A DNA stretch of 64,000 nucleotides, taken from Nymphaea colorata. Taxonomy: Eukaryota > Streptophyta > Magnoliopsida > Nymphaeales > Nymphaeaceae. Under the pieces are notes generated by a model. That model saw only the letters and a program-made list of their open reading frames with translations, made no database searches and had not been told where the DNA came from. The position numbers and the translations under genes were made by a program. The stretch is from assembly GCF_008831285.2 (NCBI RefSeq), contig NC_045144.1:18739716-18803715 (forward strand), in the 5' to 3' direction. This document shows positions 1 through 64,000 of this stretch, in pieces; the first letter of the stretch is position 1; each line of letters begins with the position of its first letter.

Positions 1-1140
1 ATGCAGTGTTTGTGGTGGAAGCAGCTGCAGCGAGGAGGCTGTCATAACAATCTCTCATGTCTTCCATGTCCTACGGAAGCACAAAAAATTTAGGTCATCA
101 GCCAAATAATGCAGCTATCTAAAGCGGAAGAGACTCGTCTATTACTACACAAATACAAAGTTGAAAATTCAAATAAAAGTTGCCAAAATATTTCACGTAA
201 AATTAATTAGAATGCCGTGGCAGTTTGTCACATTGTTTTCCATCACCAGCATAAAGTTAAGAGCAAACAGATATTAATTGAGTCTTTCGAAATGTAAAGC
301 ACCTTTTAACAGTCTATCTGGAACTTGGATTCACAAATATCCTTTATTCTTTTCTTTATCTTTTGCAAATTAACATCATGACTGTGTTTTTCACCTAAAA
401 AACCTAGGAATTGGATCCAACTAACACCTGGACTAATAAAATCGCACCAGAATAATACAACGGCGTGTTTATAATAACTCGAATAGAAGTTCTCCACGCC
501 ATCGGGTGGGAATAAAATGGGACATCTGAGAGCAAATGAAAGGAAAAGAAAATAACTGCACGCAGAAAGCAAATTGAGATTCAACATCTCGCCACCAACT
601 CCCTCCTTCACAACACCATAATCAGTTTCTAATTGGTCTGACCCATTCTAGTCAACACTATATCCAAGAGATATGTGAAAATTCTAAATGCTGAAAGCAA
701 CCATTGGATAGCGAAACCAGCTCGATAATTATCATAATGATTGCAGACTCGAGAAGATAACGATTCTAAACACATTTCTTATATTTCCCAATAAAATTAT
801 ACTTCAAAACCACGAAATTCATGAATTCATTCTGCAGTCCTGGAGACCAAAACGAAGCAAGTAATTACAGCCAAAAGCACGATAACAACAGGTGATCGCG
901 GGCAACGTCAAACTCCAAACTCGACAAAAATTCCGGAAAAGAAAAAAAGAAAACCTAGAAGAAAGCATCAGGACCGAGGGAAGAGAAAGCGCGAAGAAGA
1001 AGAATAAGGATAAGGAAGAAACCGCTTACCTGCGTCGCCTGCGCAAGCTCATCCCTTCGGCTGACCGCCTGCTGGCTCCGCTTGGCCCTCCCCTCGCCCT
1101 TGTGCAGGCCGAACCCAAACTTCCTCAACGGAGATTTCAT
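1..1140 (-). CDS. At2g33490-type BAR-like protein, 5' part only (gene runs off the left edge)
   Basis: Seen: exon 1 is 1030-1140 (ATG at 1138-1140, 37 codons, starting MKSPLRKFGFGLHKGEGRAK and ending DELAQATQ) with a GTAAGC donor. Intron 1 is 71-1029. Exon 2 begins at 70 after a TAG acceptor and reads DMEDMRDCYDSLLAAAASTT before the window ends at phase 1. Known: this start (basic leader, then DELAQA, then DM-DM-CYDSLL-AAA) is typical of the plant family around Arabidopsis At2g33490, annotated hydroxyproline-rich, whose N-terminal helical region is BAR/IMD-like and whose tail is Ser/Pro-rich. Inferred: a cytosolic, possibly membrane-associated protein of unknown biochemical role. The phase-0 junction and exact family motif make the join convincing. 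Everything after residue 60 lies outside the window. Confidence 0.85.
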
Positions 1141-1383
1141 CTCCGCGTCTCCGCCTCCACCTCCCCGCCCCCCGCGCTCCGTGATATCCTCCCTCCTCCT
1201 CCTCCTCCTCCTTTTTCACTCCGATTCCCCAAACCAGAAGACGCATAAAACAACTCTAATCCACCACGAACGCCACCACGGGAGCAAGAAAACGAGACCT
1301 CCAGAGAAATTTCGCGGCTCTCCACGATTCCGCCATTCCGCGTGGGGACGATCTCGAGTGCCGCCTACGACAAATTCCGCAAT

Positions 1384-1421
<38 letters not shown>

Positions 1422-1520
1422 CCGTTGAGTCAAAAGGAGATGAGGAGGAGGAGGAAGGAGGGAAGACGAAGTGGTGGGAAGGCAAGGAGGGAGGGAAGAA
1501 CGTCGCAGAGAGGCCAGGAC
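1141..1520 (-). promoter_or_regulatory. 5' leader of the At2g33490-type gene with a GA/CT tract
   Basis: Upstream of the ATG at 1140 lies GC-richer sequence with short polypyrimidine and polypurine runs and an (AG)n tract at 1386-1418, which reads CT on the transcribed strand. I see no clear TATA box, so the start site is not fixed. CT/GA tracts are common in plant 5' leaders and are bound by BBR/BPC GAGA-binding proteins; that role here is inference. Confidence 0.5.
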
Positions 1521-1829
1521 ACTGAAGGGATTGTGGGCAAAGTCAAGGACATAACCGTCTAGAGAAACTTCGCGCCATCAGCAGTGGGAGTCCCAGGGGA
1601 AGCCATCCCGCGTTATTACGAACGCACGATCCGCTCTTAACTCGAGCTATCTTAACCATGGTTTATCCAACACCCCCACGTCACGTCTCCCGCCCCCCCA
1701 ACTCCTAACCGCGGTTAGCACCAAACCCCGAGTCCCCCGCCGATCCGAATAATCCGATATTAACATTTCCGATACGACTCGGATGGCAAACTCCACGTCC
1801 CCGGTCGTGCGTTGACTCCTCCGCTTGAC

Positions 1830-1985
1830 CCTCTGACGTGGACTCGCGACAGCCGCATCTGTCGACACGTGGAGCAACAGAGGCCAGAGGATCTCGACAG
1901 TCGCTGGCGAGACCGACTTGACCGAGGCCGGTCCTGTGGGACCCACTCAATGGTAAATCTTGCAGCCACGTGGGACCCAGCCCGT
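1830..1985. promoter_or_regulatory. G-box and TCP-site cluster upstream of the At2g33490-type gene
   Basis: Two CACGTG G-boxes lie at 1866-1871 and 1967-1972. A perfect palindromic class I TCP motif GTGGGACCCAC lies at 1936-1946, and a second copy with one changed end base (GTGGGACCCAG) at 1970-1980 overlaps the second G-box. The block sits about 700-850 bp upstream of the ATG, at the boundary where GC-rich sequence gives way to AT-rich DNA near 2000. A palindromic CTAACCGCGGTTAG lies nearer the gene at 1705-1718. Function is inferred from motif knowledge only. Confidence 0.45.
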
Positions 1986-2029
1986 AAAAACCGAATGCTG
2001 ATTGCATTTTGTTTAAAACAAAAATATAA

Positions 2030-3423
2030 TTTTTTGTTAATTTTAAAAAACAGTTATTATTTATGCTTTAATATTAATATATAACTAAATTTTTAGTCGC
2101 GTTCTAAATAAAACAAATTCTCTAAATTTACCCCAATTTTGTTGATTCACAATAAATTCTTCTATATTCTTTTTTCGTTATAGTGAAAAGGTACATATCC
2201 TCTTGAACTTATAGATGGACTAATAAAATGACAACATTGTCCAGAAACACAAGTACTAAGTTGAAGTTGCAGAGAGCAACAAAATAAGGATAGATTTGTC
2301 AAAATGCATGCATTTAAAAAAGAAAAAAAATTGGAAAAAAAAAGGAAAACTTTTCTTTGACGGGTTTGAAAAGGATCTCCCAAGTTTTCTAGAAAAGAAT
2401 AATTAAATCGAGACATGTTGAACATGTCACGCTTTTCTCCATCGCGACGAGACGGTATATTGGCCGATACGCATCAATCTGTATCAAGTTGTACCGGGTT
2501 TTTATTTAAAAAATTTCTAAGTTCAAACCATTTATTTTTTCATTATTTGTTACACAAAAATCTATTTAACGTCAATACATAACTTTAATAATTGGAATTC
2601 ATATCAACATAGTTTGTTTAATAGAATATATCTGCATATATGTATCTAGAGAGAGAGAACGGTAGAGTGAGAAATTTTTGATGGAAAAGCCGTATTAAAG
2701 TTTTTAAACTTTCATAAAACCGAAATATTATTTTTCAAAATTTTTATATAAAGCAAGTGAAATTTAAAAAGAAAACTGAAAGGAGGCCAGGACCCTGCAG
2801 GCCTCCTATTGGCTCCGCACCTGGATCTAACACCTATTTAAAATTGGCAGGTGGTTAAAAATTTGAAATCTATTACTCAAAAACAGTTATTGCAAGAATA
2901 TTAGCGATGATTTATGATGTAACAATTGTGTTTAACAATTATAAATTCTTAGTCATTTAGCAACACCCACATGGACAAATATTATTTATTTTTTGATTAA
3001 AAAAAATACGTGGATGTGTTGATATGTTAAACCTATTAAAATCATAGTTTATAAACCAAAAAAAAAAAAAATCTCTTAACTTGATCATTGAACTACTATA
3101 AAATTTTAGTTTCAAACTTGAAGGATTGCCATTTCCACATGAGTTTGTAAGATGATTTTATTGGCATTTGATTAAAAGATGTACAAGAACTTTGTAAATG
3201 GTATGTCTAATAAAAATATATTCATTGATTACCTTATTCCTTATATATATATAAAGAAAAAAGCACGTAAAAGTGAGTCAAGAGGGTCCTAGCATTCCAT
3301 GTTCAACAAGTGATGCTGGCGTTGCCCTTTTCTTTGTTTGAATAGTAAGGTTTGGACCGGTCAGCGTCTGTGGGCTCAATTTGGCCCCATCCGGGCTTTT
3401 GTCATTTGGCATGCCTACATGTC
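2030..3423. other. AT-rich intergenic DNA with a decayed MITE-like copy
   Basis: No gene seen. About 2655-2822 resembles the interior and right end of the dispersed element best defined at 3424-3586: a run rich in AAATTTTTATATAAA, then an end reading TTGGCTCCGCACCTG. The left terminus has decayed beyond recognition. The rest is AT-rich with no coding signal. Confidence 0.4.
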
Positions 3424-3586
3424 CAGGGGCGGTGGGAGAGAGGGCCGCCAATGAAAAATAAAATTACATTAAAAAAAAAAAATTAATTGCACAACATATT
3501 TTTTGGATTTGAATTCAGTTGGCCCTACCCAAATTCAGAAGTTAGACTGTCGACTCCTCCTGAAGAAAATTCTGGCTCCGCCCCTG
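3424..3586. mobile_element. 163-bp hAT-like MITE with TIRs and 8-bp TSD
   Basis: Seen: it starts CAGGGGCGG and ends CCGCCCCTG, a perfect 9-bp terminal inverted repeat. It is flanked by TACATGTC (3416-3423) and TACCTGTC (3587-3594), an 8-bp target duplication with one mismatch. Eight-base duplications and short CAGGGG-type termini are characteristic of hAT elements. It is far too short to encode a transposase, so it is non-autonomous. Related partial copies occur elsewhere in the window (see findings). Confidence 0.8.
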
Positions 3587-3599
3587 TACCTGTCAGTTT

Positions 3600-4302
3600 C
3601 ATTTTCTTTTTGGATTTATGTATATTCCAAAGTCATAAAAGACAGGGTGGGAACCATAGTTGGGCAGACTTGAACTTGACTAGATTTAGTTTTCTAGAGT
3701 TCGAGCTCGGCTCAGTAATATAACACTGAACTCTAGCTCGAGACGTTCAACTCATTTTTGTTAAGTTGTGTCATTTTTTTTTTAACTAACTTTTTTAACT
3801 CGTTTAGTTGCTACTTATTAACTATTCTCTCATTATATTTCGGCATTCATTTTGTAGTCTAGCCGCGAACTCGACTCTTTTAACATTTAGAGCATACATT
3901 TAAATTCAAACTCGACTTGTTTATAAACGAATGGACTTTGAGTAGTATTTTAATGACCTAGTTGAGTCGGGTTAGAGCTGGCACAACTCATTGAAGCAGG
4001 TGCCTCTTATATTTGAACCGTCGTATAGTATAGGCCATTGATTCTAATGATATTAGATGGTGACGATTAAATTATAAATATAAAAGTTAAACTATTTTAT
4101 GAAGAACCGAAAACACCTACCAATGGATGAGAGAGAATTAAAAACGAGTTTCTTTGTACAAAACCTTTTGTTTCATTTGAGGGGTATTTCAGTCTCTTTA
4201 AAAAACTTGACATCTATATTTGTAGTTTAATGTTTACTATCTGACCACATCAAAATAGACGGCCTTGATAATTCTCATCAAATCCGACATACGATTATAT
4301 GG

Positions 4303-4373
<71 letters not shown>

Positions 4374-5843
4374 CTCAAAACACATATTCTAAATCAGAAC
4401 TTAAAATATTATATTAAACACAAAATTGTATAATGTAATTTTTAGTCTCTGAATTTTTATTTAGATCTGCCGGACTAGGTCAATTTGGGCGAGTGTTCTA
4501 AATCAAAATTGGTGGCTCTCTCTCTCTCTCTCTCTTCCTTTGTGTTCGCTCGTCTATGGTCTTTCTCTCACCTAAGCAGATTCTCCCAAAATTTCTTTCA
4601 TCCTCTTGCTATTATTTTTTTCATAGTTTTCAATATAACTAACCAAATAAGATTGGTCACGATGACATATGAATCCTCCTCAACAGTCTCATCCTCCCCA
4701 TATTCAAATTTCGTTCTTATTTTGGGAATTTCTTCCTTTTTTTTTTTTTTTCTTCTTAGTGTCTCAACGATAACATGGGTATTCAGATCTTAAAATTAGA
4801 GTATCACACTTTGGTATATAACCAGGGGTGGGGAGCTAAAATTTTTTTTCATAGAGCACTAGCGTATCCACTTACCTACGCCTCATTAAATAACTATGAG
4901 CGTAACAGCTCGTATAAATGATATTACCTTAATAACACATTATTGTTGTTCAATAAATCTATCTCAAAAATGAAGCAGATTCATATAGAGTACCATGGTA
5001 AATTCATAAGATAATAACCATGTGTTATTGCTGTCAAACTATCAAGAGGCCATTTGATGTTAGAAACATTGTGTCAGTGTTTTATAAATCTACCTTAGAA
5101 TAGATACATGAAATACGTGAACAAGTGTTAGATGAATCCACTCAAATTTTAAGGCAGATTCATGAAATAGTAACATATATTCCAATTCCGAATGGCCCGT
5201 AAAACAACATCAAAGAAACCTGATTTTAGCATCAAAAACAATTTTTTCTAAATTAATTGCTCAAGTTGTCATGGTTACCGCATACATTAGAAGTTCAAGT
5301 CAACAATTCAATTTAAATGTTGTATATGGTTGAATATTAGAGATATTAAAAAAGAAGAAAAAAATGAATCGCTTCAGCCAGGCTGCTGAACCGGTAAAAC
5401 AGCTGAGTCGGCGATTGGCCTGAGGCTCTCGTATTAGCCAGTGAACCGAATCGATTTACCACCAATTCGATTTGAATTGAGACGACACTATTGAATACTC
5501 CACAACTGGAGATGAAGATTTTGGGTCCAACTTGTACTTAATGCCTTTCGCTTTCAAATTTTATTGTTGTAGTTGTTTGGGACCATAAAATTGAATGTTA
5601 GTCAAGACAGGTGGGAATGTCAATGATTTGAACATAATGCGATATTCTATTTGAATCCAGATTCAGACAGTTTATGTTCAATTGGTAATATGGTATACGG
5701 TTTTCCCTTCCGGATCTAATAAATATTCAATTTTCAGCAACATCTAAATGTTTTCGGTAAATGAGTCGCCCCTCAAACGAATGTCATAGTGCTTATTGTT
5801 TTCAAAATGTAGGGCTGCGTCAGAACCCAGAGTAGGGACAATG
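3600..5843. other. Gene-free AT-rich DNA with a TA microsatellite
   Basis: No gene recognised. The stretch holds a pure (TA)n tract at 4304-4369, a CT run near 4518-4534, and a left terminus of the CAGGGG MITE family at 4823 (CAGGGGTGGGGAGCTAAAA) whose right end I cannot find. The ORF at 4485-4793 is low-complexity and unlike a protein. Confidence 0.5.
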
Positions 5844-6324
5844 TAGGGGTGGGCATCGGGCCGGCTCGGTAAGAACCAGGTCAGGACCGGCCCGATTCTT
5901 ACAAGTCGGGCCCAGGCGGGCCGGCATGATGCCCAGCCCTACACTATCATTTGTTTCTGATACCAAATTGTTACCTGCAATGGTTGGTATAGAACCTTGA
6001 TTAAGGAAAGTGATTAGCATTGGAAAATGAGTTCAAGATGGGAAGGAAGAGGGAGAGAAAGGGAAGGGTTGCTCATTAATTCACTTTTCTAAATTTAACT
6101 GTATTTAGAATTACATTGTATTTATTCTCTTGATACATGTAGGTCAACTTGTTAATTGGCTGCCAACAAGCTCTATTAATAAAATATACATTATTAATAG
6201 TAAAATAATAATTTTAAAAATTAATTGGGTTGGATCGGTCTCGGGTTTGGCCGATCTGAGCCCGGGCCCATACCGGTCTAGGTACCAGGCCCTTGCTGGC
6301 GGCCTGGCCCGACGCCCACCCTTA
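5844..6324. mobile_element. Possible TIR element with a nested foldback
   Basis: The left end TAGGGGTGGGCATCGGGCC pairs with the right end GGCCCGACGCCCACCCTTA at 17 of 19 positions, about 480 bp apart. A second inverted copy of the left end closes a 102-bp foldback at 5842-5943. The adjoining bases (GGACAATG and GAATAGTG) match at only 5 of 8, so the target duplication is not convincing. Subterminal GGGCCGG-type repeats suggest a hAT-like origin. Confidence 0.4.
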
Positions 6325-7429
6325 GAATAGTGTACTATCAACTTATACTACACTCTATCCCATAAGGCTTAGGAGAAGGTACCAAACTAGCAGCATGTTT
6401 TATCTGTGCCACCAGTATGAAAAGTTACGCTATGCCTTACATGTAAAAGTTTGTAAGTAATTTTGTATTTTTAGTAGTTGAACTCCGACATGGTTCGCGG
6501 TCCAGGGTGAAGCAATGACTGAACAAATAATCTGATGCGGTAGTAGCTATATCCGATCCGATTACATCCCTAAAGTGGTGAAAACATAGCATCTTCAACT
6601 GCTTATTTTAAGATCTTGACAAAATCCGTTCTCATGTTCTTTTCAACTCAAACCTCCAAGGAGCACCTTCATCGGTGTTTTCTGATCAAATTCAACAGCG
6701 GCGCTCGCATTCTATCATGTGGCATGTGCTTTATGTTGAATGTTCATCATTTTTACTTGCTATGGCTGCATCACTATTGGTCACTTTCCATCATGTGTTA
6801 TGTACCTTGTATAGGCAGTGCTTCATCATTTTTACTTACCATGGTGGCAATTTCATTATAGCAAAGGCTAGGGGACCAAGATAAGTGTCTTTGCTTGCGA
6901 TGCAAAATATTGTTGGGAGGTAGGTGTGGGCACTGTGTGGGCGATTGCCCATACATATCTATAAAAAAATCCTATTTTCATATTGATATTTCAGAAAAAA
7001 TTTCTTCGTTTACATATTGGTGCTCTTTATAAATTTAACAAAAAATTCTCTACAAACACTTCATCTTGAAAAAATCTGATTCCTATCGAAACTATAATGT
7101 TATCGGGGTGAACATGAGGTTAACAATTGAGATTTGGGTGAGATACGATACACCGGTCAATTAAAGTATTGCGATCTTAGTCCAAGAAAGTAATACCTGT
7201 AGGAATCAAACCAACAATACACCTTCTATACAACCGCATGTCGGACCAACTATACTATGCCCTTGAGAGAAACCGTAGTGTCATCACCTTTCTCAACCAA
7301 ATAGGCCATCTTCTGTCTGCCATTTTAAGCAAACTGAGTGAACCATCAAACCACTATCCGCAAATGAAGGCCATGAGTGTGGCCGGATCCCCAGTGCCCA
7401 CCAAAGAGAGATGACAAATCTGTCATGAT
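6325..7429. other. Intergenic DNA, no gene recognised
   Basis: AT-rich with short ORFs that show no family features. One copy of a dispersed GTGTGGGC-GATTGCCC motif lies near 6930. I see no RNA gene or defined element. Confidence 0.4.
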
Positions 7430-7895
7430 GCTTTCAAGTAAAACCTGCAAGTAGATCTTTAATAGCTTCCCAGTTTTTCCCTCTGTGACCACCACGACGC
7501 TGATGTTTATCATGTGCTATGGTGTTTCTGAAGGCAAACACGCCAACATTTGGTCAGTGGTCACCATCTCTATCTGAACTTGCATCTCCACCCCCATGAT
7601 ACTGCCGCTTGTATGCACTCCCATTGTTTAATTTTAGCATCAAAGAGTAATCCCAAGAATCGCCATATTTCCTTCGCCTTTGGGCAGGAAATAAACAAAT
7701 GAGTGATAGTTTCCTCTTCAGCTGCACACACATGTTACATCTGTTAGCATTTAATACCAAACTTTTGAAGTCTATCGTGTGTTAACAGCTTTCCTTTCAC
7801 TGCAAAATTTAAACACCAATTGGCTCTTGGTGTAGAAATATTCTGCCATACGAACTTAAAGAGAGGATCGAGAGGCCCTTTTCCCCCTTATTTCA
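7430..7895 (-). pseudogene. Decayed LINE reverse-transcriptase tail (zf-RVT region)
   Basis: Reading the minus strand from about 7875 down gives KGPLDPLFKFVWQNISTPRA, then KGKLLTHDRLQKFGIKC, two in-frame stops, then HVCAAEEETITHLFISCPKA followed by KEIW. The WQ-xx-P-x-A, LLTHDRL-K-GI, C-x-EEETI-HLF-SCP-AKEIW order is the zinc-binding region found after the reverse transcriptase in plant L1-type LINEs. Further down, in another frame, RNTIAHDKHQRRG and NWEAIKDLLAG look like the usual LINE C-terminus. Stops and at least one frameshift show it is dead. The upstream RT domain is not recognisable here. Confidence 0.75.
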
Positions 7896-9122
7896 TTGTA
7901 AATCCAACTTGGTTTTAGGTAGGCAACATGCTTTCTCCCCAGGTCATGACGTCTTTACCTTATGAAATCAAGGTGGATAACAACTAAAGTGCTATGCGAC
8001 TCTGTTCTTGCTACTGCAGCAGGAATGAGTCTTGAACATTATCTGAAAGGCCTTCTTCTTGTAGTAACTGCATTTACAAAACCATATGAAGATGAGTTTC
8101 CTCTGCATTTTTGGTTTCTTAGATGTACTGAATTCATCTTATTTCTTATTGTGTTCGAGTCTGCTACGTTTGCATCTCTGGATGCTTTTACCTTGAACAT
8201 GGAGCTTTGGAGAAGTTTCAGCAGGAGGGAGGACAAAGTCACCTGAACACCAACTTGAGGGCCTCATCTTGGGACAGTATCTAACAGCTCTCAAATTCCA
8301 CTGCCAAATATTAAGCTTGTTTCTCATTTCATGTGTGAGGAAGAAGTAAAATATCATCACGGTATGTTTGATCTTTGAATTCTTGAACAACAAATCGCAC
8401 TACTAAACACTGATGCTCTCTTTTGGATATAAGTGGAAAATCCACTCTTAAAAATGGTGTCATTTTACATCCTCCAACTTGAGTGTCGAGTTTGTCACCA
8501 TTCATAGACAAGAGAAACAACGCACTGAAACATGACAGTAACCACAAGATTCAAACCACAGCTTGCCACCCAATTGTGTTATGCCCCTTTAGACAAAATA
8601 TTGTGTTTTTGAAATGCAATACATATTTCAAAACAAAATGCTCATGTGATTAGGAATGTTCTTGCTACATTCAACCATCACATGTCAGACTTACTCATGC
8701 CATCTTTCCTAAAACACAAACATTTTACTTTTGAAACATATGCTTCAAGAATACAATAGTTTCTTATTAAGCTCCATCAAACTGTTTGTAAAGAACCCAA
8801 AATTTGAAATCTGCAAGGTATGGGTTTTACAATATGATCCAACCATCTCACTGGTTTAACCTGCCATACTAAGAGCCAACAGCCCAATAATTTCCAACTC
8901 TTAAAAGAGGCCCCTTAACCCCAGAAACTCTCGGAAATATTTTTCTCTTCATATCAATGGTAGCGAACAGAAAGGAAATATCAAAATCAAAAACTTGCAA
9001 AACAAAAATGACCCGTAAACTTGATATCCTCAAATCTGGCTAACAAAAGATATCAACGGAATGCAGAAATATGCTCACGCATGTAAACCCAAATAGACTG
9101 GAAGGGGATCCTGAGAATCATG

Positions 9123-9156
<34 letters not shown>

Positions 9157-9250
9157 GATACACACAGGTACAGAGTGCAGAATCACAGGCACAGGCAAGC
9201 TCGTAGAGGCAAGCATGCTGCAGACTAAGGCCACTGTGTAACTGTGTTTG
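7896..9250. other. Intergenic DNA, no gene recognised, CT microsatellite
   Basis: Short ORFs on both strands show no family features, although the part next to the LINE tail may be degraded LINE sequence. A (CT)n tract lies at about 9123-9152. The right part is the 3' flank of the pyruvate dehydrogenase gene. Confidence 0.4.
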
Positions 9251-9517
9251 CAAATAAGCAAGTTTTCGCCTTAAACCAGATCTACGAAGAAGATGGTCCA
9301 AATACTTGGGAGGATCACGTGAAATTCTTCATTTTCATCAGCTTATTCCACAAATTTGGCTCACCAAAGCCTTCAAAGAGGAAGAATGTAAAACAAAATA
9401 CAGATAGAGATTTCGTAGGGGAGAATTTTTATCATTTCCTCAACTACAGTTTGCAGCTTTACATCCGGAAAGCCAGCCTTCTCAAATCCGAAGAATCGAT
9501 GGTCCGACCAAAAAGCT

Positions 9518-10198
9518 CTAGGCAACAGCAGCAAGCGGAACAGAATGCAGCGACCTTTTCACGGCACGAACAATGTCATCAACCTGCATACAGTTTGTTA
9601 GGAGTAACGTAAACTTAGAGCTGACCTGAGATACCATAAAGTAGCATGAACAAAAAGCTAAACATTACTGAAGCAAAAAACTTGGTATCATTTAAAAAGT
9701 GCTGTCTTGATTGTAGCTGCAATTCCTCTTTTTTTTATTTTCGTTATAGTTAATGCAATCTACATTGTGCAACATGTGTACCTGTAACTCGACATATTTT
9801 TAAGACAACCAACGCCAAATTGAAAATATGATGTATTCTATATTTTAGGCTGACATTCTTTTAAAAGCGTGTACTTGAATATAACTAATATAAGAAGTCA
9901 GCTGAGAACTAGATTATCAAGGAATTTGTGTGGACCAATAAAAGAGATGGGAAAATTCCACATGTAACCTGTGAGGCAATTCTCCAATTTAGCTGCATAG
10001 ACAACATAAACAACACTTAGCTACCTCCTTTGTCCAGAAATTGTAATTTAAGTAGATAATACCCTTTTTGTGTGTTTGCCCAGGACATTCAACAACGTTC
10101 ATTGGCAAATCGAAAAAGATGAGTACAATGAGTTTGGAAGCATGAATTTGGACAAGCAATATACATTTTACCACCAACCATGATGAGCATGAAATATC

Positions 10199-10237
<39 letters not shown>

Positions 10238-13200
10238 TCTAGTTTGACATGAAAACATACTGTTTTGTCAGGAAAACAGTGATTTTTCTTGGTCGGATGA
10301 AACAAACATCAAAAGTTTCATCCCCAAGAACTGCACCATACAGCACTCATAATTTTTTTTTTTCAACTCCATTTCTTGGCAAAGTATAATCACACCTTCA
10401 CCCTTATGGTTAAACTTTTCTAGCAAAAAGTCATCTATTCCCAGCACTAGTCCTCTCCCGACTCCCAATCAAAGTCGTTCTCCCTCACAATGAGACAAGG
10501 AGACCCTTACTGAAATCAATTAAGCAATTTGTAGCCAAATATGTTCATGTGTTTTGATAAATATGTACATGCATTTTGATAGGCCAGAAGACAGACGTAA
10601 AGCTTCCTACCTTTGGCTAGTTATACATGAAATTTTTAAAACGGTAAAAAAGACTTCCACAGAAAATTAGACATGTCCCTGCAGAAGAGAACAGAATCTG
10701 TTCCATCTCCTTTCCCAACTGGATTTGCCAGTCATGTGATCAGTTTTTATGTTTGTTAATGATCGCACTACTTTCTCTGAGAATTTCCTTGATTGGCCCA
10801 GCAACATTCATACAGTAAAAGTTAATTCCAACTTTTTAAAAGACCACCAGCCACAAATAAAGAAACAAACCAGATTTTTGGCAAACTTATTGCCTATGTA
10901 GAAAGCAAATCATACCACCATTAACAATGGAGTATCATACCTGTGGAACGGCCATCCTTTCTAGGTTGGCTGCATAAGGCATGGGTACATCAGCTCCAGA
11001 AACTCTACATACCGGCGCATCAAGGTAATCAAAACACTCCTCCATCACCGATTGACTGTCCAAGAGAAAGGGAAGTTAGAACACGCACTACATTGAAGAA
11101 TCATATGACTGATTTATTTTTAAAAACTTGTCAGATGAGGTATGCAAATTGACAAACATCTTTCAAATGCAGAAGACTACGAACCCAATTTCGGCAGCAA
11201 CACCATTTTGGGGAAAACCTTCTTCAAGGGCAATAAGCCGATTGGTCTTCTTGACCGAAGCAAAGATGGTTTCTCTATCAAGGGGCCTTATTGTTCGTAG
11301 ATTTATGACCTGCAGAAACATGATGCTAAACTTTGTGGTGGATTTGAACCTTTTATTCAATCTAATAATAACTTGGATTTACCTCCAAACTGATCCCTTC
11401 TTTTGCAAGTTTTTCTGCAGCCTATGAATTTGGTCAAGAAAGTAAAAGTCAGCAAGTACATATATTATAAATGGTGCTGCTAAATATCACATGAAGCAAC
11501 ATGCATATACTCGTACACACAAGCGTGGCATCACTCTCCCCGTCTGAGAATTTTACTGGTGAAAAATTAAAATTCATTGGACAATTTTAATTTTGAACAG
11601 ATATAGAACAGATAAAACAAACTAATTACTGAATTTCAAGAATTATTAACATTTTCATTTTTGAAGACTATATGTCAGGTTCATTTCCCACTACTAAAGC
11701 TCTTAAAAAATTAACAAAAACTTAATCAAAAACTCATTTAGGAGAAAATCCATAATGAGACCAAATAAAGAATATGACTGAGGGTTTCCTTACTAACTTC
11801 TAGCCTAACATTCTTTGAACCTGCTGCTGATGCAGCTAGAGATTTTATGTGCAAAAAATACCAAATTGAAGAAACAAATTTACAAAGAAGCAATATAGAT
11901 TTGAGCACAAGGCTCATTAGAAAGATAATTTCATGTTTTCTGCACAATGATTTGAAAAGGAAAATGAGATTTTAAATAATACTCCAGAGTAGTTAAATAA
12001 ACTGTAAAATGGAACACAAAAAAATCTGCATATATGCCTGAAGTTATTTGATGCACCAACTGTAGATCATATAAATTATAAAATTGCAACACTTAATCAA
12101 TATTGATATACTATAGAACTGATTATATTTTCTACAGAAAGCAAACCTGAACCCTATCGTCCAGGATAAACCAGGCTAACCTGAAGTGCATAACCAACCA
12201 TCTTAGAGAAAGCTGTAATAGTTGCATCACTTCCAGACCGTTCTATCTGCCAAAATTGAATGTTAGATATGAAAATAAAATTACTTTTATTGCTATGACG
12301 GATTCACAAAAAACCACACCTTAGCCTTTCCAATTGGAAGACAGAAATTAGAGTCAAGAGCCTCCTCAGAAACAGGAAAAGCTTCACCATATCTGCATTA
12401 ACAACAGAAATTTCAGATATGCAAGGGATGTTTTCCCCCTTAATATGAACCAATGTATTAACCTAAGACATACAATAATTCATTTTCAAGAAAGACAACA
12501 GGGTCTGGATCTCTGATAGCTGCTTTAAGCAGCCCTCGAGCATCTTCTGATGAGTAAGGAGAGAGCACTTTAAGACCTGGACAAGTCCCATACCATCCAG
12601 CATAACACTGCAAACAAAAATTGGAGAAGCACCACTCTTATTTTCTTTCCCATGGGCAGATAGCATGACAAGATACATGTGAAAAGCTTGTTCATCCAAC
12701 TGTCATGAGCCAAACTAAATAAACAATTGAACAGAAAATGGCTAACTTTTGCTACAACTGTACTGTGAATGACAGTTATCCTATATATAGAAATGCCAAT
12801 TCGCTATAATAAAAATCGCAACCATAACATGATAATAACAAGTAATAGCCAGTTAGATAATCACACAGAGAACCTACGAGACAAAGCAATGTTGAACTAG
12901 TGCCAGGCCAAGGATATCAATCTAGAATCAACACCTCCAAATTGCTGATTTCTTGAATAGTCGAATTGAAATCACAACCATGCTAAATGATCAATCCATC
13001 ACAATAGTGATAAAATAAGACAGCAGCAGCAAACCTGGGAATGTTGAGCACCAACTCCTGCTGCAGCTCCATTAGGACCCCTGAAAACAATAGGTACAGA
13101 TATCTGTCCACCAGACATATAAAATGATTTTCCAGCAGAATTGATAATGTGATCAATAGCCTGTTAAGAGAAAGGACAAAGGAAAAAAAGATTAGACACG

Positions 13201-16200
13201 TAAGGACCATTATTCATGTAATATCACTTCGGAGAGACCATAAATAGAACCAGCACATAGTTACATTATTAGAAGCATGTCCAGAAACTAAGCAAAACCC
13301 ATACAAGTTAACAATGTTCTTGCTCACTAACAACCCAACCATCAGATACCATCAGATATATGTGTGTTCGGCGGAACAAACAAAAATGGATTGAATTCCC
13401 ACTTAACTATTTAATAAGGGGAGAAGTCAAGTTCAAGAAAAGAGCCTACATTATTTAGGTCTCCTTATGAGAAATTTGACGCAGAAACAGGAATTAAGCA
13501 TCAAACTCACAAACATGCAACATGAGCAAGCGCATAGTTTGATCAAGATCTAAGCTTTTGCGAATATAGTGATAACATGCTCACAGGTCCCTGAATACAT
13601 CCTTCATTTCAACTAGAGAAAAAAAAGGTCCAACAAACTCAACATACAAACTATACATGTCAATTGGGTTGCTTCATTTGCAGACCCTATGGATTTGGCC
13701 ATTTCGGACACTAGATCTTGCAATGCCAGACTTCGGTCTATCAAAGCAATCGACAGAAATTTCTTGTACAAGCACATAAGGTCAGATTGGTTCAATTTCA
13801 ACTGCTCCTGATGATTAAACAATTTAATGAACTAATGCTGAATGATACACAAAATTCTAAGGCTTTATTAAAGAATCCATTAAAAAAGTAGGATTTTCAA
13901 TATAAGCATTTAAACTTCATGCATTTTGTGCCCGGACATCCTAATTCAAGTGTCAGAATAGCAAATTTACTGAGGTGATACAAGATCTATCAAATACGCA
14001 TATCTTGCACCTCATACATCATGTTTCCAAGAGACTCGTCAGTCATAGGGATACATGTAGTACGTTGAAGGGAGTTACAAGCATGTTTTAGTACATTATT
14101 CTTTGATCTTTCTTCTTTTCTTGTTTTAGTGAAAACAATATGCACCAATACAAAATTGACAAAAAAAGGATGGGAGAAGAATGGGAAGGCCTCCTAGAAG
14201 GTGAAAGTATAAAGCTGCTAGCCACCGCTAACAGGTATCACACTCAAAAGAACTAAACCCTTGCAAAAACGCGCACACCCGGGCCCTAACAACCCTAATC
14301 CCAAACTAGGGTAATTCCTCCCAGAGGGCTCTACAACTGAACTCTGCGAAAAGATCCCCTTGGACACACCACCTGCTTATTTATAAGGCCGACGCTGGGT
14401 CTATGTTTAGGACCCAACCTATAAGGCAGCCATGATCCGAGACCCAGTGACTAACAAAAGCTTCATTAAAAATTCACCACCAAAGCTTCTAAACACCTTC
14501 ACAAAGTCTCAAGATTTACCATATGCTGTCAGAGAGCTCATACACCACCAAAAGACCAATAAACCAAGAAAACATTAACTGCTTCCTGCTAGATTTGCAG
14601 TACCTACAAAGTATTGGAGATGGACATTTAAGCCATGGAACGCCAAACTATTATTTTCAGCAATTAAATGTTGCTTTAAAATTTAAATGCATCATTTTGC
14701 CATCCAATTTCAAATTTTCAGTGTTTACCGCATAGTTTTAGAACCTCAAGTTTTCAAATTCAAAATTATTGTCAAACCCCTGCTTTGTTTTGACTATTAA
14801 ACCTGTTAAGAATCAGACTCATAAACTGAAGCTTCTATTCCATTTACTTTTTTGTCCCTTTCACAAAATCTAATAGACCAATTGTTTACATTAATATAGT
14901 TCCATATTTCATGCACTTATCTAAAAGAAAGATGGAAGGATGCTCAATATAATAAAAATAAGTGAGTCCAACCTGCATCGAGAAATTAAAGGTCATAAAC
15001 TCCACTACAGGACGGAGGCCGTAGTAGGCTGCACCAACTCCAATTCCCGCAAAACCAGCCTACATACATGAAGGTATCGATAAGTACCTTAACAACAGAC
15101 TTATTAGAAGAAAAAATTTTCTTGCACATGCATTGTGTAATTACTCTGTTGCATACTATAAAGGCCAGCATTAATAAACGAAGCTACACTTAAATCACAT
15201 GTCTCATGAATTACCTCTGTGATGGGGGTATCAAGAACCCTGTTGGGACCATATTTATCAAGAAGACCTCTAGTAACCTACAAATGAAACCATCTTATGG
15301 TAAATTTTAGACTTAAATGTATAAGAACAACTCATCTACCTACAGATATTAAAATCCTGTCTAACCTTGTAAGCACCTTGATATTCACCAACCTGCCATA
15401 AAATTCTAATGTTAAATTGAAGATTAGGAAAGAAAACATGGAATAAACTTTCAAGTTTCAACTGATTGCATGTGGTAGATACCTCCTCTCCCATCACAAA
15501 AACCTTTGGATCTGCAGCCATCTCCTCATCAAGAGCTGAATTTAGAGCATCACGAACTGTCATCTGTAACAAACAACATGCCCATCTTAAAGATCATATC
15601 TCACCACAGGCTGAAGCTAAAAGAATATTGTATATGATCCTACAAAGGTTTTAGAAAAAAAAAGGAGAAAATGTACAGAAATCAGAAGAATATCCAAAGT
15701 GGAGGCATTCTTGCCTTCCATATGAAAAAACAGGAAAGAAACAAAACTAAGTTGTAACATGAGATTCCAAAGCACAATGATGATAGCGTACGGACATTTG
15801 ACCCTAAAAAGACAAACTCAATCAAAATTGAATCCCAAGTCTCCCTATAAAGTGCAGAATCTGTTTATAATCTCTATAATTTGACAAATTTGGAGGGTTT
15901 GAATGCAATTTATGGGGACCATTGTTAACCATATCCTGGTTATCGAGTTATAAATTTCCACATATCCAAGCATGATTATTGAAGAACTTGCTAAGCAACA
16001 ACTGAATAGTTTCAAAGACATGCATTCAACAGCTGAACAAGGGAAGGAGAGAACCTCTTCTTTCAACAATCAGACACTAGTCTTTCTATTGTTAGACCAA
16101 ATAGTATCTTCTTTCAAGGTTCATCTTTTCAACAGTCAATATGTAGCCTTAAAAAGTCTTTTGCTTGTTTTCCCCCCAATCGATTGAAGGCTTGAAGCTC

Positions 16201-17018
16201 AAAAAACTCATTCAAGGATCAGCAGAAACGTTTCTAGTCAACAGTTAACAATGACGACCAGACTATAATTTAAACAGGCTAACCTCCTCAGTTACTGTCT
16301 GGTTGGTAATATTAGTCCTGTACCAGCAAACTATCTTGACATGACCAACACAATATTGCATAACATCAGTCCTTTGAAAATGTTTGATTCATATAAAGAT
16401 AAAATAGAACTGTGTTCTTAAATATATCAACATCTACAGAAGAAAGCCTCTCAGTTCATACTTCATCATTCTTAAAAGAGTTCCTCGTTTCATCCATTTT
16501 TTGCAGAACTTCAGCCACAGGATTTAAATGGGAGATGTGATTTTCTTGAGCACACTCCCATGTGCATCATTTGCTATCTAAAAACACCCATTGCACTTGT
16601 ATGAAGGCCTGCAGGCTTGATCCAGCATGAATATGATAATGTCGTTTCATATTATTGAATCACATGGCTCACAAAATTACATATGCAAAAAACAAATTGA
16701 AACACAAGCATGATAATAACTGCACCTCTTTTGCAGCACTTGAAAAATTCTTTTGTAGCATAGATAACGCAGGAAAAATCCTGTGCAAAGACTGTCTAGG
16801 GGCCTGCAAGATTAGTCAGATGCATTAGCACAAAGATGCATGTTATGATAAGAGCTGATGCAACCTCACTATTAGAATAGCTATGAGGGCTTCAAATGCA
16901 AGCTTGAAGAATAGCAGATCTTATTCATCTAATTTGCTTAAAGGGCAGTAGACATTACCAAGCTGGATGCAGCAGCAGCAAATCCATTGCGCCCAACCTT
17001 TTGAATAGCACCAAACAT
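9518..17018 (-). CDS. PDH2: Pyruvate dehydrogenase E1 component subunit beta, mitochondrial
   Basis: Role (family): with E1 alpha it performs the thiamine-diphosphate-dependent decarboxylation of pyruvate in the mitochondrial PDH complex. Seen: 14 coding exons, minus strand: 16959-17018, 16726-16803, 15483-15563, 15366-15392, 15215-15277, 14973-15059, 13035-13160, 12474-12607, 12320-12392, 12181-12246, 11383-11421, 11185-11309, 10941-11055, 9518-9583. They join in frame to 379 aa plus stop, close to the 360-375 aa of plant homologues, all with GT-AG introns. Residues 1-46 are a Ser/Ala/Arg-rich transit peptide ([20 protein letters not shown]). [15 protein letters not shown] starts at 47, the cofactor-region [12 protein letters not shown] at 71-82, and [15 protein letters not shown] ends near 354. 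Odd: [11 protein letters not shown] replaces the usual plant CYAAWY-x-x-PG, and the tail ([11 protein letters not shown]) is unusual, so this may be a divergent paralogue. Arabidopsis synonym MAB1. Confidence 0.97.
10201..10232. repeat. (GA)n microsatellite in the last PDH intron
   Basis: A pure GA/CT run inside the intron 9584-10940, not overlapping any exon. Confidence 0.9.
14155..14530. repeat. LTR-like insertion in PDH intron 7
   Basis: Inside the intron 13161-14972 lies a GC-richer block unlike its surroundings. Its minus strand carries TTATAAATAAGCAGG followed by polypyrimidine sequence and a GGGCCCGGGTGTGCGCG stretch, resembling a promoter-bearing LTR. I could not find TG/CA ends with a target duplication, so identity and boundaries are uncertain. 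Confidence 0.25.
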
Positions 17019-18203
17019 TTTCTTCTTTCAAACTCTACCAGCGCATAGAACAAGGAAAGCATCTCAGTGAAGGCTTTGAATAGGCTATTTAGCAACAAGC
17101 AGATAAAAGGGGAGAAAAGTTTGTAGCAACTACACATCATATAAGAGCAATAACAATTTGCAGCTATTCCATTTTCAGCTAAGCAATACTGTCAGTTTGC
17201 TGATCCAGCACAACAAATAGGAAAGAACAGATCTTATCTCTCTCTGAAATTTCACACAGAAGTTAGACGGAAAAGAAATAGAACAATACCATGACTTCAT
17301 ATGCCATCATGTCATCCGAACTATTAAATTTAGTGCTCAACCAATAAGGGAAGATAAAGCATATTGTCACTTTGAAATTTGAATCATTCAAAAAGAGATC
17401 AGGACATAATGACAATGCCACACAAACAGAACAATCAACTCCAGCTTCACATCAAGAGCACTAAGTTTCTGATTCCACCCACGAACCGAATGCCAAGAAA
17501 AAATTCAACACGCTACTTTTGAAAAGCGTTACAACTACCCAATTCGGTAAACCGGATTTTTGAAACCGGCGACCGTCCATTTACTCGCCTAGAAAACTTC
17601 ACCCATTATTCTTGATCCATGATTAATACAAACCATTAACAGAAAAAAATCACAAACTAGACGAAAATTTCCCGGAAAAACAGAAACTCGACGAGAAACA
17701 CAAAAATTTTAAGCGATTAAAATCGCCACCAATCTCATAAAACCCGCTTAGTTCCAACAGCAAAGCCAACCCCAACAAGAAAAATCGACCTACTAAACAC
17801 CTAAATGGTTCAAGGACGAACTTATCAAGACGCCACCAAATCCACCATACTTCTGCTTAATTAGCACGAACCCACCATCACAGACGCTACAGATCAAGAA
17901 AAAAAATAACAATTTTCACACAAACATGAAACACATGACACAACCAAAAAACTACCCAACTCACAGATACACAGAAAATCACCAAGCGAACACAACTCCC
18001 TCGGGGTAAATAAAAATCACCAAGAAATAATGCCCAATCGACGAAGGCGACTCGCGTCCTCGAACAAAAAATCGATATGGGTGTCGAAGGGAGACAGCGA
18101 CGGAGATGCCCAGAAAAAAGGACGCTGTAAGTAGACTCTTGCCTTTGAGCTCTCCGGGCCTCCGGCCTTCTTCCTTTTTTTCCATTTTTCTGGTTATTAT
18201 ATC
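17019..18203 (-). promoter_or_regulatory. Probable 5'UTR intron and promoter of the PDH E1 beta gene
   Basis: About 1 kb upstream of the ATG lies a GC-richer, pyrimidine-rich block (about 18021-18170) with a possible donor TTCTTG-GTGATT at 18020/18021. A possible acceptor TAG lies at 17035-17037, just before the ATG leader. A TATA-like GATATAAT on the minus strand at 18196-18203 sits about 30 bp upstream of that block. This fits a non-coding first exon followed by a leader intron. The ATG at 17018 is the only in-frame start giving a transit peptide. Confidence 0.45.
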
Positions 18204-21200
18204 ACAATAATTGCGATCTACTTACGTTTTTTATTCTTTTATCTTTAATTAATGAACGGTTCGTGACTCCGAAGCCGTAAAAATTAGTCAAATTCTTTTA
18301 AATATTCCTTCATCTTATTCATCATCTTGGATGGAGCAACATCATTGGTTCCATTCTTTAATGACGAGCGATTAGCGAGTGCGTATCTAAAAATTAAGTT
18401 ACTAACGACGAGTGATTACTGAGAGCTAACGACGAGTGATTACTGAGAGTGCATCTAAAAATTAAGTTATTGATTAACATGCAAGTGGAATCTAAGGCCC
18501 TTTTGACTGTTGGGGACATTCGGCTCACCTGCCTCTTCCCTTGATGCGTGCGATTGCATCTACCCACTTGGCCTCGTGTTTGAAACGTAGCAGATAAGGT
18601 GCAGCCAAATATCACCGTAGAAAAAGAAAATCCATCCACGAGCTTGAAGTTTAATTGTATGGAAGCTGTGATCGATCTAGTCGTTGCACTTTAAAATATC
18701 TTTATTTGTAAATATTTTTATACAAATTTTTCATTGATTCCTATAATATTTTCGGCCGACTCACAACCGATTCTGAACTTTTTTCATACGAATTACTATA
18801 ACTATATATAAAGTTTCGTAAAGAATTTAATGCATGCTTCGTGATTCTAAAGGAGGCTTTGCCTCGGCCCAGGTCAGGTTTGACGGCACCTACTTTATTT
18901 CTTTAGACAAGTCTGCGGCTCTTAAGTCTTAACCTTTAAAACGAAGGATCTAAACTCTGGTTTTTGTCGTCAAATTTTCAATGATTTAACGTCTCTCTCT
19001 CTCTCTCTCTTGCGTAGAAGACCACACAAAAGAAGAGTAAAAAATAAACATGCAAGTAATAAGAAATTCTTTGTTTAAAGATACTTTCTTTTTTATTAAG
19101 GGTAAAATGACCTTTTAAATATATTTTTAATACTTTTTCATTCATGAAGCGTGTGCTTGGGGATTATTTTATAAAATTAAGTAGTCGTTTGTTATTAAAT
19201 ATGTTAAAGGTTGGGTGATTATTCATAAGTGTCTTCTTTTATATCAAGAGGGACCCTGAAACAAATTGGTTTTTGCAGATGAGGGTGGGCGGCCTAAAAG
19301 TCATTTTTGGAAAATACACGAATTTGAATTTCGTCAAAGTTTCCAGAGGAGGATATATATGTAGAGAGAGAGAGAGAGAGAGAGAATGATGTGTTAAATT
19401 CTGCTCATTTGACTACTTTCTTTTAAAAAAACATAAAACTAGCAAATTGTGTGAGATGTGCATAAATTTTGCTAAATAAAATGGCCCCCTTCTTTTATTT
19501 TGGTCTGATTATTGACTTTGGGCTTAGGATTTTCTTAATATAGATTTATTGATAATCCCATGATTATGGGATGGTTAGCAAAGTAATTGGATCCCACGTA
19601 CACCAACTTTCAAACAAAAGACCTAACATATTTAAAAGAAGCTGATGAAAAAAGTAGGTCACCTTGAATTTTGAAACTTTGGCGTTGGTGAGTTCTTTTT
19701 ATCGACTTATTTATTCTCAATCGTGGCATATAAACATGCAGCCAGCATCGTGGAATCTCGAAACTCTCAAAGCCATTTACTGATTTTTATGGATCTCAAG
19801 ATCCAGATCTATATCCAACTGCCATCTGAACCTAGAATTTTCTCCCAACTTCACACAGTACAGTCCTGGAATAGAAAAGCTCAAACAGGGTCTAGGTCAA
19901 AGTCTGCGTCTGAGCATAGCTCGGCGCAGGCCTGCCGGACCTAGCAGGTGGGTCTAGACCAAAACTTGGTCCAATCCATACCCACATCCTTTCTAATGTA
20001 TGGACATTCACCAATAAAAACCACGGGACCCATATGGTACGAAATATCTTATATGGGTGAATCTCCAAAGATATTGAATTCAACCATGAAAAGGAAATCC
20101 ATTCTTATGAGGCCAAGATGGCCAGAAAGATCTTAAGGGTTACTGGTTCTTCCATGTGCATGCATCTGTCAGCTTCCATTCATCCATTGGCAAAGAGCAT
20201 GGCCCTGAACAATATGGCCCCACGAGGAAGACGAGTCTTGTTTGAGAATGGGTAGCTGATTGAGTTACAGGTATGCAAACGGGTCAGGTTTGATAGTGAG
20301 ACTTGAAATCAATATCTACCTGGGCCCTTTCTGCGCCATCTGTCACACTCCAAGAATTGATTTCTCCCCAAAAATCGGACCAATGATCACCCGTGACTCA
20401 TGTGTCCCACCAGAGCCACAAAGTGGGTCTTCCACTAATGAAGTCATAGTAAGACAGCTTTAGAGGGCATTTGGTAACAGAAACACTATTTCCTTTAATA
20501 TATTGAATAATGCAGCATTGGAGTTACCAAACACCCCTTTTTGTAACTATCATCCTTTTGTTAATTTGGGTGAAAATACTTTGGGGAGAAAGACTTTGTT
20601 GCTTACTTCAGCTGTGCGTTCTTTTATTTTACTGGAGTTCGCATCGAGTGGGGTGTGGGGTGAACACTGGACATGGATGCGGCTTCGACTTACACCCGAG
20701 CTCAGTTAAAATGTCATAATTATTTATATAATATATGTTGTTTTGATATTTTCTTATTCAAGTATGTTAGAATAAGGTCAATTATTCCTTGCATCTTGGT
20801 AAGGCAAAGCACTTTCTTTATACATTAATAACTAAATTGTAATAATATGTTTATTCTGTTATATATATAATAAATTAAAAAAAATAATAAAATATCATCA
20901 TCGTCGCACCTAAAGTTTTTAAGATGTGCCATTCTGGCACGGCACCCTGCACTATGGTGACAGGGACTAAATGTACCAAAACACTAAGGCAATAAAACTT
21001 CACTAATTTGGTATGGAAGTTTTATTAATGTGAATATAAGTTATTATTGGCCTGAATTGGCCGATGCAGTGTCTTTTAAGTGAGTTTTTTTTTTTTTAAA
21101 TGTATTTCAAAATTAGCACGTTCCCACTAGATCAAATACTCGCACCACCGACTTGAATCGGATAAGCCGATTCATGTCGATACCGACAAGGTTGGAAAGG

Positions 21201-21221
21201 CGCAGCCAAAGGAGTTTATTA
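18204..21221. other. Intergenic DNA, no gene recognised
   Basis: AT-rich, with CT and GA tracts at about 18992-19010 and 19363-19385 and the tandem repeat at 18402-18449. Short ORFs (for example 19723-19944 and 20503-20709) show no family features. The phrase GGGCATTTGGTAACAGAAAC near 20464 recurs in altered form near 5045 and 42172, so repeat DNA is likely. Confidence 0.4.
18402..18449. repeat. 24-bp tandem duplication
   Basis: Two exact copies of a 24-bp unit beginning CTAACGACGAGTGATTACTG lie head to tail (18402-18425 and 18426-18449). Related sequence (TCTAAAAATTAAGTTA) flanks them on both sides, so the duplication may once have been longer. Confidence 0.85.
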
Positions 21222-22458
21222 GGTCTTGTTTGATGGCCCAGAAATATTTTCCCTAACAAAAATGAATAGAAAGTAGACATCTTTCAAAAGTAGTCTAAGG
21301 CATGTTTGATTGACTGGAAAAAAAATGAAGTTCTCCTTGTTTGCTGGAATTGAAGAATTTTCTTCGGAGAAAAAAATTGAGACGATTGATTGCATCCTTG
21401 ACCATTGATGATCCACTGCTTGCATAACAGAAACAACGAAACGAAAACTGCCTGTGCATCAAAATACAAAATGAAGGCAATGGTTGTCCATCAAAAAACA
21501 TGAAAACTGAGGAAAAAAATTCAGAAAAGGATCTGCTTGCTCTTTTTAATCGAACTGTCAAAATTCCTACAAATCCGCCTATCCATTAGCTATGATCAAG
21601 AGCAAGTTCATAGCCATTATTTATGCTTATTGGACGTAAAAACAAAAGGCCAATCTTGTTTGTTGGTTATGGACATCAGTTGCTTGTCAAACAGTAATGG
21701 AGAATACCTACTACGATTGCTGAGTAAAATGCTACAGAAACGATCGTAGGCAACAGTAGGGAAATCCACGAGCAGCCAGTGTCTAACAGGATCCAACAGA
21801 AACCGACCGACAAAAATGTAAATTTTTGGACGAAAACTCACGATTCTATGTTCTAGATTACTCTAGACACCTAAACGAAAAGAAAATGACCACGAATCAA
21901 CGAAAATAATGCCGGAAAGTTCAAGTTTGTCGCCGGATTTTCAGAAACCTCATCTAGCGGTAGCAGATTTGGGGCTCTCTTCAAAATCCTAGCGAGCTTT
22001 TCAGTTTTTCGCTCGATTCTTGATTCCTTCCCGTGCTAAACTCGACCCTAAGATTATTTAGAACAAGATCCCAATATTAATGGAGATAAAACCCCAGATT
22101 TAACGTTTGAAATTTGCGAGTTGCTGCCAGGAAGAAGGAAGACAATATGCGCAGAGAAGCATGCCTGAAGGCTGAAGCCCTCACCTTTTACCAGCAGAGG
22201 ATGAACTGCTGAGGAAGCGACTCTGCCGAGGATGGCGAGATGCTGAGGAAGAATGCCCGAGGAAGCTGCCGCTGCAACGATGCAACAAGGAAGACGGGAG
22301 GAGAGATAAAGCCCTCAAAAGATTTTTTCTGGGAAAAAAAATCCAACCCGCGAAAAAGTTTCCCAGCGGGGTAAATTCTTCCGCGTTTGATGACGCGTGG
22401 GATGAGCCAATAAAATGTTCGGACTGCGCTGTATTTTTCTCATGCATCAAACACGATC
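21222..22458. mobile_element. Possible 1.24-kb TIR element carrying gene-like sequence
   Basis: GGTCTTGTTTGATG at 21222-21235 is inverted as CATCAAACACGATC at 22445-22458 (12 of 14 match), with weaker similarity further in. No target duplication is convincing. The right half is GC-richer than the surroundings and has leader-like polypyrimidine sequence and a possible splice donor (TCTGCTG-GTAAAAG on the minus strand, about 22188-22200). It could be a captured gene 5' end or chance. Confidence 0.3.
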
Positions 22459-23702
22459 ATATCTAACCAAACAAAAAAAATATGGATAATGTAGGCTGAT
22501 TCTTGTTAACTTTTTAAAAAACTTTTCACCTCGATTTGCGTATTAATGACAACAGTTTTATTATCCAATTCATATGTTAATAAAGTTTAGGAGTTTTTAT
22601 AATACAGTAAGCTTGGTAAAAAATAAAAAAATATGGTAAATATTTAAAAATTTTGAAAAATTAAAAATAAAGAAAAATAAAATAAGTGAGAAACTAATAA
22701 CACAAACATCAAAACATAGGTAGATTTGCAACAAATAAAAATAAAAAATAAAAAAAGGTTTGGCATTAAAAAAAAAATGAACAAAACGTGTTTTTTAATT
22801 TTTTTTTAAAACATGTTTTTTAGTTTTAAACGATCATTTAATTTATCACATTTTTTTGTGAAAAAAATGTGTTTTTTTTGTCACTATGGTGTTATGAACT
22901 GTCGTCAATTTACCCATACGCCATTGATTTTCATATAACATTTCCCCCTTAAAAGTTTGATAACGATTTGCATTTTCTCCTGATTAATTGATTAAAACTA
23001 TATATGAAGAGGCAATAATTTGAAAATAAAAGTTCAATATTTAGCCATTTTTATAATAAGCAAAACGGGATCGACGGCTGAAGAGAAATAGAATGTCCTC
23101 GTAAAATAACTTTTTGGCAAAAATACAAATTGCAACCTTTTAATAAAAAGTGGTCCTCAAAATTTTGTTTATTTTAGCAATTCGCTTTCTCGAAAAGATA
23201 AGATATGGAACTATATTACAAATTGATATGACCAAAATTTTTTGGCGTCATCCGAACAAAATTCCAAAAGCGATAATTTCTTGGGAAAAGAAAACCCTGA
23301 CATTGGAATCATCCCAACAAGATTGGAAAGGAAATTAGAATGTAATAATTTATTAGTAAAAAAAACCTGGTTTTTGGTGTCATCCAAACAGGACTCGAAA
23401 GCTATATAACTTTTCACACAGCAAAATGGGTAAATCACTTTTGGACTTCCATTTGAATTAATGAACAAAATACATTGCGGTGGCCGCTGGCGGAAAAGGA
23501 AAACATTTCCCACCTAACTTCTCTACCTAATTTCCCACCTAACTTCTTGACCCAAACAAGATGTTAATTGGATTCTCTAAACTTAGAGAATCATTTCATT
23601 TGGGGGTTTATTAAAGGTCCCATACCACTTGCAAAGTAAGTGATCTTAAGTTCAAAATTACAAAATATCACACACACAATACACACACATATGTATATAT
23701 AT

Positions 23703-23770
<68 letters not shown>

Positions 23771-24137
23771 GGCACAAAGACTTGGTCCACTTACATACAA
23801 TTCTTTAGTACATAAGGACTTAGTCTACCTTGATACAATTTTTTTAGGTTAAACAAATTTAGATACACAAGTTATACATCCGACCGACTAAGACGAAGAG
23901 AAGGGGAACCATCTTTTCTTTCTGTCCGTATACATTGAGGGGGCAAAGTGCAAAAACCTACCTGAATGTCCGGGTACCAAGAAATTACCCGCAAAAGGGC
24001 GTTTTCTAAGTCGACAGAAAATTAATGTCAAATGGGCAGGCATCTGCAAATCCCGCAAAGTGTAGGACCTTTTTTGTTCTTTTGCCTGATGCAAGCAGGT
24101 TTCCCGAAATAACCCTTCTTTGCTTACGTGGGAGCAT
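22459..24137. other. Intergenic DNA with compound microsatellite; 3' flank of the unknown gene
   Basis: No gene. A compound tract runs from about 23669 as CA repeats and TA interruptions, then (AT)n at 23713-23750 and (AG)n at 23751-23770. The last 250 bp probably include the 3'UTR of the gene ending at 24138. Confidence 0.5.
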
Positions 24138-24717
24138 CTAAGAGCCGGACTTGATGGAAAGGAGGCGGACTTCGCCACTCGTCCTCGGGGTGTGGTTGTA
24201 GCAAGAACTCATGCTCATGCTCAGTAGGTTCGAGATGGCGATAGGTCCTCTCGCCAGGATCCGAAGCCTCCTAAACCTTTCCTTGACCGACCGATTCGAT
24301 GGCTTCGCCGGGCTCTGCATGTCCACCGTTCATCCAAAAAAAAAAAAATCAGATATGAAAAAATAATTAATGTCTGATTAAAAAATTAAATTGTCATCTC
24401 ATTCAAACATGTCATGTGATTGGATTTGGTTTAGTTTTAAATAAATATATGGTTGGATAATGTAACACTGTAGCGTAGCTACATATAGGCTGGTGTGGGC
24501 AACTGCCCACACCAGCAACAAAATTTTTATTTGTTTTTACATAGATTTCTTATAATATTTTACTTATTTATATATGTTGTGCTCCTCCATGAATGAGAAT
24601 TTCTATAACAATGCCTCATAACAAAAAATTTTTGGCTCTGCCACTAGTGTATCGGAGCCACTTTGTAGCTAGTGTGGGCGATTACGAAAATTTATAATAT
24701 TTACAAAAAAAAAGTTC

Positions 24718-24799
<82 letters not shown>

Positions 24800-25857
24800 C
24801 TTAAACTTAAAATGCCCTTTATCGAAAATTTTTTGCCACTGTGCATCGCATTGGTCAACTTTGATAAAAAACTATGAGACTATTAATATAATAAAGTATA
24901 ATATACCCAGATCCATATTGAGTTCCCCTTTGTATGTACATATTTCCATAAACATCGAGTTTGATTTCATTGAAAGTGTATATAAATAAAGATATCATAA
25001 TAAGAACTTCAAAATTAAGCATGTTTTCATAAATCATTTATGTTATAACCTATAATCTTTCTGTCCGACCAGACTTAGACCAGTCACAAGTTGGGTCCAG
25101 ATTTGATGGATCTGGTAACTAAGTCCAAGTCGGCTCCGGTAAAGTTTGCTTTCAGAATTTGGATCTAGCTTGGTCCAGACTACAAGTCTTGTTATTTTGT
25201 TTTAAATTAGTGAGCATGCATGTTTTTTATTTTTCAAAAACATAGAAAAATAAAAGGAAAAATATATCTCAACGAAGAACGTACCGTAGCGTCGGATGCT
25301 GCCGAATTAATGCTTCCATTGGTCACAGATGGCTCTGCATCGTCAAGGCTATATTTTCCTGTAAATCAACATACGAATAACTAGCTGATCAAAAAGATCA
25401 CATTACAGAAGCTAAATTATATTTAAAATATGTAAATTTTGTGAAAAACAATATCTTTTTAGCATGAATGGTTGAGATAAAAATAAAGAAAAAAATTCGT
25501 CTCATACATACGCACACATAGATATAAATAAACTGAAATCTTGTGGCTATCTTGAGTTTTGGTACGAGCTTGTCTAATCATAACTACTTGATGCATCAGA
25601 TCAGTGTGATTAAACATATCAATGCATCAAATGTTATCGAAGTCATTTTTTTTATTTAAACTTAGATGAAGAAATCTACAAATCATATAATTAATATATA
25701 TATATATATATATATTATCATAAAAATTTGAAATCAGTGAGCTATTTTATGAACAGATGATTCTTTTTATCTTGTGATGCTAAAAACCATAATGGTACAT
25801 TTCATGGCTGTCATAGTAAAGTGCATCTCCAATATCATTTTTAGCACCGGAAACAGA

Positions 25858-25954
<97 letters not shown>

Positions 25955-26627
25955 TGACTGGCATGGCTCATATTGAACAAAGAAAGTAAAATGTGGGGAG
26001 AAAATTGAGCTCACCATCTTCACTGCTGTCGTCGGGGTCGGGAATTGAGAAACGGCAGTACTCTCTAAAGCTGGGAGAACCAGGCAGATCACCTAACCCA
26101 AGCACCCATCCACCTTCCTCTTGCTCTTCCTCTTCCTCTTCCTCCTCCTCTTTCTGTGCTTCCTCCTCCTTCTCCCTCGCTTCCTTGTCATGGCGGTGAT
26201 CAGGAGACAGCATCTCCTTTCCATCGCCGCATGATTCCCTTATCGGCCCCCCCTTGCCGACGATCTGATCACGATCACCTTCACTATCGTTTCTTCTCAC
26301 GGCAGACTCCCGGCCTTCCATTTCCTTCGTCTCCGGCGTCCGCGTTTCATCCTTGATCTCCCCTGCGGAGCACGCCTGTGCGGCTTCCATCGGTGGTGAT
26401 ACGGTCGGCATGGAGAGGCTCCTGTCGAGGGGGTCGATCAAGGAGTGGGATGGGGAGGAGGCGTAGTCCTTGAGGCTGCCGGTGTCGGTCACGACGAGGA
26501 GCTCCTGCGTGGAGATGGTGCTGAGCGTCTTGATTATGCGCCGCCTCCGCCGCAGCCTGAAGAGCGGGCGTCGTTGGCCGGCCAATGTCGTCTCCTCTGC
26601 TGCGTTCTTCGACCCACCCATTCCCAT
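24138..26627 (-). CDS. Unrecognised plant protein, three exons, acidic middle and basic ends
   Basis: Not recognised. Exons: 26015-26627, 25285-25358 and 24138-24314, with GT-AG introns. Phases join in frame to 287 aa plus stop. The start MGMGGSKNAAEETTLAGQRR is the first true ATG in frame; an in-frame TTG lies upstream. Seen: a basic cluster RLRRRRR at about 24-30; a Ser/Pro-rich stretch; a nearly pure Glu run at about 151-171, likely helical; the ordered-looking GWVLGLGDLPGSPSFREYCR at about 174-193; then after both introns a basic conserved-looking tail SVKERFRRLRILARGPIAIS (238-257) and stop. No signal peptide or membrane segment. GC-rich, non-repetitive exon 1 and clean splice phases argue it is real. 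Both introns hold long TA microsatellites. The basic ends might suit nuclear localisation or nucleic-acid contact, but no function is claimed. Confidence 0.7.
24470..24646. repeat. Dispersed TGTGGGCAACTGCCCACA repeat copy
   Basis: It contains a near-perfect hairpin at 24490-24515 (CTGGTGTGGGCA, AC, TGCCCACACCAG) and ends TTTTGGCTCTGCCACTAG, like the right end of a CAGTGGC-type MITE. Other copies of the motif lie near 6930, 24675, 27850 and 51035. Confidence 0.4.
24721..24796. repeat. (AT)38 microsatellite in intron 2 of the unknown gene
   Basis: An uninterrupted TA repeat of 76 bp. It sits between exons 2 and 3 of the gene at 24138-26627. Confidence 0.95.
25864..25952. repeat. Long (TA)n microsatellite in intron 1 of the unknown gene
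   Basis: About 89 bp of uninterrupted TA. It lies 62 bp beyond the exon 1 donor at 26014. Confidence 0.95.
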
Positions 26628-26880
26628 CTGAGGGAGCAAACGATGGGAGACAGGAGAGGGAGAGAGAACGGTGGTGGCGGTAGCAAAAGAGATACAGAAA
26701 GAGAGGGTGGTGGTGGTGGCGGCGAAAGAGAGAGAACGGTGGTGGTGGCAGATGAGCGGTGGTGGTGGTGGTGGTAATGGCGTCGGAAACTTGCCGTTGA
26801 TGAGATAAGATTCGTTCTTTCTGGGGATTGCTATGGGCGAAGACGTTGAGACCGTTGCATGGCTTTACTATATTTAAGAG
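26628..26880 (-). promoter_or_regulatory. Leader and TATA box of the unknown gene
   Basis: A TATA-like TTAAATATAG lies on the minus strand at 26868-26877, about 240 bp upstream of the ATG at 26627. The leader between them is rich in CCA/CCG and CT runs (GGT-rich as printed). The TATA match and the switch to AT-rich DNA beyond it suggest transcription starts near 26840. Confidence 0.5.
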
Positions 26881-28817
26881 AGAGAAAAAAAGAGATCGAG
26901 ATAGAGAGAGAAAGGCAGCGAGGAGGTGACATGCAATATTACCAGGAATTGGTAATATGGAATGCTTTAATGCTTTTTATAAAATAAAATACAGTATTAT
27001 TTATGTGAGACGTTGATGACGAACACGTGTATGGTGCAGATTCGGTATCACTGGTTTTAGGTGATGCGAAGTGTTAACCAGGTTGTGTAACAACAAGACA
27101 ACGGGGAAAAGTAGGGAATAATCCTTAATTTAGGGTTTTATCTGTTACCACTCGCTGTGTAATTAGCATTTATCTGCTGCTTTTCCATTTGTTTTATTTC
27201 AAGACAGATAAAATGTTTAGATTTTTTTTTCCTATGTTCATGATTTGCTTTGTTCTTGTCCTCATCATTGGTAGTGTATAAATAGTTAATGAATCTTATA
27301 AATGTCAATGGATCAGATTCAGATTAGATATTTGACCAAAATGTTTTAAAAAAGTCTTAACATTCAATTAAAAAATTCGATTTGATTCAGATTTAAAAAA
27401 TTACATCCAATTGGGTTTGGATTTTAAATAAATACTCAGTTGGCTTCATATTCAAATTCTATTTGTGAATAAGTATCCTTATATCTAATATTCATACATG
27501 TTAAAGGTTGGTTCTTAACACATCATAATACTGTTTAAATTTGGATCTTTATTTAAAAGTCTGAATTTCAATAAGAATCAAAAAGAGGGGATTCAAATCA
27601 AATCTGGACTACAGATTTAAAAGTCCAATTTTTTTTTTTTTTGCTGAATTCAAATATGAATATGTAAACTTCCAATAAATTTGTATATGGTAAATGGTAC
27701 ATCTGATTGATCGATTTGAATCCGATTAGTTAACTTCCTTAGACTGAGCCAAGCTCAATTGAGTTTAAGCCCGTCCTAAACTCAGCTCATTAATTATTAT
27801 GATGGTTGTCCGACCTGGTTTGATAGTAGTGGAGTTACCATGGAGCTTGTGTGGGCAACTGCCTACCCAGTTTGTGAAAAACTTTCTCGCTTTGCAAACA
27901 AATCAAAATTGACATAGTCTTATAATATTTGTGCTATCTAGGATTGAGTTTCTAAATTGTAGTCCAGTTGACTCCCATCTTTCTAAAATCAAATCCCGAT
28001 ACAATTAATTTTTAAATGAATACTGCGTAGTACTAAGTTTTAAGTGCCATCATCTTAAAACCAAAATTTAGATACAAGTAGCATGATATTGAAAATTCAT
28101 ATATAATTGAGCATAATCTTTGCATGATCTTGTACTCTAATTAACATGCATTTCAAATCATACTAAATGAAATTCAGGTAAACAAGAGAGGTGAAAGCTA
28201 CCCTTCTTTTCGTTCTCCCTCAAGGATTGCTTTCGAATGTCCATGGACCGACCTACGGAACACTCTTCAATTCAACTATTTGTAGTTCAGAAACATAGTA
28301 ATCATATAAATCGAACTGACTACCAAATATTCACCAGCTTTTGTGTAGAACAACATGTCACGTATTTGCTTTAAAGATTGAATAATAACATATTGTTATT
28401 GTTGCCAAACGCCGCCGAAATCAACATTGCTAAGGACAAACGAACCTCGTGCAGATTCTAAAAGAACTGAGGTGATTCAGTTCTATTGATATTTATTATT
28501 ATTAAAATTATATTATCCTTTTAAAAACTTAGTTTGTATTTATTAAGCTTAATTGAAAAACCATAATTGAAAGAAACAAATAAATTATAGGTTGGGGTCC
28601 CTAACCGAGTCTGGTGTTTGAATTTCAGATATCAAGCTGGAGGCGAGCCACGGGGGCTCAGCACTCTGCGGTCGCATTGAGCCCTAACCGGTCAATGCAG
28701 GGGATGGAGTCGGCGGGCTTTGGCTGCCGCTGCTCAAAATGAAGCCCTGCGAGGCCCAAATCCGCGTGACAGAGCCTCTGCGACGAGGCAGGGAGGGAAA
28801 GAGAGGAAGAGGGAGAG
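26881..28817. other. Intergenic DNA between two divergent genes
   Basis: No gene recognised. It includes GA runs at about 26878-26910, AT-rich stretches with repeated GATTCAGATT-type words (27310-27720) that recur near 51200 and 54300, and one copy of the TGTGGGCAACTGCC motif near 27850. The last 200 bp are the GC-rich leader of the gene starting at 28818. Confidence 0.45.
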
Positions 28818-28961
28818 ATGGGTGGGTTTGGTTTCTTCGTGGCGACGAGGGTGATGGAGATCGTGAAGAAGCACGACTCGGGAGGGCTAGTGTGGAAGAG
28901 GATCAAGCTCACCTCTACCCGCAAAGCTAACGCCAAGAAGAGGCTCCGCCGCGTCTGGCAG

Positions 28962-28996
<35 letters not shown>

Positions 28997-31900
28997 GAAG
29001 AGAAATTGTGTGCTTAGTGGTACGTAGTTAAGGGGTTCTGTTGTTGTTGCTTTGTTTACTGTAAGTTTGGTGGAATACAATAATTTGCTACAATGTTGGT
29101 GTTTGTGATTAGATCGTTCTTCTGCAATGCGGATGGTATATTTTGTTCCACTTTGGTCACGGTACAGCGGTTTACTGACCTGCCCATGTGGGTATACGAT
29201 ATTTTTGTAAGCATACGGTTGCTGTTTGAGTTCAATCTAGTCTATGGAAATGGTCGAGGGTTTATAGTTCGCGTTTGGTGTCTTTCCGTCATGAATATAT
29301 GATCCAGTGATGTTGGTGGTTGTTGAAGTCTAATGATATCTCGCTTTCTGGGCCTTGCGTCAGTGAAATTCACTTAGGGTTTCAGTATGTTTTTCTTTTG
29401 TCAACTGGTTTCTTCAGATATACTGTTTCCTTCTCAGTTTAGTGAAATGTTGCTTCTTGTGGAGACATAATTTCACTTTTCATTAGGTTGTCCCTCGGGC
29501 CTAATCAGATGCTTTGTACGTATTTCTGTATTTGAGTTCTATTTACTTTTCAATGCCAAGGTGTAGTTCAGTTCCAGAGTGAAGGGTTGGATGAAAAAGG
29601 GTAGTGGGGCATGGTAGATTATGGAACTTGAAACGGAATATGTTAAGAATACGTTTGAAACCTTTTCACACTCTGATTATGGACTCTAAGGTCTATCATT
29701 GAAATTGGGTCCTCTAGCCTGCAGCTACATTTTGTTCAATTATCTGCTTTACTTGCTGCTTTTCTCTGCTTTACGTGTATGTTCTTCTATTGTCATTTAC
29801 ATGTGGTTCCTTCATGTTGGTCTCAGTATGTGTCTTATTTGATCATCGCACATATATTTGCTGAGATTCTTCTTGAGGGTTTTGAGTTTCTGCAAGTTGT
29901 TAGTGTTGAAAATACGTACTGCAATTTCATATGTACTTAAGCTTCAATAAAACTATCAATCTTCTGAATGTGCATTTAACAATATGTCAGTGTTTGTTGC
30001 TGATCAATGATGCAATACCTGCCTTCTGGATGGATGCATTTTTCTCCTAAGTAGGCAGCACAGATTCCTTTTCTTTGGACAAGAAGTCTTTTTCCCTTTT
30101 TTGTGCTTGTCGAACAAATATTCTCCCCCTTGTGACTATTTTCATGGGCTTTATGTAGGGTTACGTATGTTGCATGACCTAAGTATTTGAATTTGCCACT
30201 ATGTCCTGCAAGATGCATCCCTTTGGTTAAGATTCTGTTTTCCTCTTTAGCTTTTCCCAGTGGTAATTTTTCCAAAAATATGAGTCACTTGAATTCTGAA
30301 AGTGACCTGAAGGTGACATCAATCCTTCCGTAACATTCGTCCCTTTTCTTTGCTTCAGATGTTTGATTAATGACATGCTTGTGAATCCATTAACTCCACT
30401 GGTCAGTTGTAGCAAATTGGTTTCAAATTGGATTGGCCAGCAAAAAATCATGTGAATTGACTGAAACGAATTGGAATTGTCTGTGCATCAGGTTGGTTGA
30501 AGAATTAGGTCCTTAAAAGAAAAGCTATAGAAGAGAAATCGAAAACAAGAATTAATAGATAGAATAGGCTGTATTCAGAGCACACTGATCAGTTCAACCA
30601 CGATTCAGTTGATTGAAGTGCAAATAGGCTGTTTTTTGGACACTCCGGCAATTCAGGCCAGCAAATGGAATCAAACTTCTGTCTATTCAATTTGAATCAG
30701 CTGATTTTACAACATTTATTTAAGTTGAAGAGCCTTGATCGATTTTATGATGTTGTTTAGAGAGCCTATAATGTAATAGTAAGGGCTTAGTAATCTGCAA
30801 ATAGTAGTTGAAAGAACTCAACATGGCATAATCTGGATTGGCTGATGAGAATGTCATAGTTAGCACGTTTTTTATTTGTACTCTTACTCTTCATGTATGT
30901 AAGATACAAATTCGTTATGCCCATTGTAAAATATTATAAACGTTCTCTCTTGAAATAAAAAAATTATAACTATATTAGACATGCTGATTGCAAAGAACAG
31001 GACAACGTAGGCATGAGCAAGGTATGGTATGATATTAAAGTGTGTGGAACTGGAGGGATCAATGGATCTGTAAAATAGACTAAAAAAAACAGATGCTGTC
31101 AATGGAAGAAACAATTTGTTAGTAAACTCTTGTATAATGGATCACTTAAAAGTTATAGATACATTGGGCAGCAGATGATTAGGTACACCGTTTAAATGAT
31201 ACAACTGAACATGATAAAACGATAATTATAAAAGGCAGAAAAATTTATAGGCCAAAAGGCTAATAAGTATCTGTATTTTGTTGTTAGTGTCCTGTGGTTG
31301 TTCTTTTTGTGAATATCACTGTTGCCACTTGTCATGATTTCTCTTTTATCTTTCATATATGTTTGAGAAGCTTCTCCAATCTTCCGATTCGTGCAGCTTC
31401 CAACTTCCAGAGACTCAGGATGATTTGTACTTTTCTCAATGTAGAATTATGTGTCTGGCTTTGATCATCTTCACCTTCTCATAGGCAATGTCCATTTTAA
31501 TTAACAATCTCTTCACGTGCTTTTGTTATCTACTACATGGCTTTGTAAGTTATGCACACCCGGTGGATATTTAAAATTATGCATAAAGCATGTTTAAGCT
31601 TAGTCACATGGAAAGAAATTTTTTCCTGCACATATCTGCCTCTATGAGAAATTGCCAACTTGAATTACCTTTTCTCCAGTTTATCGAAAATTCCATATGG
31701 CTACCTTCATAAGCATCAATGTTTCAAAGATGTTTGCCATCATGTCATACAGGATCTCAGAATTCCGTTAGTGCATGAACACAGAAAATGTATATCTTGA
31801 GATGTTGAAAACCCTATGGTGAGGGATAGTCATGTCCTTTTCACTACATGAACTTGAAGCTATGCAAAAATGTTAAAAAATTCGTTAAAAAAACATCTGC

Positions 31901-32529
31901 TCTTGATGTGCTGGTGATGTTCCTAGTGAACAACTCGTTCTGCCAGGTGTACCTTAGGTAATTTATGACAACTCACCTTACAGCGCACTGATTGTTCGTA
32001 GTATGAAATGGCCTACCTTGTTTCATGACCTTGTTTCATGACCTTATCCATAGTTCCAAGAGTCAAAGCTGTCACGTAGCATGATCTTAGCAGTTTTACC
32101 ATATTCTCTTAGAAGAGGAAGTGCCGTTAGTGGCAAGGATTTTTATGTTAATTCCCTCCACCTTGAGAATGAGAATATAAATGTGAGCAAGAATAGGAGA
32201 TAAGAAAAGAATTACATCACAATGATGTGTTAACAAACGCAGCATCTGATTTTTGTGAGTATGTTTGTTGAGCTTGTAATGTAACATGCTTAGCATGGGG
32301 TGAGAACAGATCTCTTTTGATAGTAGATTTATTCTATGTGGATAACAGGTCTATTCAATATGCTTGTCATGGCCGGTATAGTTTCTCTTCACAGAACATC
32401 TAACCATTTCCTCGCCTTTTTCCTTCTTGGCAGAATGAAGCAGTACTGAGGGCTTGTTCTGAACCTCCTCCCGAAGTATATACTCCAGATATTGCAAAAA
32501 TCGTGGAAAGGAACATTAAGAAATCTTAA
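28818..32529 (+). CDS. Small conserved plant protein ('fiber protein Fb15' type)
   Basis: Seen: exon 1 28818-28961 encodes 48 aa starting MGGFGFFVATRVMEIVKKHD and ending KANAKKRLRRVWQ. Exon 2 32434-32529 encodes 31 aa, NEAVLRACSEPPPEVYTPDI to KKS, then stop. The phase-0 junction gives 79 aa. The intron of 3472 bp has GT-AG ends and begins with a CT microsatellite. Known: the sequence matches my memory of the small plant family annotated fiber protein Fb15; I believe its Arabidopsis member (possibly At4g30010) has been listed with mitochondrial ATP synthase, but I could not check. The N-terminus is amphipathic, the centre strongly basic (KRIKL to KKRLRRVW), the C-terminus acidic then basic. 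No cleavable signal is evident. The splice junction falls inside the conserved RRVWQNEAVL block, which supports the model. The leader is GC-rich, with no TATA seen. Confidence 0.83.
28965..28992. repeat. (CT)14 microsatellite at the start of the Fb15-type intron
   Basis: It begins three bases after the splice donor GTT, so its length changes the spacing and pyrimidine content right behind the 5' splice site. Confidence 0.95.
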
Positions 32530-35527
32530 AACAGAAAATAATAGGAAACAACCTTGAAGGAGCTGCAGCCACCGTTTTGACCTTCAAGATGGCCTGCTAT
32601 GTGCAAGAAGTTAATGATCTCTGTCATGTTCATAGGAGCCAAATTTCTTCTGGGGTTGTATTAAATTGGTTATCCACCTTGTTGACGGAGTTAGTATTTG
32701 AACTTTGACAAGTATCTCTCCTCTGCTGTTTTCGAAAAGCAATTTTAGAGTGGGCCTTATGAGGTGCACTTAAGATCTGCATAGAAGGGCTTCACCGCAT
32801 CAACATACTTAGATGTTGAGGTGTGCCCCATGTGAACACTGTTTGTCTAAATGGAGTCTCTCATATAACCGCTTTTCGATCATACGGCTTTAGGCGTCTT
32901 TGCCTTTGCAATATGTGATTTAGGGGCAGTATCATTTCTTACAAATGTGCTTTGTTTCCTCATACGGACTTTCTATACTTATCTCTAAAGCTGGCCGGTA
33001 CTTGGTAACTTCGTGGAGGAATCCTTTTCTTTTCTTGTCAGAATTTTTTTTCTTCAGTAGAATAGGAGGATAGGTTAGGCAGTATCGTTGTCTCTTCTTT
33101 GTGAGAAACAGTATTGTTCAATTCATCCTTATCCTACAAGTTTGATATTTTACCGTTGAACAGTTAAAGTAAAAACATGATGAGGTAAATCCTCTAATGC
33201 ATAGGATGCTGAAATATTTTCCCTTTGAACTCGTTTGTGCAAACTTCTTCTGAACATGTTCACTATTGATTTGAACGTGGGCCATTGCCTCTTTAGTCTC
33301 ATGAAAAGTTTAACCACTGTGGTGGTTGAGTTACAAAATCCCCCTCTGGTGAAACCTGGTGTTGAACCTTTAGTTGGGTTCTAAATTTTCTCTTCACTTG
33401 TACAGGGTGATTCCATTATCTGACATATTACCAATAGGAGTGAACGGTTTTACTTCAATCTGTTATGATTCTTTCTGCATGAAAAGACAGCATTTTTGTA
33501 AGGAATATTAGGGAAGATATTTATCAGAGCTGGGCCATTGTCTTATCAGATATGGTTGCTTCTCTGTGTGGTCTTTGAGTTTGACATTGTACAGATGCTT
33601 TCAATTGCTTTATTCTGTGCATGTCTGTAAAAGATCAAAGGACTAGACTTTTCTTCTTTACTACTTTCACAAGCGGCCATTGCAGTCACTGGAATTATTC
33701 ATGACCCAATTGCCTTTTGGGGATTCTTTGCAATGGAAAAACCCACAAATGATGATTGGAAATGTGTGACCAGGTTTTCTTTATAAAAAGAATAAGAATT
33801 GTCTGCTTTTTTGGATGGTTCATGGGACATGATGGGGGTTAGGTTTCTTCCTTTCCTGTCTGCTGCACCCCTATGATTCCTAACCTTTGCTGCAAACACA
33901 GCTTGCAAAGTGGAACTTTAGCCAAAGAAAAGCAACTTGAGAAGAAGACATGACTCAGTCTCTTTCGAAAAGAAGGCCCTCTTTATTTTATTGGAGTACC
34001 CATTTCTTTCTTGGTTTTTTTCTATGTTTGAGGCCACCTTCTCCACAGTTTCCTCAAAGCATTAAAGGCACTGCTCATACCGCCTTTCTCATACTCCATC
34101 TTCACGAGGCCGAATTCATTTATAAACACAAAATTAACTTAAAAATCTTCGTCTATTTCCTTGTTTTAAAGCCTTAGATTAACAACTAATTCAATACCAA
34201 ATGAAACACACAAGAACCAGACCATGCTGAAGGAGGTATTGAAATCTTGGCATTGTTCGACTTAAAGACCTTCACTCCTTCAGTCCTAACCCCAATGAAG
34301 GATGAATGGGCCTCATTAAATGCCCAATCTTTAGTTTTCAAAGATCTGTCCTTGGTATGTGCAGAACTTGTATTTTCCTTGATGGAAATGTGAAAGTCAA
34401 AAAGCTGAGATTGATTTTTAAGTGCCTCTTTCTTTTAAGAAGTCATAGTCATTGCAGCGGAGAAGCTATCAAAATTAAAGATAAGCCCATTTTTTAATAA
34501 CTTTCAGGAGTCAAGCAGTGTAGAAGCTTCTGTCCAGAAGTCATAGGGTGTGTGCCCGAATCCAAAACCAGCCGACCTGCTCAGTGTGTACTCAAACCAA
34601 GTCCTATTCATCTGACTTACGCAATTTGTCTAGTAAATGAATGTTTTAAATAATAGTGTTGATGATGTACAAGAAAGATTTTTCAAGGGCATAAAAAATA
34701 ATGATTTGTTTAGCTAGATCTTGTTTAGAAGCACGTGATGAAAAGTACAAGTCCATTTTAAAAAAATCAATGCTATTATCATTAGCCGGAGGGGCTGATA
34801 CAGCTAATTCTTTAAATTGAATTGACAGAACCAAGCAATTCATACCATATTGGTACGTTATTGAACAAACTAATAATCAATGTTACGTTTATGAGTTTAA
34901 AAAATGTAGAAAAAATGCTGATAAAGGCTGTCTCATTATGGCCAACAAGGCTGATTCTCTCTCTCTGTCTTTTTTTTTTGAAAAATAATTTATTTTCGTT
35001 TGCAATATTATCAATTAAAGAAAAAGATGAATTGAATACGAGACCATTGAATTGAAACCAATTTTTCCTTAGATTAGTTTGAAAATGTGATTGGAACATT
35101 CTGTTTAGCAGGATGTAAGTTTCAATCCTGTGATTCCAACAAGCGTAGTGGTCTTTTTGGAGGCATCAAGAATGAACCTTATCATGCTTGAGACCTTTAA
35201 TGGTTCAACTAAACCTATTTCTTACATTAGGAAGAAAAGATCCATTCTTTGTTCCAAAGTAAATTGTCCAATGTAAAGCGCATTTATGTTGGATTGAGTT
35301 TGTACACCTCGTACCTTGTGATTTTTCATGTCAACATTTCAGTTGCTTTTGTATATTAATTAATACTCTCTCTCTCTCAATATATACAATCAAATGATTC
35401 TCTCTCTACACACAAGTATATATATGTACATGTATGTAAAGAGAGGGAGAGAGATTGAAATCTGCTGGCTACCTTTAGTTTTCAGATGCATTTTTATTTA
35501 TCTTCCTTAGCAAAGAACAATCGCAAA

Positions 35528-35611
<84 letters not shown>

Positions 35612-35777
35612 GTTGATTTCTTGAAAAAGTTAACTTAAAGCATGAGGAGTCCATGTCTATGTCCACTCACTAATACATCTTTCTGTCCTCTGTTGAAGTA
35701 ATAGAGACATGCTTCCTGCTTTTGGAACTCCCCATCTGTACTTCCAAGTTTACTGGTTTGTTGGGTTACTAGAAAAG
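32530..35777. other. 3'UTR and intergenic DNA, no further gene recognised
   Basis: The first 300-400 bp probably hold the Fb15-type 3'UTR. The remainder is moderately AT-rich with no coding features. A compound (TA)n(GA)n microsatellite lies at 35530-35608. Confidence 0.5.
35530..35608. repeat. Compound (TA)n(GA)n microsatellite
   Basis: TA from 35530 to about 35574 passes directly into GA up to 35608. Confidence 0.95.
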
Positions 35778-35987
35778 ATGGGATCGAATATGATACCAGT
35801 ACGGGAGGGATACTTCGACCTGCCTGGACCACCACCAATGGCACCACCTGCCCATCGCCGCCACCATCACCACTACCACCACCACCCGCCACCGCCACCG
35901 CCACATGCCAACGTCATGACACCTCTTCCAACCTCCTCCCACCCTCGGGACGGCAACACCGTTTCTGCCCAATACGTTCTTCTTTGA
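35778..35987 (+). CDS. Possible 69-aa His/Pro-rich ORF, unproven
   Basis: Not recognised. From ATG at 35778 (context AAAAGATGG) it reads MGSNMIPVREGYFDLPGPPP, then a His- and Pro-rich middle (HHHHYHHH, then PPPPPP), then a normal-composition tail ending GNTVSAQYVLL and stop. The block is clearly GC-richer than its flanks and the two ends are not repeats, which favours coding, perhaps as the last exon of a longer gene. The His/Pro core, however, is an expanded CAC/CCA repeat that could arise without selection. No upstream exon was identified. Confidence 0.25.
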   Translation: MGSNMIPVREGYFDLPGPPPMAPPAHRRHHHHYHHHPPPPPPHANVMTPLPTSSHPRDGNTVSAQYVLL

Positions 35988-37437
35988 TCTTATTTTTTTA
36001 TTCTATTTACTTGCCATGTTCACCCTGACTTCTACGCAGTCACAGTCCTTGTGAATCTCAAGAAACCAGAGGACATCAATTTTATAATAATGGTTGAGGA
36101 TGGAAGGGAATGTGAATTTAATAACGAGGAATTTGACAAAGGCAGAGAGAATTATTGGTGGTTGTTCACATTAATTTATTAGCGTTATGGCGCCGATTCT
36201 CATTAGAATTCTTAATGAGGTTGCTTGAGAAGATCACCCATCTCATTTCTTGTAGGACTCAAATCCCTTTCAGGATTTTACCTGTGTAAACAGAGAGAAG
36301 AAAAGGGAAACTTATCAGGTTCTAGTTTTCCTTCTTTGTGGGTATCAATAAAAGAATCGAACGGCCACATTCATTTCAAAGATCAATTACGCATTTGATT
36401 GTAGTTTCTTTAGTTGGGGCACTCAAACGCGAGTGAAATGAAATTGAACAACATGCATCCATACAGGGGACCACCCATTGTTGGTGAATGGATGCAAGTG
36501 GGGTTCCTTGTGGACTTTTCTTTCTCTTCTCGGGGAACCATCCATACCGCTCAATCGACTTTTCTTTCTTTCTCTTCTCTTTTTGATGATCAAAAAGAAC
36601 AAATTTCAGTCCACAATCTTCACGGGGAGAACAGTAAAAAACTTACAAGTCAGTTCCGCAATTAAGCGGTACAATCAACCTACGAAGATAGATTACACTC
36701 AATAGAAAACGATACAATGGGTGGTCCTCAAGTCAAACTGTAACCCGTGATTGCTCTTCTGAAGGCAAGAACCACCGTACCAACTTGCATATCTCTCTCT
36801 CTCTCTCTCTCTCTCTCTCCAAATGCATGGCCGCAATAGTTTTTGCAGAATACCTAATTTATCGTATTTCTTGTTTGATGAAGTTGCCATTTTTCTAATC
36901 ACTTTTTCCTTTTTGCATTGTCATGTGAATGCCACAACAATCTTGCTTGAAGGCCAACCAATTTCTTGCAAGATTGAACTTCATTGATATTGTAGAAGCT
37001 TCATTGTTCTTCAAGCAGTTGGATTTGTGGGTTAAAAGGCATGTCCTGTGATTTGCTTGGATGTAGATACCTCAATTCAGTTTTTAAAGATTGAATGAAC
37101 TCTGCACCAATCATGCTCTCTAGTGGTTTCAGCAAATGGAAAAGGAAAAGAAAGCATCTGTAGTCTTGATTAAAATTCCAGATTTCTATTCACAGACTCA
37201 GCATTCTTCCAACTACATGTTAATGGCTGCTTCTGCTTCCGCTCGTTCATTTCTAGAAATTTCATAGTACAAAAAACTATTAAGAAACTGCAGAAAGATA
37301 GAGAGAGTGAGGCAGGGAAGTCGGCAACGGGTTAACGAAGTGCTCTCTTTAGTTAATTGTATTTAACAGTCATGCTGTTCTCCTACCCAAACTCTGCTGT
37401 AAGGAACCAGCCCGCAGGCCATCTCTTGCCCATCTTC
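35988..37437. other. Intergenic DNA and NAC 3' flank
   Basis: No gene seen. A CT run lies at 36791-36818. The part next to 37438 should contain the NAC gene's 3'UTR. Confidence 0.5.
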
Positions 37438-38499
37438 TCACAGGGAAAAAGGCTTGCTGCTGCAGATGCCTTCCTCAGAATCACATGCGTCGGAAGAAGA
37501 AACTTCTGTGATGCTGCTGGTTTCCGATGCATCAGGATTTCTCTGGTTTTCCATCATGAAGTCAATGTAGGTTGGCCTACCCACAACTGGATTTCTTGGC
37601 CTTGCCATGTCCCAGGGACTCTCCACATATTGCAGCCTTGTTATATGACTCCTTTGAGATGTTCTTTTAAGAAATATGCGGCAAAGGACCCAATCTTCCA
37701 TCGGAATCTGCTCCATTAAAAACAGGTGAAAGGGAAATTAAAAAACAGAGCATCTTACAAGACAAAGCAGAGTTTTGGGTGTCTTCCATCTAATCAAACA
37801 AATGAACATCTTTTACAACAACAACAAACTATACTGTTTTCCTTCTCATTCCACTCCCAGAGTGATTTTTAGCATATTTTTATCTCAATGGCGTTCCAAT
37901 AGAAAACACATGTTTTGATTCCATTAACCAAAGGGTGAAGAACTCACTTGGCTCGAGCTCTTTCGGTGCAGGGACGAGAAAGGTTGTGCCCCAGCATCAG
38001 TCAGTCTGTACTCATGCATGATCCACTCAGTCTTGAATCCCTTGGGGGCCTTCCCCCTGTAAAAAACCAAACTTTTCTTCATCCCAACAACTTGGTTGCA
38101 CCTGGACGCATGAACCGCCCTGTCCTTCCCAGTTGCCTTCCAATAGCCAGACGCACCGGTCCTGTTAGACCTGTTCCCATTTGGGTATTTTGCCTCCTTC
38201 CTGGTGAAGAAGTACTTGTCACTCTCCCCATCACCTGATACACCAAAAAAAGGCAAATTCATCAGTTTTTCGTCGCAGCCTACAAAACCCAACTCCAATC
38301 AGGCAAGAGGAGAGCCTCCCAGACACTCACCAGGCAAATCCCAGGGGTCATACTTGCATATGTCTATGTCAGAGATCACGGAAGCAGGCAACGGAAAGGA
38401 GAACACTCTGCGCCTGAGGTACTGAACCACCAGCTCCTCGTCTGTGGGATGGAATCTGAAACCAGGGGGCAGCTTCAAGCAACCGCCTTGGCTCCCCAT
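37438..38499 (-). CDS. NAC083: NAC transcription factor, NAC083/VNI2 clade
   Basis: Role (family): DNA-binding NAC factor; Arabidopsis NAC083/VNI2 represses vessel genes by pairing with VND7 and links ABA or salt signals to leaf ageing. Seen: exons 38331-38499, 37948-38234, 37707-37438, GT-AG introns, 241 aa (Arabidopsis member about 255). NAC subdomain A is [19 protein letters not shown] (10-28); B holds the DPWDLPG block near 50-57; C is [21 protein letters not shown] is [20 protein letters not shown] then [10 protein letters not shown] is [14 protein letters not shown]. The intron in the DLPG-D codon is the standard NAC position. The short C-terminus has [11 protein letters not shown] then a Ser/Asp/Glu-rich end ([17 protein letters not shown]), matching the acidic, PEST-like tail of this clade. 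The start follows an in-frame leader and has a good context (GAAGATGG). I am sure of the family and fairly sure of the clade. Confidence 0.96.
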
Positions 38500-38680
38500 C
38501 TTCACAAAGAAGGTAGAGAGCAAAAGGGAGGACAGAGGGTGGGGAAAGAACAGAGAATAATTATCTGTATCCCTGGCAAAGAAGAAAAAAGGGGAGATCA
38601 ACAGAGGCGGCAACACGATACGCCCATAAATGGGTGGTTGTGGCACAGAAAGGGGAGGAGGATGGTGGCTTTATATCTCC
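38500..38680 (-). promoter_or_regulatory. NAC gene leader and TATA box
   Basis: TATAAA on the minus strand at 38670-38675 (within GATATAAAGCC) lies about 170 bp upstream of the ATG at 38499. It predicts a start near 38640 and a leader of about 140 nt, rich in CT. Confidence 0.6.
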
Positions 38681-39160
38681 CACTCCGCTTTGTGGTTGCA
38701 TCCTTCCCCCCGGCGCCCCCAGCACACGACTTGCCGTAAGAGACACTCCAACTCTCGTTGACGCCTGTTATCAAACACTTTGTGGTCACTCATGGGGCCG
38801 TGACTCCCAATTTGAAAAAGAGAATCGCTGGCTCGGAACTAAGCGCCAGCCATGAGACTCAATCCAAGCTAGAGAGAGAAACCAAAAACATTTAGGGTAA
38901 AGCAAGGGCAACGCTTCTCTCTCTACTTTTTCTCTCTCTCTGTCACATCTATCCCTCTCTCTCGAAGTCCATGTCTCTGCTTGCCATCTTCCGTGTCTGA
39001 AGGGTAAACGTTGCCTATCAACTCAAGAATTGGAGACAGGAAATTATTGCACGCCGTCTTCATGGTGCATGAAAATCTACCCACTTGACATGCGTGGACA
39101 AAAGGGGAGAGAGAAGCTAAGAGGGGGACGTTTCCAATGGTAGGAAGATAGAGAAAGGGG

Positions 39161-39201
39161 GAAGAAGAAGAAGAAGAAGAAGAAGAAGAAGAAGAAGAAG
39201 A
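39161..39201. repeat. (GAA)n trinucleotide microsatellite
   Basis: About 13-14 GAA units lie some 500 bp upstream of the NAC TATA box. The poly-Ser ORF read from it on the minus strand is an artefact. Confidence 0.95.
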
Positions 39202-39299
39202 GGGGTGTGAGTGTACGCTTTCTCTCACTAAATTATCATGTATGTGGGGATGGAGTGTGTTTTGCAGAATTTGGTGTGCGTCCTTCACCAGTCAATCTT

Positions 39300-42200
39300 G
39301 GGCTAATTGGGCTTGCGTGCTGCGCTGGGGATGGTTACTTTCTCTCTCTAAACTGATGCTGTTCACTCAGAAAAGAGAGAGAGAAAGAAAGAGTATTTCT
39401 TACCGTCTTACTTAAGGAACCAACTTGGGGAGAGAGAGAGATCAACCACTTACTTTTTAAAGGAACCAACTTACTTAGATATCCAAAATTATACAATCTG
39501 AAATTCAAGTTTAAAGAAACTTTTCATATGATCTTTACATATTAAAGTATGACTACTAGTTTAATACAAATATGCTTTTAATTCCATTGATTGTATGAAA
39601 TATCTTAATATTTTTTGCTACCAAACTTGCATCTTTATAAGAGTGATTAAATTTTTGATGGCCTAAAAGAGTATATCTAAATCTAGCAAATTCAGATGGC
39701 TACAAAGCGCACTGGGGCACCGGTATATAAATAAGTAAAGCAATTTTTAGGGGCTGGTTTGAGAAGTTGGATACACCAATATATGTTTGTATACAATTTA
39801 CACCAATCACATCCACTGTGGCTATCTTGTGCTTCATCCAATTACGGCCATTCCATGCAATGTATTCATGGGGCAGCTAGGGTAGGGTTCGATGGGCCCT
39901 CGCTCCACTTTAGTTTTTTAAAAAAGAATATATGTAAATTTTAGAAAATTTCACTTGTTTTATATAAAAAATTGAAAAAATGATGTTTCGGCTCCAATCA
40001 AAATTTAGAAACTTTAATTCAGCTCTCCTTTTGAAAATTTTTTAACTCTGCCCCTTAATGTATGGGTAGATGTGATTAAACACAACACATGATACATTGA
40101 GTAGTATAAGATAAATCCAAGAAATGTGTAGATGTGATTCAAACATGTGCTTATGTTGGTGGACAAATCTTTGTGGACCATCTTCTTAAATTTTTTTAAT
40201 TATTTGTCCGTGCTTTGAATTTTTGTGGTCTCGGAACCTGTTTGATATATCGGGGCAGGGAGATTATGAGAAAAAGACCCTTGGATTTGATAGATGACGA
40301 GCGGATGCTCTTTCTTTTATTTCAAAATTATAATGGGCATCATTCTTGGAACATTCAGCCATTGTTTTAGCACAAATTTGCTGTTTTGTTAATTAAGTAG
40401 AAATTACTTTGATAATTCTCACTCTTAAAACTTGTTTTCTAAGCAAGCAAGAAATGAACAGCTCATGTAATGCAAAAAAGGCAAAAAAAAAAGTCAAAAA
40501 GAACATTTTCTAAAAATTTTGTAGATCAAAAGTCTAATTCAATCCTTATTTTGGGTGCTAACAATCTATCATTCAAAAAAAAAAAAAAGTTAGAAAGAGG
40601 GTCTTGGGTTGCATTGATGTTAACGATGATAGTGGTGCACCCTTTAGCTTAGACACTGCGTCTGACCGTTTATGACCACATAGACACATCGCCTACGAGA
40701 ATCAAACTACAAACCTACCTTTTTACATGCCGCTAATACGACTGCTCCTTGAAGCATTACTAAAAGCTAGAATTGGATTACATTCATTGGAGTGGAAAGT
40801 GGAAGACTTTAAATCGTGTCAAATATTATCTCTTTGTTGGATCAATCATTTTCGCTTAGGTGTTTGAATGGAGGAAATTTTTTTCCTTAGAAGTAATTCC
40901 GTCACATTTATGACAATAACTTGTCCCCAAATCAAACGTACATGTGTTAAGATGATTTTTTTTTCCCTTAGAAGTAATTCCATCACATTTATGACAATAA
41001 CTTGTCCCTAAATCAAGCATACATGTGATAAAATTTCCATCTCAAAAGCATATCCCTCCTATCGTACTTCATCTTACTTAAGATAGCGTACTTTGTCCAC
41101 TACTTGCGTGAAAGCTTGCCAAGAAGGAAAACCCTTACGTGAAGATCAACATGTAAGAATGTTCAAACTATGAAATTAGAAATTGAGACTTGATCCAAAG
41201 GCCTTCTATTTGACTCCTCTTATATAATTTTCTTGTTGGGTCCCCTTATATGTTATATCCTTTGCTAAACAAACAAACAAACAGTGGAACATAATGTGAT
41301 CAATGCCTCGAGGGCCATAACATAGCTGTTTCGTTTTCTTTAAGTGTTATTCATCTAAACTGCAAATAGTGGATGCATGACACTCTAGTTGATGCGGCCT
41401 TATATGTTGCTTGCCAATGATTGTGGATTTGAGACCCGACCAAGGGCTGAACCAAGTGTCCGCTAGGAAACATGTTCATGTTGGGAAACAAAATTTTACA
41501 TGCTAAACCTTGTAAACTTTTGAAAATACAACTGTCCCATGTGAAAAATTTTCTTGGCCTTCTAAAGGAAAGATATTTTGGCTCCAATACTTTGTCTAAC
41601 CCAAGGGCAAGAGCCATGAATTTTTCATGAGGAGAACCAAATTATAGTTTCAAAATTTTAACAAAAGACGAAATATAATTTTTTAAACATTTTTTTTTTT
41701 TGAGGGACGCAATTTTTTCAAGGGGGGGGGGGGGGTGCGCATGGTGGAGGTGGGAGGTGGAGGGCGGCCAAGGCCCTTGACCACCCCTAGCTCCGCCCCT
41801 GTCATCAATATTTATGGATACGAGTTCTTCACTAATCTAACAAACACTGCTTAATAACATATGCTTCCTACTATGAGAATGTGTATAACTTATTGTCAAA
41901 CAGTCAATCATAGTTTAATTTCTATGTACAATAGTGCATTTCTACCAGAAGAAGCCAAAGTTAGGTGTAACTCCTCAAGTTGGGGGGGACTTTAAGAGAT
42001 TCTATTACAACTCTCATATATGAGACTTAAGACTAAGTTTCTTTAACTTAAAAAACCCTATAGAACAAAAGAGACCCTTGATCTTGTTTGTCATCTAAGA
42101 GATATCCAACAAAGCATTACATTGTCAGTTTTGTATTACATTGTTACGAACTAAAAAAAGATCCATTAGGGGCCATTTGGTATCAAGGACATTTTGTGAA

Positions 42201-42680
42201 GATCTTATGAATCTGCCTCAAAAATTGAGGTAGATTTATGAAACACTAGTCCGCCTTAATTTTAGTTCAAATTCATGAGACACTTGACAAACAACCCTTA
42301 CGAATGGAAATGCATGTAGAAATAATCAAAAGTTTTGATTCAAAATATTATTTTTTAATAAAAACATTCTTCAGGTAAGCCAAAGTTTGCTAACAATGCA
42401 ATTAGGTTTCTAACACCAGAAGATAAATTTTGTCGCGATTTATAGTTGTTCAAAAACTCTAGCTTTTCGAGAAATGAAAAAATTATTATTTGGATACATA
42501 GAAATTCAAATATAACTGATTTCAGGCATTATCAGATAGCTAAAAATTAAAAAATCTGCTATTCAAAAATAGTGCCACATCAGTATTAACAACACTTTTT
42601 AGTACATTAACAAACCAATTTTTAACTTTTAACCCTCTACATATTCGAATCTTTGCCAAGATGTCAACAACCTACTATTG
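39300..42680. other. Gene-free repeat-rich DNA
   Basis: No gene recognised. It contains a reversed, decayed copy of the CAGGGGCGG MITE family (about 39890-40062), a tandem duplication (40885-41046), and another decayed MITE copy (about 41602-41801, ending CTAGCTCCGCCCCTG). That copy has a run of 14 G at 41722-41735. Confidence 0.5.
40885..41046. repeat. 81-bp tandem duplication
   Basis: CCTTAGAAGTAATTCCGTCA at 40885 and CCTTAGAAGTAATTCCATCA at 40966 begin two copies that stay alike through TTATGACAATAACTTGTCCC and beyond, with a few substitutions. The right end is approximate. Confidence 0.8.
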
Positions 42681-42688
42681 CTAAAAAG

Positions 42689-43188
42689 TAGAGCTGCACA
42701 ACAAGCCGAGCCACTCGGGCTAGACTCGAACTCGCTCGAAAAAACTCGGCTCGTGTTCGACTCTTTTATAGACGAGCAAAGTTCGAGCTTATAATGATAC
42801 TCAAAACGATAAATGAGTCGAGTCGAGTTTCAGGAACTCGACTCGTTTATGCTCGACTGGACTCACGAACCGATACTTTATATAGTATTGCCAAAATAGG
42901 TTTCACAAGTTATACGAGTTACACGCTTACACGAGTTAATGCCTAAACGAGTTAAATGGGTTAAACGAGTCGAGTTTGAGCTCGATTTTGAGTAGTCGAA
43001 TCGAGCTCTATTTTTATGTAGTCAAGTCGAGTCGAGCTTTAGCTTACTATAAGAAGCTCGAGTCGAGTTCGAGCTCGAGCTTACTATAAGAAGCTCGAGT
43101 CGAGTTCTAGTTCGAGTTCGAGTTTCTTGAACTGAGTCAAGTTCAGGCTGACCAAGCTCGAGCTCGACTCGGCACATGTGCAGCCCTA
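42689..43188. mobile_element. 500-bp hAT-type MITE with TIRs and 8-bp TSD
   Basis: Seen: the left end TAGAGCTGCACA and right end TGTGCAGCCCTA are inverted at 11 of 12 bases. Flanks CTAAAAAG (42681-42688) and CTAAGAAG (43189-43196) form an 8-bp target duplication with one mismatch. The interior is packed with subterminal GAGTCGAG and CTCGAGT words in both orientations, which in hAT elements act as transposase-binding repeats. There is no transposase ORF, so it is non-autonomous. The duplication makes the boundaries firm. Confidence 0.85.
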
Positions 43189-43196
43189 CTAAGAAG

Positions 43197-45167
43197 ACTC
43201 CGAAATGCATTCATTCTCATACATGTAAGGTCTTAAACTGTATCTAGTTTCGGTAAATATCTTTTTATGTTCTAAAAAAACAACACTTATAAAATCTAAC
43301 AAGCAACGTGCTCATCTCAACTAACTTAGTTGAGCAGAATAAATTTAATTTGTTGCTAAGCACGACAACCGGATACAACAGCATGGGACGATGGTCTTAT
43401 TGACCAAAATACCCACGAAGCTCAGACCAACTTAACGTCTTTCAGAAGGGCTATTTTGGTAAAACGAGAAAGTGCGGTGAGGAGGACACGAAACGTTGAT
43501 CTCCGCCGAGTCGGGGAGGCCTTTTTGGAGCGGGTCCCATCTGACGTAATTTTCGACGGTCGGAGGGTCAAAGCTCTAGAAGGACAAAGGACGGTGGCGA
43601 ATAACGGCACGCGAATCTCGGACGGCTGAGATTTCGTGAGAGCTCGACAAAAGGCGGTGGGCCCCCACCTGTCCCCCTTTGCGTACCGTGATGGACCGCA
43701 AGACCGAAGACTCGGTCAAGGACGAAAATGATCCTCCACTCTGAGAGAAAATGACGTAACATACCCTTTGACTTGACCATGGACGAAAATAACCTCTTGA
43801 AGTTTGTTCCTTCATTACAAGCTTGGAGCACAGGCTCTCGTGCTTCAAAGTTTGGTGCATTATTGAGTTTGGACCAAAGTCCCATCATATTGGTATGGGC
43901 TCAATTAGGACCTCAACTTTTGGCTTGACTTAGTGATTAGACTGGGTTCGGTCAAGGTTGGCATGTCTAAGAACTTGAGCTACACTTTAAACCTTTTCTT
44001 TTCATATTTGGTTTGATAGGTTTGGTTGTGTTAGGCTAGGGTTGGCTCAAGCTAGCGAGCCTAGGTTCATCTTAAGACTTGGTTCGAGTCAATCCGCGAG
44101 TAGGCTTAACACAACTGAACTCCCCTAACTATGGACTTTGTCACATAATCACGATCACGGTTCTTTGCACTTGTAAGCTTCTTTGCAACCTTTTTATAGC
44201 TAAGACAAGTTTATATTTTGCTTGTCCTGTGATTCTATTCCGGGCCACGTCTGAGGCCGTCTTTTTTACCGAGAAAGGAAGTGTTTTTGCCGCTCAATAA
44301 TGCGATCGCTTTCGAAAGATTTCGAGAAATGAAAGTTTGGATTCGACTTGACTTGGTGGGTCTGGAGAGGGTGCAGTCAAGACGCTAGCATGCCGAATTC
44401 AGCCTGGTCCTTAGGATCTTTCTTACCCATGTTTGGTTTCCGAATTAAGAAAGTATGAGTAGGGCAAACACCTATGGACAGTGATTTAGACCTAACCCAG
44501 GTCTGGTTGGCGTGGTTTGAGTCAAGGGCTAGGTCTCTAGGTTGTGTGTTGCAATAGAAGTTCAAAGGACAATGTGGAGCCTTGAATTAGGGTTTGAGGT
44601 AGACCTTTAGGGCATTGAGTCCTAAAAGTAAGTTCATAAAGGCATGTGTGTGTCTAAATCACAAGGTTGACAGGTGCTGGTAGTCTTAGTCACCATTTGA
44701 ATCCCTGCCTCCTTGCCTCCTTCAATTTAAGGGTGGACATCGGGCCGCTGTCTGGCGACCGCTAATCGGTCAAATAAAGTAAAGACGAAGTTGCGAAACG
44801 TAAATTGGATCGACCTCATCGAATGAAAGTCTCAAAGACTGCAGCCCAGTCGCCTTGACAAAGAGTGAGGCAAGTCTGTGCTCAGCTGCCAATCGAAAAT
44901 TGAATAGAATTCGCCAAAATGCCGATCGATATATCGGGTTTGGGTCCGGTCGGGTCAGGTCGACTCGGCTTGGGTTGGCTACGCCTGGGGTTTGTGCTAA
45001 GGCTGATCTGATCTAGGGGCCCAACAAAAAGTCATGGAAAGGAACATAATAATGAAAGTGTGAACCGCAACGCCTAACAAGCCAAAATTATCACATGTTG
45101 TCAAAGAAGGCAAGGAAACCCTAAATTTTAAAAGTGCAATTTGACAACACTAGGAGAAGTCCAATTT

Positions 45168-45199
<32 letters not shown>

Positions 45200-46428
45200 C
45201 TATAGGATCATGGTGTCAACATGCTAAAATCTTATGGGGCACTCAAATTTGATCATTTGTTTACCTCATATTTAGGATTTGAGGTGATATAAGATGATTA
45301 AGGATCTTAGATCCGACGACTTAAGGTCAGACCCCCTCCTATCCGACCTTAAATGTGTGGTTTTCGCCGTATATTGAGGATCTCAAATCCGTGTTTTCTA
45401 TAGATATGAAATCCGGCGCATGGGCCCCACATGAAAGGGATTTCAAATTAGACTCGGATATGATATCCAATGATATCAAACACGTCCTAAGACTATGTTC
45501 ATTAAATTAAGCCTTCGTGATATGAGATCTTTAAGGGGGGGATCTCAAATCCATAGACCAAAGGTCCAACATCCCTCTCGCTGAAAAATTGGACCACATC
45601 TCAAAAGTTTACGGGGAAAAAATGGTTCTCAAACGCACGTTGCCATTGCTGTAGAGATTTAGTATTTGTTTAAACAATAAGTCTTACACAACAAAGATTT
45701 AATGTCAAAGGGGATCTCAAATCCATCATGAAACAAGCACACCTAAGATTGTGTGTTTGATAGTAATAAAAACCTCAGATTTGAAATCCCTTTTAGGAGG
45801 GATTTACAAAGTAAACAAAAACCAAATTTTATCATCACTATGTTACCAAAATCTCATATTTGAACTTATATACGAGAAAGTAATCTGACCTCTTATCCTC
45901 GGATATATATATATATATATATATATGAGATTCTCAACAATTTTATATCACTTTGGACATCAAATCCGAGGTAAACAAACACCATTTTTCATAGGAAAGA
46001 AACAAAAAATCCCTACGCATCAAGGACATATCAGACTCTCAAATTCATATTCTGTTCTTCTTCTGGAGTGCGGGACACAAAAAGCACCAATTTTCAAAAA
46101 TTAGTAAATTTTTAATGTTAAATTTTCAACATAAACAGCTATAAGTTATCTTTATGTGTCAATGCTCATGTCAACATATATATGTATAGGTTAGTCATCG
46201 ACACAATCTTTGGGAGAAATGATATAAGATCCATGGTTGACCACTTAGTTGGGGAAGTTTAAAATTGGGCCCATAACATTAACTCCCAAAGAATTCTATA
46301 CAAAAAGACATTAGAATCTTATTTTAACAACCATATTGTCCAAAGTTGCAAGTTAAGGGAAATTGAGATGGAAAACATTACATTATTTTATTGTTCTCCC
46401 TGATGAAAGAGATGAACCCAAAATCTTC
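43197..46428. other. Gene-free DNA with a GC-rich island
   Basis: No gene recognised. About 43420-43720 is much GC-richer than its flanks and reads like a plant promoter or leader (GGTGGGCCCCCACCTGTCCC near 43655), but no ORF follows on either side. Around 44730-45000 there are GGGTCGGGT-type words. From 45200 to 45980, GATCTCAAATCC and its inverse recur several times, suggesting an old transposon. A short (TA)n lies at 45904-45926. Confidence 0.4.
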
Positions 46429-46675
46429 AAAAAAAAAAAAAAAAAATGCATGTGCATGTTGGCAAAGATATTCTGGGTAAGTAGGGTTTCCTACTGCTCA
46501 GAAGAAGGCCGAAGCCCCCACTCAACCTTTATTTTCTTAGGATACATGACCTACTTTTGGTGCCTCAGGATGCCGTCCTCACTGTGCTTCAGCGTGCACG
46601 TCAGTTGCTAAGATTGATGCCAAATGGATTCGAAATGGGAACCAGCCTCTACGCCGTTGCGCCAACTCCTTTGGG
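46429..46675 (-). mobile_element. Possible tRNA-derived SINE with T-tail
   Basis: On the minus strand the head has TGGCGCAACGG (46654-46664), a full match to the Pol III A box TRGYNNARNGG. It is followed by a B-box-like TTTCGAATCC (46627-46636, 8 of 10). The unit ends in 18 T (printed as A at 46429-46446), as in plant SINEs with T-tails. The A-to-B spacing of 17 nt is shorter than usual and I see no target duplication. Confidence 0.35.
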
Positions 46676-46941
46676 GATATATAAATAAAAAAGAGGTTAA
46701 TTAAATGAAGTAGAAAATATTAAGTTGAGTTGAAAAGTAAAAGATAGAGAAGGCCCCAACAACCAGGTCGGCGTGGTGTTGTCATGGTCATGGCCCCTCT
46801 GGTCGAGAGAGCACAAATACGTTTCCCTAACGTATGGTATTTAAAAGGTCCCATGGGACCCATCCATCAAAGACAACAACAACCCCCAACTGATGGATTA
46901 CATTTATTAATTATGCAAACCCATTGTGTATTGTCACGCAA

Positions 46942-49298
<2,357 letters not shown>

Positions 49299-49522
49299 AT
49301 GGTTTTGGGATTGTTTGGTTGTTTGATTGTTTTATTCAAATTCAGTAGAATCTAAACTATATTGGTTTTGAATATGGTTTCTAATCAATCTATATTGATT
49401 GATTGGCTCCATGGTTTTGGGATTGTTTGGTTGCTTGATTGTTTTATTCAAATTCAGTAGAATCTAAACTATATTGGATTTGAATATGCTTTCTAATCAA
49501 TCTATATTGATTGAATGACTCC
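49299..49522. repeat. 112-bp tandem duplication
   Basis: Two head-to-tail copies (49299-49410 and 49411-49522) begin ATGGTTTTGGGATTGTTTGG and differ at only a handful of positions, so the event is fairly recent. Each copy contains the near-palindrome AATCAATCTATATTGATTGA. Confidence 0.9.
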
Positions 49523-52500
49523 ATTATTTTGTGACCAGCGGATCTTGAAAGCCATTCCTGCAGGAGATCTAAACTCATTTTTTGTTTTGATTTTTCAATA
49601 AAAAGATTCATTCACTTCATTAAAAAAATATGAGATAGAACCAATAAAGAGCTCTTTTCCTTGTCATCCATGGAGTTGACTACCACATTCAATAATTATT
49701 TCTTTTCATCCAATTGCCAATATGAATCAATAGAAAAAGCAAATCCCATGATATATATACATATATTTGACTTTAGAAGCTGACAATAGTAATGGGCTTT
49801 CACTGTTCCATGAATCTATCCTGAAGATTGCGACATATTCATAAAATATTGTAATACAGTGTTCCATGAACCTAACTCAATCTTTGGAATAGATTTATAA
49901 AATAGTAGCACTACCTTAGTATCCCATGGGTCCGAAAAAATGGTGCAGATTCGCAGAACAAAGTGAAAAGTATTATCGAAATCTGCTCCATTTTTTAAAA
50001 ATAGATTCATCTGTTATTGTTGTCAAACCACCCTGGATAGCCAACAGAAATGAATCTGCTCTGCCATTGTTACATCAATGAGCCTAAGATGAAAAACCTG
50101 CAAGTTGGGTAATGCTTGTATAGCAGTCAAACATAGGCACATAATTCACTAAGGCTTGGTAAAAAAAGTTAATAAATAACTTTGTGTGCCAATCAAGTAT
50201 TTGCATTTCATAGGAAAGGACCAAACCAAACAATAATAGACAGTTTGTAGGGTGGGCAAACCCTAGCTAGATACGTACATATGAAGTTATTTTTTGTTGA
50301 TTAAATAGTCCAACATTTCAAAAAAAACCCATAAGATTGCTCTCTATTTGAGTTTTTTATTTTTTAACTATTAAAAATATTGATGCATTTTCGACAATTT
50401 AATTTTTGAATCACTAAATTGAGATCTAATTTATTCATTTATCCAACCTTGCACATTATCACGTTCCTTGGCTTAAGATTTCTACAAAGATAGAGAAAGA
50501 ATTGTAATATATAGGGAGATTCCTACATTGTGTGCCAGAATCAAACACCAGGCACAATAGGTTGGGGTAAGCAAAAACCCAATTGCCCTTTCTTGGGGGA
50601 AATGTCAAAAGGTGGTGCTCGATCGAATCTAAAGTTGTAGGTTTGGGAAGTGTGGACGTCAGTGATAGAAAAGAAAGGCAAGAAGAGTGTGGCACAAACA
50701 AAGAACTTTCATGCACTCAACCTTCAATATAAGAAAATACCTGTCTATAAGAAACATCTATGAAGATCTCTAGATCTATGAAGATCTTTAGATCTATGAA
50801 ACAAGGGATGGTAGATTCTATCGGCCCTCGTTTAATCTTCATCAATGTTGTAAATATTGGTTTCCATCTCGCATCGTGAATCGGGTCACCGGTCGCAATG
50901 GCATGCACAGCTAGAAATTTTTAGCTGAGGGGCACTAATACTTTCAATTGTAACTTTTATGCGGCAACCAATATGTAAATATGTGAATGACTATGAAGTG
51001 CTAATTTATAAAACAACTAATTTGTGTAGCTCTATGTGGGCAAGTGCACACACAAGCCTGCATGTGCCACGCTTCTCTATCGGTCAATACGAAGCAGTAT
51101 TGGCTTATAAGGCCAATTTGACACGTTTGGCATCTAGCTGATACTCTGAAGAGGTAAGGACTTCGTATCTTTGATTTGGATCAGATATCCGATCGAGCCG
51201 TTTTGATTTTAATAATTGGATGAATTTCGGATATACATAAATATGCGATCAGATACGGATCAGATTTAGTTTTAAATAAATATCCTATATCAAACGCCCT
51301 TACGATTTGAAAATTAGCCAGATTTGGTTCAAAATTCAGATTCGGATTTGTATGTGAATTTAAAAATCAGATTTCAGATTCAGAATCAGATTTATTTTTT
51401 TGTTGGTTCATATTTGAATGCAAACATGTGACCAAAAAAGGGAATAATGGTATCATATTGGATCAATTGACATTCCTATGAAGGGCCATTTCAGATGGCT
51501 TCTTGATTTTTTTTTGTTTACTTGTATTAAAAGTGTTTAAGAAATATTATTTGACTTTTATAATTTTTTTAAATACTATTAAGCCCTCAATTAAAAATTT
51601 TTTACCTCTACCGCTAAAGACACGGCAAAGGAGACAAAAGAAAGGCAAAAGCGCCCAGTGATCTTACATCGTTGAGTTGAGGGTAGCGAGAATGAGGATG
51701 AATTTTAACACTTTCTATCTTTTAGCAAGGAACGGCTGCCGTGAGGAGCTCGGAATCCGTCGTCTTCTGCATGTTCTTGTCTTGAATTCTTTACCACTGC
51801 TCCAAGCAACAACCCTCTCATGGAAAGAAATCAGAAAAGACGGATGATGCACTCTTAGTAATGTAGCCTTTTTTTTTTTCCGTTTTGCTAAAGTTTTCCG
51901 TAAGAGTGTTTTCATCACTTCTTTGAGGGCTTTTTATGGTGTTTCCTTGATAAAGCATGGTGGTTGTGGATCACCTGCCCGGAGTTTTTACTTCTACTTT
52001 GGAAGGCTCATCAATTGATTACAAAGGGTTGCGTTTCCGTTAACTGTTTGGTCCAGTTTCCGGCGAACTCCGGCAGGTCCTCCCGGTCAAGAGTGTTGGA
52101 TGGAGCCTACAATCAAGCAGTGGATGTAACTGCTGAGGATTTTATAGAAGAAGAGTACTTTCTATTAAGTAGTGTAATTAAAGGAGTGTCTACAGCTTCA
52201 TTACTCAACTCAGGGCCGGTGCTAGAAATTTTTTATTAGCCAAATCGAATTAAAGTTTTTAAATTTTAACAAGAACTCAAATATAGTTTTTTAAATTTCC
52301 TATATAAAACAAGTGAAATTTTCTAAAATTTACCATACCTTGCATCTGATTGGATGTGAATAACGTGCAATTCATGCCGTCAACTATGCTTCATGCACCC
52401 ACCATTTGAAGTCCGGAAAAAGGTAGTGCTGGCGGAATTGAATTGTTACTGGACTTGCACCAGCCTGGCCGGCTATGTTGTGCCCTTAGCTCGAGAAGAA

Positions 52501-52628
52501 TTTAAGGAAATTAGAATTAAAGCAAAGAAGGAAGAAAAACCAGTGGAGATCCAAAACTAAGAACCCAAAATCCAAAATTTCTGCTTTATATATGTAATCC
52601 AAGACCCAAGGTGTAAATCCCCCCCCCT

Positions 52629-52659
<31 letters not shown>

Positions 52660-55161
52660 GAGCTTTAACTTGCTATTTAAACTTTTTATTTAGTTAATTG
52701 TATGCACATTACAAAAATTTGATTTAGGTATTATTTGTTGGTTTTTGAGCTCATAACCTCTCCTATTTACAACCAAGAACTCCTCACATTTACCGGATAA
52801 TCTTAGGCAAAATAATGTGTATGGTTTTGTTGATTTCTTTCCGAGAGGTAACTACAAAGATTTCGAATTAGTCATCTCAATCCTGAAGAATCAGAAAGGG
52901 ATGTGATAATTATCAAGAGGAAGTATTATACTTTAGCAAAAAATTATTGTGCAAGTTTGATGTAAGTAAACACAAAAGCAAAGTTCAAGATATGGCCTTT
53001 AGACATGTCATTTCAAAATTTGTCACTGAAGAAACTAGCTAGGCAAGATTGCCAGATCTTGGACATCAATATCGGATTAGGGTTTCCATAACGTTAATGG
53101 ATTGGATTCATTTACTGACCTAAATCCTATAGGATTCAGAATCTAAATCTATGTTCATAACTGAATCCAAATTCGAGTCAGGTATTGAACTGAGATTCGA
53201 TAGAAACTTGACCATATTACAATATAAATGTCAAAACTTATGCTAGCCAGATCCGGATTTGGCTTCTAGAAGGCGAGATCCAAATCCAATCATATATATA
53301 CATTCCGATTAGTCTACTTCGGTAAAGTTGAGGACGATCTATATTTGAACCAAATGCATGTCTAACTTTAATGGATATGGACCTGCGCTTCTGGTAAAGA
53401 TAATCAAAGGATTCAGATGAAGCAAAGCAGCATTGGCATCTGCAGTTGAATGCAAATGATGGAGACACCCAAGGGGGTTGGCATGACGGTCGGGGCATAG
53501 GTCGGTAGGTGGCTGGTTTCAATTTCTGATCTCTATGGCATCAACGCTCTGTGCTGCAAATGAGGGGTCACTGACAAGCTAAAGCATGACCGATGCGGCA
53601 CCATGGCCCGGGTGATCCCAGATTTTTTTTTTATATGTAAAAAATTAAATTTTTTTAGTTTGACTCGACTCGTCGCTCCTCTTGGCCCGACCCACGATGG
53701 TTTGGCTCACCCCTGAAAAAAATTCTACCTCCGCCCCCTGACTACAAGCCCATCATTCGATATCATCATATTAAACTCCAAATTTGAAATCTAGTTAGCT
53801 GATCTAATTGGAACAAAAGACTTAGCGGCAAAAAGATGTGCGCATCACCTGTAAATGTTTCATCGCAAATCAAACTGTAACGCAGATCTGAAACCAAATC
53901 CAACATGCAGGAACCGTCCGTAGTCCAAACTAGATCCAATTCTGAAAATCCATATGCGATCCAAAATGCACTCGGTTTCTATTTCAAGGATCCAAACTTG
54001 AAAGAACAGATCCAGCACCAGAAACCAGGATCAAAACCGCCAAGATTAGACCTCCATACAAATGTTGTCAATATAGTTTGCCAGCGTTTTTAAATTATTA
54101 TTCATATTAAAGAACAAGATACATCTTATAATATAATTTTATTTATATAGCAGCCTAGATTCAGAAGGGGTCATTTGGAACTACTGTTCATTCTGTTTTA
54201 CAAGGATACGATGTTTATCAGCTAATATGGGCAGATTAGAGACTTAAATAGATCGGATATACCCAATTGTGGATCCAGTTTCAATCCCATTTTGTGAAAG
54301 AATTTTGAATGTCAGATTCAGACTTGATTTGAATTTCAGATCTGTTTAGTAGGATTTGGTGAAGAAATCTCCATCAGGTTCCTAAATGGACTCGGATACA
54401 GTCCTTAGTTTTAAACTGAAATTCAAACCCAAGTCTGACTTTTCGGTATCTACTAAAAATCCGGTCCAACTATATAAAATATTATCTGAAATCAGATTTG
54501 AAAATAGGCTACGAAACTCCAAATCCAAATATAATTACATAGAATCCCAATAAATCGAGTTCTATAAAATCTGGATCGATCCAAATCCGAAGCATTTACA
54601 TCCGTAGGGTTGATATACAATGACATGGACAACTTTGTTCCATAAACAGGTAGAAACAGAGTTTCAAATGAAATAAACATCATTTTCTTGTCCTTGTAAA
54701 TTTTTACATAGGGTATTCGGATGCCTGCACCCATTTCTGGTGAGCCATGCAAACATGAGACAGTTTCCACTTTCCACACAGTTCTATCAAACCTGGCAGA
54801 ACGCCGGAACGAAGAAGCAATGGTGTTCTGTTCTTCGCTCCAATCTGTCATTGGAGGACTGTGATTGTGATGAAACTCATCAAGGTATTCTCAATGAAGT
54901 ATCAATCTAATGTACAGTTTCCATTTGTTTCAAGCAGAGAATGACAAAGAGAAAGAGAGACAAACTTCCTTTTGTTTTCATTTAATTGGCATGAAGCGAT
55001 CTAGGGATCACAATGCACAGGCAATATATACAGAAAAGCTTTCATTCTGAGCACTTTGTATTGAGAAAATGGAAGCAAAAGGCAACCCCCTTCTCCCCCC
55101 AGCGGAAATAATAGACTGGGAGGGTGAATCTGCGGCTCGAGCTCAGTGGGGGCATATAGCT
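49523..55161. other. Gene-free repeat-rich DNA; GDPD 3' flank at the right
   Basis: No gene recognised. It includes a left terminus of the CAGGGGCGG-like MITE family at 52211 (CAGGGCCGGTGCTAGAAATT), a right terminus near 53727-53740 (CTCCGCCCCCTG), GATTCAGATTT-type words at 51170-51400 and 54230-54600, and short tandem AGATCTATGA units at 50757-50790. The minus ORF 54492-54851 has a protein-like start but no recognised features. The last part should hold the GDPD 3'UTR. Confidence 0.4.
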
Positions 55162-58100
55162 TTACTGTACCAAGTTGGGAATCAATTTCAGTAAGAACGA
55201 TAAGGCCCCCTGAGAAAACTTGGGGTGACTCGCCACCTTCCCCTGCGACTGCGCCATCCCCTCTTCCTCTCCGGCGACGGCGCCCTGTGATTCCTCTCCG
55301 GCAGGCTTCACGAACTGTGAAACAGATTCTGCAATCTCCCCAACGAAATCCACAATCACGCCATCCACGTCCATCAAGTGCTGCATGTAGACGGCTTCCG
55401 ACACGTTGCTGCATTGCAGAATCCCATAGAAAGATTATCACCAAAAAACTGTGACATCCTCACCAGCTTCGTTGATCGACGAAGGACGCAACAAAGCTAT
55501 GACGTAGCGAGAGGATGAGAAAAGAAAAACAGAAAATTGTTGTCTGCGAGCGGGTTTGTGGCATGACAAGATTTGTTTGGAAACTTTTTGAATTGCTGCA
55601 TTGGAAACTTTTTGAACGGTTTCCAGTGACACAGAAGTCTAAAAGTTGAAATTGAAACTCCTAAAAATCTCTAAGGATGTAAAATTATTGTCTAAAAGAT
55701 TAAGGAAATGAAGAGTGTAACCATTTATGAAGTTTGTTCACTCTAAAATAAGTCAGTAATTTGATAAATAAGAAGTGAGCAAAATAGTTGGAAAAAAAAA
55801 AGAGTCGTGGTACCAGAACTTATATGGAATGATTTGAGTTAAGTCGTCCAATTCAAGAGGATCAGATTGAATTTTAAAAACAATATAAACAGACATCAAT
55901 TGGGTAGTCAAATTTTCAAGTGGAGGAACAACTCTCTGTGTTACAATGCAAACTACATAAAAATGGAATGGCTCTGATGGAGCTGCAGAAAGGAAAGATT
56001 GCTTACTTCAATTGGCCGTAGGTTAAAATTCCAAGATTGGCTTCTTTTATCTTGGGAATAGCAGCAGGATTCCGGAAGATGGCTTTAACTTCGGACACAA
56101 TCCCCTGCAGTCCTCCAGCAACGCATAGTTTAATGGCTTCCTCAAGAGAGTTTCTTCGGACGTCGTTATATATGTCAGACCCTCCATTTGTAAGGAAGAA
56201 GACCTGACCAAACGCGAGCAGAGTTTAGAACGCTTGACGAGCTAATTAGGCTAGCAATCTAGTGAAAAGAAGCATCCCAGGTATGGAATGGACTCTTCAT
56301 TGGTGTCCACGAGCTAATTAAATTAAGCCAATAGCCAAAATAACTTATCTAAAATGTAGCAAAAAATGATGAGAGAAACACTTACAGGGTAAGAGTTCTG
56401 TAATTTCCTGACTAACAGGGCTGCATCTGGTTGGAAACTTGAGAAGATTATCGATCTACCTTGTGAGTATTCAAACACAACCTGCAACAATTGACAAGGA
56501 AAGGTTTCTGATCAGGACACCCACGCATCCTAAACTACGCTGTATCAAGATAAGAATAGAAGAGGTTTCCAACAAAAGATGAGTTATTATTGACGTGCCT
56601 TCAGAATATTCTGTAGAGTCTTCAATAGCTCTTCTTCTGAATACGTCAAGCCATCGTCGAACTTGAGTTCGATGTTGAACCCCAAAGAGGATTCAACCTT
56701 CTGAAACGCTTCCTGAAGCGTGCAGAGAGCGTCGTCGTTTTCCACCTTCCAACTGAGGACCCTTCCGTCCGTTGATTTTCTTAACAGCGATTTTCCGACC
56801 TAATTTTCCATACCCATCAAAATTAGACCAAGTCCAAACACGCCAAAAGAGCAAGAGAAAGAAAAGATTCAGGGTTTACAATTGTGGGTTCTCTTTGGGG
56901 GCCGTAGCAGAGGAACTCCGCAAGCGTCAGTTCTGTGGTTCGCTTCTCCGATATGATTCCCTGCAGTTCACAGGAGTAAGACCAAGAGTTTGCAAGAGAG
57001 AGACTAGAGGGGAGGCGGAGGGGTGGGGAGGGAGAGAAACAGGGAAGCTTACCTCTTCTTCTGTGAGGATTAAGTTGTCGTGGAAAATTATGGGGCAGCC
57101 GTCTCTAGTTACCTGTACAATGAGAATCAGTTTTCCATCACCATTAATCCCAAAACAGAGGAATACAAAGGAACAAAAAAGAACATATAAACCAGAATCG
57201 ATCACTGTGATATCAACTTTGGAAGCACACAAGACAAACCCAGAAATGGTCTTTGTTAGAGGAACGAAGAAAATTCGAGCACAGAAGCCGCAGCCTCGAA
57301 GATCAAAGATGATACCGGAAAAGAATTAACAGAGTATTTTTAAGAGATGAAGAGACTACCAACAGGTCTGCTCCGACCAAGAACGAAACTCGATTCAACG
57401 TGAAAAGACAAGATTAATCATTTCGTATAAATCCAAAAATAGAATATGCCCAGGAACAGATATTCTCCGTTTTTCCAGCAAAACTTGTGAGAAGGCTCAA
57501 GAACTCCATAATTCTTTTTCTCCAACTTTGTTTACGGTTTTCTGAAATTCCTTTGATTGCAAGGAGCAAAAAAAAATGACAAGAAAATTTGTACTCTTTG
57601 TGTGAGAAAAACTTGAAACCATTCTTTTAACTTGCAGACTGCCAACAATATGACGATATTTGGGTACTTGCTTCTGGATTCGCCGCCCTTCCCTCCAGAG
57701 CCCAAAGGATACCAAATGTCATTTGTAATTACTCCGAGGGCAACTCGATAAATATGAGAGGAATCCTACTGAGAATATGATTGTTTCTCTTTAGGGCATT
57801 TGAGTCATTTTAGGAGCCCACAGTACGCGGAAAACCATGGGCGAAGAAAAGAATCGGCACGAATCGCCGAGTAATTCGGCACTAAGCAGCGCGGCCGAGA
57901 CCTCAGACACTGGCGCGAAGAGGCATAGAGAACGGACGCGGCGACCAGAAAGCGCCACCTGATCGGGGAAATTTTTTTGATTGGAAGGTGGTGAGAGAAC
58001 TCCGGCAAGCTACCTGAACGTCGAATTCCACGAACTCGACGCCGAGTTTTGCGGCGGTGTTGAAGGAGAGGAGCGAGTTCTCCTTGATCGCCTTCATCCT

Positions 58101-58950
58101 CCCGTCCGGCGAGGAGAGGGCGTTCATGCCGCTCCCCCGGTGGCCGATCACCATGAACTTCGGCGGCTTGAACGCGGTTCTCTGCTCCTCGGGTCCTGCT
58201 CATAGCCGGAAAGTCAGTTCTCAGATGCTTGTGTCAGAAAGCAATAAACAAGAAACAAAAACGAGAAACAGAATTGCAAGAAAACGATGCGAGGGAAGCA
58301 TAACTTCCGCGAAGTTAACGCGCCGGAAAAGACGATTCTCCCGGCAGCGAATCCGACAATGCCAGAGAAAAATAAGAGACATCATCCGGTCAATGAGTTA
58401 CTCGGCTTTCATCGAGAGGAAGTACGATACTAACAGACGAAGAACGTACATGACCGAAGAGACGTCGGTTCTTCATCCTTTAACTTTCAGAACCACGCCG
58501 GATAATCAATTTTTCGGCGACAGAACCAATCGACCATCTCCTCAGCAAGAGGAATGCACTAAAAACGAGAAAATAACCAGAAGAACCGATTCCTTTACCA
58601 ACGGCATTCTCCTCTACAGGAAGAAACCGTAGAAACAAAAATAGAACGTGACGCAGTTCACAAGACAACACCGTCCGGAATCTGACTTTTCCGGCAACGG
58701 AACAAAAAAAGAAGACACATAAAACCAGGACAGTTTCCTGCCACGTCCCGACAGAACTTCATCGTTCCAGCGGAGGGAAGCCGGATGCAAAGGCACACCC
58801 CGAAAAGACAAAAAGGAAGAGAAGCGGAGAGGGCCGCCGGGCGGGGAGCTCACCTTTGAGAAGTCGGCTGGAGGAGATAGCAAGCGCGGCGCTCTCCTGC
58901 ACCTGGTCGAGATTCGGGACGTCGGAGACGTGAACCGCCTTGAGCGCCAT
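55162..58950 (-). CDS. GDPD1: Glycerophosphodiester phosphodiesterase, plastid GDPD1 type
   Basis: Role (family): hydrolyses glycerophosphodiesters to glycerol-3-phosphate and an alcohol, recycling phospholipid phosphate; Arabidopsis GDPD1 is plastid-located and induced by phosphate starvation. Seen: eight exons, 58854-58950, 58014-58198, 57053-57112, 56880-56960, 56599-56799, 56386-56481, 56007-56203 and 55162-55408, joining in frame to 387 aa (Arabidopsis 392). The start MALKAVHVSDVPNLDQVQES is typical of the subfamily. The catalytic HRG is at 52-54 (VIGHRGSGMN), the E-x-D pair at 90-92 (EFDVQ), the second His at 105 (FHDN), and NIELK with E185 near mid-protein. The last blocks are GGLQGIVSEVKAIFRNP and VYMQHLMDVDGVIVDFVGEI, then a Gln/Glu-rich tail. 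Odd: the intron after exon 5 must use a GC donor (AAG-GCACGT) to keep ILK-VVFEYS in frame. The upstream DNA carries four P1BS motifs. Confidence 0.97.
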
Positions 58951-59431
58951 GACAGGTGCGAGGTGTCGGTGAAAAAGGCGGGACCGAGTCGATCCGGCAC
59001 AAAACCGAGTCGGCGGCCGAGAAGCTTGCGATCGGATGGCCGCTCCACCTGCTCGACGAGGAGAAGATTTATGGATGGTCGCAGACTCGCAGGGGGAGGA
59101 GTACTCAGAGAGAGACGGGAGAGGAAGGTGGAAGATGACGGACGGGAATATTCCGTCTGGCGCCGTTACTCTGGAAGATCCGTTCCGTCCTTGGCATATT
59201 CCCCGTACAACGACCACGCCCTCCGCCCATCCTTCTGGAAGGGGGAACCGCCGGAATGTTCCCTATGGATTCCTAACGGGAGCCGACGGAATGGAACGCC
59301 GTTAACCGCTCTCCTTCCGTGACCTCCCTATTTCTGATTCCCTCCCCTTAAATATCAATATTTCCAAACATTTTAGACAGGGAGAGGGAGCGGAATATCC
59401 AGAAATGATTCCGAAGACGCGCGGAATATCC
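58951..59431 (-). promoter_or_regulatory. GDPD1 promoter with four P1BS (PHR1) sites
   Basis: GNATATNC motifs lie at 59146-59153 (GAATATTC), 59194-59201 (GCATATTC), 59393-59400 and 59424-59431 (both GAATATCC). The last two sit in identical CGGAATATCC words 31 bp apart. A TATA-like CCATAAATC lies on the minus strand at 59066-59074, giving a leader of about 100 nt. P1BS is the binding site of PHR1-type MYB factors that activate phosphate-starvation genes, so it fits this enzyme's known regulation. Confidence 0.75.
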
Positions 59432-60501
59432 GGATAAAACTGCGGGCTGTCCCCACCCGTTGTTCTCGATTCCTTTTTTTTGTCCGCTACCTGTTGTTGA
59501 CGCCAAATCCAGAAAATTCTCGCTCTCGGTTCCGCATCCTTTGGTTTAACCGTTTCGAGATCCAAATTTGTTTCAAATCCAAATCGCATTGCTATCAGAT
59601 CCGACATCCAACTCTATATTTTTGGCAATGAGAACCCCATCCAATTTCTGCGCCTTTTTTTTTTAAAAAGGAAAATGTCAAGAAGGGAAAAAGGCGCTGG
59701 TCGATTTTGACGTCGCCCGATCCAAATCGCCTCGTCAGATCCAAGAAGGCAATGAGTGGGAATGCGGTGGCAAAGAAGGGCGGGGATCAGACGTGTATCC
59801 TCGTCACCTTCTTGGCTTCGCTTGGCTTGCTTTGGTTTGGATTTCATAAAGCCGTCGGCCCTTTGCATGTGCGCTTTTAAAACATCGGGAAATCAAAAGT
59901 TTTTATATTCGTATATTATTTTTTTTCTTCATATTAAGTATTCAAGATATTTAAACAAAAATTTTATTTTTACTTTTTTTCATTTATCTGTTTGCAGATT
60001 GCCAAATTTATAATTGATCCAGTTGAATCAATTTGAATGCACTCTTTATTATATCCACCTTATTGGGGTTCACATGTTTAGATATGAAAAAAATCTATCT
60101 GCATTGTATTACCGAATACTAGACTCGACTCCCAAAATAGATGAATATTAGACAGGAGTCCTTAAAAAAACTTTGAACCAAAGGCAACTTTTGGAGATTC
60201 TTCAAATATACAAACTGTTCTTAATTTCTTAAGCATGCATATCAGACTCTTCTCAATTTCACATAGTTGTTGGGATTTGCCTTTGAAACATCTTAGTTGG
60301 GAGTCTTCATCAAACGACGTGCCATTTGACGCGGCAATGCATGCAAGGGCAAGAGAACTGTTCTTGACGGAATAAATTGTAAAGGAAAATGGAACTCATG
60401 ATCTTTGACTTTGAACTTTTTTTTCTTGTAAAATTCTTAATTTATTTTAAAAATTGTATTTCTTGAAAAAGTGATTATCCTCTCCCTCTCTCTCTTCCTT
60501 C

Positions 60502-60564
<63 letters not shown>

Positions 60565-60859
60565 AGAGAGAAGGAAGAGAGAGTGAAAAAGAGAGAAGAA
60601 GAATCCAAATCAGCTAACAACTGCTGTCGCTCTTATTTGGGAACTTGTGTGGCCCATTTGTAACAGAGAGAGGAGGAGAGAGAGACAAAGAGAGCTTGGA
60701 TTCCCATAGGAATCTGTCTACATACAACCATTATATTTTTTATTTAGGGAACTTCTTGGCCCATTTGGATTCCGATCAATGTAGGGAGATACTTTTTTTT
60801 TTTTCTCTCTTTTTTTTTTTCCTCTCTTTCACCTTCATCCCACCTCTCTTTTATTTGGG
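59432..60859. other. Intergenic DNA, no gene recognised
   Basis: The first 400 bp are GC-richer and may be distal promoter. The rest is AT-rich with the microsatellite at 60488-60583 and polypurine and polypyrimidine runs at 60660-60840. Confidence 0.45.
60488..60583. repeat. TA microsatellite flanked by a 17-bp perfect inverted repeat
   Basis: CTCTCTCTTCCTTCTCT (60488-60504) is exactly inverted as AGAGAAGGAAGAGAGAG (60567-60583) around a (TA)n core of about 53 bp. The arms include the non-microsatellite word CTTCCTTC. Confidence 0.9.
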
Positions 60860-61140
60860 GTCGTGTCTGGAGGTTGTGGCTCATTTCTTCTTGGTGGCGC
60901 ATTTGGGAGGAGCGCAACAACAAGATCTTCAGAGACACCTTCTCATCGTTGGAATCTGTGGCACGCCTTGTGCAGGAAGATGTCAACTTTGCTATTCGGC
61001 TACGACGCCGTCCTTCGTTTACTGCTAGGTTACTTTACTGTCCACTCTATCTTCACCTCTCTTATTATGTTTTATTGTGCTACTAACTTGTATATTCTCT
61101 TATATTTTGTTTCTGTAGTTTGTTTTTGTATTTAGGGGAC
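60860..61140 (+). pseudogene. LINE 3' terminal fragment
   Basis: In one frame: LWLISSWWRIWEERNNKIFR, then DTFSSLESVARLVQEDV. The W-x-IW-ERN-xIF motif is the hallmark end of plant LINE ORF2 proteins, just past the zinc-binding region. It is followed by a T-rich 3' tail-like stretch (61080-61140). No RT domain precedes it, so this is a 5'-truncated insertion. The orientation is opposite to the LINE tail near 7.6 kb. Confidence 0.65.
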
Positions 61141-62738
61141 TTCTTGTCCTTAAATTTTGTTATATATTTCCATTTTATCGACTCTCTCTCTCTTTATATA
61201 TATATGTAAAAGAATTCTCCACTTTCATATGCAACATGTTAGCAGTTGGTTAAAAGTTAAACTTGTCACTAAAAGCACCACGGTTTGTTCTTGATATCAC
61301 TTATATAGATACACATATATTAAAGAAGCTTAAGAAGGGTTGAATTTAATTTGAAAAGAGTCATAAAGCTTCTTGTTAAATCCCAACTTGATCATTTGAT
61401 GAAAAACATTTCTTGGGAAAACTTATTATTCTGTCATCCAAACGCTCCTAAATGGCATTTCGAAAGCAAAATCATTTTTTTACCTCTAAAAATTGGTTTT
61501 GATGTCTCATCCAAACACCCTCATAATGTTTATTCCTTGTCTAGAGCTTGGAAAACAAAACTAGGGAAAAGGAATGTAAAAAGCCTCAAATTGTATCCTT
61601 TGCGAAGTAAAAAGATTCCAAGATAATTTTCCCTGAACGAGCTGTCCTCACCATCCCATGATGCATGAACACATGCCAAAAGACGTGAAACTTGTCAATT
61701 TCGCGCCGGGTTGAATCGACGCAATGTTCGATGATGTGTCCCCTTAAACAAAAAAATATTTAAAATATACTTAAGATTAAAAAATGTAAAGATAATAAAT
61801 ATATATTTAGATTTACTTTTCTAAGAAAACAATTTTTTTTTAAAACTAATTAAGATAAGAAAATACAAAAATATTAAAGGTATATTTTAAAATAAGCATG
61901 TGACACTCTTAAATCAGTTTAGTTTGTCATTGACAACAGTAGAATTAGGAATTTTTTTATTGTAGGGATCAAACTATAGTTTCAAAATTTTAAATATAAT
62001 TTGTCAAAATTTTTATATAGGTTAAATGAAATTTTTTAACCTATATAATCTACCTTCATCACATATTATTATATAGTGCATACTTATGCAAAAAATCTTC
62101 AACATATTATTATAAAATGTTGGCAAAGTTTTATGAGAATCACATTCTCATTAAAATTCAAAAGCAGATGCTTATTAAGTGGAAAGTTTGGTATAAAGTC
62201 ACTTTGGCATTTTTTTTTTGTCATGGGCACGATGCTCAGTTGTCCACTAGAATTATAAAGTAATGTGGCCTTTGTCATTTTCTCTTTGTTATATTTAAAT
62301 CAAATCCAACTTTATCACTAAGCCTGAGCAACGGGTAGGCTCAATTAATTTTTTTAATTTTTAATTTTTTATTTAATAATAATATATGTTTTACTATTAT
62401 AAATATATTTATATTCAATAATCTTTATTTTATATTTTTTAAAAATGTTTTTTTATTTTAATAGGGTCGGACCTGTCCCGGGTTTTAGTATCGAGCCTAG
62501 ACTAGAGCTCGGATTTCAGGCGTCGGGCCGACCCTATCCCAGGTCTACCTATTGCTTCAAAATGAGACCCAAGGCCTCCGTCTATTCTCTTTGCTCTTGA
62601 GCTCGGCCCGAAGCCTAAATCTACCTATCGCTTCGATATAAGACCCAAAAAGCTCAATCTATTCTCTTTGCTCCCTCCTTTAGGCCAATATCATCCAATT
62701 AAAATTAAAAGCATCCAATTAAAATTAAAAGCACTATG
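61141..62738. other. Intergenic DNA with small duplications
   Basis: No gene recognised. About 61950-62060 resembles the interior of the CAGGGGCGG MITE family. Two direct repeats sit together: TCTACCTATTGCTTC (62543) repeated as TCTACCTATCGCTTC (62619), each running to TATTCTCTTTGCTC, and a 20-bp unit ATCCAATTAAAATTAAAAGC twice at 62693-62732. Confidence 0.5.
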
Positions 62739-63159
62739 TGTTCCCCTGCGTCTAGAGTTTGTAAAGTCCTTTGCTTTTGCTGTATTTGCTTTGCTTATGT
62801 TGAGTCTTGGTGTAAGCTAGTTTGTTCACTTATGTCGGAGTACCCTCCCAAAACGGCTCCCTAAGTGTGATATTGAGATTCCTTGTTTTGGATGGTCGGC
62901 ATCGAGAATTTTGTAAGCGGCTTCGGCCATCCTTGTAAGTAAAGTGTAATAGCTTACTTGCTTTCCCTCGTGATGTACTCTTCTATTTGAAGTGAAATAT
63001 ATTGCGAGTTTTCTTTCCACACTCTTTGTGCAAATTTGTGTTCTTTGTTTTCGAGAAAGCATTCAAGTGATCTGCGCCCACTTGAACGAAAGCGAAGGCT
63101 TGCGGCTAACTGGCGAGAGTTTGCCGCGCTGCACGGGTTGAAGGAGTCGGCCCGTGACA
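62739..63159. mobile_element. Solo LTR, 421 bp, with perfect 5-bp TSD
   Basis: Seen: it starts TGTTCCCCTGCG and ends GGCCCGTGACA (TG...CA), flanked by CTATG at 62734-62738 and again at 63160-63164. The 3' part (GCTGCACGGGTTGAAGGAGT, then CCCGTGACA) resembles the U5 end of plant LTR retrotransposons. No primer-binding site or internal region follows the right end, so this is a solo LTR left by recombination. Superfamily not determined. Confidence 0.75.
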
Positions 63160-63164
63160 CTATG

Positions 63165-63670
63165 AATACTTGCATTAATAAAATTATGTCATGTACAAAG
63201 CAAATAAAATAAAAGATGCCACGTAACTTTTCTCGAACAATTTATTCCCTCAATTTAAAAAAGACTCAATTAGTGTGGAAGGAAAAATTTAAAGAACAAA
63301 TTAGGCTATCCAGTGTTTCATTTTAGCATTATTTATTTCTCTTGCAGGTGTGTCATAAAAAAAAAGAAATTATTCGAGTAAATAAGAAAAAATGTTATTT
63401 TATTGTATTCTAATTTCTACTGCACTTTAATTGAGAAAATAGTGAAGTTATTACATTGTTGCTTTTCTTTGTCTTAGTTTTTGAAATTGACTTGCTGCTA
63501 AAGAGTTGTTCTTGTTCGACATTTTAGATAATCTGTCGTCCAGTAGTTGGATTTGGACCTACCTGTTTTAATGATTCAGGATCGAAAATTGAGACCATAT
63601 CCGTCTATCTGATACTCGGAGGTTCGAAGGGTTTAACGGTTCAGGGTTTTAGAGAGAGAGAGAGAGAGAG
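63165..63670 (+). promoter_or_regulatory. Upstream region and (AG)n leader of the right-edge gene
   Basis: AT-rich upstream DNA becomes less AT-rich from about 63530. An (AG)n tract from about 63652 runs straight into the ATG at 63671. No clear TATA box is visible. Confidence 0.35.
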
Positions 63671-63718
63671 ATGGACTCTTCTTCGGTCGACTCGTCCGAG
63701 TTTCAGAGGTTCCTCGAG
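63671..63718 (+). CDS. TIM8: Possible first exon of a TIM8-like small TIM chaperone (partial)
   Basis: Seen: the ATG directly after the (AG)n leader opens MDSSSVDSSEFQRFLE. The next bases are GCAAGC, a good GC-type splice donor after CTCGAG. Without splicing the ORF continues for about 25 hydrophobic codons to a stop, which looks intronic. Known: plant TIM8 proteins, carriers in the mitochondrial intermembrane space, begin with a similar MD-S-x-PE-x-Q-FL block followed by QEKxRAMV. Inferred: exon 2 lies beyond the window; I found no match for it before 64000. Another short protein with a similar start cannot be excluded. Confidence 0.4.
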
Positions 63719-64000
63719 GCAAGCAGTTTCTCTCTGTTGAATGTGTTTCTTCTCTCCCTGTGCTTCCTGATTTTGTTTCCGTTGCTTCTTTTTTGAACAA
63801 AATTCAGATTTATCCACCGTCACGTCATTCATTTCTAGTTCTCGAAGGAAATTTTCGTATAAGTGTCTGTATTATAGAGGTTGGATGACTTCCCCTTGCT
63901 ACAGCTAATATGTTTATTGAAGAAATTTTATGAGGTGCCGTTGTTCTGACTCAAAGCAGGGACATTAGTGTTTGGTATCATCATTTTGGTTAAGTCTCGT

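What the first reader, a model, noticed from the sequence alone, without database searches (positions are those of the whole stretch)
59146..59431. Four P1BS (PHR1-binding) motifs packed upstream of the GDPD1-like gene
Four exact GNATATNC sites occur in 286 bp, where about 0.07 is expected for a six-fixed-base motif in random DNA. Two are in identical CGGAATATCC words 31 bp apart. Arabidopsis GDPD1 is a phosphate-starvation gene, so motif and enzyme agree. It suggests strong, possibly cooperative PHR control conserved in this lineage.
Basis: partly seen in the sequence, partly recalled or inferred. Interest (0 to 1): 0.7.

Follow-up and report, generated by a model that had tools for sequence, protein, structure and literature searches.

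The report
Phosphate-starvation switch upstream of lipid-recycling gene
Four copies of the DNA word that plants' low-phosphate master regulator binds sit just upstream of a gene for an enzyme that salvages phosphate from membrane lipids, an expected arrangement that fits a known control circuit but has not been tested in this species.

Summary
[quoted passage not shown] In the same genome the motif occurs once per 4149 bp, 0.069 per 286 bp. Local composition does not explain the cluster (0 of 20,000 shuffles reach 4). By Poisson arithmetic, 0.25 of 31,580 promoters of 500 bp would hold four. It is not unique: about 5 such clusters are expected by chance in 408 Mb, more because of repeats. In 56 other loci (293 kb) no 286-bp stretch held more than two. 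A control supports the PHR reading: 3 of 12 SPX-domain loci carry two sites within 500 bp of the ATG; three SPX4-like genes carry none there. MYB-CC (PHR-type) genes are present. PHR control of GDPD genes is known from Arabidopsis and proposed in rice, so this is a new member of a known kind. Cooperativity and conservation in the lineage were not tested. One site is also an exact NIGT1 site, so repressor competition is possible.

The parts
59146..59153 (.). P1BS site 1, GAATATTC (palindrome; also an exact NIGT1 site), -196 to -203 from ATG
   Evidence: NIGT1 overlap from PMC7660924 and PMC5893545 (passages)
59194..59201 (.). P1BS site 2, GCATATTC, -244 to -251 from ATG
59393..59400 (.). P1BS site 3, GAATATCC inside CGGAATATCC (59391-59400), -443 to -450 from ATG
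59424..59431 (.). P1BS site 4, GAATATCC inside CGGAATATCC (59422-59431), -474 to -481 from ATG
59254..59261. one-mismatch P1BS-like site GAATGTTC; may be chance (one search lists two more such words in the region, at 59174 and 59512)
55162..58950 (-). GDPD gene, 8 coding exons: 58854-58950, 58014-58195, 57053-57112, 56880-56960, 56599-56799, 56386-56481, 56007-56203, 55162-55408; 386 aa, open throughout
   Evidence: model built by hand, no transcript; the exon 5 donor has to be GC-AG, AAG|GCACGT; PF03009 E=1.6e-42 over residues 51-328
58951..59450 (-). upstream region taken as proximal promoter; no TSS evidence; no TATAAA, TATATA or TTTATA word in 58951-59700

Best explanation
The four sites are the phosphate-starvation control region of the GDPD1-type gene. 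When phosphate is low, SPX proteins release a PHR (MYB-CC) dimer, which binds the palindromic GNATATNC sites 200-480 bp upstream of the ATG and raises transcription. The enzyme then hydrolyses glycerophosphodiesters from deacylated membrane phospholipids to glycerol-3-phosphate, from which phosphate is salvaged. Shown here: sites, gene, genome density, and paired sites at some SPX genes of the same genome. Inferred from other species: PHR binding, induction, enzyme activity and location.
For: The four sites exceed local-composition and genome expectation. Of 56 other loci held (293 kb, some overlapping), none has more than two sites in 286 bp. The downstream gene is an intact GDPD. Control: of 12 SPX N-terminal loci, 3 have two sites within 500 bp of the ATG: C6 -185/-162, C14 -164/-142, C2 -250/-183. 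Three SPX4-like loci and one other single-SPX locus have none within 500 bp, and the five loci without a found MKFG start have 0-1 sites in the whole stretch. Binomial probability of 3 of 12 at genome density is 6e-5, which treats the loci as independent although the C6 and C14 genes look like duplicates. The MYB-CC domain is present: 39 matched stretches, 38 over the cut-off. Literature, passages only: PHR1 target GDPD1/SRG3 (PMC13139890); barley GDPD1 log2fc 5.78 in Pi starvation (PMC7941915); OsGDPD2 suggested downstream of OsPHR2 (PMC9460063); four P1BS on a minimal promoter respond to Pi starvation in 9 of 10 Arabidopsis lines (PMC2936532).
Against: No expression or binding data for this species. 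About 5 clusters of this density are expected in the genome by chance, and repeats make more. P1BS pairs are not more clustered genome-wide than the reversed control motif. Nine of 12 SPX loci lack two sites within 500 bp, one non-SPX4-like single-SPX gene among them. The 8 PHT1 promoters could not be fetched. No orthologous or paralogous GDPD1 promoter could be compared. Site number does not strictly predict inducibility (PMC4378627). The TSS is unknown.
Confidence: 0.85

Rival explanations
1. Combined control: PHR activates through all four sites, and NIGT1/HHO repressors, which bind GAATATTC, compete at site 1, so nitrate status tunes the phosphate response.
For: Site 1 is an exact GAATATTC. 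NIGT1 dimers bind GAATATTC, which overlaps P1BS (PMC7660924, passages). PHR1 and NIGT1 compete at NIGT1-clade promoters (PMC5893545, passages). GATTC words occur at 59268, 59336, 59407 and 59468.
Against: No GATTC-N30-46-GAATC pair and no GAATC word in 58951-59700. Single GATTC words are common by chance. NIGT1 genes were not sought here. Not exclusive of the best explanation.
Confidence: 0.3
2. The cluster is chance, or came from local duplication of a short word, and has no regulatory role.
For: About 4.7 clusters are expected genome-wide by Poisson. Pairs are in excess over Poisson, and the reversed control even more so. Sites 3 and 4 share a 14-bp near-repeat.
Against: 0 of 20,000 composition-matched shuffles. 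Sites 1 and 2 are different words and lie about 190-280 bp from sites 3 and 4. The similarity of sites 3 and 4 ends at 14 bp. The position upstream of a phosphate-salvage gene did not enter the count.
Confidence: 0.1
3. The sites serve another GARP or MYB-type factor (for example KANADI- or LUX-type), or the GAANNTTC words are heat-shock half-sites, rather than PHR.
For: GARP motifs overlap (PMC7660924, passages). GAANNTTC occurs at 59146, 59254 and 59512. A soybean GDPD2 gene is placed under a different MYB, Myb73 (PMC11132883: title, start of abstract and passages; no PHR or P1BS in its text). The KANADI/LUX resemblance is recalled, not tested.
Against: No three-unit heat-shock element and no AAATATCT evening element in 58951-59700. 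All four sites meet the full P1BS consensus, and gene function fits phosphate.
Confidence: 0.08

Closest known systems
Arabidopsis GDPD1/SRG3 (AT3G02040), PHR1 target (PMC13139890, summary and passages)
   Same: Same enzyme family; phosphate-starvation and PHR1 control reported there
   Different: Number and spacing of P1BS at AtGDPD1 were not seen in any passage read here; no sequence comparison by a call
Arabidopsis PLDZ2, lipid-remodelling gene with four P1BS (PMC4378627, passages)
   Same: Phospholipid-breakdown gene with four P1BS in its promoter
   Different: Different enzyme; sites there counted over 1 kb upstream of the 5'UTR, here within 286 bp
Synthetic 4xP1BS minimal promoter (PMC2936532, passages)
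   Same: Four copies of the element
   Different: Artificial tandem array shown to respond to Pi starvation; here natural, unevenly spaced and untested
SPX gene promoters of the same genome (L052 on C6, L055 on C14, L054 on C2)
   Same: Two P1BS within 500 bp of the ATG, 22-67 bp apart
   Different: Two rather than four sites within 500 bp, all within 250 bp of the ATG

Membership tests
PHR/P1BS-controlled phosphate-starvation genes | P1BS (GNATATNC) in the proximal promoter | tested here: met
   four exact sites at -196 to -481 from ATG
PHR/P1BS-controlled phosphate-starvation genes | Site density above chance | tested here: met
   but about 5 such clusters expected genome-wide by chance
PHR/P1BS-controlled phosphate-starvation genes | PHR-type MYB-CC regulators in the genome | tested here: met
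   PF14379, 39 stretches, 38 over cut-off; which of them is a PHR1 orthologue was not resolved
PHR/P1BS-controlled phosphate-starvation genes | Induction by low phosphate, lost in phr mutants or on site mutation | not testable with these tools
   no expression data
PHR/P1BS-controlled phosphate-starvation genes | PHR binding at the sites | not testable with these tools
   no DAP-seq, ChIP or EMSA
Plant GDPD1-type glycerophosphodiester phosphodiesterase | Complete GDPD domain in an open coding sequence | tested here: met
   386 aa; PF03009 profile positions 1-243 of 244, E=1.6e-42
Plant GDPD1-type glycerophosphodiester phosphodiesterase | Closest to AtGDPD1-3 rather than GDPD4-6 or GDPDL | tested here: inconclusive
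None of the other 16 PF03009 loci matches it by tblastn at E<=1e-3 (loci reach only 1.5 kb either side)
NIGT1-repressed genes | GAATATTC or GATTC-N38-GAATC | tested here: met
   one GAATATTC at 59146; no GATTC-N30-46-GAATC. A motif match only; binding untested

The most novel reading that the evidence does not exclude
If the genome is the water lily Nymphaea colorata, PHR control of GDPD1 through a dense P1BS cluster was already in place in a lineage that split off near the base of the flowering plants. The cluster (two close pairs, one of whose sites is shared with NIGT1 repressors) would then be an old, high-gain phosphate switch with nitrate input.
Probability: 0.3. Interest if true: 0.4.

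Novelty: new member of a known kind. Interest (0 to 1): 0.27.

Why it matters
It gives a concrete, easily tested candidate PHR target for membrane-lipid phosphate salvage in what looks like an early-diverging flowering plant. With the SPX promoters of the same genome it would help date the PHR-P1BS wiring of lipid recycling. It does not change the picture of the pathway.

Tried and rejected
Chance from composition was rejected. Genome-wide motif clustering as the cause was only partly rejected: close pairs exceed Poisson 1.65 times (1214 of 734 expected), and the reversed control motif about 2.9 times (1638 against 558, my arithmetic from the count). Repeats make pairs, but the two close pairs here are unlike each other. 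Among the first 100 places listed, read by eye, two start a group of three in 286 bp and none a group of four.

A heat-shock or evening-element reading was dropped for lack of full motifs. The PHO element ATGCCAT is absent from 58951-59700. A preference for flanking G/C was looked at and dropped: all 4 sites here have a G before or a C after, but so do 19 of 42 random sites, and only 3 of the 7 sites in the three SPX loci. Rfam finds nothing in the window at gathering thresholds. Helical phasing of the spacings (31 and 48 bp here; 22, 23 and 67 bp at SPX) is too mixed to claim.

Full report
WHAT IS THERE. The window lies in a 407.77-Mb plant genome of 783 contigs (C7:18739716-18803715). Its size, and chromosome-sized contigs among C1-C14 (12.6-44.0 Mb for the 12 whose lengths were shown), fit Nymphaea colorata (409 Mb, 14 pseudo-chromosomes, 31,580 genes: PMC7015852, passages). 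This name is an inference; no call names the genome. Four exact GNATATNC sites stand at 59146 GAATATTC, 59194 GCATATTC, 59393 GAATATCC and 59424 GAATATCC. The last two are inside identical CGGAATATCC words 31 bp apart. That word occurs 170 times in the genome, fewer than its reversed control (254). Of the 57 loci held, only L018, which is this place itself, has two copies with a gap of 12-42 bp. The 8 other CGGAATATCC loci examined (L001-L008, all on C1, of 170) carry at most one further site in 3 kb.

THE GENE. On the minus strand the sites lie -196 to -481 from an ATG at 58950. Reading the strand and joining eight exons gives an uninterrupted 386-aa protein. The first attempt broke frame after exon 5, because a GT donor four bases downstream was used; a GC-AG intron (AAG|GCACGT) keeps the frame. 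That step is a model without transcript support. Pfam assigns GDPD over residues 51-328, E=1.6e-42. Eight distinct solved-structure sequences match, best E=1.6e-9, all named as GDPD or phosphodiesterase. The GDPD1 label within the plant family is recalled, not tested. The other 16 PF03009 loci of the genome show no tblastn match to it at E<=1e-3 and carry 0-2 sites each in about 3.2 kb, never two within 286 bp.

IS IT MORE THAN CHANCE. Genome density is 98,277 places, one per 4149 bp; the reversed control motif has 85,670. Expected in 286 bp: 0.069. The window total is ordinary, 15 against 14.35. Local dinucleotide shuffles: 0 of 20,000 reach four in each of three overlapping stretches tested. 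Poisson: 4.7 such clusters in the genome (7e-4 in a 64-kb window by proportion), 0.25 in 31,580 promoters of 500 bp. Repeats make real pairs commoner than Poisson: 1214 against 734, and the reversed control shows 1638. The cluster is therefore not unique in the genome. What makes it telling is its place at a phosphate-salvage gene. In 20 stretches of 10 kb taken at regular steps on C1, C3 and C7 (200 kb; 42 sites) no 286-bp stretch holds three. In all 56 loci held other than the gene's own (292,857 bases, overlaps counted twice) the maximum is two, in 7 loci, three of which are SPX promoters.

POSITIVE CONTROL. The PF03105 search gave 27 stretches, 12 of them starting at profile position 1. 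About 1.2 kb upstream of all 12 was fetched. Seven have a recognisable MKFG start. Of these, three carry two P1BS within 500 bp (C6 -185/-162 plus one at -769; C2 -250/-183; C14 -164/-142); C6 and C14 look like duplicates of each other and may not be independent. Three start MKFGKEF, which I recall as SPX4-like, and have none within 500 bp; one of them has a site at -929. One further gene (L057) has none. Five others, probably PHO1-type (recalled), had no MKFG start found and carry 0 or 1 site in the whole stretch. P1BS pairs near the ATG are thus a feature of some presumed phosphate-responsive genes of this very genome, not of all SPX genes. MYB-CC domain stretches number 39, and full-length PHT1 matches over the cut-off 8; PHT1 promoters could not be fetched.

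MECHANISM. Two PHR MYB domains sit on one imperfect palindrome (PMC8948245, passages). SPX with inositol phosphate holds PHR off DNA when phosphate is ample (same paper; PMC7660924, passages); a 2026 paper reports that SPX1 itself binds P1BS DNA (PMC13044247, title, start of abstract and passages). Four P1BS on a minimal promoter give a Pi-starvation response in Arabidopsis, and P1BS number in the proximal promoter correlates with inducibility, though not strictly (PMC2936532, passages; PMC4378627, passages). GDPD enzymes turn glycerophosphodiesters into glycerol-3-phosphate, and all six Arabidopsis GDPDs except GDPD4 are induced by Pi starvation (PMC9460063, passages). GDPD1/SRG3 is described among the high-light-induced PHR1 targets (PMC13139890, summary and passages), and barley GDPD1 rises by log2fc 5.78 (PMC7941915, passages). 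P1BS is also enriched at differentially expressed genes, up and down, of starved Marchantia (PMC7672586, passages; no GDPD named there), so the motif's use is old in land plants. The same chain is the best explanation here; binding and induction are inferred. Cooperativity is open: no passage read here shows it for P1BS pairs, and the spacings give no clear phase.

RIVALS. Site 1 is an exact NIGT1 motif, and PHR1 and NIGT1 compete at such sites in Arabidopsis (PMC5893545, passages), so nitrate input is possible. A soybean GDPD2 gene is placed under Myb73 (PMC11132883, title, start of abstract and passages), so a non-PHR MYB cannot be excluded. Chance stays at about 0.1.

LITERATURE STATUS. A search for GDPD + P1BS + Nymphaea found 0 papers. 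Searches on GDPD/P1BS/PHR, Nymphaea/phosphate starvation/P1BS and GDPD2/PHR2 showed no report of this promoter among the rows listed, judged by title and start of abstract. Only open-licence PMC papers are held.

VERDICT. Real, above chance and sensible, but of an ordinary kind: most likely a new member of the PHR/P1BS regulon in a plant where, as far as these searches show, this gene had not been looked at.

Noticed in passing
56593-56601 (exon 5 end, minus strand): The GDPD reading frame stays open only if intron 5 uses a GC-AG donor (AAG|GCACGT) rather than the nearby GT.
   Followed up: partly
56604-56611 and 57442-57449: Two further P1BS words lie inside the GDPD gene, one in coding exon 5 and one in intron 2; at genome density about one is expected in 3.8 kb.
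   Followed up: no
59150-59168 / 59274-59292: A 19-nt imperfect inverted repeat (79%) in the upstream region; its first arm overlaps the end of P1BS site 1.
   Followed up: no
about 60508-60561: Long (TA)n microsatellite between GA- and CT-rich stretches, upstream of the GDPD region.
   Followed up: no
G000:C5:4703149-5301485: Twelve of the 100 listed CGGAATATCC places (of 170 in all) fall within 0.6 Mb on C5, all on the + strand, which suggests a repeat family carrying the word.
   Followed up: no
G000:C12:10901210-11227458: Six of the eight full-length PHT1-type phosphate transporter matches lie within 0.33 Mb on C12, which suggests local expansion; a partial match at 11116653 holds stops.
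   Followed up: no
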